From assembly GCA_026014665.1 (NCBI GenBank), contig JAOZHX010000028.1:1-64000 (forward strand): 64,000 nt of DNA, read 5' to 3'. Position 1 is the first letter of the stretch. Each line of letters starts with the position of its first letter. Both the position numbers and the translations under genes were made by a program. Below the pieces are notes generated by a model. The model ran no database searches. It saw nothing but the letters and a program-made list of their open reading frames with translations, and had not been told where the DNA came from. Below, piece by piece: positions 1-64,000 of this stretch. Source of the stretch: Candidatus Bathyarchaeota archaeon. Its GTDB lineage: Archaea; Thermoproteota; Bathyarchaeia; Bathyarchaeales; Bathycorpusculaceae.

Positions 1-2
1 AA

Positions 3-494
3 GCATACGTAAACGCCTACCAACCTCCAGCAGCTACGCCGACACCGACAGCGACGCCAACACCAAGCCCCACACCGACACCTACACAAAGCCCAACGTC
101 AACACCAACACCTGAACCAACTCAAACACCTACGCCAACACCAACCCAAACGCCAACACCTACAGCAACACCAACTCCAACGCCCGAACAGCCAACGACC
201 CCAAGCACTCCAGAAACTCCAACGCAGCCTACTCAACCTACAGAACCAACAGCACCATCAGCACCAACAGAACCACAACTACCCATCAGACCACCAAGAC
301 CCACAACACCATCAACACCTGAAACACCCACTAAACCTGAGACGCCCACACCAACACAAACACCAAGCACACCAGATCAAACGGCAACTCCTCAACCAAC
401 AACGGTACCAAAAAACCAATACTTCAACTATTACTGGCACTGGCGCATGTTTTATTGGCCACGATACCGTTCGTGGTTCTTCTACTTCCACTAA
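3..494 (+). CDS. Pro/Thr-rich surface protein, C-terminal part (5' end outside window)
   Basis: The frame is open from the first complete codon to TAA at 492-494, so only the last 163 residues are present. Residues about 8-140 are low complexity: repeats of Thr-Pro with Ser, Gln, Glu and Ala, the kind of extended linker seen in archaeal cell-surface proteins and a likely O-glycosylation target. The final 25 or so residues are quite different, rich in Tyr, Trp, Phe and Arg (NYYWHWRMFYWPRYRSW), with no hydrophobic transmembrane helix. The N-terminal domain is not in the window, so function cannot be named. It sits next to a glycan-biosynthesis run on the opposite strand and converges on it with a 47-bp gap, which fits a glycosylated envelope protein. 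The gene call rests on the long stop-free frame with strong amino-acid bias. Confidence 0.7.
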   Translation, partial: AYVNAYQPPAATPTPTATPTPSPTPTPTQSPTSTPTPEPTQTPTPTPTQTPTPTATPTPTPEQPTTPSTPETPTQPTQPTEPTAPSAPTEPQLPIRPPRPTTPSTPETPTKPETPTPTQTPSTPDQTATPQPTTVPKNQYFNYYWHWRMFYWPRYRSWFFYFH

Positions 495-541
495 AGGAAG
501 TAGCAAACCTCCTTTTCCCTTTTTGTTTTTTTAATTATGTT

Positions 542-1441
542 TTAGCGTTGAAGTTGACCCTTCATAAAACCTAACATCCAAGCGGTAAGCTTAAACCCAA
601 AATGTAGCGGCAACAAGAAAACCTGTTTTCGATGCATAAACCTATAAGCAGGAAAAGAATAAAACAGTCCAGTCACGACCCCAGCGATGGGGGACATTCG
701 AGGTAAAGAAAAAGCCTCACGGGTTTGGTGAAAGCTTTTTTGGCAGCCATATCCGTACCAAAAATATTTTTTCCACAAGTCTTTCGGTTTAGATAATCCA
801 CCATGCAGCTCATACAGTTCAGCCATGTTGGGCTGAATCAACCAGCCTAACTTCTTGATTCTCAGAACTAAATCGGTGTCTTCGCCTGCGCCGCTGATGG
901 ATTCATCGAATCCGCCCGCTTGCCTTATTGCTTTTGTGCGAAAGGTGGTTCCTCCTGTTCCGATTAATTTGTCGTATTTCCAGAGAAAATTTTTTGATTT
1001 TCCAAAATTTTTTTGATTAACTATGTACGGGGCAACTTCGAGAGATAAAATCATATTTCCAGGAATAGTCTTAAACACCCCTGCGGTTATCCCTAAATGG
1101 GGATTTTTGTCCAGTGTATCCACCTGCGCCTGAACATAGCTTCGGCTTAAGATTTCGTCGGCATCTACGAACAAGATTAATTCGGCATCGGCTTCCTTGA
1201 CAACGAGGTTTCTTGCGTGCCCCAAACCCATCCATGGGGTTCGGAAGGATTTTGCTCTGTTACCGAAAATCTGCATGTACTGTTCGATTATTTTGGGGGT
1301 TTTGTCTTGGCTGCCGTCGTCGACAAATATTACCTGCATCTGTTCTAACGGAAAATCCTGAGCTAAGATGCTATCCACAGCGCTTTGCAGCATTTTTTCG
1401 CCGTTCCGCACACAGATGCCGACAGTTACAAGAAACATCAT
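542..1441 (-). CDS. GT2 family glycosyltransferase (tandem paralog 1)
   Basis: This is a GT-A fold family 2 glycosyltransferase of about 299 residues, expected to move a sugar from a nucleotide-sugar donor onto a glycan. Visible motifs are the N-terminal VTVGICVRNG strand, the nucleotide-binding VDDGS at about residue 40, the metal-binding DAD at 93-95, and the acceptor-side GAGEDTD. There is no clear membrane helix. An upstream in-frame ATG at 1534 would add 31 residues that overlap the preceding gene by 11 bp; the ATG at 1441 is preferred because it places the conserved first strand at the N-terminus as in paralog 3. It is last in the minus-strand glycan run and resembles the next two genes, so the three look like tandem duplicates. 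Donor and acceptor are unknown. Confidence 0.85.
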   Translation of the reverse strand: MMFLVTVGICVRNGEKMLQSAVDSILAQDFPLEQMQVIFVDDGSQDKTPKIIEQYMQIFGNRAKSFRTPWMGLGHARNLVVKEADAELILFVDADEILSRSYVQAQVDTLDKNPHLGITAGVFKTIPGNMILSLEVAPYIVNQKNFGKSKNFLWKYDKLIGTGGTTFRTKAIRQAGGFDESISGAGEDTDLVLRIKKLGWLIQPNMAELYELHGGLSKPKDLWKKYFWYGYGCQKSFHQTREAFSLPRMSPIAGVVTGLFYSFPAYRFMHRKQVFLLPLHFGFKLTAWMLGFMKGQLQR

Positions 1442-1523
1442 AGAGAATCCTTGTTTACGAGGAAATAGGAGCTTTAACCTTGAATATCCATAAGAGGTGC
1501 AGATGATACTAGATGGAAGCACA

Positions 1524-2465
1524 TTAATGTCCATACCCGTTTAAATGGGCATCGCAAAAACCAAAAAACCAGGCTAAACGCTTGTACATGTAATGAACGG
1601 GCAAAAGAAAGAAGCGTTTATTGTGGGTAAGCAGATATGCGCCTGGCGAACGAAGAATACCTGCGATGAATCCAGCGGGCGGAGACATCTGGATAAGGTT
1701 TAGCGCATTCGGGTTTTTGTGAAAGATGAAGTGCCCACCTCTGCCATACCAGAAGTATTGTTTCCAAAGCGACTGCCAAGAACCCCTTGTGGACTCGGTA
1801 AACCACTCTTTTGTCGTCGTTAAACCCCAGCCTTTGGCACACACCCGATAAGCCATCTCTGTATCTTCGGCTGCACCATTTATTCGAGTATCAAAGCCGC
1901 CGACTTGACGCACAGCTTCCACACGATAAATCGCTCCTTCTGCACCTGGCAAATAACCAAATTTTGATGCGCTACGACGTTGCCCATAAACCGAATCAAC
2001 GGCGTTAACAATGTTTTCCAAATCAGCTGCTAAGCCGTGCCCCATGTTTACGCGGTAGTTGCCACCTGCAATTCCGACTTCGGGGTGAGCATCCATGAAA
2101 CGTACTTGATTTTTTAAGTAATCCTTAGACAAAGTCATGTCTGCGTCAAGCCAAACGATGTATTTCCCGCTTGCCTTCTCCACAACCATCTGCCTAGCAA
2201 AACCAAGCCCACTACTCTCGGAATAAACCTTGACGTTTCGCAGGTTACCGAGGTTTTTTTTGATTATTTTTAAAGTGTTATCTGTGCTGTTTCCGTCGAC
2301 CACGATTAACTCGGTTTTATCGGCAGGAAACGACTGGTTGCGTAAGCTGTCAATGGCTTTCTTTATGATGGATTCAGCGTTTTTAACACATAATCCAACC
2401 GTGACAACAATAGATTCTGACGTCACAGCACCTTCCAAATCAGGTTTTTTTGAGCACTTTTTCAC
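1524..2465 (-). CDS. GT2 family glycosyltransferase (tandem paralog 2)
   Basis: A 313-residue family 2 glycosyltransferase. After an 18-residue leader it begins with IVVTVGLCVKN, carries VVDGNST where most GT2 enzymes have VDDGS, a DAD metal site (WLDADMT), an acceptor-side GAAEDTE and the paralog signature KQYFWYGRG. The change of the first Asp of the DDGS motif to Val is visible here and not in paralogs 1 and 3. The start at 2465 lies about 22 bases below a TATA-like element on this strand (about 2481-2490), so the transcript may be nearly leaderless and the gene may have its own promoter separate from the gene upstream. Its substrate cannot be told from sequence. Confidence 0.85.
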   Translation of the reverse strand: MKKCSKKPDLEGAVTSESIVVTVGLCVKNAESIIKKAIDSLRNQSFPADKTELIVVDGNSTDNTLKIIKKNLGNLRNVKVYSESSGLGFARQMVVEKASGKYIVWLDADMTLSKDYLKNQVRFMDAHPEVGIAGGNYRVNMGHGLAADLENIVNAVDSVYGQRRSASKFGYLPGAEGAIYRVEAVRQVGGFDTRINGAAEDTEMAYRVCAKGWGLTTTKEWFTESTRGSWQSLWKQYFWYGRGGHFIFHKNPNALNLIQMSPPAGFIAGILRSPGAYLLTHNKRFFLLPVHYMYKRLAWFFGFCDAHLNGYGH

Positions 2466-2591
2466 TGAAAACTGAACGTGAATTAATATTAGTACTCAGA
2501 GTTGAATTTGCGGTTCGAAGCAAACGAAGACAGCACAAAAATCAAAATATGTTGTGCATATTCCTTTGAGTGACATCTAATGCAGTTCCTG

Positions 2592-2675
2592 GGTCATCGG
2601 TGACCTTAGCAGTTAGCCAACCCCAACAGCGACACTACAAGAGGCTCAAATGCCTCTTTTCGAGTTAAAAGAGGC
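2592..2675. terminator. Nested hairpins between glycosyltransferases
   Basis: The 240-bp gap between two glycosyltransferase genes holds a GGTCA/TGACC hairpin with a 4-base loop (2592-2605), then AAGAGGC/GCCTCTT with a 6-base loop (2639-2658), and an overlapping 9-bp stem GCCTCTTTT/AAAAGAGGC (2652-2675). The last two share the middle arm and cannot form together. They lie just downstream of the minus-strand gene ending at 2706, so they may end or process its transcript. On the plus strand the first GAGGC hairpin is followed by a short T run. Confidence 0.35.
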
Positions 2676-2705
2676 AGTTTCTAGAATGTATGAGCCTTAA
2701 ATCGG

Positions 2706-3593
2706 TCAGCTTCGATGGGAAATTACGCCTGAGAACCAAGCCAGGCGTTTAAAGATGTAATGCAGAGGCAAAAGGATAGCTTTCTTTTGGCCAGTCAACT
2801 TGTAAACTATGGGAACTTTTGCAATTTCCATTAAAACAGCGATCGGCGGCAGTACTTTATTGATGTTGAGCATTTTGCGGTTTTTGTTGAAAAGCACATT
2901 CCAGCATGATCCACGCCAGTAGTATTCGTCCCATAGCCCACGCCAGGTTTCACGCCGTTTCTCAAAGAATACAGCGTTGGTAATGTAGAGTTTCCAGCCT
3001 TTAGCTCTAATTCGGCTTTCAGCATCCGTATCTTCACCTGCCCCTTTAATGTTTGGATCAAAACCGCCTGCCTCTTTTATGGCTTTAAGGCGATATATGC
3101 TGCCGCCTGTTCCGAGAGATTTATGAACAATTTCTACTTCACCGGGTAAATCTATGAGAAATTCCATGTTCTCTAAAGCGGCAACCAATTTCTCGTTTAT
3201 GTTAACGCCATAGCGCCCTTTTCCTATTCCAGCTACAGGGTGGACATTCATGAATTCAACTTGACATTTTACGAAATCTTTGGCTAATGTCATATCGCAG
3301 TCGACCCAGACGATGTAGTCGCTTGAGGCATTTTCAACGACAGTTTGTCGCGCGTTTCCAAGCCCTTTCCAAGTAGTTTTTATGGTTTTTGCTCTGTCGC
3401 CGAGGCTTAAAGCATAATTTGATATTATTTGCCAAGTTTCATCTCTGCTTCCATCATCAACAAAAACAATTTCGATTTGAGACAGGGGGAAATTTTGATT
3501 TAAAATGCTTTCAACCGCATCTGGAAGCGTCTTCGCACCATTATGTACGCAAATACCAACAGTTACAAGAGGCGCCATAAAGTTAACAACCAA
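2706..3593 (-). CDS. GT2 family glycosyltransferase (tandem paralog 3)
   Basis: A 295-residue GT2 enzyme closely resembling the next two minus-strand genes: VTVGICVHNG at the N-terminus, VFVDDGS at about residue 45, a DCD metal motif (WVDCDMT), GAGEDTD, and DEYYWRGS. An alternative ATG five codons in (3578) would start at MAPLVTVG. A weakly hydrophobic stretch near the C-terminus (VLPPIAVLMEIAKVPIV) may make it membrane-associated. It lies between the membrane GT2 gene upstream (33-bp gap) and the hairpin-rich gap downstream, so a transcript boundary could fall after it. Likely role: sequential sugar addition to a lipid-linked or surface glycan, by family and context only. Confidence 0.85.
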   Translation of the reverse strand: MVVNFMAPLVTVGICVHNGAKTLPDAVESILNQNFPLSQIEIVFVDDGSRDETWQIISNYALSLGDRAKTIKTTWKGLGNARQTVVENASSDYIVWVDCDMTLAKDFVKCQVEFMNVHPVAGIGKGRYGVNINEKLVAALENMEFLIDLPGEVEIVHKSLGTGGSIYRLKAIKEAGGFDPNIKGAGEDTDAESRIRAKGWKLYITNAVFFEKRRETWRGLWDEYYWRGSCWNVLFNKNRKMLNINKVLPPIAVLMEIAKVPIVYKLTGQKKAILLPLHYIFKRLAWFSGVISHRS

Positions 3594-3626
3594 AACTAAA
3601 AAGCGAAAGAAAACAGCAGGTAAGAG

Positions 3627-4796
3627 CTAAATCAGATTATTGTGTTGCAGAATTTCCTTGTTTAATCCTACTCTAGATTCAGGAATCGGCTTCCAAAATT
3701 TGAATTTCCGATTGATCAAAAACGATGTTAATGCGGTCAGTAAGATCAAGTTATTTTGCAACAGTTCAAGCGCTGTTGTCCGCGTTTTCTTAACAAGAAA
3801 GACCAAGTAAACAAGCAAAATCAAGCTCAAAGCAAACGCTGGATACAGAAACGCAATCCAGACGGATAGCACTATCACAGCAACAAGCAATAGAGGGTTA
3901 AAAATATGCAGAAAAATCTCAGGGATTGCAATCCGCTTTGGAAAGGCTAGTTTTCCACGCACAAGCAGTCGTAGGCATCTTGCCCAAAGCTTCTGCAGGT
4001 GGCTAGCACGACGGATTTTAATTGAAATTTTATTTCGGAGGATTCGCGGGCTAATCGTGAAAAAGCCTGTTTCTGGGATAAGAATGGCCCTTTTGTTTCT
4101 CTGCACCACATCGAGGGCTGTGCCTGAATCGTCCGTTGCATGGTTAAACTCTTCGAGAACACTACGTTTGAAGGCTGCAAAGCCGCCTTGGAAAAAAATG
4201 GTGGAGTGAATCTTGGACTCGCCGATTCGAATCGCTTGCACTGTATTATCGTAGAATTGTTCGCTTAACGTAACCCAGCTATCCTTCGGGTTAAGCAGTA
4301 GTTCACGGGCTGTTATAGCTCCCACCTGCGGGTCGGACAAATACCCCAGCGCCTTAACCAAGATATCATGCGGCCAAAAGCAATCAGCGTCTGAAATAAT
4401 AACCACGTCTGCCTTGAGGTTTTTAAGCGCTTCGTTTAGGCAGGCTGTTTTGCCAAGGTGCGTTTTATTATCGAAGACATGAATTTTCATCGACGAGTTG
4501 GTTGCTATAAACTTGTAGACTTCTTGTATGGTGCCGTCGGTTGAGGAATCGTTGACTATTGTGACTTCCATTTTATCGTTTGGGTAGTCCACTTTAGCGA
4601 GATTTTCCAGTTTTAGTTTGATTATCTTTTCTTCGTTATAGACGGGAATTAGTATGGCGGTTGAGGGAAAATAGCTCTGGGCCAAGTTTAGGTTCCACAC
4701 CGCTTGCGAACGTTTCTTCATGTACAGAAAGTAGACTGCGGGAACACCAAAGAACAAGCTGCATACGGCAGCCCAAACGAGCAAAAGTACATCCAA
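3627..4796 (-). CDS. Membrane GT2 glycosyltransferase (cellulose-synthase-like architecture)
   Basis: A 389-residue processive-type GT2 enzyme. An N-terminal membrane helix (about residues 3-26) is followed by the catalytic domain with IPVYNEE, VNDSSTDGT and DADCFW (the DxD), a D-D pair near ATDDSGT and a QRNKR segment, and then two C-terminal membrane helices around residues 295-345. This layout matches membrane polysaccharide synthases and N-acetylglucosaminyltransferases that polymerise at the inner membrane face. It lies 14 bp after the DUF362 gene and 33 bp before the next GT, so it is probably cotranscribed with them. Whether it polymerises or adds one sugar cannot be decided here. Confidence 0.82.
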   Translation of the reverse strand: MDVLLLVWAAVCSLFFGVPAVYFLYMKKRSQAVWNLNLAQSYFPSTAILIPVYNEEKIIKLKLENLAKVDYPNDKMEVTIVNDSSTDGTIQEVYKFIATNSSMKIHVFDNKTHLGKTACLNEALKNLKADVVIISDADCFWPHDILVKALGYLSDPQVGAITARELLLNPKDSWVTLSEQFYDNTVQAIRIGESKIHSTIFFQGGFAAFKRSVLEEFNHATDDSGTALDVVQRNKRAILIPETGFFTISPRILRNKISIKIRRASHLQKLWARCLRLLVRGKLAFPKRIAIPEIFLHIFNPLLLVAVIVLSVWIAFLYPAFALSLILLVYLVFLVKKTRTTALELLQNNLILLTALTSFLINRKFKFWKPIPESRVGLNKEILQHNNLI

Positions 4797-4810
4797 GAAA
4801 TTAAACCTCG

Positions 4811-5743
4811 TTACTTTTCTAAGAACGGCGGCAAAACGTCACCTGAAACCACTGTGTAGGCTCTTAGCAGTCCCAACTGCAACCCCCAAGAAATTGAATG
4901 CATACGGTGACTGTAATGGGGAAAAATTTTTTTTATTTCAGCTAAAGAAACCCCTTTCTCAAGTATGTCAATATTTGTCATTGTACCAAGGCGCTCTTTT
5001 GCAGCCAGATTGAAGTAGGGCACGCTTCTAGGGTTAAAACTCATAGCTTTTGCAGCGATAACATCTGTCGATAGGGCGTTATCACCGGCCATGATTATGC
5101 CGAGTTTTTTGGGGCAGGATCCCCGCACAACCAACCCGTCAACTACAACAAGGTCTGAATGCACGATTTTGTTAGCTGCCACGATTGCGTTATCGATAAT
5201 ACGGTGGTAGACGTATTTGCGGGGTTTAGCGATTGCACCGAAAATATTCTTCAATGCACCGGTTACGCCTACGAAATTGTGTGTTTTTAACTTCGGTACA
5301 TTTATGATTAAGTCAGCTTTAAGAAGATCTTCATTGAAGGGCAAGGTTAACTTTGAATCGCCTACTTGGACGGTTCGTTCCACTATCGTACCTGCGCTTA
5401 GATTCTTCAGCTCTGCTCCGTTCAACTGACACAACTCATCGTAGCCTAAGATACTGAAGGCATATTTCGTCCGCATAGCTGAGGCGTCAGCTTCAGCAAC
5501 AGTGATTTTCACGTCTTCGCCGATTTTTTTCCTAAGGTATTTGATGATTGAGCAGACTACTCTGCCGTCAGTTGTTTCGCCTGTGGAAGCATTCCAGTAA
5601 TAGCACAAATTAGGCTTGATGTATATTGTCTCAACGCCTGCAAACTCATAGTTCAATGCATCCAGCGCATGCTCGACAGCGCTGTCGATTTCGCTACTGA
5701 GGAAGGGTTGGTTTGAAACTTGAGTAATGGAAACTTTCGTCAT
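4811..5743 (-). CDS. DUF362 domain protein
   Basis: A 310-residue protein of the DUF362 family, recognised by IKPNLCYYW with the following TTDGRVV, the central LINVPKLKTHNFVGVTGALKN block and VVDGLVVRG. Family members are soluble, of unknown biochemical function, and sometimes fused to ferredoxin domains; no 4Fe-4S cysteine cluster is seen here. The start overlaps the end of the oxidoreductase gene by 50 bp, and a GAGGT ribosome-binding sequence lies about 8 bases before ATG, so this start is credible and suggests translational coupling. Its presence inside a glycan cluster is the main hint to its role. The family call is good; function is unknown. Confidence 0.78.
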   Translation of the reverse strand: MTKVSITQVSNQPFLSSEIDSAVEHALDALNYEFAGVETIYIKPNLCYYWNASTGETTDGRVVCSIIKYLRKKIGEDVKITVAEADASAMRTKYAFSILGYDELCQLNGAELKNLSAGTIVERTVQVGDSKLTLPFNEDLLKADLIINVPKLKTHNFVGVTGALKNIFGAIAKPRKYVYHRIIDNAIVAANKIVHSDLVVVDGLVVRGSCPKKLGIIMAGDNALSTDVIAAKAMSFNPRSVPYFNLAAKERLGTMTNIDILEKGVSLAEIKKIFPHYSHRMHSISWGLQLGLLRAYTVVSGDVLPPFLEK

Positions 5744-6776
5744 TTTTCATAACCTCATTTTTGCTGTAAGCAGAATCAATTATTCGCAAAACATCGAGTT
5801 GTTTCTCTACAGAAATAGGAAACTCCTCGCCTGCCTTGAGAGCAGCAAAAAACATGTCCAGGATGTTGTAGAAAGATGCATAGTAGTAGGTGTAGGTTAG
5901 GTAGCTTGGTTTCTTATGCATAGCTCGTTTGGCTATGTTGATGACGCCTTCTTTGACAGCGTTTACAATCGGGTTGGTTGGGATGTAGTTGTCTGTGGAG
6001 TCGTAGCTAACTGTCCCATGCATATTTATGCGGAAGTTAAAATCGGGGAAGATGGATTTGGAAAACCAACCTACGTTGACGACTGCAGTCGTTTGGCTTG
6101 TTTTCGACTTTAAGACAACGGTTCCTGTGTCTTCAATGGGCAAATGCAGCTTGTGGTCCAACGTTGAGTAGGCAACCTCAAAATCCCCCAGCATCCAGCA
6201 GAGCGAATCAATCAAATGGTAGCCTAAATCAAGCAGGGCGCCGCCGCCGGAGAGTTCTTTGCTTAGCCACCAGTCAGGAACAGGAGTCGGAACAAGCGCA
6301 TGCGATATGGGACCGTTCATAACCAGCTCTGAAGTAACGATGACTGGGTCGCCGATTTCACCGCTGTCGAGTTTTTTCTTGAGTTTTTGAGTGCAGGGGA
6401 AATAGCGATAGTTAACCCCAACCATCAATCGAACGTTCTCTTTCTTTGCTTTGGCAGCTATTTCTTGCGCCTCAGAGAAGTTCCGCGCCATCGGTTTATC
6501 AAGAAAGATATTGAGCCCTTTTTCTGCGGCATGGAAAACGCTTTCTTTTTTGAGAAAGTTGGGCAAAGAGATTACTACAGCATCAAGTGCTTCTGACTCT
6601 ATGAGTTTAGTATAGTCATCGTAAGTTTTAACGTGGAATCGCTCTGCAAACCTGCGATTTTTTTCACTCTTATCTGCGCCTGCAATCACACGGACATTAT
6701 TAACGCGCATGGCGTTAAGCATGTGAAGCTGCCCCATGTGCCCTAGGCCGATAATTCCCACTTTCAAAAGGTTCAA
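5694..6776 (-). CDS. Gfo/Idh/MocA family NAD(P)-dependent oxidoreductase
   Basis: A 360-residue sugar oxidoreductase. The Rossmann motif GLGHMGQLH is at residues 10-18, and the catalytic lysine motif is DKPMARN (the EKP equivalent) near residue 92. The C-terminal half is the GFO_IDH_MocA alpha/beta domain, with GGGALLDLGYHLID typical of the family. In glycan clusters such enzymes oxidise or reduce UDP-sugars, often making the keto-sugar used by a DegT aminotransferase. Two DegT genes lie a few kilobases upstream on the same strand, which supports that role. The 3' end overlaps the DUF362 gene. Confidence 0.88.
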   Translation of the reverse strand: MNLLKVGIIGLGHMGQLHMLNAMRVNNVRVIAGADKSEKNRRFAERFHVKTYDDYTKLIESEALDAVVISLPNFLKKESVFHAAEKGLNIFLDKPMARNFSEAQEIAAKAKKENVRLMVGVNYRYFPCTQKLKKKLDSGEIGDPVIVTSELVMNGPISHALVPTPVPDWWLSKELSGGGALLDLGYHLIDSLCWMLGDFEVAYSTLDHKLHLPIEDTGTVVLKSKTSQTTAVVNVGWFSKSIFPDFNFRINMHGTVSYDSTDNYIPTNPIVNAVKEGVINIAKRAMHKKPSYLTYTYYYASFYNILDMFFAALKAGEEFPISVEKQLDVLRIIDSAYSKNEVMKNDESFHYSSFKPTLPQ

Positions 6777-6815
6777 CTGCCGAATTTAGGATGTTATTTT
6801 TTTTAAATTTGATTT

Positions 6816-7511
6816 CTAAAGGGTCAGGCTTTCAGCCATGATTCTCTTCATGATGCCGAGTCCATGGCGGAGTTTGAGTTTCTTTTTACCTATCCTGCTT
6901 CGGTAATCGATTGGAATCTCCATTATGCGGTACCCCTTTCTGCCGACAATAGCGTTCATTTCTGCTTCAACATCGAAACCTTTGCTTTTGGGTTTCCAAC
7001 CTTCCAAAATTTCGCTGCGCACAACTCTCAAGCCAGATAATGGGTCGCCTAAATTGACGCCGTTCATTACTAACTGGGCAAACGCCAGCAATTTGTTGCC
7101 TAAGTAGAAAGGGTTCATAACCGATTTGTCTTGGTTGTGGTCGCCTTTGAAACGGTTGCCTATGACCATGCCGACTTTGGGATTTTGCTCTAGGATTTCA
7201 ATCATCTTAGGGACGTATTCGGCTGGGTATGTATAATCAGCATCTGTAAAGACAATGTATGCCACTTTAGAGCTTAGCATCCTGTAGCCTTGAAACATTG
7301 CGTCTCCTTTGCCCTTTCCATCTTGCAGCATAACGTCTGCACCCATGTTTTTGGCTATCTCGATGGTTCGGTCAACGCTGTTTCCATCAACCACGACCAT
7401 GTAGGGATTGTTCAATACCCTCTGAAGCTCGCTAATGGTTGGTCCTATTCCATCTTCTTCATTTAGCGTTGCAATGACCACTGAATAACTTGCGCGAATC
7501 TCCGTCGTCAT
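6816..7511 (-). CDS. GT2 glycosyltransferase, dolichyl-phosphate mannose synthase-like
   Basis: A small soluble GT2 enzyme of about 231 residues without the C-terminal helices of larger DPM1 homologs. Visible motifs are VVIATLNEEDGIGPTI, VVVDGNSVDRT, TDADYTYPAE (DxD), MVIGNRF and DPLSGLRVV, all typical of enzymes that move mannose or glucose from a nucleotide onto dolichyl phosphate. ATG at 7511 is preferred over an ATG 48 bases upstream because a GGAG sequence lies about ten bases before it. It probably supplies a polyprenyl-linked sugar donor for the glycan made by this cluster. The sugar identity is not visible. Confidence 0.85.
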   Translation of the reverse strand: MTTEIRASYSVVIATLNEEDGIGPTISELQRVLNNPYMVVVDGNSVDRTIEIAKNMGADVMLQDGKGKGDAMFQGYRMLSSKVAYIVFTDADYTYPAEYVPKMIEILEQNPKVGMVIGNRFKGDHNQDKSVMNPFYLGNKLLAFAQLVMNGVNLGDPLSGLRVVRSEILEGWKPKSKGFDVEAEMNAIVGRKGYRIMEIPIDYRSRIGKKKLKLRHGLGIMKRIMAESLTL

Positions 7512-7662
7512 AAAATTGTACTCCAAAAAAAGCTTACAGAGGCTTATTAGTAACTTCAAGGAAACGAACTTTTAAAGCCGTAAGGAGGAAATATACCGAA
7601 CAAACCAGCAAATGTTCTATAAATTTTTTAACCTCTGGACTCAAAAATTAGTTTTTCTTTGC

Positions 7663-8790
7663 TTATGTTTTGGCAAGTTGAGACATGGCATCGAGCACTC
7701 GGTTGATCTCCTCGTTTGACAGCGCTGCATGCATGGGTAAGGTAATCGTTCTAGAGAGAACTTCCTCAGCAGTCGATAAGCTACCATAAGTGCACGCGCC
7801 AACTTTCTTATATACCCCTTGGAGGTGACATGGAGGATAAAAAATATTGCCGGTTTCCACAGCAAATTCTTCAAGTAGTCGCCGTGTAAACTCCGCTTTG
7901 TTCACTTCAGGGTCCAAAATCAAAGGGTATTTGTAATAGCTACTTCGGTAGCCAACAGGGCATACAATTGTACGCATGGCACCCATCTTATTCAGTGTTT
8001 CATCGTAAATTTCGGCGATTTCATTTCTTCTTGTAATAAACTCCTCAAGGCGCTTTAATTGGTGAATACCTAAAACCGCAGAAAGTTCCGGAAGGACCAT
8101 GTGGCGCCCCAAATTCACGAAGTTGGTCTTGCCAGGTCCTGAACCGTAGAAACTGTAGAGTTTTGAAAATTCAGCAAGTTCAGCATCGTTGGTAACCAAC
8201 ATTCCGCCTTCGCCAGTAGTTATTACCTTGGTTGGCGTGAATGCAAAAATCGCTGCATCGCCGAAAGTTCCAACCTTTCTACCGTTCACACTAGCGCCTA
8301 TGGCATGCGTTGCATCCTCAAGGATGAAAAGATCGTGCTTGCTGCATACTTCCATAATTTCTTTTAGCTCAGGATTGGGAAAACCAGCTATGTGGGTTAT
8401 GATGATGCCGCGTGTTTTGGCTGTGATGTTTTGCCGCAAACTTACTGAATCCATAGAAAGTGTATCCGCATTTATGTCCGCGAAAACAACTTTTCCACCT
8501 GCGGCCACAACGCTGTTGGGCACTGAAATGAAGCTGTTAGTGCAAACAACCACTTCGCCGCCATCAATGCCGAAGTAGCGAAGTGCTGTCTCGAAGGCAC
8601 TGGAATCGGAATCAAAAGCCACAGCGCTGTTCACACCGACGTATTGTGCAACCATCCTTTCGAATACTGCGACGTTTTTGCCATTCCTAAATTGACCAGA
8701 CTCTAATACTTCTTGGATGCCCCGTAGCACTTGGTCAATGTCGTTTTTGGGGAATAGAGGTCGCGAGGAACGAATTAATTCTTTGTTCAT
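7663..8790 (-). CDS. DegT/DnrJ/EryC1/StrS aminotransferase
   Basis: A 375-residue PLP-dependent sugar aminotransferase, the usual family length. The cofactor pocket is visible: EDATHA (pyridine-ring Asp, about 159) and the Schiff-base lysine at about 188 in TPTKVITTGEGG. These enzymes aminate a 3- or 4-keto nucleotide sugar, with glutamate as donor. Eleven bases separate it from the methyltransferase gene upstream, and a second DegT gene follows that, so the three are one transcription unit. The downstream gap to the next gene is about 150 bp. The two DegT proteins are alike in length but differ in sequence, so they probably act on different sugars or positions. Confidence 0.9.
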   Translation of the reverse strand: MNKELIRSSRPLFPKNDIDQVLRGIQEVLESGQFRNGKNVAVFERMVAQYVGVNSAVAFDSDSSAFETALRYFGIDGGEVVVCTNSFISVPNSVVAAGGKVVFADINADTLSMDSVSLRQNITAKTRGIIITHIAGFPNPELKEIMEVCSKHDLFILEDATHAIGASVNGRKVGTFGDAAIFAFTPTKVITTGEGGMLVTNDAELAEFSKLYSFYGSGPGKTNFVNLGRHMVLPELSAVLGIHQLKRLEEFITRRNEIAEIYDETLNKMGAMRTIVCPVGYRSSYYKYPLILDPEVNKAEFTRRLLEEFAVETGNIFYPPCHLQGVYKKVGACTYGSLSTAEEVLSRTITLPMHAALSNEEINRVLDAMSQLAKT

Positions 8791-8801
8791 TCAGTGCTGC
8801 C

Positions 8802-9428
8802 TCAAAATTCATAGTTTACTGTGAACAGGTGAAACGTCTCATCTAAGATCGCATGCATTATTTTCCAAGCTGTGAGCCGATAGAGCCTATGGAAAAGGAA
8901 GCCTAAATGTAATTGCTGATTTACTCTGATGCGTTTAAGGTAGAGTTGGTTCTTGCGTTTAAGAACTATCCAGTTGTGCACGTCTTCACCGTAAATTAAC
9001 TCGTTAAACCATGAAGGACACTGAACATAGCCATGTTCAGATACACGCTTGAGTTCACGAAAGAAAATCCCTGGATTAGATATGTGTTCGATCAGGTAAT
9101 AACTGGTTACAAAATCGAACGCTCTATCTTTAAAGGGCAAGAAACAGCAATTACACAAGACAAATGGTTTGCCATCGGTCTGCAAATGTAACATGCTTCG
9201 ATCTGGAACGGGCTTAACGTGGAGATCGCAGAGAACATTAGCTTTGGGAAAAGGTTTTGCACCGCAAGCCACGTCAAGACAAAGCAGGGTGCCGTCTTTT
9301 GAATTTGCAACCTCTTGGTATTTACGTTTACCGAATTTAAAGCGATCAAGCTCGGATTTTCGGATGGGAAACCGTTGAAGTGTTCGGTCGAATGATGGTG
9401 AGGCAAGGGTTCTTTCCTTTTTAGGCAT
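8802..9428 (-). CDS. Class I SAM-dependent methyltransferase
   Basis: A 208-residue protein with a class I methyltransferase core: motif I LDVACGAKPFP at about residues 50-60, and the later FDFVTSYYLIEHISNPG segment typical of Methyltransf_11-type enzymes. The C-terminal 60 residues, rich in Trp, Tyr and basic residues, may bind acceptor. It sits between two DegT aminotransferases with gaps of 11 and 14 bp, so methylation of an amino sugar or an early glycan step is a reasonable inference. A role in oxidising or reducing the sugar is not indicated. Confidence 0.78.
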   Translation of the reverse strand: MPKKERTLASPSFDRTLQRFPIRKSELDRFKFGKRKYQEVANSKDGTLLCLDVACGAKPFPKANVLCDLHVKPVPDRSMLHLQTDGKPFVLCNCCFLPFKDRAFDFVTSYYLIEHISNPGIFFRELKRVSEHGYVQCPSWFNELIYGEDVHNWIVLKRKNQLYLKRIRVNQQLHLGFLFHRLYRLTAWKIMHAILDETFHLFTVNYEF

Positions 9429-9442
9429 AAAAACACTTGTCT

Positions 9443-10567
9443 TTATGCAGTCTTTAACTCGGTTAACGCGGAAACAAGCGCATCCCTAACATACAAAACA
9501 TTTTCTTGCGTTATAGCATAGTGCATTGGTAAACACAACACTTGCTTAAGAACGCGCTCGGCGGTGGGCAAATCTCCTTCCTTAGTGCCAAACGTGTTTT
9601 TATAGAAGGGCATGAGGTGACAGGGCGGATAGTAAACATGCCCCGGTTCAACGCCGTACTTTTCCTTAAGGATTGAGCCAACTTTCACTCTGTCGATTCC
9701 TTCAGCCAATTTGATTGGATACTTGTAGTAACTGCACCTAAAACCTTCTGGAACATGAAGCGGTGAAACACCTTTAACATCAGCTAAAGCTTGTCCATAC
9801 CATACTGCAACTTGGTTGCGTTTTGCAATAAATTCTTCAAGTTTTTCAAGTTGGTGCCGTCCAACAACCGCCGCCATTTCACTCAACCTCCAATTATGCC
9901 CTAACATAACAGCCTGGCGCTCGGAGTTTTGTCCGCAGGTCCGCAAGCATCGGGCTTCATCGGCTAGCTGTTGGTCGTTGGTGATTATCATGCCTCCTTC
10001 GCATGAAGTCATAACCTTGGTTGGATAGAAGGAGAAGCATCCCGCATGGCCGAAGGTTCCTGCTTTTTGGTTGTTCATCATAGCGCCGTGTGCATGTGCC
10101 GCATCTTCTATCAGGAAAAGTCCTTTCTCATCGCAGAATTGCCTAAGCTCATGGATTTGAGGGCAAACTAAACCTGCAATATGAACGACAATTATACCCG
10201 CAGTTTTTGAAGTTATCTTGCGCTTTGCATCCTCCACGTCGATACCTAAAGTCTCCTCGTTCATATCTGCAAAAACTGGTTTGCCGCCTGCAAGAAGTAC
10301 AGCGTTAGGCGTTGAAATGAAAGTGTTTGTTGGAACAATAACTTCTCTGCCGTTTAGTCGATAATGCCTAAGCGTGCAGTCCAAGGAAGCGGTGCCCGAA
10401 TTAACAGCGAGGGCATATTTTACATCGTTGTATTCGGCGAATTTTTGTTCAAACTCTTGGACGTATGGTCCCTCAGTTAGCCTGCCGCCCTTTAAAACCA
10501 GCTTGATTTCATTCAAAATACTGTTTATGCTGTCTTCTGGGAAATACGGATATGCTCCAAAAATCAT
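9443..10567 (-). CDS. DegT/DnrJ/EryC1/StrS aminotransferase (second copy)
   Basis: A 374-residue sugar aminotransferase. Recognisable blocks are VNSGTASLDCTLRHY, the PLP aspartate in EDAAHAHG (about 154) and the Schiff-base lysine at about 184 in YPTKVMTSCEGG. The fold type I layout is complete with no truncation. It is followed 14 bp later by the methyltransferase and preceded by the WbqC gene, 23 bp away. WbqC-family proteins are frequent neighbours of DegT enzymes in surface-sugar loci. The nucleotide sugar acted on is unknown. Confidence 0.9.
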   Translation of the reverse strand: MIFGAYPYFPEDSINSILNEIKLVLKGGRLTEGPYVQEFEQKFAEYNDVKYALAVNSGTASLDCTLRHYRLNGREVIVPTNTFISTPNAVLLAGGKPVFADMNEETLGIDVEDAKRKITSKTAGIIVVHIAGLVCPQIHELRQFCDEKGLFLIEDAAHAHGAMMNNQKAGTFGHAGCFSFYPTKVMTSCEGGMIITNDQQLADEARCLRTCGQNSERQAVMLGHNWRLSEMAAVVGRHQLEKLEEFIAKRNQVAVWYGQALADVKGVSPLHVPEGFRCSYYKYPIKLAEGIDRVKVGSILKEKYGVEPGHVYYPPCHLMPFYKNTFGTKEGDLPTAERVLKQVLCLPMHYAITQENVLYVRDALVSALTELKTA

Positions 10568-10590
10568 TCTATCAACCTCATTTGTTTAGG

Positions 10591-11265
10591 TTACCATGAT
10601 TTTCCGCCGGTACAAAACAAGTAGTCAACGACCGAGAGATTAGCGACAAATCCTTCATACATCTGCGGGTAAGATGGATGCTTAAAATCTTGAAAGACCA
10701 AACGTATGCCTTCTTCATCAAATCGTTTAGTATCAATATATTGTTTGCAGCCGCCTCCCGCAAGTTGGGTATCGGCGCCGAGTTTCTTGCATTGCGCAAT
10801 AATTAGCTCTGTTTTCTTACCCTTGGCTCCTAGGGAAGAACTCATAACCAAGGGCTTATCAATGTTGAGAAAACGCATAATTCCTCTTATGAGGTGCATG
10901 TTGAAATCCATAAGCAGAACCCATTCGCGCTTGTAGGCATCTTCAAAGAAAGGTGAGAACTCACTCCAAAACGGCGCTTTACAGTAGTTATGTTTTAACG
11001 TTAGCCAGTGTCTGCTTGCCCAATCGGGTTCGGCAATGTTGGCTATTCTAACTTCGTTTATTAGTAATGGTTTGTTTTCGTGTTCGATGGGAACAGTTAA
11101 CCATCTCACGCCTTCTGCAGTCATGATTCGGTTGCGGTTAGTGAATCCCTGCCGCTCAAATTGGACGTTATCCTCGATTATGAAGACGTCACATCGACGC
11201 ATTTTATCGAAAAATCCAAGCCATGGAAGATAATTTGGCTGATGCCCAGTCACAATCATCGACAA
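10591..11265 (-). CDS. WbqC-like family protein
   Basis: A 224-residue protein of the WbqC family, recognised by the N-terminal TGHQPNYLPWLGFFDKM, then IIEDNVQFERQGFTNRNRI and the GKKTELI segment. Members occur in O-antigen and glycan loci, generally next to DegT aminotransferases and PIG-L deacetylases, and are thought to take part in modifying amino sugars; no reaction is assigned with certainty here. Both neighbour types are present, 9 bp upstream (PIG-L) and 23 bp downstream (DegT). The motif match is strong. Confidence 0.85.
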   Translation of the reverse strand: MSMIVTGHQPNYLPWLGFFDKMRRCDVFIIEDNVQFERQGFTNRNRIMTAEGVRWLTVPIEHENKPLLINEVRIANIAEPDWASRHWLTLKHNYCKAPFWSEFSPFFEDAYKREWVLLMDFNMHLIRGIMRFLNIDKPLVMSSSLGAKGKKTELIIAQCKKLGADTQLAGGGCKQYIDTKRFDEEGIRLVFQDFKHPSYPQMYEGFVANLSVVDYLFCTGGKSW

Positions 11266-11274
11266 TCGCCAACT

Positions 11275-11901
11275 TTATGGAGTCAATCGCTCAACATAAC
11301 GCACCACTTCAAACGCTTCCGCCGCTGGAACACTCACTTGGCTGCCTCTGAAGGAAGCCAAATTAACCATTGATTCATAGGTGATATATCTTTTACTTTT
11401 TTGCGAAGAATGACATTTCAAGGCTGACCATTTGTCGTTAACGCAATTTGTTATGTCTACAAAATAAGTTGGCGAAAATGCAGGAGTTACTCTTGGAGTT
11501 TCATAGGCCAGCAATCTACTCGCATTTCTGAATGCAGAAACCGATAGCCAGCCAACTTGGCGATGGTCCTGGTGAATATCGTTTACTGTGTGAGTTAAGA
11601 TGAGTTCAGGTTTATGTGCTAAGTAGAAAGCTTCAAGAAAATCTATAACTTGGCGAGAACATGGAATTTCCGTATCAGGAAAATCGCCGAAATACACCTC
11701 TTTAACACCGAGCAATCCTAACGCTTCGATGCTTTCCCTAGGTCTGACTTTAGGATCCCCACTATGCTCGCCCTTTGAGAGAAAAACAGCTATGACCCTT
11801 TTTCCAAGCTTAGAGGCAGCGCTTATGGTTCCACCGCAACCGAGTTCGATATCGTCAGGGTGTGCGCCCACCGCTAAAATCACGTTGGATTTCATTACCA
11901 A
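11275..11901 (-). CDS. PIG-L family deacetylase
   Basis: A 208-residue LmbE/PIG-L zinc hydrolase. The metal-binding AHPDDIELGCGG is at residues about 13-24, and HTVNDIHQDHRQVG carries the later zinc histidine. Family members remove N-acetyl groups from GlcNAc-containing glycolipids, mycothiol precursors or antibiotic intermediates. Its place in front of WbqC and the DegT genes suggests deacetylation of an amino sugar before re-acylation. It is soluble with no signal peptide. The start ATG at 11901 gives a typical N-terminus; an ATG two codons later is an alternative. Confidence 0.88.
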   Translation of the reverse strand: MVMKSNVILAVGAHPDDIELGCGGTISAASKLGKRVIAVFLSKGEHSGDPKVRPRESIEALGLLGVKEVYFGDFPDTEIPCSRQVIDFLEAFYLAHKPELILTHTVNDIHQDHRQVGWLSVSAFRNASRLLAYETPRVTPAFSPTYFVDITNCVNDKWSALKCHSSQKSKRYITYESMVNLASFRGSQVSVPAAEAFEVVRYVERLTP

Positions 11902-11931
11902 TTCTTAAACCTCTAAACGATTTCTTTAAAA

Positions 11932-12579
11932 TTACTGTGAACGCTGAGGAAGGTCAGTTGTCTCCATTCCAAACCACAAGCTGACATAACGTTGGTGATA
12001 CTGGAATGTGTTGGTTGTGTCATTATAGAGCCATAGTTCAAAAAACAAGTTGCCGTAAAACCTGCTTTTCTCAGAATCCCATGAGATGGTGGTTGCATCC
12101 TTTAAGGCAACTCCGTTGAAAGTGAGGCTTTGCATATCCAGCTGATGGTTAGTAATGTTTGAGTTTAGGCGATATTGAAATGAAATATCAAGGGGCAACT
12201 CCAAGGTATCCTTATCGGCAACCACAAAATAAAGCGTACTCAACGCAGGCAAGCTACTTGCTGTATGATTGAAACTATCGGGTGCTGATTGCGATGCATT
12301 GCGAAATTTTATTTGTAAAGCATAATACGCACAGGAACCTAAACGATTAGTCACATCCACGTAAAAACGATAATTTTCTCCAACCGTAACGTTAGCAGGA
12401 AACGTTGTGTTGTGGTCCTGATTAAAAAGCGCCAACTCCGTCATACGATCTGTTTGCGGAAGCACCACCAATTGCTGAAGTGCAGGTGAAGCAACCACCA
12501 AAGCTACAACCGCACTGCATACCAGTATGAGAGCTTTGTACTCAACTAATTCCATGATGGCTTCTCCGTTCTTTTTCAT
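11932..12579 (-). CDS. Membrane-anchored extracellular protein, DUF1616-like domain
   Basis: A 215-residue protein with one N-terminal membrane helix (about residues 12-32) and an outward beta-rich domain. The segment NVTVGENYRFYVDVTNRLG followed by ALQIKFRN and LPALSTLYFVV resembles the C-terminal domain of DUF1616 proteins, which are archaeal membrane proteins of unknown role. Several NxT/S sequons are present (NHT, NVT, NAS), consistent with an N-glycosylated surface protein. The 5' end overlaps the next gene by 38 bp. It heads toward the glycan genes and may be an envelope component or sensor; that is inference. Confidence 0.6.
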   Translation of the reverse strand: MKKNGEAIMELVEYKALILVCSAVVALVVASPALQQLVVLPQTDRMTELALFNQDHNTTFPANVTVGENYRFYVDVTNRLGSCAYYALQIKFRNASQSAPDSFNHTASSLPALSTLYFVVADKDTLELPLDISFQYRLNSNITNHQLDMQSLTFNGVALKDATTISWDSEKSRFYGNLFFELWLYNDTTNTFQYHQRYVSLWFGMETTDLPQRSQ

Positions 12580-13021
12580 TCAAGATAACCCAGGCGACGA
12601 CGCCGCTGAATAAAATCCCAAGCGAAGTAAACGCAGAAAAGAGCGTAAAAATATAGTTTTGATTTCTGTTTTCTGCTGCTGAATCCTTTAAGGCGTTAGC
12701 TTGAGCTAGGAAACCGCTGAGTTTGTTTTGGGATTGCTTGGCATAATTATACGCTAAACTGTAGTCCTCACTTGCAAAAGCCAAATCGGCTTTAGAAAGC
12801 AGGGCAGAAGCATCGTTTAGCGTAACCATTAAGGGTTCCACACTTGCACCTGCGTTCTCTGCCTGTTTAGCAGCTTCGTAACAATTTTTTAGTGTATTTT
12901 TCGCGTCTGCTATGGCAGTTTGAGCGCTACTCCGTTCGGCTGCGACTGTTGGAACCAACGACAAGGCAATTATAAGCAAAGCAACAGCCGCCTGCTTAGC
13001 TCGCCTAAAGTATCTTGGCAT
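12542..13021 (-). CDS. Secreted/membrane helical protein, unknown function
   Basis: A 159-residue protein with a signal peptide (basic start, hydrophobic core at residues 10-24, cleavage likely after TVAAE), a helical Ala/Gln/Lys-rich middle of about 95 residues, and a C-terminal membrane helix at about 133-152 followed by a short basic cytoplasmic tail. The middle has the spacing of a helical bundle or coiled coil. No family was recognised. It overlaps the DUF1616-like gene by 38 bp, and the winged-helix gene lies 15 bp upstream, so the three are probably one unit. Confidence 0.6.
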   Translation of the reverse strand: MPRYFRRAKQAAVALLIIALSLVPTVAAERSSAQTAIADAKNTLKNCYEAAKQAENAGASVEPLMVTLNDASALLSKADLAFASEDYSLAYNYAKQSQNKLSGFLAQANALKDSAAENRNQNYIFTLFSAFTSLGILFSGVVAWVILNEKERRSHHGIS

Positions 13022-13036
13022 CTGGTTACGCCTGCT

Positions 13037-13384
13037 TTAAGATTCCGCTAACTCGATGTGATTAGAGTCTGGCTTGACGAAGCATAAATTCTCCAGCACT
13101 TTTCTTTTTGTGGAATAATCGTTAAGCCGCTTCTCCATGCTTTTACTCGACCGAGAATATTCTTTATAGGCATCAAGGTATTCTTGCCCTTTATAAGTAA
13201 GCATGTAACATTGGTTACTTGTTTCAAACTTTATGAGCGCTGCTTTGACAGTTTCGTTTAGGTATCTTTGAAGTACTTTATAGCTCAAGTTTGCTTGATA
13301 CATAATCTGGGTTTTTTTAGCTTCTCGGCTGACGACGTTTAAAATATCGGCTATTATATCTAATCTATCCCTGTAGCTCCCCAA
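13037..13384 (-). CDS. Winged helix-turn-helix transcriptional regulator (archaeal HTH_45 type)
   Basis: A 115-residue DNA-binding protein. Residues 1-85 fit the archaeal single winged helix: DRLDIIADILNVV, KKTQIMYQANLSYKVLQRYLNE (recognition helix), then LTYKGQEYLDAYKEY for the wing and C-terminal helix. The rest, KSMEKRLNDYSTK, looks like a dimerising helix. It lies first or second in the long minus-strand run and just before the two envelope genes, so it may regulate the glycan and envelope genes or itself. That assignment is contextual only. Confidence 0.75.
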   Translation of the reverse strand: MGSYRDRLDIIADILNVVSREAKKTQIMYQANLSYKVLQRYLNETVKAALIKFETSNQCYMLTYKGQEYLDAYKEYSRSSKSMEKRLNDYSTKRKVLENLCFVKPDSNHIELAES

Positions 13385-13411
13385 AAGTTACTCCTCTACA
13401 ATACTTGATTG

Positions 13412-13792
13412 CTAAATATGCAGCCAACCCCTGCCGCTCTGCTTGAGATGCTTTTTCTTCTTTTTTTCTTTACAATAGGATTCTACAAATCTCTTTCTTG
13501 CAGGCAGTTGGTTGGTAATATTGTCTTTTGTGAACTTTGCCCATCCGCCGACCTGCGGGTTAGGAGAAATGTATCTTTGAGCGTTTGAAACCCCATGTTG
13601 ATCGAGAATATCCTTGAAGTTTAAGGCTTTGAAGTCTCTGGTTGCATGAATGATAGTGCCTTTATCAATAAACAGTGAGGCATAGTCGTTGATTGCAATA
13701 CCCTCTGCTCTAACTTTGTCATCTAACCTTTCACGCCACAGTCTTTTCCATTCAACTCTTAATTGTTTTACAAATTCATGGTGATTTGGCAT
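13412..13792 (-). CDS. Hypothetical basic protein
   Basis: About 126 residues, no family recognised. It is soluble, with many charged and aromatic residues (VEWKRLWRERLDD) and a Lys-rich stretch near the C-terminus (KEKKKKKHLKQ). Three in-frame starts are near each other: TTG 13804, GTG 13795 and ATG 13792. An AAGGAGGG ribosome-binding sequence lies just upstream and best serves 13795 or 13792. It is followed 27 bp later by the winged-helix gene on the same strand. Basic character suggests nucleic-acid contact, but nothing firm supports that. Confidence 0.5.
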   Translation of the reverse strand: MPNHHEFVKQLRVEWKRLWRERLDDKVRAEGIAINDYASLFIDKGTIIHATRDFKALNFKDILDQHGVSNAQRYISPNPQVGGWAKFTKDNITNQLPARKRFVESYCKEKKKKKHLKQSGRGWLHI

Positions 13793-13905
13793 CACAGATA
13801 GCAAATCCCTCCTTGGCAGAAGCGGATACGAAGAAAGCTTTCACAAACTTTTGTGCAAAACTAGCTTGAGGCTTAACTCAACCTCAATTAATTACTGTCT
13901 TAGTA

Positions 13906-13920
13906 GCTTTATTTAAAGTG
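13906..13920 (-). promoter_or_regulatory. Putative promoter of the minus-strand glycan/envelope run
   Basis: On the minus strand the sequence reads CACTTTAAATAAAGC, a good archaeal TATA box that would start transcription near 13888, about 85-95 bases before the hypothetical gene. A second TATA-like element (TTTTATATAG on the plus strand, 13940-13949) lies behind it and could serve either strand. Confidence 0.4.
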
Positions 13921-13949
13921 TAAGGATAAATTGTTCTAGTTTTATATAG

Positions 13950-14160
13950 AAGCGATGTTTGTTTTCTGTATTTTTTACGTGCTTAAGATGGATTTTATTA
14001 TTGTTTGCCATAGAACAAAACAAAGATTTAACAGAAAATTTCTTGTTGGTTCAGAAATATTTTTCTTCCCTCTAACTCGTTACGTGAGAGGCAGATAATA
14101 AGTTAACGGTTGGAGCTAAATAAGAGTTGTCTTTGTTGAAATAGGGCTTGGTTTTGCAAC
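13950..14160. other. AT-rich intergenic region without visible gene
   Basis: This stretch separates the minus-strand envelope run from the plus-strand CBS gene. It is AT-rich with frequent stops in all frames. No tRNA, repeat or strong hairpin was seen. It must hold the upstream activation region for the divergent promoters. Confidence 0.5.
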
Positions 14161-14169
14161 GTTTAAATT
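14161..14169 (+). promoter_or_regulatory. Putative TATA box of the CBS gene
   Basis: GTTTAAATT lies about 38-40 bases upstream of the likely ATG codons (14203 or 14209), placing the transcription start near 14190. No ribosome-binding sequence is visible, which fits a short-leader transcript. Confidence 0.45.
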
Positions 14170-14202
14170 CTTCGCTACATAGTTTTTTAGCAGTGATTGT
14201 TT

Positions 14203-15384
14203 ATGGCAATGTCTGCTACGGTAAAGGATGTTTATTCCAAGGAATTCAACACTGTTTTAGAAAACGATAGCGCCTCAAGATGTTTAGAGGGTTTTAAAAA
14301 GGGACTGCCTCCTGTTTTGGCAGTTCTAAATGATAAGGGCAAATATGTAGGAATGGTTAGCCGCCGATCAGTGTTACGTTCTAGGCTCGATTTGAGCCGC
14401 ATCAAAGTCAAAAATCTCATGGTCGCTGCCCCAGAGGCTGGCCTCGGCGATTCCCTGAGTCGAGTTGCAAAGCTAATGATTAACAGCGGCGTTCGTCAGC
14501 TGCCAGTTTTTGACAAGGGACGTCTAATTGGTTTTATTACGGATGAGGCTGTGATTCATGCTGTTGTCGGTGGCGAATGGGGCAGTAACCGCATTGAGAC
14601 AATTATGACGCGTGCGCCGCATACACTGGAGGCTAACCGCAGCGTTGGAGCTGTTCTGAGTTTAATGCGGGAGTTCGGTGTTTCGCATGTTCCCATTATG
14701 GATAATGGCCGTCTTGTAGGGTTGGTCAGCATTCAAGATATACTGGAAAACTTGTATTGGCCGCCCAAACGCCAGGGCAACAAGGATGTGGCAGGCGAAC
14801 AAATTGACACTTTGGCTGTTCCTGCCAGAGGCATCATGAGTAGCCCGGTGATTACGGTTAACCCCGCGACCATTCTGCGCGATGCTGAGCAGCAGATGCA
14901 TAACCATGATGTCAGTTGCTTATGCGTCGTTGATGGCGAGCGCTTAGTTGGGGTTGTAACGAAACTGGATTTCTTGGAGCCCATCAGCCAGTTGGAGACC
15001 GCGGAACGGCGTTTAACAGTGCAATTCGGGGTGAAAGGTGTGGATGTTTCGCCTGAACAACAAGAGTATATGATGACAGAGTTCGATTCGTTTTCACGTC
15101 GGTTCCAAGAAGCGTTCCAGCTTGGGACACTGTTTGTTTACATGAAGAGCCACGGCACATCCAACATGCGAGGTACCCCACTTCTCCATTGCCGCTTGCA
15201 GTTCAGAACCGTTAGAGGAACTTTTGTTGCGGCAAGCGAGGGCTGGGGCGTCGAACCAACGTTTAAAGTTGCTTTGGACCGCTTAGAGCGCCGCCTGCTA
15301 CGCAGTAAAGAGCTGCTTGCATTTAACCCACGATACGCCCGGGACTACTTACGCAAGATTGGGTTACCTCAGGAAGAAACCTGA
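14203..15384 (+). CDS. Four-CBS-domain protein with C-terminal HPF/RaiA-like domain
   Basis: A 393-residue soluble protein. Four CBS motifs follow one another (residues about 5-60, 65-125, 130-185 and 205-260); such pairs bind adenine nucleotides and act as energy sensors. The last 125 residues are not CBS: VQFGVKGVDVSPEQQEYM plus a following helix resembles beta1-alpha1 of the ribosome hibernation factor HPF/RaiA, and GTFVAASEGWGVEP then ALDRLERRLLRSKE matches the end of that fold (DKLERQL-type helix). The inferred role is therefore nucleotide-controlled ribosome binding or silencing. In-frame TTG 14197 and ATG 14209 are alternative starts. It is monocistronic, with a hairpin terminator about 155 bp downstream. 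The CBS call is firm; the HPF call is from motif memory. Confidence 0.85.
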   Translation: MAMSATVKDVYSKEFNTVLENDSASRCLEGFKKGLPPVLAVLNDKGKYVGMVSRRSVLRSRLDLSRIKVKNLMVAAPEAGLGDSLSRVAKLMINSGVRQLPVFDKGRLIGFITDEAVIHAVVGGEWGSNRIETIMTRAPHTLEANRSVGAVLSLMREFGVSHVPIMDNGRLVGLVSIQDILENLYWPPKRQGNKDVAGEQIDTLAVPARGIMSSPVITVNPATILRDAEQQMHNHDVSCLCVVDGERLVGVVTKLDFLEPISQLETAERRLTVQFGVKGVDVSPEQQEYMMTEFDSFSRRFQEAFQLGTLFVYMKSHGTSNMRGTPLLHCRLQFRTVRGTFVAASEGWGVEPTFKVALDRLERRLLRSKELLAFNPRYARDYLRKIGLPQEET

Positions 15385-15539
15385 CCATTCGATTTTAATC
15401 CAATTTTACCATTTTTTGTTTTTTCAAAGCCCCACTAAACTTTTTTTTCCTATTTGGACGCTTGTACAAAAATTGACATGTAAATGTAAAAAATGCATAG
15501 TTGCCTTTAGCCTAAGAAATCGCTGAATTCTTTGCCACT

Positions 15540-15562
15540 ATTTAGCCTTATTTTGGCTAAAT
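15540..15562 (+). terminator. Intrinsic terminator-like hairpin
   Basis: ATTTAGCC and GGCTAAAT form a perfect 8-bp stem with a 7-base loop, followed by a T-rich tract (GGCTGTTTTTTAATTT). It lies downstream of the CBS gene and upstream of the microgene promoter, so it probably ends the CBS transcript. The 155 bp between stop and hairpin contain nothing recognisable. Confidence 0.45.
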
Positions 15563-15617
15563 CGGCTGTTTTTTAATTTATTTATTGGTTAGGGCAAGGT
15601 ATTTAGCGTTTAGCAAA

Positions 15618-15625
15618 TTTTAAAT
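15618..15625 (+). promoter_or_regulatory. Putative TATA box of the Lys-rich microgene
   Basis: TTTAAATA lies about 40 bases before the GTG of the microgene; start of transcription is expected near 15647, leaving a 16-base leader that contains GAGGT. Confidence 0.4.
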
Positions 15626-15662
15626 ACAAATCACAGTTATTATTAGGTTTGAGGTTATTATC

Positions 15663-15713
15663 GTGGCAAAGGCAGCTAAAAAGGTATCGAAGAAGGCTAA
15701 AAAGAAGAAATAA
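15663..15713 (+). CDS. 16-residue Lys/Ala-rich microprotein
   Basis: GTG at 15663 opens a frame of 16 codons ending in TAA at 15711: MAKAAKKVSKKAKKKK, ten lysines in sixteen residues. All parts of a gene are present: a TATA box (15618-15625), a GAGGT ribosome-binding sequence seven bases before GTG, the frame itself, and directly at its stop a 7-bp hairpin followed by a T run. The peptide is fully basic and would bind nucleic acid or the ribosome; it resembles the tails of archaeal histone-like and ribosomal proteins. No family is named. The alternative is a small RNA that happens to hold this frame. Confidence 0.5.
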   Translation: MAKAAKKVSKKAKKKK

Positions 15714-15753
15714 GCCGTTGGGTGTTCGGCTTAACCCTTATTTTTTCTTTTTT
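15711..15753 (+). terminator. Intrinsic terminator of the microgene
   Basis: TAAGCCG (15711-15717) and CGGCTTA (15727-15733) form a perfect 7-bp stem, followed by CCCTTATTTTTTCTTTTTT. The stop codon of the microgene is part of the stem. Confidence 0.6.
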
Positions 15754-15878
15754 CCAGATCAGTTTGGTTGAGGCTATATTTTACATAAATATGCTAGTTT
15801 GCTGTTTCTTTGCTATCGATTGTTTTCGCGAAGCTTTATCTTATTATTCGTACAGTCTAGAATATACGGTGAATTTAG

Positions 15879-16796
15879 TTGGAAAGCAATCTGTTAGGCA
15901 TAAGCTTTGCAGGTTTAAGTCTAGAGAACCCAACGATTCTGGCTTCAGGCATCTTAGGGTACACTGCTGAATCGCTCAAACGCGTGGCGAAGGGTGGTGC
16001 TGGGGCGGTCGTCACCAAATCCATCGGAGCTTCCCCTCGAGCAGGTTATCCGAATCCAACGGTGGTGCAGGCAGAGGCTGGGCTCTTGAACGCGATGGGG
16101 TTGCCTAATCCAGGAATTGATGTTTACAGTGAGGAGATAAAGTATGCAAAGACTGTGTTGCGTGTCCCTTTGTTTGTGAGTGTATTTGGTTACAGCGCAG
16201 ACGAGTATGCCTCGGTTGCGTCAAAAGCAGTTGAGGCTGGGGCCGATGCTGTGGAACTCAACGTTTCCTGCCCGCATGTAAAGCAAACAGGAGCGGAGAT
16301 TGGTCAGAGCCCAAAGTTTCTCTCCGAAGTTGTGGAGAAAACTAAAGCTGCTGTAAATAAGCCGTTGATTGTGAAACTGTCCCCAAACGTCGCTGACATA
16401 ACCGTCTTGGCGCAGGCAGCCATAGAAGCTGGAGCAGATGCATTGACTGCAGTGAATACGCTTAAAGCTATGGCGATTGATACGGAAACCATGATGCCAA
16501 TCCTGAGCAACGTAAAAGGCGGCCTCTCTGGACCAGCAATTAAACCTGTGGCATTGCGCTGTGTTTTTGACATTGCTGAGCAATTTGAAGTGCCCATTAT
16601 AGGCTGCGGCGGCATCACTGATTGGCGGGATGCGGTAGAGTTCTTCTTGGCTGGGGCTTCGGCTGTTGAGATTGGCACGGCTGTGGCGGATGACGACGAG
16701 GTTTTCCGAACTATTTGCCGGGGCATAGAAACGTACTTGAGAAAGAAACATTATGGAAGTGTGAAGGAGATTGTCGGACTTGCCCACCGCAAATAA
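15879..16796 (+). CDS. pyrD: Dihydroorotate dehydrogenase, class 1B catalytic subunit
   Basis: A 305-residue FMN enzyme oxidising dihydroorotate to orotate in pyrimidine synthesis. Typical blocks are NPTILASGILG, the VTKSIG loop, NAMGLPNPG, VELNVSCPHVKQTG (with the class 1B active-site Cys-containing loop) and IGCGGITDWRDAVEFFLAGASAVEIGTA for FMN phosphate. The start is TTG at 15879 with GGTGA six bases before it. The pyrK gene overlaps the 3' end, as expected for the PyrD-PyrK heterotetramer that passes electrons to NAD. The family call is firm. Confidence 0.95.
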   Translation: MESNLLGISFAGLSLENPTILASGILGYTAESLKRVAKGGAGAVVTKSIGASPRAGYPNPTVVQAEAGLLNAMGLPNPGIDVYSEEIKYAKTVLRVPLFVSVFGYSADEYASVASKAVEAGADAVELNVSCPHVKQTGAEIGQSPKFLSEVVEKTKAAVNKPLIVKLSPNVADITVLAQAAIEAGADALTAVNTLKAMAIDTETMMPILSNVKGGLSGPAIKPVALRCVFDIAEQFEVPIIGCGGITDWRDAVEFFLAGASAVEIGTAVADDDEVFRTICRGIETYLRKKHYGSVKEIVGLAHRK

Positions 16797-17589
16797 TGCC
16801 ATACGGATGACAGAGATAGTTAACGTTCGAACGGAAAGCCCAACCGTGAAAACGTTTACGTTTACGGATAGGTTATGCGGCAAAGCTAAACCAGGACAAT
16901 TCGTGATGTTGTGGCTTCCAGGCATAGATGAAATCCCCTTAAGTATCATGGACGTAAACAACGGGTTGGTTTCTGTTTCCGTGAAAGCGGTCGGTGATGC
17001 CACACGACATATGCATAACATGGAAGCAGGCACATTGGTGGGTGTGCGTGGACCGTTCGGTAATAGCTTTATTGAGAGTCGGGGCAGGGTTCTGCTGGTT
17101 GGTGGTGGAACAGGTACTGCACCTCTTTTGTTCTTGGCAAAGCAGTTGTCTGCGAAAACAGAGCGTTTATCGTTTGTTGAGGGCGCCAAGACCAAAGATG
17201 AACTGCTATTTGTGCGGGAACTTGATGGCATTTGCAGCGGCAAGAACCTCATAACGACCACGGAGGACGGCACCGCGGGCTTGCAATGCCTAGTTACTCA
17301 GCCGCTTGGAGAACTCTTGGATAAGGAACGGTTTGACATGATTTATACCTGCGGTCCAGAAGTTATGGTAAAAAAAATCTTTGAGATGACTGAGCAACGC
17401 AAGTTGCCGTTGGAGGCAAGTTTAGAGCGGCTGATGCGTTGCGGGATTGGCTTGTGCGGCAGCTGCGTCATCGGCAAATACCGTGTCTGCCGCGATGGCC
17501 CAGTTTTTACGGCGGCGCAGTTGCGCGAAGTTGCTGATGAGCTGGGAATTTCAAAGCTTGGGTTTGACGGGTCAAGGATACCAGTTTAG
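16780..17589 (+). CDS. pyrK: Dihydroorotate dehydrogenase electron transfer subunit
   Basis: About 269 residues, a ferredoxin-reductase-like subunit carrying FAD and a 2Fe-2S cluster. N-terminal FAD domain: TVKTFTF, GQFVMLWLPG, and PLSIMDV. NAD-binding domain: VGGGTGTAPLLFLA and YTCGPEVMVKKI. The cluster ligands are near residue 220 as C-GIGL-C-GS-C and a fourth Cys seven residues on (YRVC). The frame can start at TTG 16771, TTG 16780 or ATG 16807; an AAGGAG at 16764-16769 is ten bases before TTG 16780, which is chosen. It overlaps pyrD by 17 bp, so translation is coupled. Confidence 0.93.
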   Translation: MPTANNAIRMTEIVNVRTESPTVKTFTFTDRLCGKAKPGQFVMLWLPGIDEIPLSIMDVNNGLVSVSVKAVGDATRHMHNMEAGTLVGVRGPFGNSFIESRGRVLLVGGGTGTAPLLFLAKQLSAKTERLSFVEGAKTKDELLFVRELDGICSGKNLITTTEDGTAGLQCLVTQPLGELLDKERFDMIYTCGPEVMVKKIFEMTEQRKLPLEASLERLMRCGIGLCGSCVIGKYRVCRDGPVFTAAQLREVADELGISKLGFDGSRIPV

Positions 17590-17885
17590 TGGCGATTGGG
17601 ATGTTGACGGAGCAGGAGCTGGGGGAAGTTGTGTGCAAAACGCTTATTCTCTATAACAGGTTCCGAAGCCCTGAAGCCACCGCCAAACTTGTTGTTTTAA
17701 CCCCTGCTTTAATAACGGTGGCGTTCACGGGCTCTTTTTGCTACAGCTGCGGAGTTAGCGAATATATTGAAGATTTGGTTCATAATTTTAAAGCGCTTAC
17801 CAATAAGGCTGAGCTCAAACTTCTCAAGACACGCCAAATTGCAGCGAACTCTTTTGAAGCAGACTACACCATAAAAAATAAGTGA
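17589..17885 (+). CDS. Small hypothetical protein downstream of pyrK
   Basis: A 98-residue protein whose GTG shares its first base with the pyrK stop (TAGTG), so it is probably translated by reinitiation and belongs to the pyr operon. An ATG at 17601 is an alternative. It has four cysteines, two close together (FCYSCG), an acidic N-terminus, a hydrophobic stretch VVLTPALITVAF, and a Lys-rich end. No family is recognised. Its fixed place behind pyrK could point to pyrimidine metabolism, but that is only context. Confidence 0.6.
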   Translation: MAIGMLTEQELGEVVCKTLILYNRFRSPEATAKLVVLTPALITVAFTGSFCYSCGVSEYIEDLVHNFKALTNKAELKLLKTRQIAANSFEADYTIKNK

Positions 17886-18014
17886 CCTTTGAATGGAAAA
17901 ATGACCGTGGAATTTTTTGGTTACCATGAGGATAGGCTGGTATATTGGAAAGTTTTATAAGGCTGTGTAAAAAATTACATTCAATTGAAAAAATTTAGCG
18001 GGTAAAGTGGGAGC

Positions 18015-18830
18015 ATGATTAGCCCAAATAAGCTTAATCGAAACACCGTCACAGTCGCAGCCATAGCGATTTTTTCAGCATTATACGCTGTTTTAAGATT
18101 AATTCCATTGGGACCAATGATTGGTTTATCCGCTACATTTTCCGTTTCAGACTTCCTCGCGCCAATCTACGGAATAATTCTAGGACCATTAACAGGTGGA
18201 GTCAGCGTGGTGATAGGCACATTTATAGCCATCGCAATGGGCAAACCGATAGTTTTCATGGGCTTAGATTTCCTCCCAGCGTTCGTAAATACAGTAGCTA
18301 TAGGTTTTCTTGTGCGAAGAAAATGGATGCCCGCATTAATATTAAATGTCGCATTGTTAGCTATTTTTATTGCAAACCCCTTAACCGTATGGTCTTATGA
18401 TGTATCCATCGGTTCTTGGACCCGCCCAATACCTTTCTTCTGGTTACATATCGTAGCCCTCTTTGTCCTGGTGTCCCCACTTGGTTACAAAGCTGGTCCG
18501 TGGGTGAGATCACTCAAACCAGAACTCCTCACCGCAGGGGTTGCGACTCTTGCATTTGTCGGAACAATGATGCAGCATTTAACTGGAAACATACTGACAG
18601 AAGTTGTGCGCACACAAATTTTCCATTTAACTAATCCAGACGCTTTTGCAACATTGATTTGGCCTGCTGCTTTCGTTCTTTATCCGTGGGAGCGTTTAAC
18701 CCTTGTAGTCCTAGCAACTATAGTCGGGGTGCCTCTGATAAAAGCACTCAAATCAACAATACTTCCATTTGATGACAAGAAAGCTCCACCGGTAATCATG
18801 TCCCCACCACCACCTCCACCTTCGCCTTGA
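18015..18830 (+). CDS. ECF transporter S component-like membrane protein
   Basis: A 271-residue integral membrane protein with about six to seven helices starting at residue 11. The N-terminal half, with LYAVLRLIPLG, FSVSDFLAPIYGIILGPLTGG and IAIAMGKP, resembles substrate-binding S components of energy-coupling factor transporters. The transported vitamin or metal is not apparent, and no EcfA or EcfT gene is adjacent, so a shared (group II) module would be needed. The C-terminus carries an odd Pro-rich tail (SPPPPPPSP). A GGGAG sequence precedes ATG, and a TATA-like TTTTATAAGG lies at about 17955-17964. Confidence 0.65.
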   Translation: MISPNKLNRNTVTVAAIAIFSALYAVLRLIPLGPMIGLSATFSVSDFLAPIYGIILGPLTGGVSVVIGTFIAIAMGKPIVFMGLDFLPAFVNTVAIGFLVRRKWMPALILNVALLAIFIANPLTVWSYDVSIGSWTRPIPFFWLHIVALFVLVSPLGYKAGPWVRSLKPELLTAGVATLAFVGTMMQHLTGNILTEVVRTQIFHLTNPDAFATLIWPAAFVLYPWERLTLVVLATIVGVPLIKALKSTILPFDDKKAPPVIMSPPPPPPSP

Positions 18831-18857
18831 GCTTAACCAATCAACAACCGTGCGCAC

Positions 18858-20420
18858 CTATTTTTTAAACATTGGAGCATCTTGAGTGTATGCTTTTCCT
18901 GTTTGAAGCGCGATTTCGGCTTTAGCTAACTCGCTTCCCAAATAAGCTGCGTGGTCAGTTCGCAACACCAAATTCAACCGCGTAATTTCCTTATAGACTG
19001 CTTCGGCAGTTTTGCCCTTGATCACAGTTCTGGGCTTATCCATTTGAAATGAATCGTACTGGACAGCAACTAAAACGCCTTCGATGCGGTCTACACTGAT
19101 TTTAAACATTCCTTCTAAGTCAAGAACCGCTGGCTCTGCTTGCTTGGATGCAATCACAACTTTGGTGGCGGCTTCGACTTTTTTGTCGTAAGGCTCCTCG
19201 TATGCGCGTTTGTCTTTGAGTATGAGAAGGTCGATTCCGAGGTCTTTAGGCACAGAACCACGTTTTTTGGCTAGAAACATCATTTTTGCGGCTACCGCTT
19301 CCTCAGCGACTGTTCCTTTTGCTTTGGGGCTTTTCTCAGTTGCTAACAGGATGCTGCCGTCAACCTCAGAAGATAACCTTGTTAAAACCGCGTTTAAGCC
19401 AACGGAGTCTGCGTCGAAAAGCTCCGTCACGTTTGAGACGCCTACAAAGAGGGGCACGGTTGGGTTTCGTTGGGCAAATTCTTTGAATGCGATGAAGGAT
19501 TCAAGGATGTCAGAGGGTTCAAGGATCAAATCTGCGATGCATCGGTTTAAACCCAAGGTTTTTGCTTTCGACATTATTTCTTCGAGGAATTTTACTCGGT
19601 CGCGGGCTTTTTTTGGAAAGAACCCTTGACGCTGGTTTGTCGGAATGACCACTAGCGCCACGTTTTTCACGTAGGGAGCGATTGTTTCGATGTTTCCTGC
19701 GTCTCCGCTTAAAACAAGCTCCACGCCAGCCTCTACCGCCGCCTTGATTTCCGCAGGGTCAAGCGTGTCAATACTTATTGGAACATCCACCGCCGCTTTA
19801 ACCCATTCAACGAGGCGTTTGGCAAGGGCAGGTTGAGATTCGCCTGCGACCATACCAACATCAATTATGTCGGCGCCGTCTTGCACGAACCGTTTGGCGG
19901 TGCGCTGAACCGATTCCTTATCCATAAGGGGCGCGTCAACGATTTCAGCAAGCACCCGCATGGGGAAAGCTTTGCCGACCGCGACATCTCCGACCAGCAT
20001 GCTGCCGGGCATTTTTAGCAATTCTTCGCGTTTTGCTTCAGCTTTTGCTATTTCTGCCAACGCTTTTTCGGCAAGTTTTTCTCGCAGCAACTCGCATGCA
20101 GAGATTGTGCTTGAAAGTTGGATTTCGCATAGTGAATCCAGCACGGTTGGCAAGTCAGCGGCGTATCTTGGACCCTTAAATGTGGGCACGCCTGTGGTTT
20201 GGGTTATTGTAGAAGTGTCGCCTCGCACGAGTCCTGGAACTAAAATCATGTTAAAACCAGCGAGTTTCCTGTTCTGCAGGGCTTGAGCGATTGCTTGAGG
20301 CGTCAGCAAGGCAGCTACAGCAGTTTTCAACGCTAAAGTTTCGGTTTCAACGTTGCTTTCTTGGGCATAGTTTTCCACAGTTTCTTGCGCTAATGTGCCA
20401 GTGATTAGGAGTACTTTCAC
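18858..20420 (-). CDS. Dihydropteroate synthase-like protein (TIGR00284 type)
   Basis: A 520-residue archaeal protein containing a DHPS-like TIM barrel. The N-terminal 150 residues form a distinct domain (VLLITGTLAQETV, ILVPGLVRGDTS). The barrel is visible in residues about 160-400: GADIIDVGMVAGESQ, ISIDTLDPAEIKAAVEAG and the DLILEPSDILESF segment. The family is believed to act in methanopterin-type pterin synthesis, where beta-RFAP rather than pABA is condensed. The gene starts with GTG inside a GTGA overlap with the beta-RFAP synthase stop, which makes pathway linkage strong. Biochemistry of this family is not certain. Confidence 0.85.
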   Translation of the reverse strand: MKVLLITGTLAQETVENYAQESNVETETLALKTAVAALLTPQAIAQALQNRKLAGFNMILVPGLVRGDTSTITQTTGVPTFKGPRYAADLPTVLDSLCEIQLSSTISACELLREKLAEKALAEIAKAEAKREELLKMPGSMLVGDVAVGKAFPMRVLAEIVDAPLMDKESVQRTAKRFVQDGADIIDVGMVAGESQPALAKRLVEWVKAAVDVPISIDTLDPAEIKAAVEAGVELVLSGDAGNIETIAPYVKNVALVVIPTNQRQGFFPKKARDRVKFLEEIMSKAKTLGLNRCIADLILEPSDILESFIAFKEFAQRNPTVPLFVGVSNVTELFDADSVGLNAVLTRLSSEVDGSILLATEKSPKAKGTVAEEAVAAKMMFLAKKRGSVPKDLGIDLLILKDKRAYEEPYDKKVEAATKVVIASKQAEPAVLDLEGMFKISVDRIEGVLVAVQYDSFQMDKPRTVIKGKTAEAVYKEITRLNLVLRTDHAAYLGSELAKAEIALQTGKAYTQDAPMFKK

Positions 20421-21379
20421 GTTCCATCCTCAAGAATTTTTATGGTTGCGCCCCTGTTGTTTGCTTTGGCAATGAAGGCTGCACCGCCAACGCCCTCTGA
20501 CAAATAAGCTTTGACTTTGGAGAGCAAATGGTTGGCATCTTCCCGCTTAACCACTGCGTAGAGAGCAGGTCCCCAAGAGCTTTGCCCAACCCCAGAAGCG
20601 CCTGCTTGCTTCATGAATTCGATGCATTCAGCTGCGGCAGAGCAGGAGTAGGTTCCACCTTGAGCTTGCGCAAAATGGTTTCCGGTCAGGATTTGGATCT
20701 TTGTCAATGCTTCGCCAAAGGCTTCGATGTCTTGTTCGGCTAGGGCAGGGAGCAGTTTAAGCATGGTTAACCGGCAGATTTGACCTACATCGTCCGCTGG
20801 CATGGTGCTAAGTTTGTTGAAAGCGTGGTTCTCTTCAGAGTTGGATAAACCTTTGTTAAAATTTGGCACCATAACGACAAAACGCCACTTAGAAGGGAAA
20901 GGTTGGCGATAAATTAAAGGCGGGAAAACGTTGGGATTCCTTAGGTTTTTTCCGCCGTCCACAACAAAGCCGCCGCATGAGAATATGGTTGTGCCGACGG
21001 CTGTTCTTTTGGCTCGCCCCATGGCAACCGCAAGCTCGCAAACAGTGGCGTGTAAGTTGTGAAGTTTTGCTAGGGCAGTTGCTACGGCTAAGGACAGTTG
21101 TGTGCCTGAACCTAAGCCCATGTGGGCTGGAATAGCTTCTTTAACGTTGATGTAGGCTTTGGGCTGAATGCGATAAGCTTCAGAGAAACGCTGCACCAAA
21201 GATCTTACGAGTTCGGGATCTTGCCCCGTTATTGTCAATTGTTCTGCTGATTGAGCTTCTATTTTGACGTTTGGACGGTCTATGCCAACGCCTAACCCAC
21301 CAAACATGCGTCCCAAATCACCATTCATGTCGATGAGCCCTAAGTGTAGCCTAGCCGGAGTTTTAACCGTAACCTTCAT
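20417..21379 (-). CDS. Beta-ribofuranosylaminobenzene 5'-phosphate synthase (beta-RFAP synthase)
   Basis: A 320-residue GHMP-superfamily enzyme that makes beta-RFAP from phosphoribosyl pyrophosphate and a hydroxy/aminobenzoate, the committed step of methanopterin synthesis. Characteristic blocks: TPARLHLGLIDMNGDLGR, GLGVGIDRP, the GHMP glycine loop HMGLGSGTQLSLAVA, and FSCGGFVVDGGK. ATG at 21379 is chosen because it overlaps the stop of the gene upstream as ATGA; an ATG five codons earlier is possible. It is followed by the DHPS-like gene with a GTGA overlap, so three genes are translationally coupled. It implies a tetrahydromethanopterin-type C1 carrier. Confidence 0.92.
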   Translation of the reverse strand: MKVTVKTPARLHLGLIDMNGDLGRMFGGLGVGIDRPNVKIEAQSAEQLTITGQDPELVRSLVQRFSEAYRIQPKAYINVKEAIPAHMGLGSGTQLSLAVATALAKLHNLHATVCELAVAMGRAKRTAVGTTIFSCGGFVVDGGKNLRNPNVFPPLIYRQPFPSKWRFVVMVPNFNKGLSNSEENHAFNKLSTMPADDVGQICRLTMLKLLPALAEQDIEAFGEALTKIQILTGNHFAQAQGGTYSCSAAAECIEFMKQAGASGVGQSSWGPALYAVVKREDANHLLSKVKAYLSEGVGGAAFIAKANNRGATIKILEDGT

Positions 21380-22026
21380 GACTTTGCCCTCCACAGGGTG
21401 ATTTTCTGCATTAAATCAGCCATGATCCGCGTGTAAACTGAGTTGGGAGCCACCCGATTGACTATGTCGTTGTAGTTTGTGATGGTTTCTTTGAGTTTTT
21501 TGGCTTCTGCTTGCTTTGATGGTTCGTTGGCGAAAGCTTGTACACGGGTTGCATGTATGATAGCTTCAAGCGTCAAAGCCTTGGCGCGGCAATAAACTTT
21601 TGGATAGCTTTTTGAAGCGTTTACCTGCTCAACCCTGCACAGAACCGTGGTTTTCTCTCCAATCGGCTCCATCTTGATGACTGAAAAATCAACTGTTGCA
21701 TCTGCATCCCTCAGCTTAGGTGCTGCCGCTGATTTAGTTTTTATGAACCATTGGCTGGGCAGTTTGCCGTCAGGGTTGGTTTCTTTGAAGGCTGTCTTGT
21801 AAAAAAGTTCAATGTTGTTTGTCAGGTTAATGACGCCAAGATGGTTGGCTTTCAGGTTGAGGGCTGTGTTAGATAAATTGAACAATGTTAGGCTGAGGGT
21901 TTGCTCGTCTTGCATGCGGACGCCCATGGGTGCAGCGTTGGGTGAGCCATCAGGATTGGCAGTTGAAACGATTGTCTCATAGATTGCGCCTTGCATGAAG
22001 CCTAAGTCGATTAATTTCGCCGTCAA
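21376..22026 (-). CDS. DUF447 family protein
   Basis: About 216 residues, DUF447 type, with the hallmark IYETIVSTANPDGSPNAAPMGV near the N-terminus and a flavin-reductase-like beta barrel. The family is widespread in archaea with methanopterin, and neighbours here are beta-RFAP synthase and the DHPS-like gene, so an accessory step of that pathway is likely. TTG at 22026 is preferred because GAGG lies about eight bases upstream and it gives the usual short N-terminus; an ATG at 22116 would add 30 residues. Molecular function is not established. Confidence 0.82.
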   Translation of the reverse strand: MTAKLIDLGFMQGAIYETIVSTANPDGSPNAAPMGVRMQDEQTLSLTLFNLSNTALNLKANHLGVINLTNNIELFYKTAFKETNPDGKLPSQWFIKTKSAAAPKLRDADATVDFSVIKMEPIGEKTTVLCRVEQVNASKSYPKVYCRAKALTLEAIIHATRVQAFANEPSKQAEAKKLKETITNYNDIVNRVAPNSVYTRIMADLMQKITLWRAKS

Positions 22027-22199
22027 ACCATCTGCCTCTAGGTTAGAAGGTCTTATGCATCCTTTTTCAACCGAGTGTAAATTTTCACAGTCGAATAATA
22101 AAGTTTTGCCAAGCAAATAAAGTCTACGTATCCTCCAAGAGGTAGAAGGTTTTTAAGGCATCAACAGCTAATCTCAAATAGCAGAGGCTTTTTTATTCG

Positions 22200-23573
22200 A
22201 TGGCTACCAAAATTATGCTGGTTTACCCGTATTTTCACCCAAACAACGATAACTCCATTTTTCGTTTTCCGCCGCTTGGGTTGGGCTACATAGCATCAGC
22301 ACTAATAAAGCGCGGTTTTGACGTTGAGATAGTGGATTGCACATTCTTGGGCTTTCGTGAAGCAGTCGAGCACGTGAAGCAGGCCAAACCCAAGGTTGTG
22401 GGCTTTTACTCCATGTTTTCGATGAAGAAGACAACAGTGGAGTTAGCGAAAGCAATGCGGCGTGCGGCTCCCAGTGATTGCGTGTTTGTGGTTGGGGGGC
22501 CTCTGCCATCTTGGGAGCCGGAGGGTTTTTTGGGTGTTTTTGATGTGGTTGTTGTTGGGGAGGGAGAGGAAACTGTGCCTGAGTTGGTCGATGCAATATC
22601 ACAAGGGCGACACCTTTCCTCTGTGCGGGGGCTAGTTTACAGGGAGGGCGAATGCGTAATTAACAGTGGGCACAGAGACTTTATTGCTGATTTAGACAGC
22701 TTGAAATTTCCCTCACGCGAACTTTTTGATAACCAAGCCTACAAAAACTACTATCTCAACCGTTTTGGGTACTCAACCACCTCCATGATCACCTCACGCG
22801 GATGCCCTTTTCTCTGCGATTTCTGCAGCCGCCCCATTTTCGGCAACCAAATGCGAACGCGTTCAGTCGACAACATCGTGGATGAGGTGGAAGAGATTAC
22901 AGCGTTAGGCTATGATCGTGTCTGGTTTGCCGACGACTGCTTTACTTTTAATCGGTGGCATCTGCTCGATGTTTGCAGTGAACTTATCAAGCGGCATGTA
23001 AAGGTTGGTTGGGAGTGTCTTTCTCGGGTCGATACGATGGATACTGAGGTAGCTCATGCCATGAAACGTGCAGGGTGTATCAGAGTCTTTGTCGGCATTG
23101 AATCAGGCAATGACGCTGTTTTAAGAATAATGAATAAGCACATAACCACCAGTCAGGCAAGGCAAGCTGTTTATGCAGCGAAAGCTGCGGGACTCGAAGT
23201 CGGCGCCTTCTTTATCGTTGGCTATCCGGGCGAAAACGATGAAACCGTCCTTGATACGGTGCGGTTTGCTTCGGCATTACCGCTTAACTACCTTTCTTTT
23301 ACGCTTCCTTATCCGATTCCTGGCACACCCCTCTATGCACAAGTTAAAGATGAGGGCGTATCTATCGATGATTGGGAAGAACCAAAAAATTATCATTTAA
23401 TCCGACATAAGCTCTTGTATTCTTCAGGTTTTAGCGAAATTAAACTCAAGTTTGCCATCGCAAAAGCTCAAGCCCAATTTTACGGAAGAAAAATCTTGGG
23501 CAGACGCGGTTACTCTGCCTTTGGCAAACCCTTCGAGTCACTCTCAGACTGGGTTTTTAAGAGGTTGCATTAG
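22200..23573 (+). CDS. B12-binding domain radical SAM protein
   Basis: A 457-residue enzyme. Residues 1-150 form a cobalamin-binding Rossmann domain (FPPLGLGYIASAL, VVGGPLPSWEPE, VVVGEGEETVPELVD). The radical SAM core starts with SRGCPFLCDFCSRP (C-x3-C-x2-C cluster ligands, about residues 200-208), followed by DRVWFADDCFTFN and IESGNDAVLRIMNK. The C-terminal 100 residues lack other cluster motifs. Such enzymes methylate or rearrange unactivated carbons in lipids, cofactors or natural products. It stands alone and divergent from the DUF447 operon, so a link with methanopterin-side-chain methylation is possible but unproven. Confidence 0.9.
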   Translation: MATKIMLVYPYFHPNNDNSIFRFPPLGLGYIASALIKRGFDVEIVDCTFLGFREAVEHVKQAKPKVVGFYSMFSMKKTTVELAKAMRRAAPSDCVFVVGGPLPSWEPEGFLGVFDVVVVGEGEETVPELVDAISQGRHLSSVRGLVYREGECVINSGHRDFIADLDSLKFPSRELFDNQAYKNYYLNRFGYSTTSMITSRGCPFLCDFCSRPIFGNQMRTRSVDNIVDEVEEITALGYDRVWFADDCFTFNRWHLLDVCSELIKRHVKVGWECLSRVDTMDTEVAHAMKRAGCIRVFVGIESGNDAVLRIMNKHITTSQARQAVYAAKAAGLEVGAFFIVGYPGENDETVLDTVRFASALPLNYLSFTLPYPIPGTPLYAQVKDEGVSIDDWEEPKNYHLIRHKLLYSSGFSEIKLKFAIAKAQAQFYGRKILGRRGYSAFGKPFESLSDWVFKRLH

Positions 23574-23623
23574 AAAACTGTTTCCCCCTCTCTCTAAGTT
23601 ATCCCCTCTCTAATATATGAAAG

Positions 23624-23953
23624 CTAAGTGACAAAACTGCTTTTCTTGCTAAGAATCAGCAGGATCGCTACTCCAATTATGCCTGTGTAGAGTATGGCTA
23701 TTGCCGTTCGTGACACGGACAGGCTGTGGGTGATATAATCGAAAGGAGACATCGTACCAGACGTTGCTCTGTCGCTTGCCTGAACGGTTTGAGATGGCTC
23801 AATCGGCAGATAAATGCTAACGCCCCCTTGGTTGATGCTAGGCAACTGCTGCGATGAAGAAGAAAGAGTCCCCGTTGCAAAACTAAAATATTGTTTAGTG
23901 GCAACTGCTACCATCAGAAGAGCCAATACAACTACAATGATACGTTTGGACAT
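23624..23953 (-). CDS. Small surface/membrane protein with two hydrophobic ends
   Basis: About 109 residues from ATG 23953; a longer frame from 24007 would run into the palindromic operators. The N-terminus is a signal or anchor helix (IIVVVLALLMVAVA), the middle 55 residues are Ser/Gln-rich and extracellular, and a second helix (TAIAILYTGIIGVAILLIL) ends the protein with a short basic tail. No family was recognised. Its upstream region contains two 16-bp palindromes also seen 35 kb away before another surface-protein gene, so it may be coregulated with that gene. Confidence 0.55.
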   Translation of the reverse strand: MSKRIIVVVLALLMVAVATKQYFSFATGTLSSSSQQLPSINQGGVSIYLPIEPSQTVQASDRATSGTMSPFDYITHSLSVSRTAIAILYTGIIGVAILLILSKKSSFVT

Positions 23954-24002
23954 TTTGCCACAGGCATATAGGGTGTTGTCTCGAATCCTAAAATGTTTTT
24001 TC

Positions 24003-24061
24003 GTCAATAAAGGTTGACTAAGTATTGGTTCTTAGTCAAGAAAGTTTGACTGTTTTAAATA
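24003..24061. promoter_or_regulatory. Tandem 16-bp palindromes plus TATA box (divergent promoter)
   Basis: Site 1 GTCAATAAAGGTTGAC (24003-24018) and site 2 GTCAAGAAAGTTTGAC (24035-24050) have GTCAA/TTGAC ends and are spaced 32 bp centre to centre. TTTTAAATA (24053-24061) follows site 2 toward the phosphatidyltransferase gene; a weaker TATA (about 23984-23993) faces the opposite gene. A near-identical pair lies at 59589-59637. Placement upstream of the TATA boxes suggests activator binding. Confidence 0.6.
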
Positions 24062-24156
24062 AACGGGATGAATTTTACTAAAGATATATCTGGGGGGATG
24101 CTTGCAGGTTGTGCGGTAACGGAGTAGACAAAAGCAATCCCTCAAAGAATACAACC

Positions 24157-24660
24157 ATGAACAAGCTAACCATTATTCCAGCTTTCATTAGTTCGCTTCG
24201 AATCGCAGTCTTACCCCTCTTCTTTTACCTCTTCAACTTAGAAAACGTAGATGCATGCTTGGCTTTGTTAAGTCTGTCGGCAGCAACTGATTTCTTAGAT
24301 GGCTACTTGGCTAGAAAACTCAATGTAACCTCAAGGTTTGGTGCTTATTGGGATGCTACAACCGACTTCATTCTTATGTTTGGTGCGTTTGCAATCTTTT
24401 TTGCCCAAGGCTTCTACCCATGGTGGCTACTAGTTCTCATAGCTGTTTCATTTATTCAGTTCTTGGTCACGAGCAACTTCGCCAAAAGAATATACGATCC
24501 AGTGGGGAAATACCTTGGTAGCGCACTCTACATAGGCATAGCGCTAACCTTAATCAGGCCGACACATACGATTTTCATTTTTGTACAATATGCGTTTGCT
24601 GTGTTTTTTGTGGTTTCACTTGCCAGTCGCATAATCAGTCTGGTTAAGAAAAGACCTTAA
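24157..24660 (+). CDS. CDP-alcohol phosphatidyltransferase
   Basis: A 167-residue membrane enzyme of the CDP-OH-P transferase family. The complete signature D-G-x2-A-R-x8-G-x3-D-x3-D is present (DGYLARK ... RFGAYWDATTD), so it should bind CDP and two metal ions and transfer a phosphoalcohol to a lipid diol. About five to six membrane helices follow. ATG at 24157 gives a normal N-terminus (MNKLTIIPAFISSLRIA); a TTG at 24109 is possible. Substrate could be CDP-archaeol with glycerol or inositol phosphate. The promoter carries the paired palindromes at 24003-24050. Confidence 0.85.
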   Translation: MNKLTIIPAFISSLRIAVLPLFFYLFNLENVDACLALLSLSAATDFLDGYLARKLNVTSRFGAYWDATTDFILMFGAFAIFFAQGFYPWWLLVLIAVSFIQFLVTSNFAKRIYDPVGKYLGSALYIGIALTLIRPTHTIFIFVQYAFAVFFVVSLASRIISLVKKRP

Positions 24661-24701
24661 ACTAATATAGCCTTTCACCTTTTCTTTTCAGGTTAATTTC
24701 G

Positions 24702-25730
24702 GTGAAATCTTTGTCCAAAAAAAGCCGTTCCGAGGCATGCATGCCAGGGCAAATCCGTGTTTCCCTAGGCACGGCTATAGTTTTCGGTCTCATAGAGGGT
24801 AAATTGGATGTGCAACCCACAACGGCTTATTTGATGACTTATAAGATGGGCAAGTGTATGGCAAACTGTGGTTTCTGCCCTCAAGCCAAAGGCAGCAAAA
24901 GCAGCACTGAACTGCTCTCAAGAATCAACTGGCCAACTTTTCCAACTGCACCAGTAATCTTAACTCTCTTGGAATCGGTGAAACAGAAGAAAATTAAGCG
25001 GGTATGCATCCAAGCCCTCAATTACCCTGACGTTTTTGCTCATCTTGAAGCGTTAGTTAAGGAAATAAAGAAAGGTTCGGCTGTTCCTGTTTCGGTCTCT
25101 TGTCAACCCCATAACACAAAGGATATTGAACGTTTAGCCGAGGCTGGAGTTGATAGGTTGGGCATAGCATTGGACGCGGCAACAGAGGCATTATTTGAAA
25201 AAATCAAGGGAGCGCAGGCCGGCAATGCGTACAGTTGGGAGATGCAACTCCATTTGCTAAGTCAGGCATTGGTGGTTTTTGGCGAGGGCAATGTAAGCAC
25301 GCATGTGATTGTTGGGCTGGGAGAAACCGAGCAGGAAGTAATTAACCTAATTCAGAGGTGCGTTGATTTGGGTGTTTTGCCAGCGCTTTTTGCTTTTACA
25401 CCAATTCGAGGCACAGCATTGCAAGCAAGGATTCCGCCTCCGGTTGAATCGTATCGTCGGGTTCAGCTTGCAAGGCACTTAATTGTTAATCGACAAGCCA
25501 GATGCAGTGATATGCTTTTTGATGCGGAAGGCAAGCTGACGAGTTTTGGATTGACCAAAGAATTTTTAGAACCAATAATTATAAGTGGTCTGCCCTTTCA
25601 GACTTCAGGTTGCCCGGATTGCAACCGTCCCTTCTACAACGAAAGACCAAGCGGACCATTCTACAATTACCCCAAAACTCCCAGCATGAAAGATATTGAA
25701 GAAATAAAGAGGCAATTAAACTGCGGCTAA
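24702..25730 (+). CDS. Biotin/lipoyl-synthase-related radical SAM protein (COG2516-like)
   Basis: A 342-residue radical SAM enzyme with cluster motif KCMANCGFCPQA (C-x3-C-x2-C), then CIQALNYPDVFAHLE, DRLGIALDAATE and HVIVGLGETEQEV, which follow BioB/LipA-like barrels. The end has SGCPDCNRPFYNERP, an additional Cys pair. The pattern is closest to archaeal biotin-synthase-related proteins, a group that includes the LipS2 subunit of a two-protein lipoyl synthase; no LipS1-like partner is in the window. GTG 24702 is used; ATG 24741 with GAGG before it is a good alternative. The stop overlaps the convergent gene by 4 bp. Confidence 0.75.
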   Translation: MKSLSKKSRSEACMPGQIRVSLGTAIVFGLIEGKLDVQPTTAYLMTYKMGKCMANCGFCPQAKGSKSSTELLSRINWPTFPTAPVILTLLESVKQKKIKRVCIQALNYPDVFAHLEALVKEIKKGSAVPVSVSCQPHNTKDIERLAEAGVDRLGIALDAATEALFEKIKGAQAGNAYSWEMQLHLLSQALVVFGEGNVSTHVIVGLGETEQEVINLIQRCVDLGVLPALFAFTPIRGTALQARIPPPVESYRRVQLARHLIVNRQARCSDMLFDAEGKLTSFGLTKEFLEPIIISGLPFQTSGCPDCNRPFYNERPSGPFYNYPKTPSMKDIEEIKRQLNCG

Positions 25731-27076
25731 GTTATAAGCTGGTCTGCAGTTTGTTCGCCCTGTTTCTTGTTGACCTTGGGCAGTTTCGGCTTTTGCCTTG
25801 TAACTTGCTCAACTAAACGCCAGAACTGATCCATCGTGTAGCCTTTAAGCAGGTCCTTCATGAGTTTTTTTACTTGGTAATACGTCATTTGCGCTTCGCC
25901 TTTATCGAGGCTTTCTTGTGGACCTTTAATACGTCTAAAGAGTTCATCCATTTGCCTGGGTGACGCACGGATTCCAGCGTTTTCTAAAAGCTTTTGGATG
26001 AGCGTTTGACCAGTGTTTCTGCCGATGAAGATCATGGTTTCCCGGCCTACGATTTCAGGTGGGAAAGGCTCGAAAACCAGCGGGTGAGCCATCATTTCCT
26101 CGACTTCTTCTTCGACTTCGTGAGTGAAGATGTTTTCGCCGATGATGGGTTTGTGGAATTGGATGGGCATAGCGAAGGCTTTTTCCGCAGATTGGGCAAT
26201 TCGATAAATCTTTCCTAAATCAATACCCGTGTCGATATTGTAGAGCAATTCGGCTGCTGTTACAACCTCCTCAAAGGGTGCGATGCCTGCGCGTTCGCCA
26301 AAGCCTGCAATGCATGTATGAAGATAGGATACGCCTTCTTCCATAGCTGCCAATGTGTTAGCTGAGGCTAGGCCGAAATCGTTATGGCAATGGATCGAAA
26401 GTGGCGCTTTCCTTTTCACAGCCTCGGGTAAGCTGTCCCGAATATGAGAAATTAAGTAACGCATGGAAAGTGGACGAATGAAACCGACGCTATCAGCTAC
26501 CCCAAGCCTTACTGCCCCAGCGTTGGCAGCTATCTCAAAAACTTGTACGATGTCTTCGAGGGGGGTTCTTGTTGCATCCATGAGGACAAAGCTTGTAGTT
26601 ACACCATGATCTTTTGCGTACGCGATGCTCTCAGCGATTTTTTGAAGCGCTTGCTCTTTAGTTATTTTTTGTTTATACTGCAGGTTCAAGCCGTTGATTG
26701 GCGATTCAAGCGTTATATCTTTGATGCCGCATTCCAGACAAGCGTTTATGCTGCTTCTGGTTGGTTCAGCGGAAGCGGTTAACTTCGCTTGACTAAAACT
26801 TTCGTTTACTATACGTTTAACCGTACGTTTCTCATCCTCGGATAAAGCTGGAAAACCCACGTTTATAATGGCAACGCCTGCCTCATCCATCAATTTTGCA
26901 AGCCTAACTTGCTCTACATACGTTAAGTAAACTGTGGGAGCTTTGATGCCTTCGCGGAAGGTTTCATCCCAAATGAACACGCGATCAGGCAGTTTAGGCG
27001 GCAAATTCTTCCGTAAACGGTTGTAATTGGCAATTAGTCCCTGTGCTTCTAGCTTCTTGAATATGGTCTTCCTCAT
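25727..27076 (-). CDS. HMGL-like (isopropylmalate/homocitrate synthase superfamily) protein
   Basis: A 449-residue DRE-TIM metallolyase. The metal and acyl-CoA site is seen as WDETFREG (residues about 36-43), the HCHNDFG histidines near 235, and GFGERAGIAPFEE near 265. About 130 C-terminal residues form a helical domain unlike the LeuA regulatory domain, so leucine-type feedback is unlikely. The substrate (acetyl-CoA plus a 2-oxoacid) is not determined, and no leuB, leuC or aks gene is adjacent. The tail is Lys/Gln-rich. ATG at 27076 lies about 31 bases below the expected start of a TATA element at 27128-27137. Confidence 0.8.
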   Translation of the reverse strand: MRKTIFKKLEAQGLIANYNRLRKNLPPKLPDRVFIWDETFREGIKAPTVYLTYVEQVRLAKLMDEAGVAIINVGFPALSEDEKRTVKRIVNESFSQAKLTASAEPTRSSINACLECGIKDITLESPINGLNLQYKQKITKEQALQKIAESIAYAKDHGVTTSFVLMDATRTPLEDIVQVFEIAANAGAVRLGVADSVGFIRPLSMRYLISHIRDSLPEAVKRKAPLSIHCHNDFGLASANTLAAMEEGVSYLHTCIAGFGERAGIAPFEEVVTAAELLYNIDTGIDLGKIYRIAQSAEKAFAMPIQFHKPIIGENIFTHEVEEEVEEMMAHPLVFEPFPPEIVGRETMIFIGRNTGQTLIQKLLENAGIRASPRQMDELFRRIKGPQESLDKGEAQMTYYQVKKLMKDLLKGYTMDQFWRLVEQVTRQKPKLPKVNKKQGEQTADQLIT

Positions 27077-27127
27077 TTAGACGCAACTCAATAATCAAGC
27101 TAAATTACAACTTTAATTTGCGATTCC

Positions 27128-27137
27128 CTATATAAAA
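27128..27137. promoter_or_regulatory. Strong TATA box in divergent region
   Basis: CTATATAAAA reads as a TATA box on the plus strand and TTTTATATAG on the minus strand. On minus it would give a start near 27107 for the HMGL-like gene. On plus it would start a transcript near 27158, leaving a 100-base leader for the coiled-coil gene. Confidence 0.45.
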
Positions 27138-27258
27138 CTGCATCTATCGACGACCAGTATGCTCTCTTTTTTGCCTCAAAAACAACATTTCACTCGGTTG
27201 AGCGCAAAAGTCTTAAGCATAAAAAACACAAACAACATAGCGCCAAGGAGAAAAAACA

Positions 27259-27474
27259 ATGAGCCTCAAAGCAACCATCGAAAAAATCAAGAGCCTAGAA
27301 GCTGAAAAGAAGAACCTTTTACTCGAAATTGAAGGACTCAAAAAAATAGCTGATGCCAAAGCCCTCGCTTTAGAGAGTGAAGTCGGCGCACTACGGGATG
27401 AAGTTAAAACCCTAAAAATCGCCATAAACGGAGAGCCGCCCGCAGAGTCAATGAATAAAACAGTCAACCAGTAA
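27259..27474 (+). CDS. Small coiled-coil protein
   Basis: A 71-residue protein, almost entirely a heptad-type helix (LEAEKKNLLLEIEGLKKIA, LESEVGALRDEVKTLK) ending in a short flexible tail. An AAGGAG sequence lies about nine bases before ATG, among the clearest in the window. No family name; it could be a dimerising adaptor or a prefoldin-like fragment. The next gene, on the other strand, is also a coiled-coil protein. A TATA-like GCATAAAA lies about 35 bases upstream. Confidence 0.7.
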   Translation: MSLKATIEKIKSLEAEKKNLLLEIEGLKKIADAKALALESEVGALRDEVKTLKIAINGEPPAESMNKTVNQ

Positions 27475-27582
27475 AATGCAAGCATTAATACTCAGGCGGC
27501 GAACATCGAGCTTTATCAAGCTTGAGGTTTAGCGAAGCAGTAGGGGGGGTCAGAGGCAGAAGGCGTTTCTTTAGAAAAGGGC

Positions 27583-28449
27583 TTATACAGGTGTATTTGG
27601 TTGCGGCATTCGTTTAAGTAATGCGTTTACTGCATCCGTCAACGCGTTGCAAGCGGCTTGCCGAGCAGTGATTGAGGTGTCGGATTCAAGCTTTTCAAGT
27701 TCCTTATGTAGACGGTCCGATTCTTCGCTTAATTCTTGCTTGCGCTTTTCATAGTTATCATGAAGTTTTTCTTGTTCAGCAGCAAAACTTTGCAAGGTAA
27801 CTTCCAATTCGGCCTTCGCCGCGTCAAGTTCCTTGGTTGTTTGCTCTAGTTTTTCTTGGGCACGGCGCCTTTCGCGGAATTTGTAGAAGCTAATTTTAAT
27901 TTTTTGTTGGTTAGAGAGGTCATCTTCAAGTTCGTGGATTTTACGTGTTAGGCGCTGGACTTCGCTGTTTCGTTTATTACTTAGTTCGCGTGTTTTTTCA
28001 GCATATTCCTTATCAGCTTCGACGATCTGGTGGTTGGTATCGGCGAGGGCTTTGGCTTCCTTGGTCAAGTTGGATTCCTGCAGTCTGTTTTCGGCAAGTG
28101 CCGCTTCAACATCTAAGAAAATTTGTGCACGTTCCTTTGTGAATTGCTCGTCAGGTCTTATGGCAGCGTTGGTTTCGAATTCGGAGATTGTTCTGCGCAG
28201 CGTTACAAGCCAATCATCGAAGTACTGGCTAAAAGGGGACAGCGCAAAGATTTGATTTCCTAATTTATTGAGGCTGCTTACAGTTTTTTCTGCGATTTCC
28301 TGCGGCGTAGGCTGAGGAGACTCTTCTTGGAGGTATTTAGCCGGAGCTTTCTGTTTTTTCTCCTTCGCCTTTTTCTCACGCGTAGATTTGGAAAACTGGC
28401 GGCTTGCGCCTCGGCGTGGGCTGGTATGTGAACGGGAACTCATAGGCAA
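27583..28449 (-). CDS. Coiled-coil protein with basic Pro/Ser N-terminus
   Basis: A 288-residue protein. The first 60 residues are basic and Pro/Ser-rich, likely disordered and possibly DNA- or RNA-contacting. A short globular part follows (about 62-110: FALSPFSQYFDDWLVTLRRTI), then a long coiled coil from about 120 to 265 rich in Glu, Lys and Gln, and a short helical end. The globular part and coiled coil resemble some archaeal cytoskeletal or SMC-like accessory proteins, but no family was recognised. Starts at 28449 and 28443 are both ATG. Confidence 0.7.
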   Translation of the reverse strand: MPMSSRSHTSPRRGASRQFSKSTREKKAKEKKQKAPAKYLQEESPQPTPQEIAEKTVSSLNKLGNQIFALSPFSQYFDDWLVTLRRTISEFETNAAIRPDEQFTKERAQIFLDVEAALAENRLQESNLTKEAKALADTNHQIVEADKEYAEKTRELSNKRNSEVQRLTRKIHELEDDLSNQQKIKISFYKFRERRRAQEKLEQTTKELDAAKAELEVTLQSFAAEQEKLHDNYEKRKQELSEESDRLHKELEKLESDTSITARQAACNALTDAVNALLKRMPQPNTPV

Positions 28450-28521
28450 TCATTGCACCTAGGAAATATTTAAAGAATGGCACACTAACCTGCAGGAGCG
28501 TTCGATGGACTTTAAGGAAAA

Positions 28522-29568
28522 TCAGCGTTTAATCGCTCGTTTACGTTTCGGTGTAACGGTTGGCTTCGAGGCAGGTTTAGCTGTAAGTTTTGCGGGGGCA
28601 GGCTGGCTTTTGCGTTTTTTCACCGTTAAGATCGTGCCCGCGATTGCGGCGGCTACAATTATGATGACGACGGCGTACGCCCATATGGGAGGCGAGTTGT
28701 TTGTGTTGTTAGTTTGGTTGTTTTGGTTGTTGCCGTTGTTGGGAGTTGTTTGAGGGTTGTTGTTTGGTGTGTCAGTGGTTGCTGGGATGGGGGTGGAAGT
28801 TGCGACTGGCACGGGGGCGGAGCCTTGCTGCATAGGACCCATGTTTTGTATAAGCAGGCTGTAGGAGGCGATTTTTTGGCTTTGTGGGACTCGGCTTTGG
28901 TTTTGGTCGAATGCATCAACTTTGAAGGTGGCGGTGGCTTGCGGTGGTATGGAGTAGGGGGTTACAGTTGTTGGGTAGGTGTGCCCCACAGCGACGACGC
29001 CGCCTGTGGAGTTGTAGAAGGTGGCAGCTATGGATACATTTTGTGCTGTTTGGCTGCCAGTGTTTTTGATGGTGCCGCTGACTGAGAAGAGTCCTTTGTT
29101 GTCTGCTGCTGTGCCGATGGTGTTTGAACTCTGTGTGATTTCCAAGTCTGGGTATTGGTAGGTGGCAGTTGCATCGGCTTGCATGATTTCAAAGCTTATG
29201 CTGCCTGCTTCCACGAATGGCCAGGCGCCCCAGTTGGTGGTTTGACCCAAGTTTGATTGATAATAGAAGGGGAGGTAGAAGGGTGCTTTTTGTCCTGGAC
29301 GCAAGTTGTATCCCCAAACTGGTTGGACGCAGTCGATTGTGTTGCCATCGGGGGCATCGATTATTCCACGTATGATGACTTTGGAAATTGTGTTGGGTCC
29401 AGTATTCTGGATTTCTCCGGCTATGCTGAGGTAGCCAGATATGTCTATGTACCAAGTATAGCTGAGGATTTTGATGGTTGAGGTTTGGGCTTGGTTTTGG
29501 GGGATGCTGACAAATGCCAGGGAAGCTAGGGTTAATAGCGTTAAGGAGACGAGTAGGGTTTTTTTCAA
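28522..29568 (-). CDS. Secreted membrane-anchored protein with FxLYD-like repeats
   Basis: A 348-residue surface protein: signal peptide (residues 1-27), two beta-sandwich repeats (about 32-130 and 145-235) with the pattern GxxxxxGxIxNTGxxT (SIAGEIQNTGPNT and SVSGTIKNTGSQT), resembling FxLYD domains, then a Pro/Thr/Asn linker of about 45 residues (NNGNNQNNQTNNTNNS), one membrane helix (about 299-319) and a strongly basic cytoplasmic tail of 28 residues. Many sequons are present, so heavy N-glycosylation is likely. It diverges from the winged-helix gene 29716, which may regulate it. Confidence 0.75.
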   Translation of the reverse strand: MKKTLLVSLTLLTLASLAFVSIPQNQAQTSTIKILSYTWYIDISGYLSIAGEIQNTGPNTISKVIIRGIIDAPDGNTIDCVQPVWGYNLRPGQKAPFYLPFYYQSNLGQTTNWGAWPFVEAGSISFEIMQADATATYQYPDLEITQSSNTIGTAADNKGLFSVSGTIKNTGSQTAQNVSIAATFYNSTGGVVAVGHTYPTTVTPYSIPPQATATFKVDAFDQNQSRVPQSQKIASYSLLIQNMGPMQQGSAPVPVATSTPIPATTDTPNNNPQTTPNNGNNQNNQTNNTNNSPPIWAYAVVIIIVAAAIAGTILTVKKRKSQPAPAKLTAKPASKPTVTPKRKRAIKR

Positions 29569-29670
29569 GGGAATTTGCCTCTCTCTTGTGCAAAGAAAAC
29601 GATGTTTGTAGTATAAATTGGTTTTTCAAAATTACCCCTCAATCTTTGAATACATTGGCTTTCAAGAAAA

Positions 29671-29679
29671 TTTTTAAAT
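29671..29679 (+). promoter_or_regulatory. TATA box deciding the start of the regulator gene
   Basis: TTTTTAAAT predicts a start near 29701. That rules out the upstream in-frame ATG at 29686 and supports ATG 29716 with a 15-base leader. Confidence 0.5.
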
Positions 29680-29715
29680 GTAAAGTTGCGGATATGGTAT
29701 GTGGATGGTTGTAGT

Positions 29716-30195
29716 ATGACAGAAAAATTACATCCTTATGTAGTCTTTCTTCCTATGGAAAAGAAAGATAAAATTCTATCCGCCATCTTCGGCTCCAAAG
29801 CAGGCGTGGATTTGCTGCGTTTTTCGCTGCGGCAAGGCATCGATAAGAACATCTACCAAAAAGACTTAGTCAAGAAACTCAATTACTCCAACAAGACCAT
29901 CATTGAAAACCTCAAGGCGCTTACCGCACTGGGCGTCTTAAACGAGAGTATGGAAAAAAACGAGAAGGAAGGCCGCATTATCTGGATTAAAGCTTACCAG
30001 CTTACCATCTTGGGCAGGTGGTTTGCTTTGCTTTTGGCGGAGCAGCAGGAACTCAGCGAGACGGAGAAAGCGGAAATTTTGGAGAGTCTTTTTCGCACCT
30101 ACGTTAAGCAGGTTAAGCGTTTAGCGGAAGAAATTGGCATAAACAAGAAGATGCTGGAAGAGACTTTCAGAGAAGAGATGAAAAGCACCCAGTGA
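29716..30195 (+). CDS. Winged-helix transcriptional regulator
   Basis: A 159-residue protein with an MarR/ArsR-like winged helix at about residues 20-90 (SKAGVDLLRFSLRQG, KDLVKKLNYSNKTIIENLKALTALGVLNES, RIIWIKAYQLT) followed by a helical C-terminal domain of about 60 residues (ELSETEKAEILESLFRTYVKQV) that could dimerise or bind a ligand. ATG 29716 is chosen over 29686 by the TATA position. The gene is monocistronic, convergent on hsp20, and divergent from a surface-protein gene that may be its target. Confidence 0.75.
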   Translation: MTEKLHPYVVFLPMEKKDKILSAIFGSKAGVDLLRFSLRQGIDKNIYQKDLVKKLNYSNKTIIENLKALTALGVLNESMEKNEKEGRIIWIKAYQLTILGRWFALLLAEQQELSETEKAEILESLFRTYVKQVKRLAEEIGINKKMLEETFREEMKSTQ

Positions 30196-30202
30196 GCCGT
30201 AA

Positions 30203-30260
30203 AACATGTAAATTGAAGTTAAGAATAAAGTAACATGTAAATTGAAGTTAAGAATGAAGT
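30203..30260. repeat. 29-bp tandem repeat, two copies
   Basis: Units 30203-30231 and 30232-30260 start with AACATGTAAATTGAAGTT and differ at one base (AATAAAGT versus AATGAAGT). They sit between the 3' ends of the converging regulator and hsp20 genes, in both 3' untranslated regions. They may be a recent duplication or a site for transcription end or RNA binding. Confidence 0.8.
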
Positions 30261-30302
30261 TTTTCAATAGTTAGCAAACAAAAAAATGTGTGAGTAGGGC
30301 GG

Positions 30303-30929
30303 TTAATCGATTTTTATCGATTCGCCTTTTGGTTCGTTTTTATTCTGTGTTGGTAAGGTTACTTCAAGCACGCCATTTTTGAATGTTGAATGAGCTTTTT
30401 TCACGTCCACCTTCGTGGGCAATTCGATTTCTTTGTAGTAGCTGCGCTCAGGGTTATCGACCGAAATCGTTAAGGAGTCTTCTGTGCCATGCAACTTTAT
30501 GTCGCCTTTGTCGACGCCTGGTAACTCTGCCACAACTTTGACGTCGCCATTTACGACTGTTACGTCAATCAAGGGTTCCCTTTCCTTCTTCACGTTTATG
30601 GTGGGTTTCCCAAGTTGAGGCTGTCGTTTGATGTTGCCGAATTCTCGGATCTCTGGTTTGCCATCCTGACCAATCTTCATACTGTAGCCATAGACGAATG
30701 GTCCCCACTCCTCTACTTTTGTGCCATCGGGTAACACACGGGTTTTATGCAAATCCTTTGGGGCACCTCTTGTAAACTCTTCCAGCTCTCGCTGCATAAA
30801 CTCATGCATACGCCGAAATTGCTCTTCAAAATCGTCAAAGAAGCCTCGGCTAGGAAATGGGTAGCGTTTCCGATTAAACCAGCTGGGCATCCAGTCGTCT
30901 TCATCTTCGCCTCTAAACATTTTTTTCAC
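30303..30929 (-). CDS. hsp20: Small heat shock protein, Hsp20/alpha-crystallin family
   Basis: A 208-residue small heat shock protein, longer than usual because of an acidic/aromatic N-terminal region of about 100 residues (DFEEQFRRMHEFMQREL, then WGPFVYGYSMKIGQDGKP). The alpha-crystallin domain covers about 115-200, with VVAELPGVDKGDIKL and FKNGVLEVTLP, and the C-terminal I-x-I anchor is SIKID. It holds unfolding proteins for the thermosome. It lies 26 bp behind the thermosome gene and is surely cotranscribed. The long N-terminal arm typically sets oligomer size. Confidence 0.93.
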   Translation of the reverse strand: MKKMFRGEDEDDWMPSWFNRKRYPFPSRGFFDDFEEQFRRMHEFMQRELEEFTRGAPKDLHKTRVLPDGTKVEEWGPFVYGYSMKIGQDGKPEIREFGNIKRQPQLGKPTINVKKEREPLIDVTVVNGDVKVVAELPGVDKGDIKLHGTEDSLTISVDNPERSYYKEIELPTKVDVKKAHSTFKNGVLEVTLPTQNKNEPKGESIKID

Positions 30930-30955
30930 CTCCTAAAAAAAGAAGAAGGTTTTGT

Positions 30956-32599
30956 TTAGTCGTAGCTTGGCATTTCAGGGGATTTTGGTGTTTTAGGCTC
31001 TTTATCCATGCCTTTGGCTGCGATTAAGTCGTCGATTTTTAGGATCATGTTCGCGGCTTCAGTGGCTGATTTGATGAACTGCAATTTGACTCGCACTGGC
31101 TCGACAATGTTGAGTTCAAGCATGTTTTTGATTTTACCTGAAAACACGTCAACGCCAAAGTATGGGCTATGGTTGCGCTCGTGTTCTGCTCGCAGTGCAA
31201 CCATGATGTCAATGGGGTCTAAGCCGGCATTTTCAGCGAGCATCAACGGAATCGCTTCAACTGCATCGGCATAGGCTTCTATTGCAAGTTGTTCTCGCCC
31301 ACCAACCTTGACGGCGTAGTTTCGGAGTTGCCTTGAAACCTCAGCTTCTGATGCGCCTCCGCCAGGTATGATTTTTCCGTCTTCTACAGCGTTTCTAACT
31401 ACACAGAGAGCGTCATGGAGTGAGCGTTCTGCTTCGGCTACCACGTGTTCTGATCCGCCCCTGATAACAATTGTTACGGCTTTGGGGTTCTTACATTCTC
31501 TCACATAGAGTAATTTGTCATCGCCGATTTTGACTTCTTCAACGGCTTTTGCTGAGCCCAATGCATCTGCAGTTAGATCTTTGATGCTGGCAATGATTTT
31601 TGCGCCTGTGGCACGAGCAAGCTTCTCCATATCAGCACTACTTACGTTTTTCACTGCAAGTATGCCTGCTTTCGCTAAGAAATGCAAGGCTATGTCGTCG
31701 ATGCCTTTTTCGCAGAACAGAACGTTGGCACCTGTGTTCCGGATTTTGTCAGTCATTTCTTTTAGCATGCGTTCCTCTTCATCTAGGAAAAGCTGCATTT
31801 GTTCAGGTCGTTCGATGTTGATTTTGGCGTCAAACTCGGTCTTGTCAATCTCTACCTTAGCGTTCAGCAGAGCGATTTTGGCATCATGCACGTCTTTGGG
31901 CATTTGACTGCTTGCAACTTCCTTGTCGATAACCATACCCTTAACGAGTTCGGTATCTTCTAGGCTTTTGCCATGCTTCTTTATCACTTTGATAAGGTCT
32001 ATGTCTGCCTTGATCTTGCCGTCACGTTCTTCAACAACTTGCTTAACTGCGTCGACTGCTAGCCTAGCGAAATGTTCTTTTGAGCCTGTTATGCCCTTGC
32101 TGCCCATGGAAGTCAAAGCAACGTTAAGCAAAGCTGCATCGTCTTTTATGCCAACAGTCATTGCCATATTATCTATGACTTCTTGGGCTTTGGCGCTTGC
32201 TTTCTTGTAGCCGTCTATGATGACAGTTGGGTGAATGTTTTCATCGAGTAGTCTTTCTGCTTTGGATAATAGTTCCCCTGCAAGGATCACTGAGGATGTT
32301 GTGCCGTCTCCGACTTCATTGTCCTGCGTCTTTGCCACTTCGACCAACATTTTGGCTGCTGGGTGCTGAACATCTAGTTCTTTTAGGATTGTGGCTCCGT
32401 CGTTGGTTATGGTTACGTCGCCGATGCTGCTGACCAGCATTTTGTCCATTCCACGTGGTCCAAGGGTTGTTTTCACGGTCTCGGCAACAATCTTAGCTGC
32501 CGCGATATTGTTTTTTTGAGCTTCTTTTCCGGTTGCTCTTCCGGTTCCTTCTTTTAGAACAAGTACAGGTATGTTTCCTTGCTGTGCTATTGCTGCCAT
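30956..32599 (-). CDS. Thermosome subunit (group II chaperonin)
   Basis: A 547-residue ATP-dependent folding chaperonin subunit. Diagnostic blocks: [12 protein letters not shown] near the N-terminus, the nucleotide loop [23 protein letters not shown], and the [20 protein letters not shown]-binding block. The usual Gly/Met-rich C-terminal repeat is missing; the protein ends in a Pro/Lys-rich tail. GGTGA lies before ATG. Putative TATA boxes are at about 32657-32666 and 32712-32724, and a GTCAAC-type operator lies between them. hsp20 follows, and the regulator gene lies upstream, so the locus looks stress-controlled. Confidence 0.96.
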
Positions 32600-32656
32600 G
32601 TTAAATCACCTTTTTATTTGTTTTTTTGAAATTTTGCATTTTATTATGTGAAAAGT

Positions 32657-32724
32657 CCTCAAATATAAGTCTTCTTGTTGACTAATGGTTGACAAGTTCA
32701 ATAATCGTAAACCTTAAATAAAAA
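32657..32724 (-). promoter_or_regulatory. Thermosome promoter region with GTCAAC repeats
   Basis: On the minus strand: TATTTAAGGTTTAC (32711-32724), a 13-base spacer, GTCAAC, then CATTAGTCAAC, then CTTATATTTG (32657-32666). The first motif block is shared with the regulator promoter at 33411-33447. Two GTCAAC copies 11 bp apart (32677-32693 on plus as GTTGAC-TAATG-GTTGAC) look like a direct-repeat operator. Confidence 0.5.
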
Positions 32725-32769
32725 AAATGATCCATAATATATTCGCAGTTCCCCCTAAAGCCCAGCAAG

Positions 32770-32917
32770 ATGAGTGAAGCGAAGCACAGATAACTCTTGG
32801 GCAAGGCACCCATTGGATGAGTATAGCGAGGACGCTCGCGCAAACGTCTAAATATGTGCCGACCTCTGGGGACGCCCAAGTGAAACCCAAGAGCAAGTGT
32901 ACGTTCGCTTCACTCAT
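32770..32917. mobile_element. MITE-like element or structured RNA upstream of the thermosome
   Basis: Terminal inverted repeats ATGAGTGAAGCGAA (32770-32783) and its complement TTCGCTTCACTCAT (32904-32917) are perfect over 14 bp, and both outer flanks read CAAG (32766-32769 and 32918-32921), a possible 4-bp target duplication. Inside are further nested stems: CTCTTGGG/CCCAAGAG (32794-32801 with 32886-32893), GGCAC/GTGCC (32805-32809 with 32856-32860), and a GCGAG-GACG-CTCGC hairpin (32826-32839). No credible protein is encoded. This is either a 148-bp miniature transposable element or a conserved structured RNA. Confidence 0.5.
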
Positions 32918-32947
32918 CAAGAGAACGTCTTATTAATTCCTGTTTAT

Positions 32948-33373
32948 CTATCGAGAAACCAAGCCTAGCGTGTGGTCGATAGTTTCAGCAATTTCAACTA
33001 CATTCTCAAACAATCGATTTATGTCCCTATGGATTTCTTCCACGGTAACTTTGAGGCTCCTTTCTCTCAGCTTGAATTTACCCTCATGGAAAATGACCAT
33101 CCCGCTTTTCATCAGTTTATTAAGGTGATGAATCATCGTTCCTCTAGTTAAACCCAGTTTTTCTGCAAGTTCATCGCTCGTTAATCCAGTATTATGTGCA
33201 GCCGCTTCTACAAGAGACTTAAAGATCAGGTATGCGGTTTTTTGTTTATCTCTAGATTCCAAAAAACCGAAGGTTCGGCAGAACCATTCAAGGTCGGCCG
33301 TATAATCTGCTGTTGAGGGCTTTCTCACCGATAAGATAACATATTCGGCTAAGGATTCTTCGTATGATGCCAT
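32948..33373 (-). CDS. Winged-helix regulator, candidate heat-shock regulator
   Basis: A 141-residue protein. A winged helix occupies about residues 38-105: DKQKTAYLIFKSLVEAA, then LTSDELAEKLGLTRGTMIHHLNKLMKSG (helix-turn-helix) and a basic wing (MVIFHEGKFKLRERS), followed by a C-terminal helix that should dimerise. GAGGTAA lies before ATG. Its own promoter shares a TATTTAAGGTTTAC-spacer-GTCAAC layout with the thermosome upstream region, which suggests that it controls both itself and the chaperonin genes. Function is inferred from position and operator, not from a named family. Confidence 0.75.
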   Translation of the reverse strand: MASYEESLAEYVILSVRKPSTADYTADLEWFCRTFGFLESRDKQKTAYLIFKSLVEAAAHNTGLTSDELAEKLGLTRGTMIHHLNKLMKSGMVIFHEGKFKLRERSLKVTVEEIHRDINRLFENVVEIAETIDHTLGLVSR

Positions 33374-33410
33374 GCAAATTACCTCTGCGCGCTAACTAAT
33401 TATCATCCTG

Positions 33411-33449
33411 TTGACGATTATTTGAAAAGGTAAACCTTAAATATTTTTC
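33411..33449 (-). promoter_or_regulatory. Promoter of the heat-shock locus regulator
   Basis: On the minus strand the order is AAATATTTAAGGTTTAC, a 14-base spacer, then GTCAAC, matching the thermosome upstream region (spacer 13). TATA at about 33440-33448 predicts a start near 33417 and a 44-base leader with GAGGTAA before ATG. GTCAAC falls at the predicted start site, a repressor-like position. Confidence 0.5.
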
Positions 33450-33477
33450 CATCTCTAAAAAATTCATAAACCTGCAG

Positions 33478-33496
33478 AAAACTGAACAGCAGTTTT
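33478..33496 (-). terminator. Hairpin terminator downstream of marC
   Basis: AAAACTG and CAGTTTT form a perfect 7-bp stem with a 5-base loop (AACAG). On the minus strand it lies 48 bp past the MarC stop and is followed after 14 bases by GAATTTTTTAG. Confidence 0.35.
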
Positions 33497-33543
33497 ATCT
33501 CGAAGCAAAAATATTTTCTACAAGGAAAGTCAATCTGGTCCAA

Positions 33544-34164
33544 TTAAACCATTGGCGAATAGTAACTTATGCCGTTTATTATATACTGAATTGCTATTGC
33601 GGCTATCAAAAGAGCCATTATCCGGGCAATTATCGAAGAACCCGAATTTCCCAGAAACTTATAGATTGGATCAATGAGCCTTAACATTACCCACACAAAG
33701 AAAAAAACGATAACAACTGACATAATCGTAATGATTAAACCATAGTTTTGAATACTAAAGATAGTCGTCGTTATTGCGCCTGGCCCTACAAGCAAGGGCA
33801 CAGCGATGGGTACAGCGCTCAATTTTTCTAATGAACCAGCTGGTTCATGCCATTCGCCCTCAATTAGAAGCTTAATTGCAATTACTAACAAAAGTAGGCC
33901 ACCGGCAATCATGAAGCTATAGACTGAGATGCTAAAAAAAGTAAGAATCCATTGCACCGCTAAAGCAAAAACTATGAGAAGAAAGAAACCCGTAAGGGCA
34001 GCCGAGCGAAAAACACGCTTTCTTTGGTTTTTATCAAAATTTTTTGTCAAACTAATGAAGATCGGAATATTCCCCACCGGGTCCACTATTATGAAAAGAG
34101 CTATTACCGCCTGAACAAGGTCGGGGATGCTTTCCATCAGCGATGAGGCAAATGGAACGGACAT
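33544..34164 (-). CDS. MarC family integral membrane protein
   Basis: A 206-residue protein with six predicted helices. Diagnostic blocks are FIIVDPVGNIPIFISLT at the first helix, LLLVIAIKLLIEG, and VPIAVPLLVGPGAITTTI in the second half, all typical of the MarC/UPF0056 family (NAAT-like, function not settled; not proven multidrug transport). It lies between the heat-shock regulator and the second hsp20 gene but on its own promoter. ATG at 34164 is followed by a typical N-terminus. Confidence 0.92.
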   Translation of the reverse strand: MSVPFASSLMESIPDLVQAVIALFIIVDPVGNIPIFISLTKNFDKNQRKRVFRSAALTGFFLLIVFALAVQWILTFFSISVYSFMIAGGLLLLVIAIKLLIEGEWHEPAGSLEKLSAVPIAVPLLVGPGAITTTIFSIQNYGLIITIMSVVIVFFFVWVMLRLIDPIYKFLGNSGSSIIARIMALLIAAIAIQYIINGISYYSPMV

Positions 34165-34315
34165 CGGTCATCACTGCCGACTTTGTGAAATATTTTTGGT
34201 TTTCCTACCAAATATATATGCATTTTGTTGGCGATTGATTATTTCTGTGTCATCAATCAGGTATAACGTAGCAATTGACTCGGTAATTAATCGTTTTTTG
34301 CCCAAATTAACCGAA

Positions 34316-34363
34316 ATTTTTTTAAGGAAGTTCACCCAATCTATACAAGATGAACATGTATAG
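34316..34363 (+). promoter_or_regulatory. hsp20 promoter with inverted-repeat operator
   Basis: A TATA-like TTTTTTTAAG (about 34316-34325) predicts a start near 34346. CTATACA (34341-34347) and TGTATAG (34357-34363) form a 7-bp inverted repeat over this start, where a repressor would block transcription. GAGGTGG follows before ATG 34379. Confidence 0.5.
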
Positions 34364-34378
34364 TTGAGGTGGTAAACT

Positions 34379-34906
34379 ATGGAAGAAAAAACGAAAAAGA
34401 AAGCAACCATATCTCCAGCATCGTCAGGAACCTCTTTAGCCAGACGTACAGAACCATTCGGGTTAGCACGAGGAATCGACAGCATCTTTGATGAATTCCG
34501 AAGATCCTTCGATGACCTCATGCGGCCATTCTTCCCATGGACCACCGGCATGGAACAAGGAACGACATTGCCAACAAGGTACGCACCAGTCGATCTAGTG
34601 GACAATGGAGACTCCTATACAATAACCGCGGAGCTTCCAGGCTTTAACAAAGATCAGGTAGAAGTTCAAGTAGACAAAGAAGGCCTATCCATCAAAGCTG
34701 AATGCAAGGAAGAAAAAGAAGAAAAAGCAAAGAACTACCTGCACCGAGAGAGAGCCTACTCCTCAATGCAGCGCTATATCGCATTTCCAGAAGAAGTTGT
34801 TCCTGCAAAAGCTGAAGGTTCAATGAAAGATGGCGTGCTGGAGCTAAAGGTTCCAAAGAAAGAACCTAAACCAGAAGAGAAACCAAGAAAAGTGGAACTC
34901 AAATAA
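34379..34906 (+). CDS. hsp20: Small heat shock protein, Hsp20 family (second copy)
   Basis: A 175-residue small heat shock protein. The N-terminal region has FGLARGIDSIFDEFRRSFDDLMRPFFP, then YAPVDLVDNGDSYTITAELPGFNKDQVEV begins the alpha-crystallin domain (about 65-155), with MKDGVLELKVPKK at its end, and a C-terminal V-x-L anchor (KVELK). It is nearer to canonical Hsp20 than the longer copy next to the thermosome. It is followed 37 bp later by an ArsR-like regulator gene, an order known from other archaeal sHSP operons. Expression is probably heat- or stress-controlled through the inverted repeat at the start site. Confidence 0.95.
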   Translation: MEEKTKKKATISPASSGTSLARRTEPFGLARGIDSIFDEFRRSFDDLMRPFFPWTTGMEQGTTLPTRYAPVDLVDNGDSYTITAELPGFNKDQVEVQVDKEGLSIKAECKEEKEEKAKNYLHRERAYSSMQRYIAFPEEVVPAKAEGSMKDGVLELKVPKKEPKPEEKPRKVELK

Positions 34907-34943
34907 ACAATTCCCTCAATTCCCTTCCCTTTTTTTGGTGTAA

Positions 34944-35645
34944 ATGTTGGCGAATGAAATGAGTGAAAAATCACAAGCAGAAATCGATACATTATTAACA
35001 ATAGTGCAAAACCCAATCAGACGAAAGATAATTAGGCGTCTCAGCCAAGAGGCAAGTTATCCTCTTGAAATTGCTAAAGAAATCGGAGTTGGACAACAAC
35101 TCGTTACAACTCATCTTGCATTGATGGAACGCGAGGGTTTTGTCCAATCAAACATGGAATCAAGCCCTCTAGGCCCAAATCGTCGACTGTATTTCTTAAA
35201 GCAATCTGCATACTTAACTGTATGTTTTGGTCCTCACCTCTATGACGAAAAATACTTCACCTTTGAAGCCTTACCAAACAAGCTTTCAAAAGATGCAATC
35301 GACTTTTTAGGTAGAATTGACAAAATCCAAGAAAAGAAACCGTCCAATAGTATTGAGCCATGGGCAGACCTAATAGCAGATATTGATAAAAAAATGGCAA
35401 TATTAGATGATGAAAAAGCGGTACTGCTATACATACGGAACCTTGCTATGAAACAAGCAAACAAAGCATTGCACTTAGAAAAAACAACACATGACGAACG
35501 CAGAATTTTACAGTATATCCTTGACGAGCAAACAATAAACATCGAAAATATTTCACAAACACTGAATCTAAGAGAATCTCTAGTTAGAGAAATTCTTGCC
35601 AAACTTAAGAGGGAACACCCAAAGTTATCTCAACTCAATACGTAG
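34944..35645 (+). CDS. ArsR-type winged-helix regulator in hsp20 operon (Phr/HSR1-like by context)
   Basis: A 233-residue regulator. The winged helix lies at about residues 12-95: LLTIVQNPIRRKIIRRLSQ, EIAKEIGVGQQLVTTHLALMEREGFV and LGPNRRLYFLKQSAYLTV. The rest holds long helices (about 130-185) and a second possible HTH (ENISQTLNLRESLVREIL). Archaeal heat-shock repressors Phr and HSR1 are ArsR-type and, for HSR1, encoded with hsp20; by position and domain this could be the same kind of autoregulator. ATG 34944 and 34959 are both possible. The sequence was not compared directly. Confidence 0.75.
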   Translation: MLANEMSEKSQAEIDTLLTIVQNPIRRKIIRRLSQEASYPLEIAKEIGVGQQLVTTHLALMEREGFVQSNMESSPLGPNRRLYFLKQSAYLTVCFGPHLYDEKYFTFEALPNKLSKDAIDFLGRIDKIQEKKPSNSIEPWADLIADIDKKMAILDDEKAVLLYIRNLAMKQANKALHLEKTTHDERRILQYILDEQTINIENISQTLNLRESLVREILAKLKREHPKLSQLNT

Positions 35646-35956
35646 CCTTGCAGGATTGTTTCTAAGTCAAAATATTCTAATAACTATTGTTTACATGTAC
35701 TAGCAGAAGAGGCGTTGCTATGAGCAAGGCCTGCTCTCCACATTCTATAGCCCAGGCAGAAAACCATAAAGAATCTACTGTACACTAACACAAAAACAAG
35801 CAAACGTTTCACCTTGAGTTTGCATTTATAGGGGAGGGGAGGTCGAAGCAGAGCAAAAGCAACACTAAAAACATTGACTGACGCATACGTTTCTGTAAAC
35901 CACTTAATATAAGGGGCTATAGCTCTCCAAGCAATTCAACAACAAAATTGGTTAAT
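35646..35956. other. Intergenic region without supported gene
   Basis: Between the ArsR-like gene and the cdv operon. Only very short frames are seen (for example 22 codons from ATG 35719). A purine-rich GGGGAGGGGAGG and an ACTTAATATAAGGG TATA-like element (about 35901-35916) are present. No RNA gene recognised. Confidence 0.5.
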
Positions 35957-36041
35957 TGGGTTGTGGGGTTTGGAGATTGTTTGAGGGGGAGAAGGGAGAG
36001 CGTAAAAAATTATTATTCTCCAAACCTTTCCACCCAACCCA
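35957..36041. repeat. Long imperfect inverted repeat 3' of cdvC
   Basis: The left arm TGGGTTGTGGGGTTTGGAG (35957-35975) pairs with 36018-36041 (ending CCACCCAACCCA), giving about 19 paired bases with a small internal bulge and a 42-base purine-rich loop. It begins 35 bp past the cdvC stop, so it may be the operon terminator or a transcript stabiliser; it could also be a small mobile repeat. Confidence 0.6.
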
Positions 36042-36075
36042 TCGCTTCTGGTTTTTGCCCTCCGTTACCATGATT

Positions 36076-37275
36076 TTAGAGCGCTTTGAACGCTTCAAAC
36101 CACCGATTATACATCGATAGCATATCCAACGAAACCGACGGCTTGCGCTCCTCAAGGATCTGGCGGAAATCAGCCATCGTTAGCGCCCTCGGCTTAGCTT
36201 CTTTATCCATCGCCAAACCTGACTCAAAGAACTCACCGATCAACTTTAGTTGCGCAGACTGACAAACATCCCTGATGTCGCTGCCGCTGAAGCCTTCCGC
36301 CAAACGCGCCAACTCAACCAAATCCACATCACGAGCAATCTGCAAATTACTCGTATAGAGCCTAAGCATATTCAATCGAGTAGCATGATCAGCCAACGGA
36401 ACCAAAATACGCTTCTGAAAACGTCGAATAAACGCCCAATCCAAATCCCAAGGCTTATTCGTCGCACCGATAACATAAACATGCAACGCCTTACCCTTAT
36501 CAACAATCCCATCCATCTCCTTGAGGAACTGATTCCGCACACGAATCTCCCCACCAACCTCGTTGCTATGCGTCCCCATCAAAGAATCCAATTCATCAAC
36601 GAACACAATCGCAGGCTTACCCTCAGCACTGCTCTTCCGAGCAGAACCGAACAACTTCGCAACGTTCTGTTCAGCCTCACCCAACCACTTTGACATGATC
36701 GAAGCTGCATCAATACTGTAGAAATTCGCATCAATCTCAGTCGCAACCGCAGCTGCCAACAACGTCTTACCACACCCAGGAGGACCAAACAGCAAAATCC
36801 CACGTGGCCAACCAAGCGGAAACAAATCAGGACGCTGCACCGGATAAACAATCGCTTCCTTAACCGCTTTCTTCGCTGTATCTAACCCCACAACCTCGTC
36901 CCAATTAACCTTTGGTTTCTCAGTCACAACCAACTCGCCGCCTCCATTTCCACCGTTACTGCCGCCACCGCCATTGCCATCCATCGTTGCACTGCCACCG
37001 TCACCATCATTGCTATTGCTGTTTGCGGCTTGATTCATCTCAACAGACGAAACCGTGCCCTGAAGCACCTTAATCCGCTCTTGGTACGCGATTGCCCTCT
37101 GCACATAAACCTTGTTTAAGCCATACTCAGGGTACAATTGGACAAGCTGCAGCAAACTTTCAATAGCTTTTTGATAGAGCGTAATTGCCCTGCCTTTCTG
37201 TCCCTGTTTGTCAAGACGCACAGCATCCAAAGCATAAGCTGTTGCAGCTTTCTCCAACTCGTTTGAAGCACTCAT
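36076..37275 (-). CDS. cdvC: CdvC / Vps4-family AAA ATPase
   Basis: A 399-residue AAA ATPase that remodels ESCRT-III filaments in archaeal cell division. An N-terminal MIT domain spans about 1-75 (KAATAYALDAVRLDKQGQ), then a Gly/Asn/Ser-rich linker (GGGGSNGGNGGG) and the AAA core: VNWDEVVGLDTAKKAVKEA, Walker A GPPGCGKT, Walker B IVFVDELDS, and the second region of homology IGATNKPWDLDWAFIRRF. The MIT domain should bind the MIM2 tails of the two ESCRT-III proteins of the same operon. GGAG precedes ATG, and the gene is last of four on the minus strand. Confidence 0.95.
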   Translation of the reverse strand: MSASNELEKAATAYALDAVRLDKQGQKGRAITLYQKAIESLLQLVQLYPEYGLNKVYVQRAIAYQERIKVLQGTVSSVEMNQAANSNSNDGDGGSATMDGNGGGGSNGGNGGGELVVTEKPKVNWDEVVGLDTAKKAVKEAIVYPVQRPDLFPLGWPRGILLFGPPGCGKTLLAAAVATEIDANFYSIDAASIMSKWLGEAEQNVAKLFGSARKSSAEGKPAIVFVDELDSLMGTHSNEVGGEIRVRNQFLKEMDGIVDKGKALHVYVIGATNKPWDLDWAFIRRFQKRILVPLADHATRLNMLRLYTSNLQIARDVDLVELARLAEGFSGSDIRDVCQSAQLKLIGEFFESGLAMDKEAKPRALTMADFRQILEERKPSVSLDMLSMYNRWFEAFKAL

Positions 37276-37298
37276 CTTTTTTCTCTCTCTCCTTTCTC

Positions 37299-38210
37299 CT
37301 ATTCAGGTGAACGTAACTCTATTCTTATTTTGCCCTTTGCACCTAAATCTTCAAGTGCACGCTCTATCTCCTCGTTTGAAGACTTAAGTTCACTGGAGCA
37401 TCGACTCAAATCGATCTCGCCGTTGGTTTTACGTACATACTCAAGGAGCACATCCTCCAAAGATGGCTTATCAACTTTAAGCGAAAACTCTTTAATCTCA
37501 GACTTCTTGTAGGAAAAGAGTGCTTTCTGCGGATCAAACCCTGCCTCTTCAGTGGTTTTTGTGCCAAACACCTGCGAAGAACTCGCTGTCAACGCCACAA
37601 GTTCACGTATGGGAGTTTTCTCTTTGATGGGTTCGCTTGCTGGCGGTTCAGGCAGGGTTTCGGCGAGTTTTTGCTCCATGAAGCAGGAGACTTCTTTGAG
37701 GATTTCTTCTCCAGCCTCGGTTTTCTTGCCTACTGGAATAACGTTTTCATCCGCTGAAAGCTTTGTAGCATGAAGTGTTTCTTGGATGGTTGAGTTTACA
37801 TTATTGAGTTCTGTGCTAACGTCTGGTAACACTTGGAAAAGTTCCTGGGAAACACCCTGCAGAAGCTTCAAAGCGGGTTTTAGGTCTGTGACTATGTCAC
37901 CTAGTTCTTTTATGGTTTCTAGGCGCATGATAACGCGTTCAATGGCTAATTGAACGTTAGAGAGGAATTTAATTAGCTTGCGGACTTCCGCAATTTCGGT
38001 GGCGCACATAGCAGCTTTTTCTTTATGGTTCTTTTTTAGTGCGCCCATGCACGTTTCAAAAAGAATGCGATCTCGTTCTTTTAAACGGTAACTAGCCTGT
38101 TCAAGCTTATTTTGTTGAACTTTAAGGGTAAAAATGGATTTTGTGGCAACTTCACGTATAGGTGGAGGGTTTTTGTTGGAGAAGCTCACGATTTGTTTCC
38201 CTCCGTGCAC
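37299..38210 (-). CDS. cdvB: CdvB, ESCRT-III (Snf7-like) with C-terminal winged helix
   Basis: A 303-residue ESCRT-III protein. The Snf7 core occupies about residues 25-190, mostly helical with a basic N-terminal helix (QASYRLKERDRILFE). A Pro-rich MIM2-like segment LPEPPASEPIKEK follows (about 195-208), then a C-terminal winged-helix domain (about 255-303: LEDVLLEYVRKTNGEIDL and IERALEDLGAKGKIRIE) that in other archaea binds the CdvA tail. The start is GTG at 38210 with no clear ribosome-binding sequence. It is the filament-forming partner for membrane constriction. Gaps of 23-24 bp to cdvA and cdvC. Confidence 0.9.
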   Translation of the reverse strand: MHGGKQIVSFSNKNPPPIREVATKSIFTLKVQQNKLEQASYRLKERDRILFETCMGALKKNHKEKAAMCATEIAEVRKLIKFLSNVQLAIERVIMRLETIKELGDIVTDLKPALKLLQGVSQELFQVLPDVSTELNNVNSTIQETLHATKLSADENVIPVGKKTEAGEEILKEVSCFMEQKLAETLPEPPASEPIKEKTPIRELVALTASSSQVFGTKTTEEAGFDPQKALFSYKKSEIKEFSLKVDKPSLEDVLLEYVRKTNGEIDLSRCSSELKSSNEEIERALEDLGAKGKIRIELRSPE

Positions 38211-38234
38211 CTATCGTATCGTTGTTGGTGCTGG

Positions 38235-38975
38235 TTAGATGCCAGCTTTGCCGATTTCTTTTACGTAGACAACGACTGGGGGTTCAGGAAGTTTGGTTGG
38301 GGCATTTGTGACTTGCTCAGCGTAGACTTTGTTGGGTACGGGTGCAGCGGCGGCTGGTTTTGGTGGAAGCTGGATTGATTCACCTAGCAGTACGCTTGAA
38401 ACTTTGCTTTTTGTTAGCTCATAGTCTGCTTTTTCTGCGCTTGCACGTCTTAAAGTGTCTTGAAGCAATGCGAAAGCGGATTTGTAGTTTTCTTCGTCTA
38501 CTTTGCCGATCTCGTGTTCGATTTCCAAGTTGGCGATGGCGTAGCTGAGCGAGGAGATTTCTTCTTGGCAGCGTTCGATTTCTATCGTGGCTTCTTCGAT
38601 GATGATTTGTGCGTCTTTTTTGAGTTGAGTTAGCACGTTTGAGAAGCTGTTATGCAGGTCTTGGTAGACTTCTGGAGTAATTTTTTTCTTGTCAGCTAAG
38701 TCTTTGAGGGCTTCGTCCTTGCGCCATATGAGGGGGATTTGGTCGCAAAGGGTGCTGGCTGTGTTTTTTATTTTTGTGATGAAGGTTATTTCGGGCCCAT
38801 TGAATCGTAAGCTTTCCATGGGCTGTTTGGAAAATTGGCCGTCACCAAACTCTATGTAAACAGCGTCAAATTTGCCGCTGGGTGTTAATGCGAAGGATGC
38901 AATTTTGCCGATTACTCTTCCGTATTCATTCTTGACCGGTTTTCCGATGGAAAGAAAAAGATTGGAGTTAGACAT
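38235..38975 (-). CDS. cdvA: CdvA, division-site membrane anchor
   Basis: A 246-residue CdvA protein. The N-terminal PRC-barrel-like domain (about 1-65: LFLSIGKPVKNEYGRVIGKIASFALTP and following) is followed by coiled-coil helices (about 85-200) and a C-terminal peptide PPVVVYVKEIGKAGI that corresponds to the part binding the winged helix of CdvB. It marks the division site and recruits ESCRT-III. GGAGG lies about 13 bases before ATG. The operon order ESCRT-III, cdvA, cdvB, cdvC is complete. Confidence 0.9.
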   Translation of the reverse strand: MSNSNLFLSIGKPVKNEYGRVIGKIASFALTPSGKFDAVYIEFGDGQFSKQPMESLRFNGPEITFITKIKNTASTLCDQIPLIWRKDEALKDLADKKKITPEVYQDLHNSFSNVLTQLKKDAQIIIEEATIEIERCQEEISSLSYAIANLEIEHEIGKVDEENYKSAFALLQDTLRRASAEKADYELTKSKVSSVLLGESIQLPPKPAAAAPVPNKVYAEQVTNAPTKLPEPPVVVYVKEIGKAGI

Positions 38976-38997
38976 TTTTTTGTTTTTTCCTCCTTAT

Positions 38998-39657
38998 TTA
39001 GAAAGTGGTTTTTTCAGCCTGGGATACAGGCGCTGCGGGCATTCCTGGTGGCAGGTCTGGGAATTTGTCTTTGATCTTTTGTTCTGCAACAGTTGCTGCT
39101 TCAGTGAGGATCTTTGCTGCGTCTTCGTTTACTGTGTCGAAGTTGAGTGTCATGCCGCTGCCTTGGCCTGCTTCGATCATGATTCCGCTGAGCATGTTTC
39201 CGATTTCGCCTAGTTCATTTTCTGCCTCTGGGAATACGCTGACTAATCCTGCTCTGACGGAACGTAGTACGCCGACGGCTGGACCGAGGGTTGAAACTAC
39301 GTCGCCTAACTCTGAGACTGTTCGTAACCGTAATGTGATTTGCTCGAGGGCAAGTTTAGCGTTCATAATTAATTTTGACATTTTTCTAACTTCGGCTAAT
39401 TCGTTTGCGAAGACGTTGGCGCGTGCACTGTCGTGTTTGGTGTATGCGTCGACGATGCGTGCGAAGATTGCTTTGTCGCGTTGGCTGAAGCGGTCTGTTG
39501 CTTGGTCGAGTTTTTGGACTTGGAGTTCGATGCGTCTGACTGCGAAATCGAGTCTTGGTTTTAGTGGACCTGGTGGTTTGACGGCGTCTTTGATGCGGTT
39601 TGCAAAGGGCTCATCTTCCCGTTTACTTTCCCACTTCTTGGCGAATCTTTCTGACAT
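38998..39657 (-). CDS. ESCRT-III (Snf7-like) paralog of CdvB
   Basis: A 219-residue ESCRT-III protein with the Snf7 helical core (about 30-165: LDFAVRRIELQVQKLDQATD, and ANVFANELAEVRKMSKLIM) and a C-terminal MIM2-like motif KFPDLPPGMP for the CdvC MIT domain. It lacks the winged helix of CdvB, so it should not bind CdvA directly and probably joins filaments through CdvB. It is first in the division operon, with GAGGTAATA just before ATG. The same helical motifs (SELGDVVSTLGPA here, KELGDIVTDLKPA in CdvB) show duplication. Confidence 0.9.
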   Translation of the reverse strand: MSERFAKKWESKREDEPFANRIKDAVKPPGPLKPRLDFAVRRIELQVQKLDQATDRFSQRDKAIFARIVDAYTKHDSARANVFANELAEVRKMSKLIMNAKLALEQITLRLRTVSELGDVVSTLGPAVGVLRSVRAGLVSVFPEAENELGEIGNMLSGIMIEAGQGSGMTLNFDTVNEDAAKILTEAATVAEQKIKDKFPDLPPGMPAAPVSQAEKTTF

Positions 39658-39696
39658 TTAGTATTACCTCTACCACGCCATGAATGCGGAAAAATG

Positions 39697-39706
39697 AATT
39701 ATACGT
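39697..39706 (-). promoter_or_regulatory. Putative TATA box of the cdv operon
   Basis: On the minus strand AACGTATAATTC predicts a start near 39675, leaving about an 18-base leader containing GAGGTAATA. A stronger-looking ACATATATACG lies further upstream (39731-39742) and could serve a second start or the divergent gene. Confidence 0.4.
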
Positions 39707-39882
39707 TGTTAATATGTTGGAAATATGGACGTATATATGTAGAGCTATATATCGTGAGTTTTGTGAGTTTTTGCTTTAACTTTTGGAGTTAAAGGCGATG
39801 TTGGTTATGGTGGTTTTATACATGAATGTGTAAGTTAGACTAAAAAGATGCGCTATCTAATCAGTAACAAAAAGGTGATTGA

Positions 39883-40110
39883 ATGAGTAGTAGAGTTAAA
39901 GTGTTTGGTTTAATTGCTCTTATCGGCTTCATTGCAGGCGTCTTAGCGCAGGTCACAGCAACCTTTGTTATTCCATGGCTGGTCGAGGTTTTACCGTTGC
40001 TTGGCGGCATAACAAGTTACTTGGTTGCAGGGTTTGCGGGTGCAATTCTTACAGTTGTGATTGTTGGCGCTTGGGCTTATATGACGGGTAGAAGAAACCA
40101 ACCGTACTAG
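39883..40110 (+). CDS. Small two-helix membrane protein
   Basis: A 75-residue membrane protein with two hydrophobic helices (about 5-32 and 38-64) separated by a short Gly turn, and a basic tail (RRNQPY). Gly and small residues in the helices suggest tight packing. AAAGGTGATTGA before ATG gives a clear ribosome-binding sequence. It is divergent from the cdv operon with a shared AT-rich promoter region, which could link it to division, but no family was recognised. Confidence 0.65.
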   Translation: MSSRVKVFGLIALIGFIAGVLAQVTATFVIPWLVEVLPLLGGITSYLVAGFAGAILTVVIVGAWAYMTGRRNQPY

Positions 40111-40198
40111 AATACTGTCAACTTCCGCCTCTTTTTTAATTAAAGAGCCTATCTTTTCGAAAGTTTTTGTTTGGGTGAGTTTTGTTTGCTTGACCAGG

Positions 40199-40516
40199 TT
40201 ACAGTTTTTGTTGTATGATGGGGCTTAGTTTGGTTAGTGTTGGTTGCGCTAAGCGGGTTTTGTTTTTTTCTATGAGACCTTTTTGCCTCACTTCGATGGA
40301 TGCGTGCCTCATGAGCTTTATGTGGGTGTGGCGGTTCTGGGGCTGCCACAAGATTGTTTGCGTCTGCGGTTGCTTTTTGCCAGTGCAACGTTTTTCTTTG
40401 CCTGTTACGGTGTGGCACAAGATAGTTTCACCACACGCTCCACATAGTTCTATGTGGGAAACGTCGCCATGTGTATGTGAAAGCATGTTGCGACCTCTTA
40501 ATTTTCCACAAGCCAT
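40199..40516 (-). CDS. Hypothetical small protein with Cys pairs
   Basis: A 105-residue candidate. The N-terminal part carries His and Cys residues (IELCGACGETILCH, KRCTGKK) that could form a zinc site; the rest is basic. A TATA-like GTAATAAATTA on this strand lies about 25 bases before ATG, which would give a leaderless transcript. An overlapping frame at 40149-40418 is less protein-like. No family was recognised and the composition is unusual, so this could be a chance frame. Confidence 0.4.
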   Translation of the reverse strand: MACGKLRGRNMLSHTHGDVSHIELCGACGETILCHTVTGKEKRCTGKKQPQTQTILWQPQNRHTHIKLMRHASIEVRQKGLIEKNKTRLAQPTLTKLSPIIQQKL

Positions 40517-40640
40517 GGTAAATTTTAAGCGTCTAATTTATTACAACCACTCTCCCGATAAACGAAAGATTGTTGTATGAAGAAGATTTTTGAGGGTATA
40601 ATTTATGATAACTTATTTTTGTGGTGCAGCGTTTTTCTCA

Positions 40641-41654
40641 TTATCTTTTGGCTCTGTCGTAGGCAATTAGTGGTGGTCCTAGGAAAACCAGCGATATGAC
40701 CCAGAGATTTGGATTATGTAATGGCCCTATGACTTCATACCATACGCTTGGGTGCGCTGAATAGCCTCCTGTTAAGTAATAGTAGAGTGTGGTAATGACG
40801 AAGTAGGCACCTAATCCAGCCAAGGCCAACCCGATGTGGGTGAGGTTGAGTTGTGTTGATTGCTTTTTTATCAGCGGCAGAGTCGTCAATAACACGGTTA
40901 GGGCTACTGCAAGCAGACCAAACAGGGTAAGGATGAAACTGAATAGGTTAGCAGGCTGCAAAATGAAAGCCCATCCCCATTGTTCATAAACCTTTGAATA
41001 CGGAATCGCAACTCCACTCCACATCATGGAAAAGTTGAACCAGAAAACCACAAACAGGTACCCAACGCCTGTTAAGCTGGCCCATTTTGCGATTTCTTGA
41101 GTGGACGCTTGCTGGTTGATGGTGGCTCGAAGTTTTATCAAAAGCGGTGGAACCACCAGAACCATGGCTAAGCAAGGAATCAGGGTAACATAGAGCAATA
41201 GTGCTTCTGGTGTGTGCCCAAAATAGAAGAGGCTGGAATCATTTGCTATGTTGTATGCTGCAGCTGCAATTATAGATGCAATCAAAGTCAAAAAGAAAAC
41301 CGCCTCCAACAACAACGCCATACTGATGCTTTTCCGGATGCGTGGGTTTGCTGGCTCTTTTTTTCTCCAGAACAAAAAGGCTGCATAAACGGCAAATGCG
41401 CCTGCGATTGTGCGAGCAATAATTGCTATGGATCCGGCGACGCCTTCGCTGCCATAGAAGAGGACCATCCACCACCAAGGATTTTTGGCAAGTGAATTGT
41501 AGATGTACTGGTTAGATATCATTCCTATGCTGTCACGCATTCCGCTGGCTGCGTAGTAAAAAGCGTACGCAAAATAGGTGCATGCGACAACTAGAATCCA
41601 AAATCTGTAAGAACCAGCATATTTTCTAAGCCATTTTCCCATTGGAGCCACCAT
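40641..41654 (-). CDS. Polytopic membrane protein, unknown function
   Basis: A 337-residue integral membrane protein with about eight to nine helices, beginning after a short basic N-terminus (MGKWLRKYAGSYRFW). Extracellular or luminal loops hold aromatic residues (NPWWWMVLFYG, YYYLTGGYSAHPSVWYE). No catalytic motif or family was recognised. It is monocistronic. A frame on the other strand begins at its 5' end, so the two may share a regulatory region. Confidence 0.75.
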   Translation of the reverse strand: MVAPMGKWLRKYAGSYRFWILVVACTYFAYAFYYAASGMRDSIGMISNQYIYNSLAKNPWWWMVLFYGSEGVAGSIAIIARTIAGAFAVYAAFLFWRKKEPANPRIRKSISMALLLEAVFFLTLIASIIAAAAYNIANDSSLFYFGHTPEALLLYVTLIPCLAMVLVVPPLLIKLRATINQQASTQEIAKWASLTGVGYLFVVFWFNFSMMWSGVAIPYSKVYEQWGWAFILQPANLFSFILTLFGLLAVALTVLLTTLPLIKKQSTQLNLTHIGLALAGLGAYFVITTLYYYLTGGYSAHPSVWYEVIGPLHNPNLWVISLVFLGPPLIAYDRAKR

Positions 41655-41809
41655 TGGAGTATGGGATTATTGATTATTTAGTTCTATTGAAGGAACAAAG
41701 CGTTCCAGCGCTGGAACACATTCAACTTTTAGTGGACTCAGCAGCGGAAAAAGTATTCACAAGCCTCCAGCTTAAATTCCCCGCTTTTGGCTTCATCGTA
41801 CCTCAATGA
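41654..41809 (+). CDS. Possible 51-residue protein (TTG start)
   Basis: TTG at 41654 opens 51 codons to TGA at 41807: it starts MEYGIIDYLVLLKEQSVPA and contains HIQLLVDSAAEKVF. Composition is protein-like with alternating hydrophobic and acidic residues. No ribosome-binding sequence or promoter is obvious, and a perfect palindrome lies inside. Chance frame or gene remnant are equally possible. Confidence 0.25.
   Translation: MEYGIIDYLVLLKEQSVPALEHIQLLVDSAAEKVFTSLQLKFPAFGFIVPQ
41702..41717. repeat. Perfect 16-bp palindrome
   Basis: GTTCCAGCGCTGGAAC is its own reverse complement. Just before it, GGAAC-AAAGC-GTTCC (41693-41707) offers an alternative hairpin using the same left arm. It could be a regulator site or an RNA hairpin between divergent genes. 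Confidence 0.6.
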
Positions 41810-42035
41810 CCTCATCGTCCGAAATTACAAGAAACAATGGCGCCTTATTTGCATTTAGTTAATTTTATTCCCTAAGTAACGGAACGAGAAAAAAGTATCG
41901 TTATCTGCAGTGAGGTTAATATTACCTGAAATAGGCATGGCAAATTACGTAGCAAGGTTGTAAGCAGATAAATACACCCTTGTATTATTTTCCTTAAAAG
42001 AACCAAACAACCTTGCATCAAAACTGGTGAAAACC
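41810..42035. other. Intergenic region with apgM promoter
   Basis: AT-rich with no gene seen. AGATAAATAC (about 41966-41975) is the best TATA candidate for apgM, predicting a start near 41997; GGTGA at 42026-42030 is the ribosome-binding sequence. Confidence 0.4.
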
Positions 42036-43250
42036 GTGAAGTATATACTCCTCGTTGGCGATGGCATGGCGGATTATCCTGTTCCTGAACTGGGAAACAA
42101 GACACCACTCCAAGTAGCTTATAAACCAAACATGGACTCCATAGCAGCCAACGGCAAAAGCGGCTTAATCAAGACTGTCCCAGACGAAATGACACCTGGT
42201 TCAGATGCAGCCATATGCTCTGTTCTAGGCTATGACCCACGGGTTTACTGCACTGGCAGAGGACCCCTGGAAGCACCTTCCCGAGGCATAAAACTCAGTG
42301 GAAACGACGCTGCTTATAGGTGCAACCTTATAACCGAGCAAAACGGCAAACTTCTCGACTATTCCGCTGGTCACATATCTACAGAGGAGGCAACACAGCT
42401 TATAGACGCTATAAAGAAGGCGTTTGATCAGCCGGGAAAAATAGAGTTCTATTCAGGTCTCGATTACAGGCACTTTCTTATACTGCGTAATTTTATCAAT
42501 CCAGACTTAATAGATTGCACGCCACCACACGACGCCATAGGGACCGCTGTGTCAGCGGTTCTTCCCAAGGCCAAATCACCAGAAGCAAAGCTGCAAGCAA
42601 AACTTCTCAGGGATTTAATTGAAGGTTCCCGAGAAATTCTGCGTTTTCATCCCGTTAACTTAGCCCGAGAAAAAGCAGGCAAACGTCCGGGCAATCTGGT
42701 TTGGTTTTGGGGCGGCGGCAGAAAACCCTCCATGCCAACGTTCAAAGAAAAGTTCGGTGTGAAGGGCGCGGTGATTTCTGCGGTTGATTTAGTCAAGGGC
42801 ATAGGCGCATATGCGGGTATGGAAGTTATAACTGTTCCTGGCGCAACGGGTTTAGCTAACACAAACTATGAAGGCAAAGCAGACGCCGCGTTGGAAGCAT
42901 TAAAGACCAACGATTTAGTATTTGTACATGTTGAGGCGCCAGATGAAGCAGGGCACGTACGAGATTACAAACTAAAGGTTAAGACGATTGAGGATTTGGA
43001 CAAGCGATTACTGGGCAGAATCATAAAGGGCATAAGCGAGCCGTATACAATCGCAATCCTGCCCGACCACCCAACACCCATCAAAACAGGGACACACTCA
43101 CGTGACCCTGTACCATTTGCCATCGCCTCGCCTTCGCTTAAACCTGACGGGGTTAAACAGTTTGACGAGGACTCAGCAGCAAAAGGAAGCTTCGGTTTAG
43201 TAGAAAACAACTATTTGATCTCGATATTATTATCCGTAAATAACATGTAG
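42036..43250 (+). CDS. apgM: 2,3-bisphosphoglycerate-independent phosphoglycerate mutase, archaeal type
   Basis: A 404-residue metalloenzyme of the alkaline-phosphatase superfamily that interconverts 3- and 2-phosphoglycerate. It starts MKYILLVGDGMADYPVPELGN, with the metal-binding DGMAD, and carries MTPGSDAAICSVLGYDP (catalytic Ser region), FVHVEAPDEAGH and ILPDHPTPIKTGTHSRDPVPF for the second metal site. GTG 42036 preceded by GGTGA is preferred over GTG 42027. The gene is monocistronic. Length and motifs are normal. Confidence 0.95.
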   Translation: MKYILLVGDGMADYPVPELGNKTPLQVAYKPNMDSIAANGKSGLIKTVPDEMTPGSDAAICSVLGYDPRVYCTGRGPLEAPSRGIKLSGNDAAYRCNLITEQNGKLLDYSAGHISTEEATQLIDAIKKAFDQPGKIEFYSGLDYRHFLILRNFINPDLIDCTPPHDAIGTAVSAVLPKAKSPEAKLQAKLLRDLIEGSREILRFHPVNLAREKAGKRPGNLVWFWGGGRKPSMPTFKEKFGVKGAVISAVDLVKGIGAYAGMEVITVPGATGLANTNYEGKADAALEALKTNDLVFVHVEAPDEAGHVRDYKLKVKTIEDLDKRLLGRIIKGISEPYTIAILPDHPTPIKTGTHSRDPVPFAIASPSLKPDGVKQFDEDSAAKGSFGLVENNYLISILLSVNNM

Positions 43251-43452
43251 CTGCTTATATCCATAATTTAGAACCCAAAACGAAATTAGCCTAAGCAGAA
43301 AAATATGCGGCAACGCTACCAACAACTAGCCGTCCATTCCGCAAAATCAGCATTCCAGTCAACGCTTATGCAGATGAGGAAACTGGCAGATTTAAGCTTG
43401 GTCATCCTGCATTGGAAACGGATTAAATGAAGAGTATCATTACGAATGGGTC

Positions 43453-44538
43453 TTAAGCGACGACTTCTTGTAGCCGCCGCTGCTTAACTGCTTCTTTTAG
43501 TTCCATTGCGATGCGCCTGCCCATATACATGTTCTCCCCGTACAGCAGGTAAGCGTAGGGTGAGGTGCCGATGCCAACGTTGGTTCCTGCCACGATGCGA
43601 GCGCTGATTTCAAACGTGAAGATTTTGAGGTCGTCGGTTATGACTGTTTCAAGGCAGAAGGGTCCGATGATGCCTGGCGGCGCAAGTTCGGCGGCTTTCT
43701 TTTGCACGTTTTCGCCCATGCGCATAATTTCAGGCAGTAAGGATTCGCGGAGCACGATGGGAAAGTTGCCCACGACCGTGTAGGTTGGGATAACCTCGAT
43801 TTCGAGTTGTTCCTGCGCGGGGATTTTTCCGAGGCTGTCCACGGCGGATTCGTAGCGGCGATCCATGGCTAAAAGCTCTACATCGCTGTTTAGGATGCTG
43901 CTAAAGTAGCTTGGGTAAACGTTTACGCCCAACGTGTACTCTTGCAGGTGCACTTTTTCGATGTCTTGTTTGGTCAGCAAGCCGCGTTTAATCATTTCGT
44001 CAGCTTTCTTGTAGAAACTTTTGGGCGAGTTAGCGAGAAAGTAGCCTCTGCCGCCTTTGGCGCCTTGGAGTTTGGCGATGATTAAGCGGTCGATGTCGTC
44101 TGGCGACTTGAAAGTGGCGGGCAGGCGAAGGCCAGCTTGGCGTAGCCATTCTTCTTGGCTTTTGCGGTTGGCTTCCCAATGCAGGAGCTGGCGGTTTCCC
44201 ATCATGGGCACGTGGAGACTATCGGTGAGTTCTTCAGTGCTTAGGTATGCGGTGAAGGAGCCGTGGGGAATTAGAACAACGTTGAGTTTGCGTAGACGTT
44301 CTTGCAACGTAGGGCTCAACAGTTCTGTAAAATCGTTGACGATGATTAATTCATCTACAAGAGGATACTTTTGGTACATAATGGCGTCTTTTTCCTTACA
44401 GATGCACACAGTGCGGAAACCTTCCTCCTTGGCGCCCTTGAAAATGTTCAGCGAACTGTGAGAACCCAAGGTGCCGATGGCGAGTTTGCCTAAGTCATAT
44501 TTGCCGAGGATTTTTTGGATGTCTTGGCTGGTTATCAT
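43453..44538 (-). CDS. purP: PurP, formate-phosphoribosylaminoimidazolecarboxamide ligase (canonical-looking)
   Basis: A 361-residue ATP-grasp-like enzyme that makes FAICAR from AICAR, formate and ATP, replacing the folate-dependent step. N-terminal domain: LGSHSSLNIFKGAKEEGF and LIPHGSFTAYL; ATP-grasp part: RLIIAKLQGAKGGRGYF; C-terminal domain: PAQEQLEIEVIPTYTVVGNFPI, then FEISARIVAGTNVGIGTSPYAYL and YMGRRIAMELK. It overlaps the paralog upstream by ATGA. Of the two copies, this one has the more typical end (ARIVAGTN). It is last in a purC-purP-purP operon. Confidence 0.92.
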   Translation of the reverse strand: MITSQDIQKILGKYDLGKLAIGTLGSHSSLNIFKGAKEEGFRTVCICKEKDAIMYQKYPLVDELIIVNDFTELLSPTLQERLRKLNVVLIPHGSFTAYLSTEELTDSLHVPMMGNRQLLHWEANRKSQEEWLRQAGLRLPATFKSPDDIDRLIIAKLQGAKGGRGYFLANSPKSFYKKADEMIKRGLLTKQDIEKVHLQEYTLGVNVYPSYFSSILNSDVELLAMDRRYESAVDSLGKIPAQEQLEIEVIPTYTVVGNFPIVLRESLLPEIMRMGENVQKKAAELAPPGIIGPFCLETVITDDLKIFTFEISARIVAGTNVGIGTSPYAYLLYGENMYMGRRIAMELKEAVKQRRLQEVVA

Positions 44539-45635
44539 GTTACCACTTCAGATAGCCTGCCCTCTTTGATTGCACGCTTAACTTCCATTGCCACACGCCT
44601 GCCCGGACCAACTTCAAAACCATACTTGTACTTCATGTAAGGCGAAGTGGGCTCAACACACGGGCATCCTGGAACGCGGGGGCTAACGTCGAAAACGTAA
44701 AAGTCCAGATCTTTGGTTACTGCGCCCTGCAAGGCAAAGAGTCCAATCATGCCTGGCGGATATTCGCGCTTGCAGGTTTCCACGAATTTCTCGGCGGCTT
44801 CAAAGATTTTTTCGATCTGACTTTCTCGCATGGTTGCGCCCATGTGCCCGATTTCTATGTTCTGGGTGGGAATGTTTAGCGCCAGTTGTTCCTGTGCAGG
44901 CAAGTCCAGCACGCCATCCAAGTCGGTTTGGATTCTGCGGTCAAACCCGAGCAAGTCAATTTCGTCGGTTAGTGGAGACCAGAACAGGTTAGCGTTAAAC
45001 TTGGCTCCGATAACGTATTCTTCAATCAACGCTTGATCGAGTGCTTCCTTGGTGATTATACCCTTAGCGATGCGGTCATTGGCTAACTTGTCAAATTCAA
45101 CGGGGTTTGACGGATAAAAGAAAGCACGCTCGATTGCACGTTCCTTCTCCGCAACCTTCACTATGACTAAACGGTCAATTTCGCTTGGCGATTTGAATGT
45201 TCTGGGCGTTGCTATCCCTGCCTTCTGCAGAAGGTACAGCTGGTTTTTTGGGGTGTTGCGTTCTTCGGTGCGGAGCATAGCACGGTTACCCATCAGGGGC
45301 ACGGCGAACTGTTGCTCGATGGGTTCGTAGCCAGCATAAACGGAGAAAGAGCGGTTAGGCACGAAAACCACGTTTAAATCCGTGAGTTTCTTGACGTTTT
45401 CAGGGCTGGTTATCTCAGAAAATTTGTCAAGCATCAAGACGTGGTCAAAAATGTTTTTGTAGTATTTGGTGTAGGTTTTGTCCCTGCCCCTTTGGCATAC
45501 GACCACCGTTTCTAAACCTTCCTGCTTGGCGCCTGAAGCTATCTCCAGCGCTGAGTGAGAACCTAAAACACCGATGCGCACCTTTTTGAAGTCGTAGTTT
45601 TCGATTGTTCGTTTGATTTTATCGTTCATCGTCAT
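44535..45635 (-). CDS. purP: PurP paralog
   Basis: A 366-residue PurP-family protein similar along its whole length to the following gene: GVLGSHSALEIASGAKQEGL, FVPNRSFSVYAG, LVIVKVAEKERAIERAFF, DLPAQEQLALNIPTQN. It differs in places that matter: the Gly-rich KGGRGY segment is replaced by KERAIERA, and the C-terminal block reads SPRVPGCPCVEPTSPYM instead of ARIVAGTN. That suggests a changed active site or a structural partner for the canonical copy. ATGA overlaps link it to purC upstream and purP downstream. Role in FAICAR formation or cyclisation is open. Confidence 0.88.
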   Translation of the reverse strand: MTMNDKIKRTIENYDFKKVRIGVLGSHSALEIASGAKQEGLETVVVCQRGRDKTYTKYYKNIFDHVLMLDKFSEITSPENVKKLTDLNVVFVPNRSFSVYAGYEPIEQQFAVPLMGNRAMLRTEERNTPKNQLYLLQKAGIATPRTFKSPSEIDRLVIVKVAEKERAIERAFFYPSNPVEFDKLANDRIAKGIITKEALDQALIEEYVIGAKFNANLFWSPLTDEIDLLGFDRRIQTDLDGVLDLPAQEQLALNIPTQNIEIGHMGATMRESQIEKIFEAAEKFVETCKREYPPGMIGLFALQGAVTKDLDFYVFDVSPRVPGCPCVEPTSPYMKYKYGFEVGPGRRVAMEVKRAIKEGRLSEVVT

Positions 45636-46690
45636 GCTGTTTCACCCATATATTTTTTGTATTCCCTAATTACATCCGCAAGCTTTGGCGAATCAAACAT
45701 TTTCTTGCCAGTCACTTCGTTTGCGGTTGACATGTACATTTGGCTGATGACCGTTTTAAGTTTAGGGTCAAGTCTTGGCGGCTGAGATTTAGAGAGGGCT
45801 TTCCAATCTTGTACGCCTTTAGCTTCAGCTTCTCGCTTAGCCTCCTCAACATCGCTGTACCACTGGGTTTTCTTGTAGAACTGCCTTGCAACCTCTTTGC
45901 TGACGTGCACGCCCTCAAAGGTAAAGCGGCACTCATCCAGTGTGCCCAAAACATCAACGAGCATGAGCGCTCTTTGATCGTCGAAGGCTAACTCGATTTT
46001 GCCATCTTCGTTTTTAAGCCCTGCTTTAGCGGCAACTTTAGTTATTGTTTCGTCAGCTTTGATCAGGATAGCTTTCACATCAGCTAGCTCAGAGTCATTT
46101 AAACCGGCGATTCTCTGCGCCTCCGCCCATGTCACATAACGGTCTGTTTCCTCGAGTTTTGTGCTGACGTCAAAGATGGGCTTGGCAAGTTGCTCGCCTG
46201 GTTTGGGCTCATGATCCAACCCCAGATCTTCCAACGTCACTTTGCGCTGTGATAGCCGTTTGAAAACTGAGGAGCCTTCGGGCAGACCGTTGCGGTAGAT
46301 GATTTCCAGGGGAATAAGGCAGTTCTTAAGCTGCGGCGTGTATATGCTGTAGTCATGCACTATTTTGCCTTCAATCACCGTTGTTTTTGGCCTGTAAACG
46401 TTAACCAACGCAACTTCCATCACGGTTGAGGGCGCCTTGAGTTCACAGACTTTGACGACTTTGCCCTGCTCATCCAATACGCCCCGATAATGAGTCTTAA
46501 CGCCCAAATCTTCAAGCTGTTCAAAGCAGTAAGCCCCCATCATGCAGAGCGCGGCTCCTTTGCCGTCGATGTGGTCAGGCATTTCGCCCCAGTCGAAAAC
46601 GCTGTAACGATCAGAAAAATGGAATCGCCCGCTGCCCATTGTGGTTTGGGTTGGCTTTTGAATTATTTCTAAGTCTTTTACGCTGCCCAT
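45632..46690 (-). CDS. purC: Phosphoribosylaminoimidazole-succinocarboxamide synthase
   Basis: A 352-residue SAICAR synthase, longer than the bacterial 240-residue type. The substrate-binding start GSGRFHFSDRYSVFDWGEMPD carries the equivalent of the family KxSDRxSVFD motif; EIIYRNGLPEGSSV and KLEETDRYVTWAEA follow, and the C-terminal part has VDVLGTLDECRFTFEG and KTQWYSD. It joins aspartate to CAIR in purine synthesis. It overlaps the PurP paralog by ATGA and heads the purC-purP-purP unit. CAGAGGAAA lies before ATG, and two TATA-like elements are upstream. Confidence 0.93.
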   Translation of the reverse strand: MGSVKDLEIIQKPTQTTMGSGRFHFSDRYSVFDWGEMPDHIDGKGAALCMMGAYCFEQLEDLGVKTHYRGVLDEQGKVVKVCELKAPSTVMEVALVNVYRPKTTVIEGKIVHDYSIYTPQLKNCLIPLEIIYRNGLPEGSSVFKRLSQRKVTLEDLGLDHEPKPGEQLAKPIFDVSTKLEETDRYVTWAEAQRIAGLNDSELADVKAILIKADETITKVAAKAGLKNEDGKIELAFDDQRALMLVDVLGTLDECRFTFEGVHVSKEVARQFYKKTQWYSDVEEAKREAEAKGVQDWKALSKSQPPRLDPKLKTVISQMYMSTANEVTGKKMFDSPKLADVIREYKKYMGETA

Positions 46691-46732
46691 CTTTATTTTT
46701 TCCTCTGTTGATTTGATTATTTTGTTTTTGTA

Positions 46733-46753
46733 CTTATATCGCTTTATATCGTG
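46733..46753 (-). promoter_or_regulatory. Doubled TATA element before purC
   Basis: On the minus strand CGATATAAAGCGATATAAG contains two GATATAA copies ten bases apart, 43-63 bases before the purC ATG. Both give acceptable leaders, so the start may be chosen between two sites. Confidence 0.45.
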
Positions 46754-46980
46754 TGGTTTGGCATAAACAAAAATGCCAAATCCATAGGATAATCTGGAAG
46801 AGAATAGCTTTCGCCGTCTTGTTTGATCGTACAGGACCTGAACTCTAAGAGGGGTAGGTCGCTATGGGCAAAAGCTCAAAAACAACCAATTGAAAACGTC
46901 AAGACTTTGGAAGATAAAGCGACTCTGAACTCGCCAAGAGAATAAGCAGGAATAAGAGCAAAACAATGGTGCAGTAAAAC
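46754..46980. other. Intergenic region between purC and MazG-like gene
   Basis: No gene is supported. A 9-codon frame (MGKSSKTTN) and a start-less frame ending PRE-stop near 46945 are seen; the latter reads like coding sequence for about 25 codons (QKQPIENVKTLEDKA) and could be a gene remnant. Confidence 0.4.
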
Positions 46981-46983
46981 GGG

Positions 46984-46990
46984 TATAAAT
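46984..46990 (+). promoter_or_regulatory. TATA box of the MazG-like gene
   Basis: TATAAAT within GGGTATAAATAGG is one of the best TATA boxes in the window and predicts a start near 47013. GAGGT at about 47020 is nine bases before TTG 47034. Confidence 0.6.
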
Positions 46991-47033
46991 AGGGCGGTTA
47001 CAATTTTTGAGATTCATCTGAGGTTACCAAAAC

Positions 47034-47348
47034 TTGCACCTTGAAGAAATGAAAAAAGAAATCGAAAACCTCGTCATAGCGAAAGGCTTCTACAACAAGC
47101 CAGAAGACATCCCCAAGAAACTGCTTTTTGCCTTCATAGAACTCGGCGAAGCCAGCGATGCTTGGAAGAAGGGGTTGCCGCAGGAAAAAATAGCTGAAGA
47201 ACTCATCGATGTCATCTTTTACGTCTTGGACACGAGCCGATTAGCTTGTCCAGACATGAATATGGATGAAGTCTTCAAAAGAAAACTCGAGAAAAACCTC
47301 AGTCGACCTTTTCAGTACGGTGAAGGACACCGCAATAAAGAGCCCTAA
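47034..47348 (+). CDS. MazG-like nucleotide pyrophosphohydrolase domain protein
   Basis: A 104-residue helical protein. KLLFAFIELGEASDAWKKG and EELIDVIFYVLDTSR match the E-x2-E and E-x2-D metal-binding helices of the MazG/dUTPase-like family, which hydrolyse NTPs to NMP and pyrophosphate (house-cleaning). The TTG start at 47034 has GAGGT before it; ATG 47049 is another choice. It stands on its own promoter and precedes the Cys-cluster gene by 57 bp, perhaps as one unit. The exact nucleotide is unknown. Confidence 0.75.
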   Translation: MHLEEMKKEIENLVIAKGFYNKPEDIPKKLLFAFIELGEASDAWKKGLPQEKIAEELIDVIFYVLDTSRLACPDMNMDEVFKRKLEKNLSRPFQYGEGHRNKEP

Positions 47349-47405
47349 GGAAACAAAAACTGAAAAAGAAACATTTTAAATTTAACCCATAGAAACAATA
47401 TGTAG

Positions 47406-47840
47406 TTGAATAAAGTGGATTTCATCTACCCAGCCAACCTCAGCTACGAATGCAACCGATGCGGTTTATGCTGCGGGGACACACCGCATAAAATCAGGCA
47501 CATATTACTCCTGCCTAAAGAAGCCCAAATGATTTCTCAGCAAACAGGATTGCCCAAACAGGTTTTTTCCAAAGAAGTGCCAAACAAAGACCCTTATTTC
47601 TATGAGATGCAAAAATCGGTCGAAGGCAAATGCTTCTTCCTAAAAAACAACCAATGCAATATCTACCAGATAAGACCTTTAATCTGCAGGTTCTACCCCT
47701 TTGAGTTAAAATTCTCGCCAGACCAAGGCATGTATGTTTTTAGCTACACGCTGGAATGCCCCACCATAAACAGAGGCAAACCGGTAACCAGAAAGGATTT
47801 TTCAGAATTGTACAGGCTTGCGCAGGAATACTTACCTTAA
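47406..47840 (+). CDS. YkgJ-type cysteine cluster protein
   Basis: A 144-residue zinc- or iron-binding protein of the YkgJ/CxxCxxCC family. The N-terminal motif is CNRCGLCCGDTPHKI, with later CFFLKNNQCNIYQIRPLICRFYPF and a final Cys (TLECPT). The typical IYxxRPxxCRxFP block is clear. Molecular role is unknown in this family; a metal-site function is likely. TTG 47406 or GTG 47415 may start it. Its end overlaps the convergent pyrI gene by 9 bp. Confidence 0.88.
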   Translation: MNKVDFIYPANLSYECNRCGLCCGDTPHKIRHILLLPKEAQMISQQTGLPKQVFSKEVPNKDPYFYEMQKSVEGKCFFLKNNQCNIYQIRPLICRFYPFELKFSPDQGMYVFSYTLECPTINRGKPVTRKDFSELYRLAQEYLP

Positions 47841-48317
47841 AACCTGCGACAAAACTTCTGCTTGCTCCAAAACTATGCCGCAATAGTGACATTTTAAAAG
47901 CAAGGGCTCTTCACGTTTAACGTAAAATTTAGAAACAATCGGTTCGTCGCTGTTGCTTATGCAGCAGGGGTTGGCACATTTAACTATGCCTTCGATTGCT
48001 TGGGGCAATTTAACCTCTGTTTTCTCCACAACTTCATAGTCATGCACAATGTTTATCGATGCATGTGGGGCTACAAGAGCGATTCGGTTAACTTCCTGCG
48101 AGCTGAGCGCTTTGCCCTCGATCTTTATTATGTCTTTGACGCCGAATCGTTTACTGGGCACGTTAATGGCTATGGTCATAACTCGCTTCTCTTTCCCTGT
48201 CAACCCTAAAATTCGCACCACATCAAGAGCAAAACCTCCGTGGATGTGATCGATAACTGTACCATCCTTAATTTTGGAAACCCTCAGCTCCTTCTCACGC
48301 ACAGCATCACCCAACAA
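47832..48317 (-). CDS. pyrI: Aspartate carbamoyltransferase regulatory subunit
   Basis: A 161-residue PyrI. The allosteric domain has LRVSKIKDGTVIDHIHGG, VMTIAINVPSKRFGVKDIIKIEG and NRIALVAPHASINIVHDYEVV; the C-terminal zinc domain holds the four cysteines CANPCC and CHYC. It binds CTP and ATP and controls the PyrB catalytic trimer. pyrB is not adjacent, which is unusual because pyrBI is normally an operon. It is monocistronic and convergent with the Cys-cluster gene. Confidence 0.95.
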   Translation of the reverse strand: MLGDAVREKELRVSKIKDGTVIDHIHGGFALDVVRILGLTGKEKRVMTIAINVPSKRFGVKDIIKIEGKALSSQEVNRIALVAPHASINIVHDYEVVEKTEVKLPQAIEGIVKCANPCCISNSDEPIVSKFYVKREEPLLLKCHYCGIVLEQAEVLSQVLR

Positions 48318-48354
48318 CCTATTGCATATGCAGCAAATTAAGATTTATCAAAAA

Positions 48355-49074
48355 TTAGAAACGGGAACGTAGATCGATGACGGTTGTACCTGCAAACTTA
48401 TCGAAATATCGCATGAACGTGCAGTTTTTAATTCGCCAGCCGACCAACACGTCGAAAGGCAAAAGAGGCAAAACTTTTCCGAAGTTCCGCACCGCTGCAT
48501 GGTCGTAAGACATCTTTTTCCCGTCTGTCCTGACGACTTTTAAGCCCATAACGCGTTTACCTAAGCTTTGACCGTTAAAGCCTTCCAGCAGTGTGGAGTA
48601 TAGCCATAGCAGTCCTACAGTGATGAAGATTACTTCGCTGGCGCTGCCCCCACTGAAGCCTGTGATGGAATCGGCGAAAAGTGTGGGAATCAGAGTAATT
48701 GCCAAAGTTATAGATAACATTAATGCGAAGTCAATTAGAAAACCAAACACGCGGTTTTTAAAAGAAGCAAGCGGAAGCGAACTGGCTTTGCCCTGCACAT
48801 CCGCAACCTCAGCCCAACCCTCAACGTCATGAATCACCCGAACAGCGCTTTCTCCTGCCCGGCTTAGCTTGTATTTACCGTTTTGAGTCTGCTCGATAAA
48901 GGGTGAAAGCGAACGCAAATGGAAGCTGAGCTTACCGGTATCCACCTTGAGCAAATTAAGCAAATCGGTGAAAGATGATTCACCATTGTTGCTTAGGTTC
49001 AATAGGATTTCCCGGCGCAACGGATGCGAAAGGACCGAAAGTACCTTCGAAACGTTTCCTTGGTCTACTGCCAT
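48355..49074 (-). CDS. Winged-helix/RDD membrane fusion protein
   Basis: A 239-residue protein joining an N-terminal ArsR-like winged helix (about 5-80: VLSVLSHPLRREILLNLS, LLKVDTGKLSFHLRSLSPFI, GKYKLSRAGESAV) to an RDD membrane domain (about 105-239), with F-K-N-R at the first helix (ASFKNRVFGFLIDFALML), LLWLYSTLLEGFNGQSLGKR and a final basic helix. A DNA-binding domain tethered to a membrane domain suggests a one-component membrane sensor. Its target is unknown. A related HTH-membrane gene at 51831-52394 is interrupted by a stop. Confidence 0.85.
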   Translation of the reverse strand: MAVDQGNVSKVLSVLSHPLRREILLNLSNNGESSFTDLLNLLKVDTGKLSFHLRSLSPFIEQTQNGKYKLSRAGESAVRVIHDVEGWAEVADVQGKASSLPLASFKNRVFGFLIDFALMLSITLAITLIPTLFADSITGFSGGSASEVIFITVGLLWLYSTLLEGFNGQSLGKRVMGLKVVRTDGKKMSYDHAAVRNFGKVLPLLPFDVLVGWRIKNCTFMRYFDKFAGTTVIDLRSRF

Positions 49075-49242
49075 CTTGCAAAACCATGCATTTTACTTAG
49101 TTAATGATATTTTATCGGTAAACGGCTTTGGCATATAGTCAATTACAGTTACATTCTCCCATATAAGTCCAACTCAAAAAACCCCAAAACACCTTCATGA
49201 AACCAAGTTTAATAGGAGAAAAACAGCCTATCATGTAACTGT

Positions 49243-50142
49243 ATGTCAAGTGCTGATTTAGCAGTGCAAGTATTTCGTCAATTAGATAGCGAAGACTTCC
49301 GCATACTCCATATCATCGAAGCAGCGATGGCAAAACGTGAATACGTTCCCACGGAACAGGTACAAAAATACGCCAACCTCCCCCTCGAACGCATACAGTT
49401 CACCCTTGGCAGATTAAACAAGTTAGGATTAATCTACCAAACACGAGGCGCCTACATTGGGCACACCTTAAACTACGCAGGGTACGATTGCCTTGCTATA
49501 AATGCCCTCGTAAAAGCAAACATCATAGCCTCGTTTGGACAAACCTTAGGTGTAGGCAAAGAAGCAGACGTCTACGACGCATTAAATCCTGCTGGCAAAC
49601 GCATAGCCGTCAAATTCCATCGGCTCGGCAGAATAAGCTTTAGACAAACTAGGCGCAAAAGAGGCTACATACGAGAGCATTCCACATGGCTCTTCCAATC
49701 ACACTTGGCGGCGGAAAAAGAGTTTCAAGCCATGAAAGTTGCCTACGAAAACGGCGTTTCAGTGCCAGAACCAATAAGCCAGAACCGCCATGTCATAGCC
49801 ATGGGTATGATTGAGGGTGGTGAACTATCTAAGTACAAAGACGTCGGCAATCCAAAGAGGGTTCTTAGAGAAATCTTGCGAAACCTACGGAAAGCTTACC
49901 TAAAAGCCCACCTTATCCATGCTGATTTAAGCGAATACAACATTATTCTAAAGCCTGATGGACATATCTTAATCATCGATTGGCCACAAGCCGTTAAAAC
50001 TGACCACACTAATGCAGCGGAACTTTTGGAGCGAGACCTCAAAAATGTTCTGACTTTTTTTAGCCGTAAATTTGGCATGGAATTGGCTGTAAAAGAAGCG
50101 TGTGATTATGTTACTGGATTAGCCAGGCGTTTGCCGCTTTAA
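49243..50142 (+). CDS. rio2: RIO2-type atypical serine/threonine kinase
   Basis: A 299-residue RIO2 protein acting in small-subunit ribosome maturation. An N-terminal winged helix (about 1-85: EDFRILHIIEAAMAKREYV and LNKLGLIYQT) precedes the kinase: P-loop LGVGKEADVYDA, ion-pair Lys in AVKFHRLGR, hinge region MGMIEGGEL, catalytic HADLSEYNI and metal-binding IIDWPQ. All RIO2 catalytic residues are present. A TATA-like TTTAATAGG lies about 30 bases before ATG, so the leader is very short. Converges with LSm by 4 bp. Confidence 0.96.
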   Translation: MSSADLAVQVFRQLDSEDFRILHIIEAAMAKREYVPTEQVQKYANLPLERIQFTLGRLNKLGLIYQTRGAYIGHTLNYAGYDCLAINALVKANIIASFGQTLGVGKEADVYDALNPAGKRIAVKFHRLGRISFRQTRRKRGYIREHSTWLFQSHLAAEKEFQAMKVAYENGVSVPEPISQNRHVIAMGMIEGGELSKYKDVGNPKRVLREILRNLRKAYLKAHLIHADLSEYNIILKPDGHILIIDWPQAVKTDHTNAAELLERDLKNVLTFFSRKFGMELAVKEACDYVTGLARRLPL

Positions 50143-50384
50143 TGTTTGTTGGCGTCCAGAACGATGTACAGTATGTTGTTTCCACGAAGGAGCACATTGC
50201 CATAGTTAGTCATGAGTTGATCTTCATGGCATTCCGTGGCGCCTTCCAAGAGGATGTTCATGTGCCCATCGCACTTTATCATTTTGCCCTTGTATTCATA
50301 GCCATTTTTAAGAACGACTTCGATGTTGCCGTGCAACTGTTTTATCAATACGTTTAGCGGTTTTTTACTTGGTTCCATCATCAT
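50139..50384 (-). CDS. LSm/Sm-like archaeal RNA-binding protein
   Basis: An 81-residue Sm protein with Sm1 (IEVVLKNGYEYKGKMIKCDGHMNILL) and Sm2 (NVLLRGNNILYIVL). The motifs match SmAP ring proteins that bind U-rich RNA, with the Gly and Asn of the Sm1 and LRG of Sm2 as RNA contacts. Two ATGs precede the likely start MEPSKKP. The stop region overlaps rio2 by 4 bp on the opposite strand. Confidence 0.92.
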   Translation of the reverse strand: MMMEPSKKPLNVLIKQLHGNIEVVLKNGYEYKGKMIKCDGHMNILLEGATECHEDQLMTNYGNVLLRGNNILYIVLDANKH

Positions 50385-50504
50385 TTGGCATATACCTGCC
50401 CATTCATGTAATATCCAAGAACCACCTACGAGATATAAAAGGCTTATGAAAGCTCAGATTTAAAAGGAAAAATACCCATTCCCTTAAGCGAGTTCTTTGA
50501 GGTT

Positions 50505-50957
50505 TCATAGGTTTTTTGACCAGGAATAGTGCTTTCCACGTTTTTTGCTCCAGTCACAGACGCCTTCTCGCTTGATTAAGTCCAAGTTGTAGTCCAACAA
50601 CGGATGAACCCTCTTGATGGGCACGAGCAAGTCACAGTTCCTGTAGCCAGAGCATTCCCAGCAACCCTCATAACTCTTGCTTTGAGCACATAAACGTATT
50701 TTACAGTCGGCATAGCCGCCGCCTTGTCGGCAGGGTGCTTTGCATTCAAGGTTTTCTATCGCCCCTAAAACTTCCTTGAACTGAGGGTATTTCTTGAAAA
50801 CAGCGTTTGAGCCAGATTTTAGCTGAGCGTATTTTTCGAATCCAGCCCTGTTTAGCTGTTCTTCAAAGGCCCTCAGCGTGTCGAATAAACGCTTGTTTGA
50901 GGGAATACAGTCTAAGCAGTAGAGCCCACAATAAGAAGTCAGCTTCTTGTTGTCCAT
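50505..50957 (-). CDS. DUF3795 domain protein
   Basis: A 150-residue cysteine-rich protein beginning LTSYCGLYCLDCIPS, with later ECKAPCRQGGGYADCKIRLCAQSK and CWECSGYRNC, the DUF3795 pattern. At least ten cysteines suggest a zinc or Fe-S site. Function of the family is unknown. No operon neighbour within 120 bp. Confidence 0.88.
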   Translation of the reverse strand: MDNKKLTSYCGLYCLDCIPSNKRLFDTLRAFEEQLNRAGFEKYAQLKSGSNAVFKKYPQFKEVLGAIENLECKAPCRQGGGYADCKIRLCAQSKSYEGCWECSGYRNCDLLVPIKRVHPLLDYNLDLIKREGVCDWSKKRGKHYSWSKNL

Positions 50958-51260
50958 AAAGTCTCATTTGTTTGTGCTGGTTAAATTCTTTCCGCTACTT
51001 TAAAATCAGCATTCACCACACCTTCAACCAACATTTTCAACATGCAATCTACGTTGCTCTGAAAAACAACCCCACAAACCCCAACCCAACCACAAAAACA
51101 CCACAGCCACACACAAATAAAGAAATATACCCTTAAAAAGCAAAAGCTTTAACCACCAAGCAATCAACCTCAATGCCTGGATTATTGCCTTTTAACCCCT
51201 GCCTTTTATGCGCTGACTACGCTTTCAAAAAATAAGTTAGACAACAAAATGTCGAGTTTG
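50958..51260. other. Intergenic region, C/A-rich
   Basis: A stretch of about 60 bp is strongly CA-rich (ACAACCCCACAAACCCC-type). A 20-codon frame from ATG 51174 (ends ADYAFKK) contains a CxxC but has no ribosome-binding sequence. Nothing else was recognised. Confidence 0.45.
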
Positions 51261-51740
51261 CTACTTTATTCCTTTGACTTGCTCATTAGCTTCATCCAAC
51301 TCTTTCTTCTTACCCTCTTGGTACTGCTTAACATTTGCCTCTAGCTCTGCGTCTTGGATTGCAAGGATTTTAGCGGTTGCTATCGCTGCTCCTTCAGGCT
51401 CGATTGTTACAACTGAACCAATGCCGCTGGGCACCCGAAGCGAAGAGTAGATGTCTGCGCCCCCGAACTTGTCGCTGTAAGGAGGACAAGCAATAACCGG
51501 CTTAGTCGTGTTGCCATCGATGAAAGCGCTAAGAGCGTTCGAGCGCCCTGCAACTGTAATGTAAACAATTTTTTCTTTTTCGAATTCTTTAAGCACTTCA
51601 AGAACCTTTTGAGGTGTTTTGTGTGCTGAGGCAACCCTAAACTCGTAGTCTACTGTAAGGAGCTTGAGATATCTAGCTATTTCACGGGAGAAATCAAGGT
51701 CCCTCTCCGAACCCATAATTATAACCGCTTTGCCTTGCAT
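51261..51740 (-). CDS. purE: 5-(carboxyamino)imidazole ribonucleotide mutase / AIR carboxylase
   Basis: A 159-residue PurE with IIMGSERDLDF (substrate loop), EFRVASAHKTPQKVLE, TVAGRSNALSAFIDGNTTKPVIACPP and SGIGSVVTIEP. The His in SAHKTP is the conserved catalytic histidine. It converts AIR or N5-CAIR to CAIR, the substrate of the purC product encoded 5 kb away. It has its own promoter, containing a perfect 17-bp tandem duplication. No purK is adjacent, so the class II (direct CO2) reaction is possible. Confidence 0.94.
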   Translation of the reverse strand: MQGKAVIIMGSERDLDFSREIARYLKLLTVDYEFRVASAHKTPQKVLEVLKEFEKEKIVYITVAGRSNALSAFIDGNTTKPVIACPPYSDKFGGADIYSSLRVPSGIGSVVTIEPEGAAIATAKILAIQDAELEANVKQYQEGKKKELDEANEQVKGIK

Positions 51741-51768
51741 GCCTGTTCACAACAAGTGCTAACTAAAA

Positions 51769-51802
51769 ACAAACTAATTAATTTTACAAACTAATTAATT
51801 TT
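51769..51802. repeat. 17-bp tandem duplication in the purE promoter
   Basis: ACAAACTAATTAATTTT occurs twice without a gap (51769-51785 and 51786-51802). Each copy contains AATTAATT, which on the minus strand could be a TATA box 17 bp apart, 29-62 bases before the purE ATG. Confidence 0.8.
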
Positions 51803-51830
51803 AATGCCTTCACAAAAGAAGAATAGGCAG

Positions 51831-52394
51831 TTAGGGTTCGCCGAAAAGCCGATGCTCAAACCGCTTAATCCATAAAGGCGTCCTAACCAAGGCATAGATA
51901 AGCGAGCCAAGTAGCACAAAGCCTACGGCAAGCAACAGTGGCAAAAGAACATACACGATTACTGGTGCTCCTTCAGTTATAGCTATGTAAGCAAGAAAGG
52001 CCCAGACTGAAAGAACAACCGCCGACATTGCAACGCCAATGGCAAGGAACACTCTGACTATGGGCTGCAAGCTTGCCTTCTGAGAGAGCGAGGCGATTTT
52101 AACGTATTTCTCGTCTTCCGAGCTAGTTCTCGCCGCAACCAGATCCAGTTGCTCAACAGCTTTTTTGCCAAAAGACGTCAGCACGTAACAGTTGTTGCTG
52201 CTCTTTTCCAAGAAACCTTTAAGCTGTTCAAGATGTTAGTTTAGTTTCCCAGTGGACAAGGCAAGCTCGGTTATTAGTTCGGTGTAGGAGACGCCTTGGT
52301 TTTTCGAGCGTACAACGCGAAGTATGGTTCTGCGGCTAGGATGCGCCAACGCTTGGAAAGTCACGTTTTCTATCTGCTCATTCTGGCTTAACAT
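51831..52394 (-). pseudogene. Winged-helix membrane protein interrupted by in-frame TAA
   Basis: ATG at 52394 begins an ArsR-like winged helix (LAHPSRRTILRVVRSKNQG, ITELALSTGKLN). Codon 53 is TAA (52236-52238), and the same frame continues without change as HLEQLKGFLEKSSNNCYVLTSFG, then two membrane helices (about 100-147) and a basic end. The intact sequence would read STGKLN-Tyr/Phe-HLEQL, so a single base change of a Tyr codon explains it. The remaining 126-residue part could be translated from TTG 52211. It resembles the HTH/RDD gene at 48355-49074. Confidence 0.7.
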
Positions 52395-52542
52395 GCCTCT
52401 TAACCTCAAAAAATAATGGTTTAGGAGCGCTTAAATTGGTTTTTAACAATTTTTTCTTGACAAATTCTACGTTGCTGTAAGGCTACAGCCACATTTGCTT
52501 ATTAGCGCTATTCCCGCAATAATTTGGTAGGAGAAGTTTGGT

Positions 52543-53019
52543 TTGGCTCAGCAAAGCATAGAACAACCAAAACAGTTAGAACTGCTCAAACAGTTGATTG
52601 GAGAATGGAACGTAGGCGTCGCCATGAAAATGGAAAATGGCACTGTGCTGTCAGGATGCGGAACCATGACCGCCAAAGAAATCGCCTCTGGATTTGGTGT
52701 TAGCACAGAAATCGACTTGGATCTTGAAGGCTTTGGCATGTACACTGAGCTGGGGCTGTGGAGTTTTGACCGTTGGACCGGCAAAGTGCACCTTTACAGC
52801 GTAACTTCGTCGGGCGCAGTCCATGACCATGTCGGAGACTGGAAAGACGACAAAACCATTGAGTTGCAGTGGACTGGAATCTATGAGGCTAAAGATGCAA
52901 AAGAGGAAGTCACGATAAAATGGGAGGGCACGGATGAGATTAGAGTTTTTGAAACCGACTATGCTGAAGGAAAAGTGAACTTGACCGCCGAATACGTATT
53001 TAGGCGAAAAGAAGCCTAA
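52543..53019 (+). CDS. DUF1579-like / lipocalin-like protein
   Basis: A 158-residue beta-rich protein. LLKQLIGEWNVGVAMKMENG at the N-terminus, ELGLWSFDRWTGKVHLYS and DHVGDWKDDKTIELQW match the DUF1579/lipocalin-like fold that binds small ligands in a barrel. It starts with TTG at 52543, with TAGGAG ten bases before. Its ligand is unknown. It ends 4 bp into the convergent hydrogenase-protease gene. Confidence 0.75.
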   Translation: MAQQSIEQPKQLELLKQLIGEWNVGVAMKMENGTVLSGCGTMTAKEIASGFGVSTEIDLDLEGFGMYTELGLWSFDRWTGKVHLYSVTSSGAVHDHVGDWKDDKTIELQWTGIYEAKDAKEEVTIKWEGTDEIRVFETDYAEGKVNLTAEYVFRRKEA

Positions 53020-53504
53020 CCAAGGAGTTTTATTAGAATTTTTTCGATTTTTTCCGCAGCTTCTTGGGCTTCCATGCTTAAGCCTTCGCCGAATTCCATG
53101 GCTCTGGGCTCAACCAGCAGCAACGCAATCTTTGCGCCTGTCGCCCGTTTGATGTATTCGCAGAAAATCCGCAGCGGAAAAATATGCGTGGTGACTGCAG
53201 GGTAATTGGTGATTGCCTCAGCGTCATAAAGCCGTGCTTCCCCTGGTTTTAGCCCCAGCATGGCGGCGTCGATTAAGAGCACATGGGTCGGTTTGAACTC
53301 TTCGATATCCAGCAGGTAGCTTTCAGGCACAGTTTCAGCTTCAATTAAGAGGACTTTGTCTTCTGGAAGTTTGCCTTGGAGTTGCTCGACAATTTTTAAA
53401 CCCACATAATCATCTTCGCGTACAGGGTTCCCGATTCCAGCTACGACAACCTTTTCTGCACCAATAAACCAGTTTTTAAGGCTTTTCTCTAGGTCGTTAC
53501 TCAT
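53016..53504 (-). CDS. Hydrogenase maturation protease (HycI/HyaD family)
   Basis: A 162-residue endopeptidase: VAGIGNPVREDDYVGLKIVEQL, with conserved Asp residues that contact the nickel of the immature large subunit, then HVLLIDAAMLGLKPGE and THIFPLRIFCEYI. It trims the C-terminal peptide of [NiFe]-hydrogenase large subunits. The mvhA gene, with a C-terminal extension after DPCFGCATH, lies half a kilobase upstream on the same strand, so that is the likely substrate. Confidence 0.9.
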   Translation of the reverse strand: MSNDLEKSLKNWFIGAEKVVVAGIGNPVREDDYVGLKIVEQLQGKLPEDKVLLIEAETVPESYLLDIEEFKPTHVLLIDAAMLGLKPGEARLYDAEAITNYPAVTTHIFPLRIFCEYIKRATGAKIALLLVEPRAMEFGEGLSMEAQEAAEKIEKILIKLLG

Positions 53505-53558
53505 TGTGCACCACTAAAGAAGTAACTTTTAAGGATTGAAAAGCTTAACGTATAAAGA

Positions 53559-53927
53559 CTAAATGGGCTGGCTTGTTTTCTTTGCCAAGGTCGGCGGTTT
53601 TCGGTGTGCATCCCAAGCATGGTGCAGCGCTAAAGTCGGGTGATAGAGGAGCATTCTTGGACCAGAGTACCGCATGATTTTTTTGACTTTTTCTTTCATG
53701 TCTAAACGGTAGCAATGGATTACGCATTTGCCGCATGTGCTCTTTTTGTCTTGGAAGGGGCATTTGTCGAGGCGCATAAAAGCGTATTCTTTGAATTCAA
53801 CGCATTCGGGGCAGAGTTCACCCTTGGTTTTATGGTGAGCTCTACAGTAAATGTCTACCATGTAACCGATGGTTTTCTTTTCTCGTTTCATTCGTTTGTG
53901 TTCTGGATTGGGAGGTTGCACCTGCAT
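53559..53927 (-). CDS. Nitrous oxide-stimulated promoter family protein
   Basis: A 122-residue Cys/His-rich protein: YCRAHHKTKGELCPEC, KCPFQDKKSTCGKCVIHCYRLDMKEKVKKIMRYSGPRML and HPTLALHHAWD. The pattern matches the small family named for a nitrous-oxide-responsive promoter; function is unknown, metal binding is probable. An ATG 12 codons in (MKREKKTIGYMVD) is an alternative start. It lies between hydrogenase genes on the same strand. Confidence 0.8.
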   Translation of the reverse strand: MQVQPPNPEHKRMKREKKTIGYMVDIYCRAHHKTKGELCPECVEFKEYAFMRLDKCPFQDKKSTCGKCVIHCYRLDMKEKVKKIMRYSGPRMLLYHPTLALHHAWDAHRKPPTLAKKTSQPI

Positions 53928-54035
53928 GTTAAATCAAGCCTTACAAGGACGAATACAGTATTTCACTTAAGGTTTTACCCTAAAAAGTTAGGGAATACCA
54001 AGAAGTAGGTTTGCCTAAAAAGAAAAAGGGCTGTT

Positions 54036-55490
54036 TTAACGGCTGACCTTGCTGACTAACCGTTTTTGAGCGTCAAAGACCTCAACGGTCAGAGGCATTT
54101 GCCCCACTGCAGCGTGAGTTGCGCAGCCAAAGCACGGGTCGTAGGCACGGAAAGCCATTTCAACCATGTTCAGGATGCCTTGGTCGACTTTACCGCCGTG
54201 GATTAAGCCTTTTGCAGCATCGCGTATGCTCATGCAGATAGCTGGGTAATTGTTGGTTGTCGCCACTATCAGGTTTACGTCTTTAACAAGTGCATCTTTG
54301 TCGAGTGTGTAGTGATGGATGAGTGTTCCGCGTGCTGCTTCGGTGATTCCGACGCCTTCGCCTGGTTCGCCTGGCTTGTTGCGCACGTTTGTGCTGGTGA
54401 TTTCTGGGTCCTTAACTAGTTCCATCGCGCGTTCAGTTGCGTACAGCAGTTCGATTAGGCGTGCCCAGTGGAAAGCCAACGTGCTGTGGACGGGTTTGCC
54501 TCCGAGCGTTTTGTACATGACTTCGTATTCTGCCTGAGCAAGTGGTGTCGCCATGCCGTCTGCAGCGTTCAGGCGCCCAAGCGGTCCAACACGGTAGATG
54601 CCGCTGTCTGCGCCTGGCACCTGTCCTTTCCAGCCGACTGCTTTGAGGAAGGGCATTTTGCTGTATGTCCAGGGTTCAACGTGTTCGCCCACGTGTTGAA
54701 GGTAGTCTTTGGCTTGGAATTTGATGAATTCGCTGCCTGATGGGGTGACCACGCGGATTTTGCCGTCGTAGAAGTTGACTTTGTTGTTTCCATCGACTGT
54801 GCCCATGTAATAGGTTGGCATGGTGTATGCTTGGCTTGTGATTAAGTCAACGTATTTGGTGTTGCCTAAAACCACGTCGTGGAACAATTTGAGTGAGAAT
54901 TGTGCAAAGTTTACGCATGAAGCAGCCATCTTCTCTATTTCTTGCCTGTTCTGTTCTGTAAGGGCTTTGGAGATTCCGCCGGGGATGTAGGAGACTGGAT
55001 GAGTTGCTTTGCCACCGATAATCTCAGTCATCTTTTGACCGTAAGCACGGTGCTTTATGACTTCTTTCGCTATGTCCAAACCGACTTTTTCGATGACGCC
55101 AAGAATGTTGCGTTTTTCGGGGGGTGCGTCTGGTCCAACCACGAAGTCGGGTGCGCCAAGGTAGTAGAAGTGCAAGGTGTGGTCATAGATGTAGTAGGCA
55201 CTGTACATGAGTTCTCGGAGTTTCTTTGCGGGTGATGGCGGGTCGACGTTAAATGCTGCATCTAAGGCTTTTACTGATGCCGCATGGTGGGCTACTGGAC
55301 ATACACCGCAAATGCGTGTTGTAAGTTGCGGCATGAGTTCGGCTCGTCGACCGATGCAGAATTTCTCAAAGCCTCTGAGTTCTGGGATTTTGAGGTAAGC
55401 GTTTTCTACTTCGCCTTGGTCGTTTAGGAATATGGATACGTTTCCGTGTCCTTCGAGGCGTGTGATTGGGTCGATTATTATTTCTTTCAT
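54036..55490 (-). CDS. mvhA: F420-non-reducing [NiFe]-hydrogenase large subunit
   Basis: A 484-residue large subunit holding the nickel-iron site. Start IIDPITRLEGHGNVS, the N-terminal Cys pair RICGVCPVAHH, and the C-terminal pair DPCFGCATH are all present. Twenty-five residues follow the His, the peptide removed on maturation. It oxidises H2 and passes electrons to the small subunit and, through HdrA/MvhD in methanogens, to HdrBC. It overlaps mvhG by 4 bp and is last in hdrC-hdrB-mvhG-mvhA. Confidence 0.95.
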   Translation of the reverse strand: MKEIIIDPITRLEGHGNVSIFLNDQGEVENAYLKIPELRGFEKFCIGRRAELMPQLTTRICGVCPVAHHAASVKALDAAFNVDPPSPAKKLRELMYSAYYIYDHTLHFYYLGAPDFVVGPDAPPEKRNILGVIEKVGLDIAKEVIKHRAYGQKMTEIIGGKATHPVSYIPGGISKALTEQNRQEIEKMAASCVNFAQFSLKLFHDVVLGNTKYVDLITSQAYTMPTYYMGTVDGNNKVNFYDGKIRVVTPSGSEFIKFQAKDYLQHVGEHVEPWTYSKMPFLKAVGWKGQVPGADSGIYRVGPLGRLNAADGMATPLAQAEYEVMYKTLGGKPVHSTLAFHWARLIELLYATERAMELVKDPEITSTNVRNKPGEPGEGVGITEAARGTLIHHYTLDKDALVKDVNLIVATTNNYPAICMSIRDAAKGLIHGGKVDQGILNMVEMAFRAYDPCFGCATHAAVGQMPLTVEVFDAQKRLVSKVSR

Positions 55491-56473
55491 TTTTTAACCA
55501 CCTTTCGTTTCAGGATTGAAGCTGGTAGACTGTACATGTAGAATGTGCCGACTGGGTCTTTAACTTGGCTAATAAGGTCCTCGATTTCCTTCTCAGTGTA
55601 CTTGGCTTTGCCCTCTTCACCGTTGTAACCTAGGATTGAAGCTAAAGCGCTGATCATTGCTGCTCCCTGTTCTGGAACGCTTGGTGCAGGTCCACCGCAA
55701 CCCGTGCATGGCATGTCTACTTTTAAGCATTGGGCACCACAGCCGCTTCGGGTTGCAAGACCCATGCAGAGTATGCCTTGTTCTAGGAGGCATTTTTCTG
55801 GGTCGGGAGCTTTCTCGTATACACGATAGAGTTTGCCGATTTTCTTGTTTTCTCGTTTGCGTTCACATTCGTCGCAGACTGCTTTGAGCGGTGCAAGAAC
55901 TGAGCCTTTGGGTGGCAGTTTGTTGCTTGCGATGGCGTCAACTGCGGCGGCGATTAGTTTTACTGGTGGTGGGCAGCCTGGCAGGTAATAGTCTACGTCA
56001 ACGGTTTGGTCTAGGGTTTTGACGGTGTCGTAGAATTCTGGGATTTTGAGGGTGCCCTCAGGAACTTGAGTTTGGGTTTGAGGAGTAGTCGAAGCTGGGT
56101 TAACGTTCGACTTATCCTTTACGTAGACTTGCTCGAAAATTTCGTTCTTATTATGCAGGTTAGCTAAGCCTGGGATGCAGCCTTCATGTGCACATGAACC
56201 GAAAGCGACAAGAGTCTTAGATTTTTGTCTAAGTAGCTTTGCCATGTGTTCCTGTTCGCTGTTGCGGATGGAGCCGTTGAAGAAGGTTATGTCGATGTGT
56301 TTGTCTGGGAGCGCTTCAACATCTTTGTATTTGATGTCTATGGCGACTGGCCAGAAAACTATATCAGCGATTTTGACGACGTCGAGGATTTTTTCGTTTA
56401 TGTCTAATACGGCTATTTCGCAGCCGCCGCAACTTGCAGCCCAGTAAAAGGCTATTTTTAGTTTTTCACTCAT
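55487..56473 (-). CDS. mvhG: F420-non-reducing hydrogenase small subunit
   Basis: A 328-residue Fe-S subunit, slightly long. CGGCEIAVLDI holds the proximal-cluster ligands; FGSCAHEGCIPG and PGCPPPVKLIAAA continue the proximal site, and the C-terminal part has CLLEQGILCMG, SGCGAQC and PCTGCGG for two further clusters. An inserted Pro/Thr/Gln-rich stretch (STTPQTQTQVPEG) near residue 130 is a feature of this protein. It transfers electrons from the NiFe site to partner proteins. Confidence 0.94.
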   Translation of the reverse strand: MSEKLKIAFYWAASCGGCEIAVLDINEKILDVVKIADIVFWPVAIDIKYKDVEALPDKHIDITFFNGSIRNSEQEHMAKLLRQKSKTLVAFGSCAHEGCIPGLANLHNKNEIFEQVYVKDKSNVNPASTTPQTQTQVPEGTLKIPEFYDTVKTLDQTVDVDYYLPGCPPPVKLIAAAVDAIASNKLPPKGSVLAPLKAVCDECERKRENKKIGKLYRVYEKAPDPEKCLLEQGILCMGLATRSGCGAQCLKVDMPCTGCGGPAPSVPEQGAAMISALASILGYNGEEGKAKYTEKEIEDLISQVKDPVGTFYMYSLPASILKRKVVKK

Positions 56474-56476
56474 GGA

Positions 56477-57376
56477 TTATTTTGCTCCTTGGGTTACTTG
56501 GTTGATTATTTTTGATGGGTTTACTCGGAGTTCGTTGAAGGCTAGTTCTTCTGGTTTTATGCCCATGGCTAATCCGAGTAGTTGTGGGTAATGTAGGATT
56601 GGAATGCCATAGGTTTCATTAAACATTTTCTCTATGCGTAATTCGTTTGTATCATACATTATGTGGCAGAATGGACAAATCGTGATGAGTGCTTGGGCGT
56701 CAACTTGTTTTATGTGGTTGAGTTTGTCTTTGGCGAGTTGCAGAGCCACTTTGTCGCTTACGCCAACGCTGGGTGCGCCGCAGCATTCGGTTTCGTCGAT
56801 GTAGTCGAGGCATGTGGCGCCTGTGGCTTCGATTAGGGCTTTTAGGGTTTGGGGGTCTTCTGGGTCGTCAAAGCCGATGTATTCTTTGGGTCTTAGGATG
56901 TGGCAGCCGTTGTGTTCGGCGACTTTAAGGTTGGTGAGTGGGTTTGTGACTGAGGCTTTGATTTTGTCGTAGCCAACATCTTCCTTGAGTAGTTGCAGAA
57001 GGTGCTTGGTTTCGATGGTGCCCTTGAATTCCATTCCTGCTTCTTTTAGGTGTGTGTTAATTTTTTCTTTGAGAGCCTTATCTTCTTTGAGGATTTTGTT
57101 AACTTTCTTCAGGGTGCCAGCGCAGCCTGGACAGAGCGTAAGAATGTTTAAGCCTTGCTGTTCAGCGAGTGCGAGGTTTCGGGCTGCCAAAATCAGCATG
57201 GTTTCATGGCTGACTGGGTCAAGCGGTAAACCGCAGCAGTTGAATTCTGGCATTTCTACCAGTTCAACGCCAAGTTTTGCCAAGATTTTTCTTGAGGAAA
57301 TTTCGTAGGAGGAAACTCGATAAGGAATTGCGCATCCTAGGAAAATGAGGTATTTATTGCTGCTGGGGTTGGACAT
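56477..57376 (-). CDS. hdrB: Heterodisulfide reductase subunit B
   Basis: A 299-residue CCG-domain protein. Two copies of the noncubane-cluster pattern are visible: FLGC ... NCCGLPLDP ... CPGCAG and NGCH ... ECCGAPSVG ... CPFCH. HdrB is the site of disulfide (CoM-S-S-CoB in methanogens) reduction; in non-methanogens the acceptor is unknown. It overlaps hdrC by 23 bp and precedes mvhG by 3 bp. An adjacent hdrA was not found. Confidence 0.94.
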   Translation of the reverse strand: MSNPSSNKYLIFLGCAIPYRVSSYEISSRKILAKLGVELVEMPEFNCCGLPLDPVSHETMLILAARNLALAEQQGLNILTLCPGCAGTLKKVNKILKEDKALKEKINTHLKEAGMEFKGTIETKHLLQLLKEDVGYDKIKASVTNPLTNLKVAEHNGCHILRPKEYIGFDDPEDPQTLKALIEATGATCLDYIDETECCGAPSVGVSDKVALQLAKDKLNHIKQVDAQALITICPFCHIMYDTNELRIEKMFNETYGIPILHYPQLLGLAMGIKPEELAFNELRVNPSKIINQVTQGAK

Positions 57377-57929
57377 TTAGTGTTTCTCCTGCAGGTTTTT
57401 GGACGTTGTCGATTAGTTTTACGCCTTTTAGGGTTTTTTTGACGCTTTCAGGGTTGCCTTTAGGCAGGGGAGGAAGCCCTTGGGATTCACGTTTTTTGAT
57501 TCGCAAGTCAGGGATTTTGTAGGCGTAACCTGAATCAAGAACAGCTGCGATTTGGTCCTTGAAAACTTGAGGCATGCAGCCGTTTTCCACTGCCAAGTTG
57601 CGGAAAACACGTATGACGCTTGCGACTTCTACGTCCTGTGGGCAACGGTCTGTGCATGTGAAGCATGCAGCGCAAAGCCAGAGTGTGTCGCTTTTGAGGA
57701 CACGATCTTTTAAGCCGAGTTGCGCCATGTGGATTAGTGTGCGTGGGCGGTAGCTGTCGCTGTAGCGTGCGATTGGGCAGTCTGAGGTGCAGGTTCCGCA
57801 TTGGAAGCATTTGAGGATTTTTTCGCTTCCGTGTATCTTTTGGAGTTCGTACTTGAATTTTGGGTCAAGTTCGGAAGCTTTGATGGGTTCTTGCCCTTTT
57901 GTGGTTGGGGTTGGTGCTGCCTCAGTCAT
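57354..57929 (-). CDS. hdrC: Heterodisulfide reductase subunit C
   Basis: A 191-residue ferredoxin-type subunit with two 4Fe-4S motifs: CFQCGTCTSDCP (about residue 40) and CAACFTCTDRCP (about 82). It passes electrons between HdrA and HdrB. It is first of the hdrC-hdrB-mvhG-mvhA operon. AAGGTGAA precedes ATG; a TATA box and a palindrome lie upstream (57962-57984). A Pro/Thr-rich N-terminal tail and Gln-rich end are unusual but short. Confidence 0.93.
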   Translation of the reverse strand: MTEAAPTPTTKGQEPIKASELDPKFKYELQKIHGSEKILKCFQCGTCTSDCPIARYSDSYRPRTLIHMAQLGLKDRVLKSDTLWLCAACFTCTDRCPQDVEVASVIRVFRNLAVENGCMPQVFKDQIAAVLDSGYAYKIPDLRIKKRESQGLPPLPKGNPESVKKTLKGVKLIDNVQKPAGETLNVQPQQQ

Positions 57930-57961
57930 AAGGTTTCACCTTGGAAGGATTAATTTGGATG

Positions 57962-57984
57962 GCACGATACGTGCTTATTTACTC
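57962..57984 (-). promoter_or_regulatory. hdr/mvh promoter with palindromic site
   Basis: On the minus strand GTAAATAAGC (about 57975-57984) is the TATA box, with a start expected near 57952. GCACG-ATA-CGTGC (57962-57974) directly follows it as a 5-bp inverted repeat with a 3-base centre, the position of a repressor site. Confidence 0.5.
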
Positions 57985-58103
57985 TCAATTCCCATATCAA
58001 CTACATAAAGATTGAGCCAAACCTCGGTTGATTCTTCCATGATTTTAACGTTGTTGAAATCTCAAAAAAAGGGTTATATGATAGGCTTTCAAGAGAAAGA
58101 AGC

Positions 58104-58235
58104 TGAAGTTTGCGTACTGTTGCTCGCCAGGTTCTATAGCCCCTTTTATAAAGGCGTATATGGAAGCGTATGCGCAAACTGTTGCTCTGCCATGAGACCC
58201 CTTCCCCCTATATTGGGGGAGGTTGTTTTAAACAG
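58104..58235 (+). ncRNA. Candidate small RNA
   Basis: TTATATGAT (58074-58082) is a TATA-like element predicting a start near 58104. The following stretch has AGTTTGCG/CGCAAACT arms (58107-58114 and 58173-58180) and two copies of ACTGTTGCTC (58116 and 58179). A hairpin CTTCCCCC-TATATT-GGGGGAGG (58201-58222) followed by TTGTTTTA ends it like a terminator. The rest of the 57985-58372 gap holds no supported gene. Confidence 0.3.
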
Positions 58236-58372
58236 CTAAAAATTTATCGTTGGTGCAGGATAACCTACTACTGGGGAACGGCATGTTAGCCCCGCTATGG
58301 ATTTTCTCACCCGCAATTCGCTGAAAAGCTTGACCGAAAACACAAAATACTTTCAAGGTCTAACTATGGCTT

Positions 58373-59533
58373 ATGCCTGAAGATACGACAATTTTCATCC
58401 TATTTCAAATAGGCTTGTTAATCGTAGCTTCCTCTCTTGGTTCAGAGCTATTTAAAAAGTTAAGGTTACCTGGAGTAATCGGTGCAATCTTAGTTGGACT
58501 TTTTATAGGTGGTCCAGGCGGCCTTGGACTCGTTACTGACCTTACGGTTATCAACTTGTTAGCGGTTTTGGGTTCAGTTTTGATTTTATTTATGACAGGA
58601 TTAGAGTTTGATGCTTCATCTTTCTGGAAAGTTGGCAAAAAAGCCTTCTTACTGACAACGGTTGGTGTAATTCTGTCTGTATTATTTGGTTATGGGCTTG
58701 GATTAGCGTTAGGTTGGTCGTGGCAAACTGCAATTCTTTTAGGTGCGGTTTTAGCGCCCAGTGGAACAAGCGTAATAGCAGCTGTTCTTAGCTCTGAAGG
58801 CGTTGTAGATACAAAAACTGGTTCTACGCTTCTAACAGCTGTCATAGTTGATGACATTGAAGGAATCCTGATTCTCACGATAACATTAGGCATAATTACG
58901 GCGGGAACCTTTTCAGTGACAAATCTGCTTAGCATCGGAGCTATTGCAACTTTATTTATTTTGGCATCAATTTATATCGGAAGTAAAGTTCTTCCAATTT
59001 TACTAAAAAGGTTTGAACGATTTTTATCTGACGAAGTCTTTTTTGCTCTTCTTCTTGGTTTTGGTTTAATACTGGCTTTTGTTTCAACGCAGGTAGGGTT
59101 AGCTGCTGTAACTGGTGCATTCATCATGGGTGCTATTATCCCTTATAAGAAAATAGGCGAAAAGCTTTCTAGCAGACTTCTTATGATGAAGGAAATCTTT
59201 GCTGCTGTTTTCTTTACAAGCATCGGTTTAGTTATAAGTCCTTACGGAATATTCGTTGCTTTACCCATTGGTTTGATAATTCTTGCTGTTGCTATCGCCG
59301 CGAGATTTTTAGGCGGTCTTGCTGGTGGACGCTTGGCTGGCTTTCGAGGCAAAACGCTTTGGACGCTAACAATTGGGCTTGCGGTTAGGGCTGAAATGTC
59401 TTTCATTATTGCTTTTGAGGGAGTTTCTTTGGGGATAGTGGGTAATGACTTCTTAGCATTAACTGCTATTTCGGTTATAGGGTCAATGATTGTTGTTCTT
59501 CCAATATTTCAAAGATTAATCAAGATTACATGA
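58373..59533 (+). CDS. Monovalent cation:proton antiporter (CPA2 / NhaP-KefB type)
   Basis: A 386-residue membrane protein with about 12 helices: GLLIVASSLGSELFKKLRLPGVIGAILVGLFIGGPG at the start, GLEFDASSFWKVGKKA, GAVLAPSGTSVIAAVLSSEGVVDTKTGSTLLTAVIVDDIEGI containing the conserved Asp pair that binds the ion, and GLAVRAEMSFIIAFEG. It lacks the C-terminal TrkA-N domain of KefB. Role: sodium or potassium/proton exchange for pH or ion homeostasis. Confidence 0.92.
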   Translation: MPEDTTIFILFQIGLLIVASSLGSELFKKLRLPGVIGAILVGLFIGGPGGLGLVTDLTVINLLAVLGSVLILFMTGLEFDASSFWKVGKKAFLLTTVGVILSVLFGYGLGLALGWSWQTAILLGAVLAPSGTSVIAAVLSSEGVVDTKTGSTLLTAVIVDDIEGILILTITLGIITAGTFSVTNLLSIGAIATLFILASIYIGSKVLPILLKRFERFLSDEVFFALLLGFGLILAFVSTQVGLAAVTGAFIMGAIIPYKKIGEKLSSRLLMMKEIFAAVFFTSIGLVISPYGIFVALPIGLIILAVAIAARFLGGLAGGRLAGFRGKTLWTLTIGLAVRAEMSFIIAFEGVSLGIVGNDFLALTAISVIGSMIVVLPIFQRLIKIT

Positions 59534-59588
59534 GCTTGAATCTACATTCTTTCAATACAGACCTCCCCTCTTATGGGCAGAATGGTTT

Positions 59589-59652
59589 GTCAAGAAACCT
59601 TGACTAAAAAACCAGCGTTTAGTCCAGAAACCTTGACAAGAACGCTTTTAAC
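59589..59652 (+). promoter_or_regulatory. Second copy of the tandem 16-bp palindromes plus TATA box
   Basis: GTCAAGAAACCTTGAC (59589-59604) and GTCCAGAAACCTTGAC (59622-59637), 33 bp centre to centre, lie directly upstream of CTTTTAAC (59645-59652), a TATA-like element about 36 bases before ATG 59685. The arrangement equals the one at 24003-24061. Confidence 0.6.
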
Positions 59653-59684
59653 GACCAAACCAGCCCCTTTAAAATTGTGAAATC

Positions 59685-61265
59685 ATGAAGAAAGCATTCG
59701 CCCTACTGTTCACATTTGCCTTGGCGATAGCATCTTACTTTACACTGGCTACGCCTGTTAATGCAGGTTCCCGAACCCTCATCGTCCCAGACCATTATCC
59801 CACCATCGCCGCAGCCGTTGGAAACGCCACCGACGGCGACACAGTATTCGTTAGGAAGGGCAATTACGATGGACCCTTCAACGACACTTTGAGAATCGCA
59901 AAGTCTATTTCGCTCATCGGGGAAGACGCCGCCACAACCAAATTAACGTTGCATCCAGCATGGTTTTCAAGGTGGATATTTGCATCTGAGATTTCAGGAT
60001 ACGAAATGTCAATAGAGGTAAATGCGCCTGATGTGACAATCCAAGGGTTCACTCTTTTAACTGAGGGTTGGGGAATGGCAGTAAACGGCGATGGCGCCAG
60101 AATACAAGGAAACATAATAACCCTTGATGTAAGTATGAACGGTTGCCATCAAACTTGCGCATACAACCTTATAACCTACTGCAGCTACCCCAACGGCACC
60201 ATCAAAGCCTATGGCCGCGTAAACCTCAACGGCAACTTCTCCCAAGCCGCCGCAAATGTGCTAAATCAAGGAAGCATAACAACAGGCGGTCAAAACAACA
60301 CCCTGTTTGCCAACACAGGCGTCGGAACAATAGGCGTAGGGGGCATTAGTGGACCAGTTCTCGTCTACGGCAACACCTTGATGGGCGAAGTAAATCAAGA
60401 TTTAAACACTTGGTATGGTGGAGGCATACATATAGCTGGCTGCCAAATTATCGTAGCCAACAACACTGTCATTGGCGCCAAAGGAGGAGGAATCGGGGTT
60501 GCTTGGGGATTTGACAACATAATCTGTGGCAACACCGTTAAAGATTGCCCTTCAGAAGGTCTATACGAAATAGACAATGCTGGACATAATCTATTCTACA
60601 ACAACAATATCGAAAACTGCCTGTGGGGCGCCAAAATTGTTGGTTGGCATGCAACCGACCAAAAAACAACACTCTACCATAACAACTTTGTAAACAACAA
60701 AAAGCAAGTTAACACTGAACCCAATGAGTTGGTAAGTTCCTATTCTGGGCCTAACTTCACCAGAACCCTAAACCACGGCGGCTTCTTTGACAACGGCGCA
60801 GAAGGAAACTACTGGAGCGACTACACGGGCAATGACCAAGATGGCGACGGCAAAGGTGACACGCCATACATCATAGACGGTAGCCGCCAAGACCATTACC
60901 CACTTATGAAGCCCTTGGATATCAACAGCCAAGCCTTCCAACCGCCCATCTGGGCAAACCTCACGCTGCCTACAGAAGCCCAAACGCCAAAAATCAACTC
61001 ATACACCCCCATATTACTAGTAAACGCAAACCCGACTGCCACACCAGCAGACACCTCACCAAACCAAACACATAACCCAACACAAACTCAACAACCTGAC
61101 ACACAGAAAAACCAAGACCCAACCCAACCGCAGTTCACCCGCAACCTGCAATTTTCCCCCTCACCGTTCCTCATAGCCACTACAATAGTGGCCTTAGTTG
61201 CATTATGCGGAACCATCCTATCGCTACATCTTCAAAAAACAAGAAAGAACGAAGCGAAGAAATAA
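59685..61265 (+). CDS. Secreted right-handed beta-helix (NosD-like) membrane-anchored protein
   Basis: A 526-residue surface protein: signal peptide (1-27, cut near VNAGS), a NosD/pectate-lyase-like beta-helix (about 30-400: LIVPDHYPTIAAAVGNATDGDTV and repeated N-N-T/N-I ladder turns), then the GNYWSDYTGNDQDGDGKGDTPY block with a calcium-binding-like DxDxDGxGD, a Pro/Thr/Gln-rich linker (about 435-485) and a C-terminal membrane helix (about 495-517). Such proteins bind or modify polysaccharide. Its promoter carries the paired palindromes. Confidence 0.88.
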   Translation: MKKAFALLFTFALAIASYFTLATPVNAGSRTLIVPDHYPTIAAAVGNATDGDTVFVRKGNYDGPFNDTLRIAKSISLIGEDAATTKLTLHPAWFSRWIFASEISGYEMSIEVNAPDVTIQGFTLLTEGWGMAVNGDGARIQGNIITLDVSMNGCHQTCAYNLITYCSYPNGTIKAYGRVNLNGNFSQAAANVLNQGSITTGGQNNTLFANTGVGTIGVGGISGPVLVYGNTLMGEVNQDLNTWYGGGIHIAGCQIIVANNTVIGAKGGGIGVAWGFDNIICGNTVKDCPSEGLYEIDNAGHNLFYNNNIENCLWGAKIVGWHATDQKTTLYHNNFVNNKKQVNTEPNELVSSYSGPNFTRTLNHGGFFDNGAEGNYWSDYTGNDQDGDGKGDTPYIIDGSRQDHYPLMKPLDINSQAFQPPIWANLTLPTEAQTPKINSYTPILLVNANPTATPADTSPNQTHNPTQTQQPDTQKNQDPTQPQFTRNLQFSPSPFLIATTIVALVALCGTILSLHLQKTRKNEAKK

Positions 61266-61275
61266 TCCCTTTGAG

Positions 61276-61560
61276 CTATTCTTTGCATTGTTTTAGGTTG
61301 CGAAGCTCATCCATAGTTTTGTTTAGCACTGCCCTGTCGGCGCTGATGGATTTAACGGTGGAAACAGGCAAACACACAACGATTTTGCCGAGATAAGGAT
61401 GCTTAAAACCCATCAGTTTGCTAGCTTCATCCGTTAATCCAACAAAAAAGTTTGTTACTTGCCACGTGTTCACGTCGACATCTGCGCTTTCCACTTCACC
61501 TAACAAAACATCGTCAGAAGTGAAAGCCCTCTTCCAGAATAACCGTGTTATTTCAACCAT
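61276..61560 (-). CDS. PRC-barrel domain protein
   Basis: A 94-residue protein with LLGEVESADVDVNTWQVTNFFVG and PYLGKIVVCLPVSTVKSI, the two halves of a PRC barrel. Such archaeal single-domain proteins are linked to RNA processing or cell division (the CdvA N-terminal domain is of this fold). It is alone and convergent with the beta-helix gene. Confidence 0.8.
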   Translation of the reverse strand: MVEITRLFWKRAFTSDDVLLGEVESADVDVNTWQVTNFFVGLTDEASKLMGFKHPYLGKIVVCLPVSTVKSISADRAVLNKTMDELRNLKQCKE

Positions 61561-61675
61561 ACAAAAACCTTCAAGAAATAACAGTTATTCAAGCGCCTCT
61601 TATAACCCTTTTTTGATACCTCTCAAAGAGAAGTCTTTTTTACAACCCGAAGCTCTAGTTTTAGAAGGTTATTCT

Positions 61676-62062
61676 ATGTCTGCTTCTCAGAACTCGACTA
61701 AACTCAAAAAACTCACCCCGCAAGAAGAACAAATAATAGTTCACAAAGGCACAGAGATGCCCTTCACGGGAAAGTTCTACGCTTTCTGGGAAAAAGGCAC
61801 CTACGTCTGCAAAAGATGCGGCACCAAACTCTACCGATCCGAGAGCAAGTTTGAAGCCGACTGCGGCTGGCCAAGCTTTGACGAAGAAATCCCCGGCGCG
61901 GTTCGACGGCTTCCTGACCCTGATGGAGTGCGAACAGAAATTCAATGCGCTAATTGCGGCGCCCACTTAGGACACGTATTCACGGGCGAAGGGTTTACGC
62001 CCAAGAACACGCGGCACTGCGTTAACTCCATATCGATGGACTTCATTCCAGACAAACAGTAG
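61676..62062 (+). CDS. msrB: Peptide methionine-R-sulfoxide reductase
   Basis: A 128-residue MsrB repairing oxidised methionine. Zinc pairs are CKRC and CANC; the substrate block GWPSFDEEI and catalytic C-terminal RHCVNSISMDF (the reactive Cys) are present. The upstream in-frame region to 61418 runs over the opposite-strand PRC-barrel gene and does not look like protein, so ATG 61676, with GAAGG before it, is the start. An oxidant-exposed lifestyle, at least at times, is implied. Confidence 0.94.
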   Translation: MSASQNSTKLKKLTPQEEQIIVHKGTEMPFTGKFYAFWEKGTYVCKRCGTKLYRSESKFEADCGWPSFDEEIPGAVRRLPDPDGVRTEIQCANCGAHLGHVFTGEGFTPKNTRHCVNSISMDFIPDKQ

Positions 62063-62139
62063 ATAGTCAGCTTCGCTACTCGAAAGAGTTATAGAATACT
62101 TAGCGTAAAATTGGCACATAAAAAAGTGAAAAAACAGCC

Positions 62140-62946
62140 ATGTCCACACCCTCACCACAACCCACCGCAACATCCGGCCCAACTTTGCTGGGCATCCCAC
62201 TCGGCGCGATTTTTGAAATAGCATTAATCGCAATAGTTGCCATCAGCCTTGAAAGAATCGTTACTCGATACTTGACGCATTTTGCAAAACGCACCAAACT
62301 GGAAGCCAACGTAGCAAACAACCTAGCCTTAACCTTTAGAATTCTTGTCTTGATCGGAGCAATAGCCGCTATTAGCCGAGTAGGCGGCTTTGATACCAAC
62401 TTGATTTTATCCATCTCCGCCATTGGTGCTGCAGCCGTGGGTTTTGCATCCCAAAAAACCATCGGTAATTTCGTAGCAGGTATTTTTCTAATTTCAGCCA
62501 GACCGTTTAGGGTTGGGAACTACGTGCGAATAGGAACTGTGGAAGGCATCGTAAGCGAAATCACCATAAACTACACAAAGATCTTGACCTCAGCAAACAA
62601 CACCGTTTCCATTAGCAACCTGCAGATACTGGATCGAGATATAACCAACTACTTCTATGAAAGCGTAAACCACACTGACATATATTGCTACACCTTTGAA
62701 ATCGGGTTCGACCACCTAGTGCCAACCGACAAAATCATCGAAATATTCAACGAAGTATTCAAGAAAATTGAAAGAAATCTTCCAAGAACCCCCGATTACA
62801 TACTCACACGCTCCGCCGCCTTTGAACGAGTCTACACCATTTACCTCTATGTCGAAAACCCGACCGATATCTTCACGCTTAGACCAAAAATTGCCCAAGA
62901 AGTGTTCCAACGCTGGGATGAAGAGCGAGCGAAACTAAAAAAATAA
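62140..62946 (+). CDS. MscS-family mechanosensitive channel
   Basis: A 268-residue MscS protein with two to three membrane helices, the pore helix AIGAAAVGFASQKTIGNFVAG and the beta-domain start ISARPFRVGNYVRIGTVEGIV, then YTKILTSANNTVSISNLQI. The cytoplasmic cage follows to the C-terminus. It releases solutes on osmotic downshock. Monocistronic with ATG at 62140. Confidence 0.93.
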   Translation: MSTPSPQPTATSGPTLLGIPLGAIFEIALIAIVAISLERIVTRYLTHFAKRTKLEANVANNLALTFRILVLIGAIAAISRVGGFDTNLILSISAIGAAAVGFASQKTIGNFVAGIFLISARPFRVGNYVRIGTVEGIVSEITINYTKILTSANNTVSISNLQILDRDITNYFYESVNHTDIYCYTFEIGFDHLVPTDKIIEIFNEVFKKIERNLPRTPDYILTRSAAFERVYTIYLYVENPTDIFTLRPKIAQEVFQRWDEERAKLKK

Positions 62947-62982
62947 CAATCACATAAAGCATACTTAACGGTGACTCCACCC

Positions 62983-63327
62983 ATGGAAAACAAAAATGAA
63001 GCAAAACCCAAACAACTAAAAGCCCAAGCCGCAAACCTAAAAGGCTTAATCGATTACCAAGAAGGTTCAGTGGTTAGCCGAACAATAATCGACAAGGAAT
63101 CCGGAACGGTGACTCTTTTCGCCTTTGATGCAGGACAGGGCTTAAGCGAACATACCGCACCCTTTGACGCCATGGTCTTAGTGCTAGACGGCAAGGTTGA
63201 AGTGAAAATCTCAGGCAAACCCCTCATGCTCGAGCAAGGCGAAATGACTATCATGCCAGCAAACGAACCCCATGCACTCACAGCGAAGACAAGGTTCAAA
63301 ATGTTACTTGTTATGATTAAATCCTAA
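62983..63327 (+). CDS. Cupin domain protein
   Basis: A 114-residue single-domain cupin: AFDAGQGLSEHTAPFDAMVLVLDGKVEVKISG and GEMTIMPANEPHAL contain the metal-binding His and Glu of cupin motifs 1 and 2. ATG 62983 is preferred since GGTGA lies eight bases before it; GTG 62971 is possible. Function within the large cupin class is open. Overlaps the convergent nitroreductase gene by 11 bp. Confidence 0.88.
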   Translation: MENKNEAKPKQLKAQAANLKGLIDYQEGSVVSRTIIDKESGTVTLFAFDAGQGLSEHTAPFDAMVLVLDGKVEVKISGKPLMLEQGEMTIMPANEPHALTAKTRFKMLLVMIKS

Positions 63328-63937
63328 GCTTTGCACCCCAAACATCCACAAAGCAATATTCACTTAAACTCTTTTTTGCCGGGGCGGCAGGTTGCTCAGC
63401 TGAGTAACCCATCGTAATGAAAGCCATGGGCTCCACTGCATCGGGAATTTTCAGTTCTGCTCGGACGGTTCCCTTGCAGAAAGCGGGCGCGCAGAACCAG
63501 CATGCGCCTAAGCCCTTTGCATGAGCCGCCAAAAGCAAGTTTTCAACGCTTGCGCCAAAGCTTTGCACTGCCAAATCCCTCTCGCACGATTGGCGTTTTG
63601 CGTCAGGGAACTCCATTAAACCATCCATCGTTAAGCAAGCAAGAATGAGGACCGGTGCGTTGATGAACTGTTCAACTCGTTCTTTGCGCTTATCAGCCTC
63701 AAGGGTTATGCCGTCCAGTTTTAAGTCTGCCACCCATGCTTGAGCCATTGCGGCAACTAACCGTCGCTTAATTGAAGCGTCCGACAGAATGACAAAGCGC
63801 CATGGTTGAGAGTTGTGAGCTGAAGGTGCCCAGCCTGCTGCCGCTAAAACTTCCAAAACCAGCTCTTTGGGAATTGTTTTAGGGCGGTATTTTCTGATGC
63901 TGCGTCGTTGTCTGATGGCTTCAAAGAGTTCTGACAT
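63317..63937 (-). CDS. Nitroreductase family FMN protein
   Basis: A 206-residue flavoprotein: IRQRRSIRKYRPKTIP at the N-terminus (FMN phosphate contact), APSAHNSQPWRFVIL, GASVENLLLAAHAKGLGACWF and MAFITMGYSAEQP. It reduces quinones, nitro compounds or flavins with NAD(P)H, or may act in coenzyme F420 or dehalogenation chemistry, which sequence does not decide. Gene is complete with ATG 63937; a TATA-like AGATAAAAAG lies about 30 bases upstream. Confidence 0.92.
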   Translation of the reverse strand: MSELFEAIRQRRSIRKYRPKTIPKELVLEVLAAAGWAPSAHNSQPWRFVILSDASIKRRLVAAMAQAWVADLKLDGITLEADKRKERVEQFINAPVLILACLTMDGLMEFPDAKRQSCERDLAVQSFGASVENLLLAAHAKGLGACWFCAPAFCKGTVRAELKIPDAVEPMAFITMGYSAEQPAAPAKKSLSEYCFVDVWGAKLRI

Positions 63938-64000
63938 AACTATGGCTATGTTTGGGTTGCTTTTTATCTCTATTCACGGTTGGGTTCTAATATGACTTTA

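Follow-up and report, generated by a model that had tools for sequence, protein, structure and literature searches.

Palindrome Pairs in the Window

The window, meaning the whole 64,000-nucleotide stretch that was analysed (C1:1-64000 in our numbering of the host-genome contigs), carries two pairs of palindromes beginning at 24003 (site A) and 59589 (site B). Both were found where the preliminary description had placed them, with spacings of 32 bp (A1-A2) and 33 bp (B1-B2). At site A, palindrome A1 (GTCAATAAAGGTTGAC, 24003..24018, no strand assigned, PWM score 17.1) is proximal to a leftward TATA-like TTTTA on the minus strand (23989..23993, within GAAAAAACATTTTAGG), and palindrome A2 (GTCAAGAAAGTTTGAC, 24035..24050, no strand, score 26.9) is distal. 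At site B the distal palindrome is B1 (GTCAAGAAACCTTGAC, 59589..59604, no strand, score 29.4); B2 (GTCCAGAAACCTTGAC, 59622..59637, no strand) is proximal to a TATA-like TTTTA on the plus strand that starts 8 nt after it (59646..59650, within AAGAACGCTTTTAACG), and matches the composite promoter at 2 mismatches. GTCAAN6TTGAC is matched exactly by every one of the four palindromes but that at 59622, which has GTCCAG as one half-site.

Site B directs rightward, in the canonical layout, into the gene of a 526-aa exported NosD-like beta-helix surface protein (59685..61265, plus strand) whose start lies 47 nt from the array. The protein matches PF05048 (E 2.9e-14) and carries a hydrophobic segment and a basic tail at its C-terminus. 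Site A lies between divergent genes, and both had been taken as targets with a TATA box toward each. The leftward half of that claim stands: the box GAAAAAACATTTTA is 9 nt off palindrome A1 in canonical layout, and beyond it, starting 49 nt from the array, is the gene of a 109-aa exported small membrane protein (23624..23953, minus strand) with an N-terminal hydrophobic signal, a C-terminal hydrophobic segment and no Pfam match at E 0.01. The rightward box, TTTTAAATAA, starts merely 2-3 nt from the palindrome, unlike the boxes of other arrays, and the CDP-alcohol phosphatidyltransferase gene on that side (PF01066, 24157..24660, plus strand) is for this reason probably not a target. Site A thus probably serves the leftward 109-aa protein, and the phosphatidyltransferase not convincingly.

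With up to 1 mismatch, GTCAAN6TTGAC occurs 8 times in the window against 2.47 expected, a number reached in 0 of 100 shuffles. The looser pattern GTCAAGAAASYTTGAC with up to 3 mismatches gave a weaker excess (6 matches against 2.85 expected; 8 of 100 shuffles reach 6).

Distribution of the Pairs among Bathyarchaeia

The host genome (2,373,094 bases) contains 26 exact GTCAAN6TTGAC sites where base composition predicts ~2.6, and by our own reading of the match listings a partner site, in some cases degenerate, lies within ~35 bp of 22 of them. When 1 mismatch is allowed the signal is lost among chance matches (90 sites, and 86 with the reversed control); the longer pattern with 3 mismatches gave 99 sites against 66. 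The proposal of a regulon was borne out on a far larger scale than the two window sites, since by our count the host genome has 13 arrays: C1:24003, C1:59589, C1:111901, C2:222829, C10:99794, C12:20201, C12:221100, C13:76016, C13:237772, C19:7394, C20:21380, C20:45249 (three sites), and C26:21879. By our reading of their ORFs, the host-genome arrays examined sit between genes, as the regulon proposal had implied. A PadR gene lies near the C13:76016 array.

Among 81 genomes, counted with near-identical Bathyarchaeum genomes that are not independent of one another, the exact two-site pattern occurs in 20, host included, with 0 control matches. The composite of site and TATA stretch (GTCAAGAAANNTTGACAAAAACNCTTTTA, up to 3 mismatches) occurs in 30, again with 0 in the control, and the single site (GTCAAGAAANNTTGAC) in 32, with two control matches overall (G018, G053). 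A scan of a collection of species genomes returned 113 stretches; 78 of the 80 listed are archaeal by title (Bathyarchaeota, Bathyarchaeum, miscellaneous Crenarchaeota group, Crenarchaeota), one of the carriers of the operator being Bathyarchaeum tardum, and the two bacterial stretches both fall within local repeats. The early judgement that the pairs exceed chance has therefore held, and the paired palindromes are, on these sequence comparisons, genuine promoter-adjacent sites in many uncultured Bathyarchaeia.

Anatomy of the Arrays

The operator motif is GTCAAGAAANNTTGAC, and the last palindrome is followed by a TATA stretch, AAAAACNCTTTTA, that starts ~8 nt downstream. In a search that could detect starts at 6-13 nt only, the T-run of 72 of 111 boxes began 8 nt past the palindrome and that of 102 at 7-9 nt, which agrees with the activator-like position upstream of TATA noted at the outset. 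Of 83 TATA-side ORFs, 57 have their start codon 35-55 nt beyond the array.

A shared spacing of about three helical turns had been proposed from the window. Three turns fits the largest class, but the spacing is not a fixed value: 115 distinct pairs over 118 loci fall into classes near 24, 34 and 44 bp (20 pairs at 23-25 bp, 65 at 32-36 and 24 at 42-48, with 6 more at 57-70), and these main classes differ by one helical turn. For 62 pairs with the symmetric pattern, taken from the listed exact-pair matches after most near-duplicates of G069 and G075 had been removed by hand, the best period is 10.2 bp with a vector strength of 0.86, equalled by 0 of 2000 uniform sets. The palindrome centre is oriented (GAAA), and the two members of a pair are in tandem orientation in 47 of 53 pairs from relatives and 6 of 9 from the host genome; in the wider 118-locus pair set orientation is biased because the species-genome scan demanded equal centres. 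The layout is that of Ptr2/Lrp-type sites, with helically phased palindromes of which the nearest is a few bp from the BRE.

The Targets Are Mostly Exported Proteins

After repeats were dropped, 103 TATA-side stretches remained, of which 83 have an ORF of at least 45 aa within 130 nt, 16 have none and 4 run off the contig. By our own heuristic, and with repeated ORFs removed first, a signal-like hydrophobic N-terminus is found in 69 of these 83 ORFs, which include some wrong-side ORFs. Other ORFs at these loci show it in 176 of 713 cases (Fisher p 1e-25). At the C-terminus, 43 of 78 complete targets carry a hydrophobic segment and a basic tail, compared with 102 of 713 background ORFs. A PEF-type motif near the C-terminus occurs in 15 of 61 exported complete targets and in 17 of 647 background ORFs, an uneven comparison in that the targets were preselected for a signal and the background was not chosen for export. 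Among the NCBIfam matches of eight regulon proteins scanned there was no curated CTERM model and one LPXTG-anchor match, below cut-off (E 0.54).

In the host genome a plausible target stands at 12 of the 13 arrays. Eleven of these bear an N-terminal hydrophobic signal (nine by score and two, L044 and L047, by eye), and one (C13:237772) is a 58-aa zinc-finger-like protein; no target ORF was found at C12:20201. Target domains include NosD-like beta-helix and kelch, and a metallophosphatase lies behind the 58-aa gene in the host genome. Among the targets that are not exported are the 58-aa protein, the radical SAM proteins L138 and L166 and the glycosyltransferase-like L148, named by eye. The two radical SAM proteins are unexpected as non-surface targets; for L166 the best NCBIfam model is a heme b synthase, below cut-off.

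The 58-aa gene occurs in 16 of the 81 genomes, all of the window's genus. Conservation upstream of orthologs, which a true site should show, was found for this one target: all 16 orthologs retain two sites, 24-25 bp apart in 15 of them and 32 bp apart in the host genome, with a TATA-like stretch after them that is clearly altered in one (L314).

Some arrays with TATA-like boxes have no clear ORF behind them (L202:2700-3050, L205:900-1400, L037:4050-4180). Long inverted repeats follow instead, of the GGGCTGAG..GCTCTGG type in two genomes, and a search of five loci against Rfam gave 0 matches. These arrays may possibly serve small RNAs or decayed genes. A perfect single site at C32:77798 (L048:3999) has an XRE-type HTH gene on one side and a pyruvate phosphate dikinase-like gene on the other (both identified by eye), and its TATA-like box points back to the HTH gene.

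Membrane-Anchored Winged-Helix Proteins as Candidate Readers

A winged-helix or TetR-like regulator had been expected. The best lead is of the winged-helix kind, an ArsR-like protein anchored in the membrane, rather than a TetR-like one. This DUF7347 family (wHTH-TM), which came from the array neighbourhoods, has ~430 aa with an ArsR-like winged helix (PF24038, PF01022), one transmembrane segment and an outside domain. In the L086 protein the winged helix (PF24038/PF01022) is followed by a single hydrophobic segment from ~residue 102 and by ~300 residues without a good Pfam match; an ArnR-like architecture was not seen, as the protein has no HAMP match and no two C-terminal transmembrane segments. 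The outside domain recurs in proteins of array loci, two of which (L127, L167) are encoded directly behind an array. An alignment profile of the candidate gave one weak match in the PDB, to the secreted metalloprotease Mcp02 (E 0.049), on which we do not rely.

A site lies within 500 nt of 11 of 51 wHTH-TM gene copies (L202-L206, L217, L292, L293, L300, L307 and L311, with L205, L217 and L307 weak), a total of 51 rows that includes the partial or divergent L301, L308, L310 and L311. In 10 of the 11 the site is upstream and in one downstream. Compared with 1 of 20 genes of the TrmB control, this adjacency is not significant (p 0.16). Copies of wHTH-TM, some of them partial, occur in 28 of 30 composite-positive and 9 of 51 composite-negative genomes (p 6e-12). 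The control TrmB protein tracks the composite no less closely (present in 27 of 30 positive and in 5 of 51 negative genomes; Fisher p 3e-13), and co-occurrence therefore proves little for wHTH-TM.

The wHTH-TM tree was rooted at its midpoint and contains one long branch; 'clade A' in it denotes all rows outside a supported 29-row clade B. The copies in the nine composite-negative genomes belong to clade B. All 20 genomes that have a copy outside clade B are composite-positive; they comprise 18 of the 22 genomes with 5 or more strict sites and 2 of the remaining 59 (G040, G048). In G003 and G024 sites are present and all wHTH-TM copies are clade B; G005 (8 sites) and G012 (11 sites) have no wHTH-TM ortholog and weak wHTH matches only.

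Regions upstream of the genes were surveyed at the loci that could be anchored (40 of 51 wHTH-TM; 15 of 19 for wHTH-2, another membrane wHTH family that shares the Pfam domain), with distances counted from the wHTH-motif codon rather than the start codon. Of the 40 wHTH-TM genes, 6 have a GTC-type palindrome upstream, where 0.07 are expected, and 0 of 40 TrmB flanks have one. Such palindromes precede 8 of 15 wHTH-2 genes (0.03 expected), several of these upstream regions being near duplicates: seven have GTCCAGAAAACTGGAC, GTCCTGAAAACAGGAC or GTCTACAAAATTAGAC 134-157 nt before the motif codon, and one further gene is preceded by a GTCAA-type site. The variant palindromes before wHTH-2 genes are of the GTCCAG/GTCCTG/GTCTAC-AAA-GAC kind (L405, L415, L417, L419-L421, L423), and several of these regions have a second half-conserved stretch, for example GTCTACAAAAGAGGGATTAAATA, beside the TATA box.

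Other candidates were set aside. The 58-aa zinc-finger-like protein is confined to its 16 genomes, was not found in G060, G066, G069 and G075, and is a conserved target instead. As regulator of the surface regulon, wHTH-2 was rejected with its occurrence in just 10 of 81 genomes. TrmB (L037) has a nearby site at 1 of 20 genes, which is intragenic; it was retained as a control and weak rival. Clustering of recurrent neighbours (1067 ORFs, 118 loci) returned mainly surface proteins and one wHTH cluster. DUF7347 proteins are the best among the candidate readers, and we consider the chance that they read the sites to be about even.

Regulon Promoters on Virus Contigs

Of 57 IMG/VR stretches with a symmetric pair, the composite was matched by L349 and L393 only, with the same promoter on two contigs. 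The promoters are at L349:1533, L349:9998 and L393:727, all on the minus strand, and L349 is a contig of a head-tailed virus or provirus. On L349 they lie on the strand opposite a gene run that includes tape-measure and neck-like genes. One precedes an exported NosD-like protein (PF05048); the reading frame behind the other opens with a signal-like peptide but is broken by a stop, and a larger ORF lies in another frame. Two wHTH-2 proteins are encoded on L349 as well. On this evidence, viruses of Bathyarchaeia may put surface genes under the host switch.

Seven other virus contigs (L361, L375, L383, L385, L389, L397, L403) have GTCAA..TTGAC pairs exactly 29 bp apart. None matches the archaeal composite and three share one sequence; these pairs are perhaps phage repressor operators.

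Proposed Mechanism and Alternatives

The palindromes are very probably operators through which Bathyarchaeia control their cell-surface and exported proteins as one global regulon. What is observed at the level of sequence is a motif in helically phased arrays that stands at a fixed distance from BRE/TATA, is enriched before genes of exported proteins and is kept at the orthologs of one target. The position of the sites suggests that they probably act as activator sites, because sites upstream of the BRE match the layout described for archaeal activators. A dimeric winged-helix regulator would sit on each palindrome, adjacent dimers on the same helix face would cooperate, and the one beside the BRE would recruit TFB/TBP, so that the surface-protein genes would be switched on jointly. 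With less confidence, a DUF7347 reader with its HTH, one transmembrane segment and outside domain would sense the envelope, and may control its own genes. A wider scheme we offer tentatively, thinking it somewhat doubtful as a whole: the DUF7347 family might be split into specificities, each with its own GTC-NNN-AAA-type operator, with feedback through the outside domain and viruses using the host switch. GTCAAG would then mark the surface regulon and GTCCAG, GTCCTG or GTCTAC the sites before wHTH-2 genes, and the regulon might itself export surface proteins that bear the outside domain of the sensor, closing a possible feedback loop.

Chance, or repeats with no regulatory role such as mobile element ends or recombination sites, might be thought to account for the palindromes, the more so as single sites lie inside ORFs (L034, L036, L039, L042, L043) and one inside a TrmB gene (L337), and similar pairs occur on other virus contigs. 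The absence of control pairs from 81 genomes, the fixed TATA distance, the target bias and the 16 of 16 conserved orthologs refute such an origin for the paired sites, and as a general explanation it is exceedingly improbable; the single intragenic sites may be due to chance. Repressor operators, at which a regulator beside the BRE would block TFB/TBP until released by a signal, would be a regulatory alternative, and one that we consider unlikely. The proximal site does abut the BRE, where steric hindrance is possible, and ArsR-type proteins are often repressors. Yet the sites are upstream of the BRE, mostly 7-9 nt away, and overlap neither TATA nor the start, in the same layout that the cited texts describe for archaeal activators (PMC2995911; EarA, PMC5512572).

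A more serious alternative keeps the surface regulon and changes its reader, which would be a cytoplasmic protein of another family (Lrp/Ptr2-like or TrmB-like); the membrane wHTH genes would then just lie nearby or themselves belong to the regulon. We judge the chances of this alternative to fall just short of even. It would account for G005 and G012, which bear sites without wHTH-TM, and it accords with the occurrence of the TrmB family in 27 of 30 composite-positive genomes. Archaeal Lrp proteins are described as binding clustered 13-17-bp palindromes beside the BRE with centres two or three turns apart (PMC2995911, PMC6396743). For a TrmB reader in particular, the one intragenic site near its 20 genes and the lack of GTC-type palindromes in its 40 flanks argue against such a role.

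Comparison with Known Systems

In the PMC literature searched, no Bathyarchaeia regulon, promoter motif or transcriptional regulator of surface proteins was found described; the arrangement is of a known kind, and its operator, surface regulon and probable readers were not found in that literature. Bathyarchaeia are widespread across anoxic ecosystems, and Bathyarchaeum tardum, which is maintained as an enrichment, has an S-layer and an outer layer or sheath (PMC10477458). The operator is sharp enough for surface-protein genes to be listed by sequence alone, and the switch is testable because the cultured B. tardum carries it.

Several archaeal activators share parts of the arrangement. Ptr2/Lrp activators recruit basal factors from palindromes two or three helical turns apart, the closest of them at a constrained position within a few bp of the BRE (PMC2995911). 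The phased palindromes, with one close to the BRE, are alike; the motif is another, and natural Lrp sites are quite degenerate (PMC2995911) whereas the Bathyarchaeia sites are sharp. EarA of Methanococcus maripaludis activates surface-structure genes and has its repeated sites directly before their BRE (PMC5512572), and in having activator-type repeated sites just before the BRE of surface genes the two systems agree. They differ in that EarA uses four 6-bp sites at one operon, in Euryarchaeota (PMC5512572). Transmembrane transcription regulators are one-component DNA-binding proteins with a transmembrane segment that occur in archaea (PMC10269533), and the DUF7347 candidate resembles them in joining a DNA-binding domain to such a segment; by term counts, the main text of that paper mentions neither 'Bathyarch' nor 'ArsR'.

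ArnR and ArnR1 of Sulfolobus acidocaldarius are membrane-bound one-component activators, and binding of ArnR requires both copies of an inverted repeat, TCGAC-N5-GTCGA, that stand before BRE/TATA (PMC6396743). Both systems have paired inverted repeats before BRE/TATA, surface-structure targets and a membrane-bound HTH protein, which in Bathyarchaeia is a candidate. The operator sequence differs; ArnR has a putative HAMP, a sensory domain and two C-terminal transmembrane segments where the candidate has one central segment and an outside domain; and three pilus or archaellum promoters are named for ArnR in that account (PMC6396743), compared with 13 arrays in one genome here. Among these systems ArnR offers the closest working model for the arrays.
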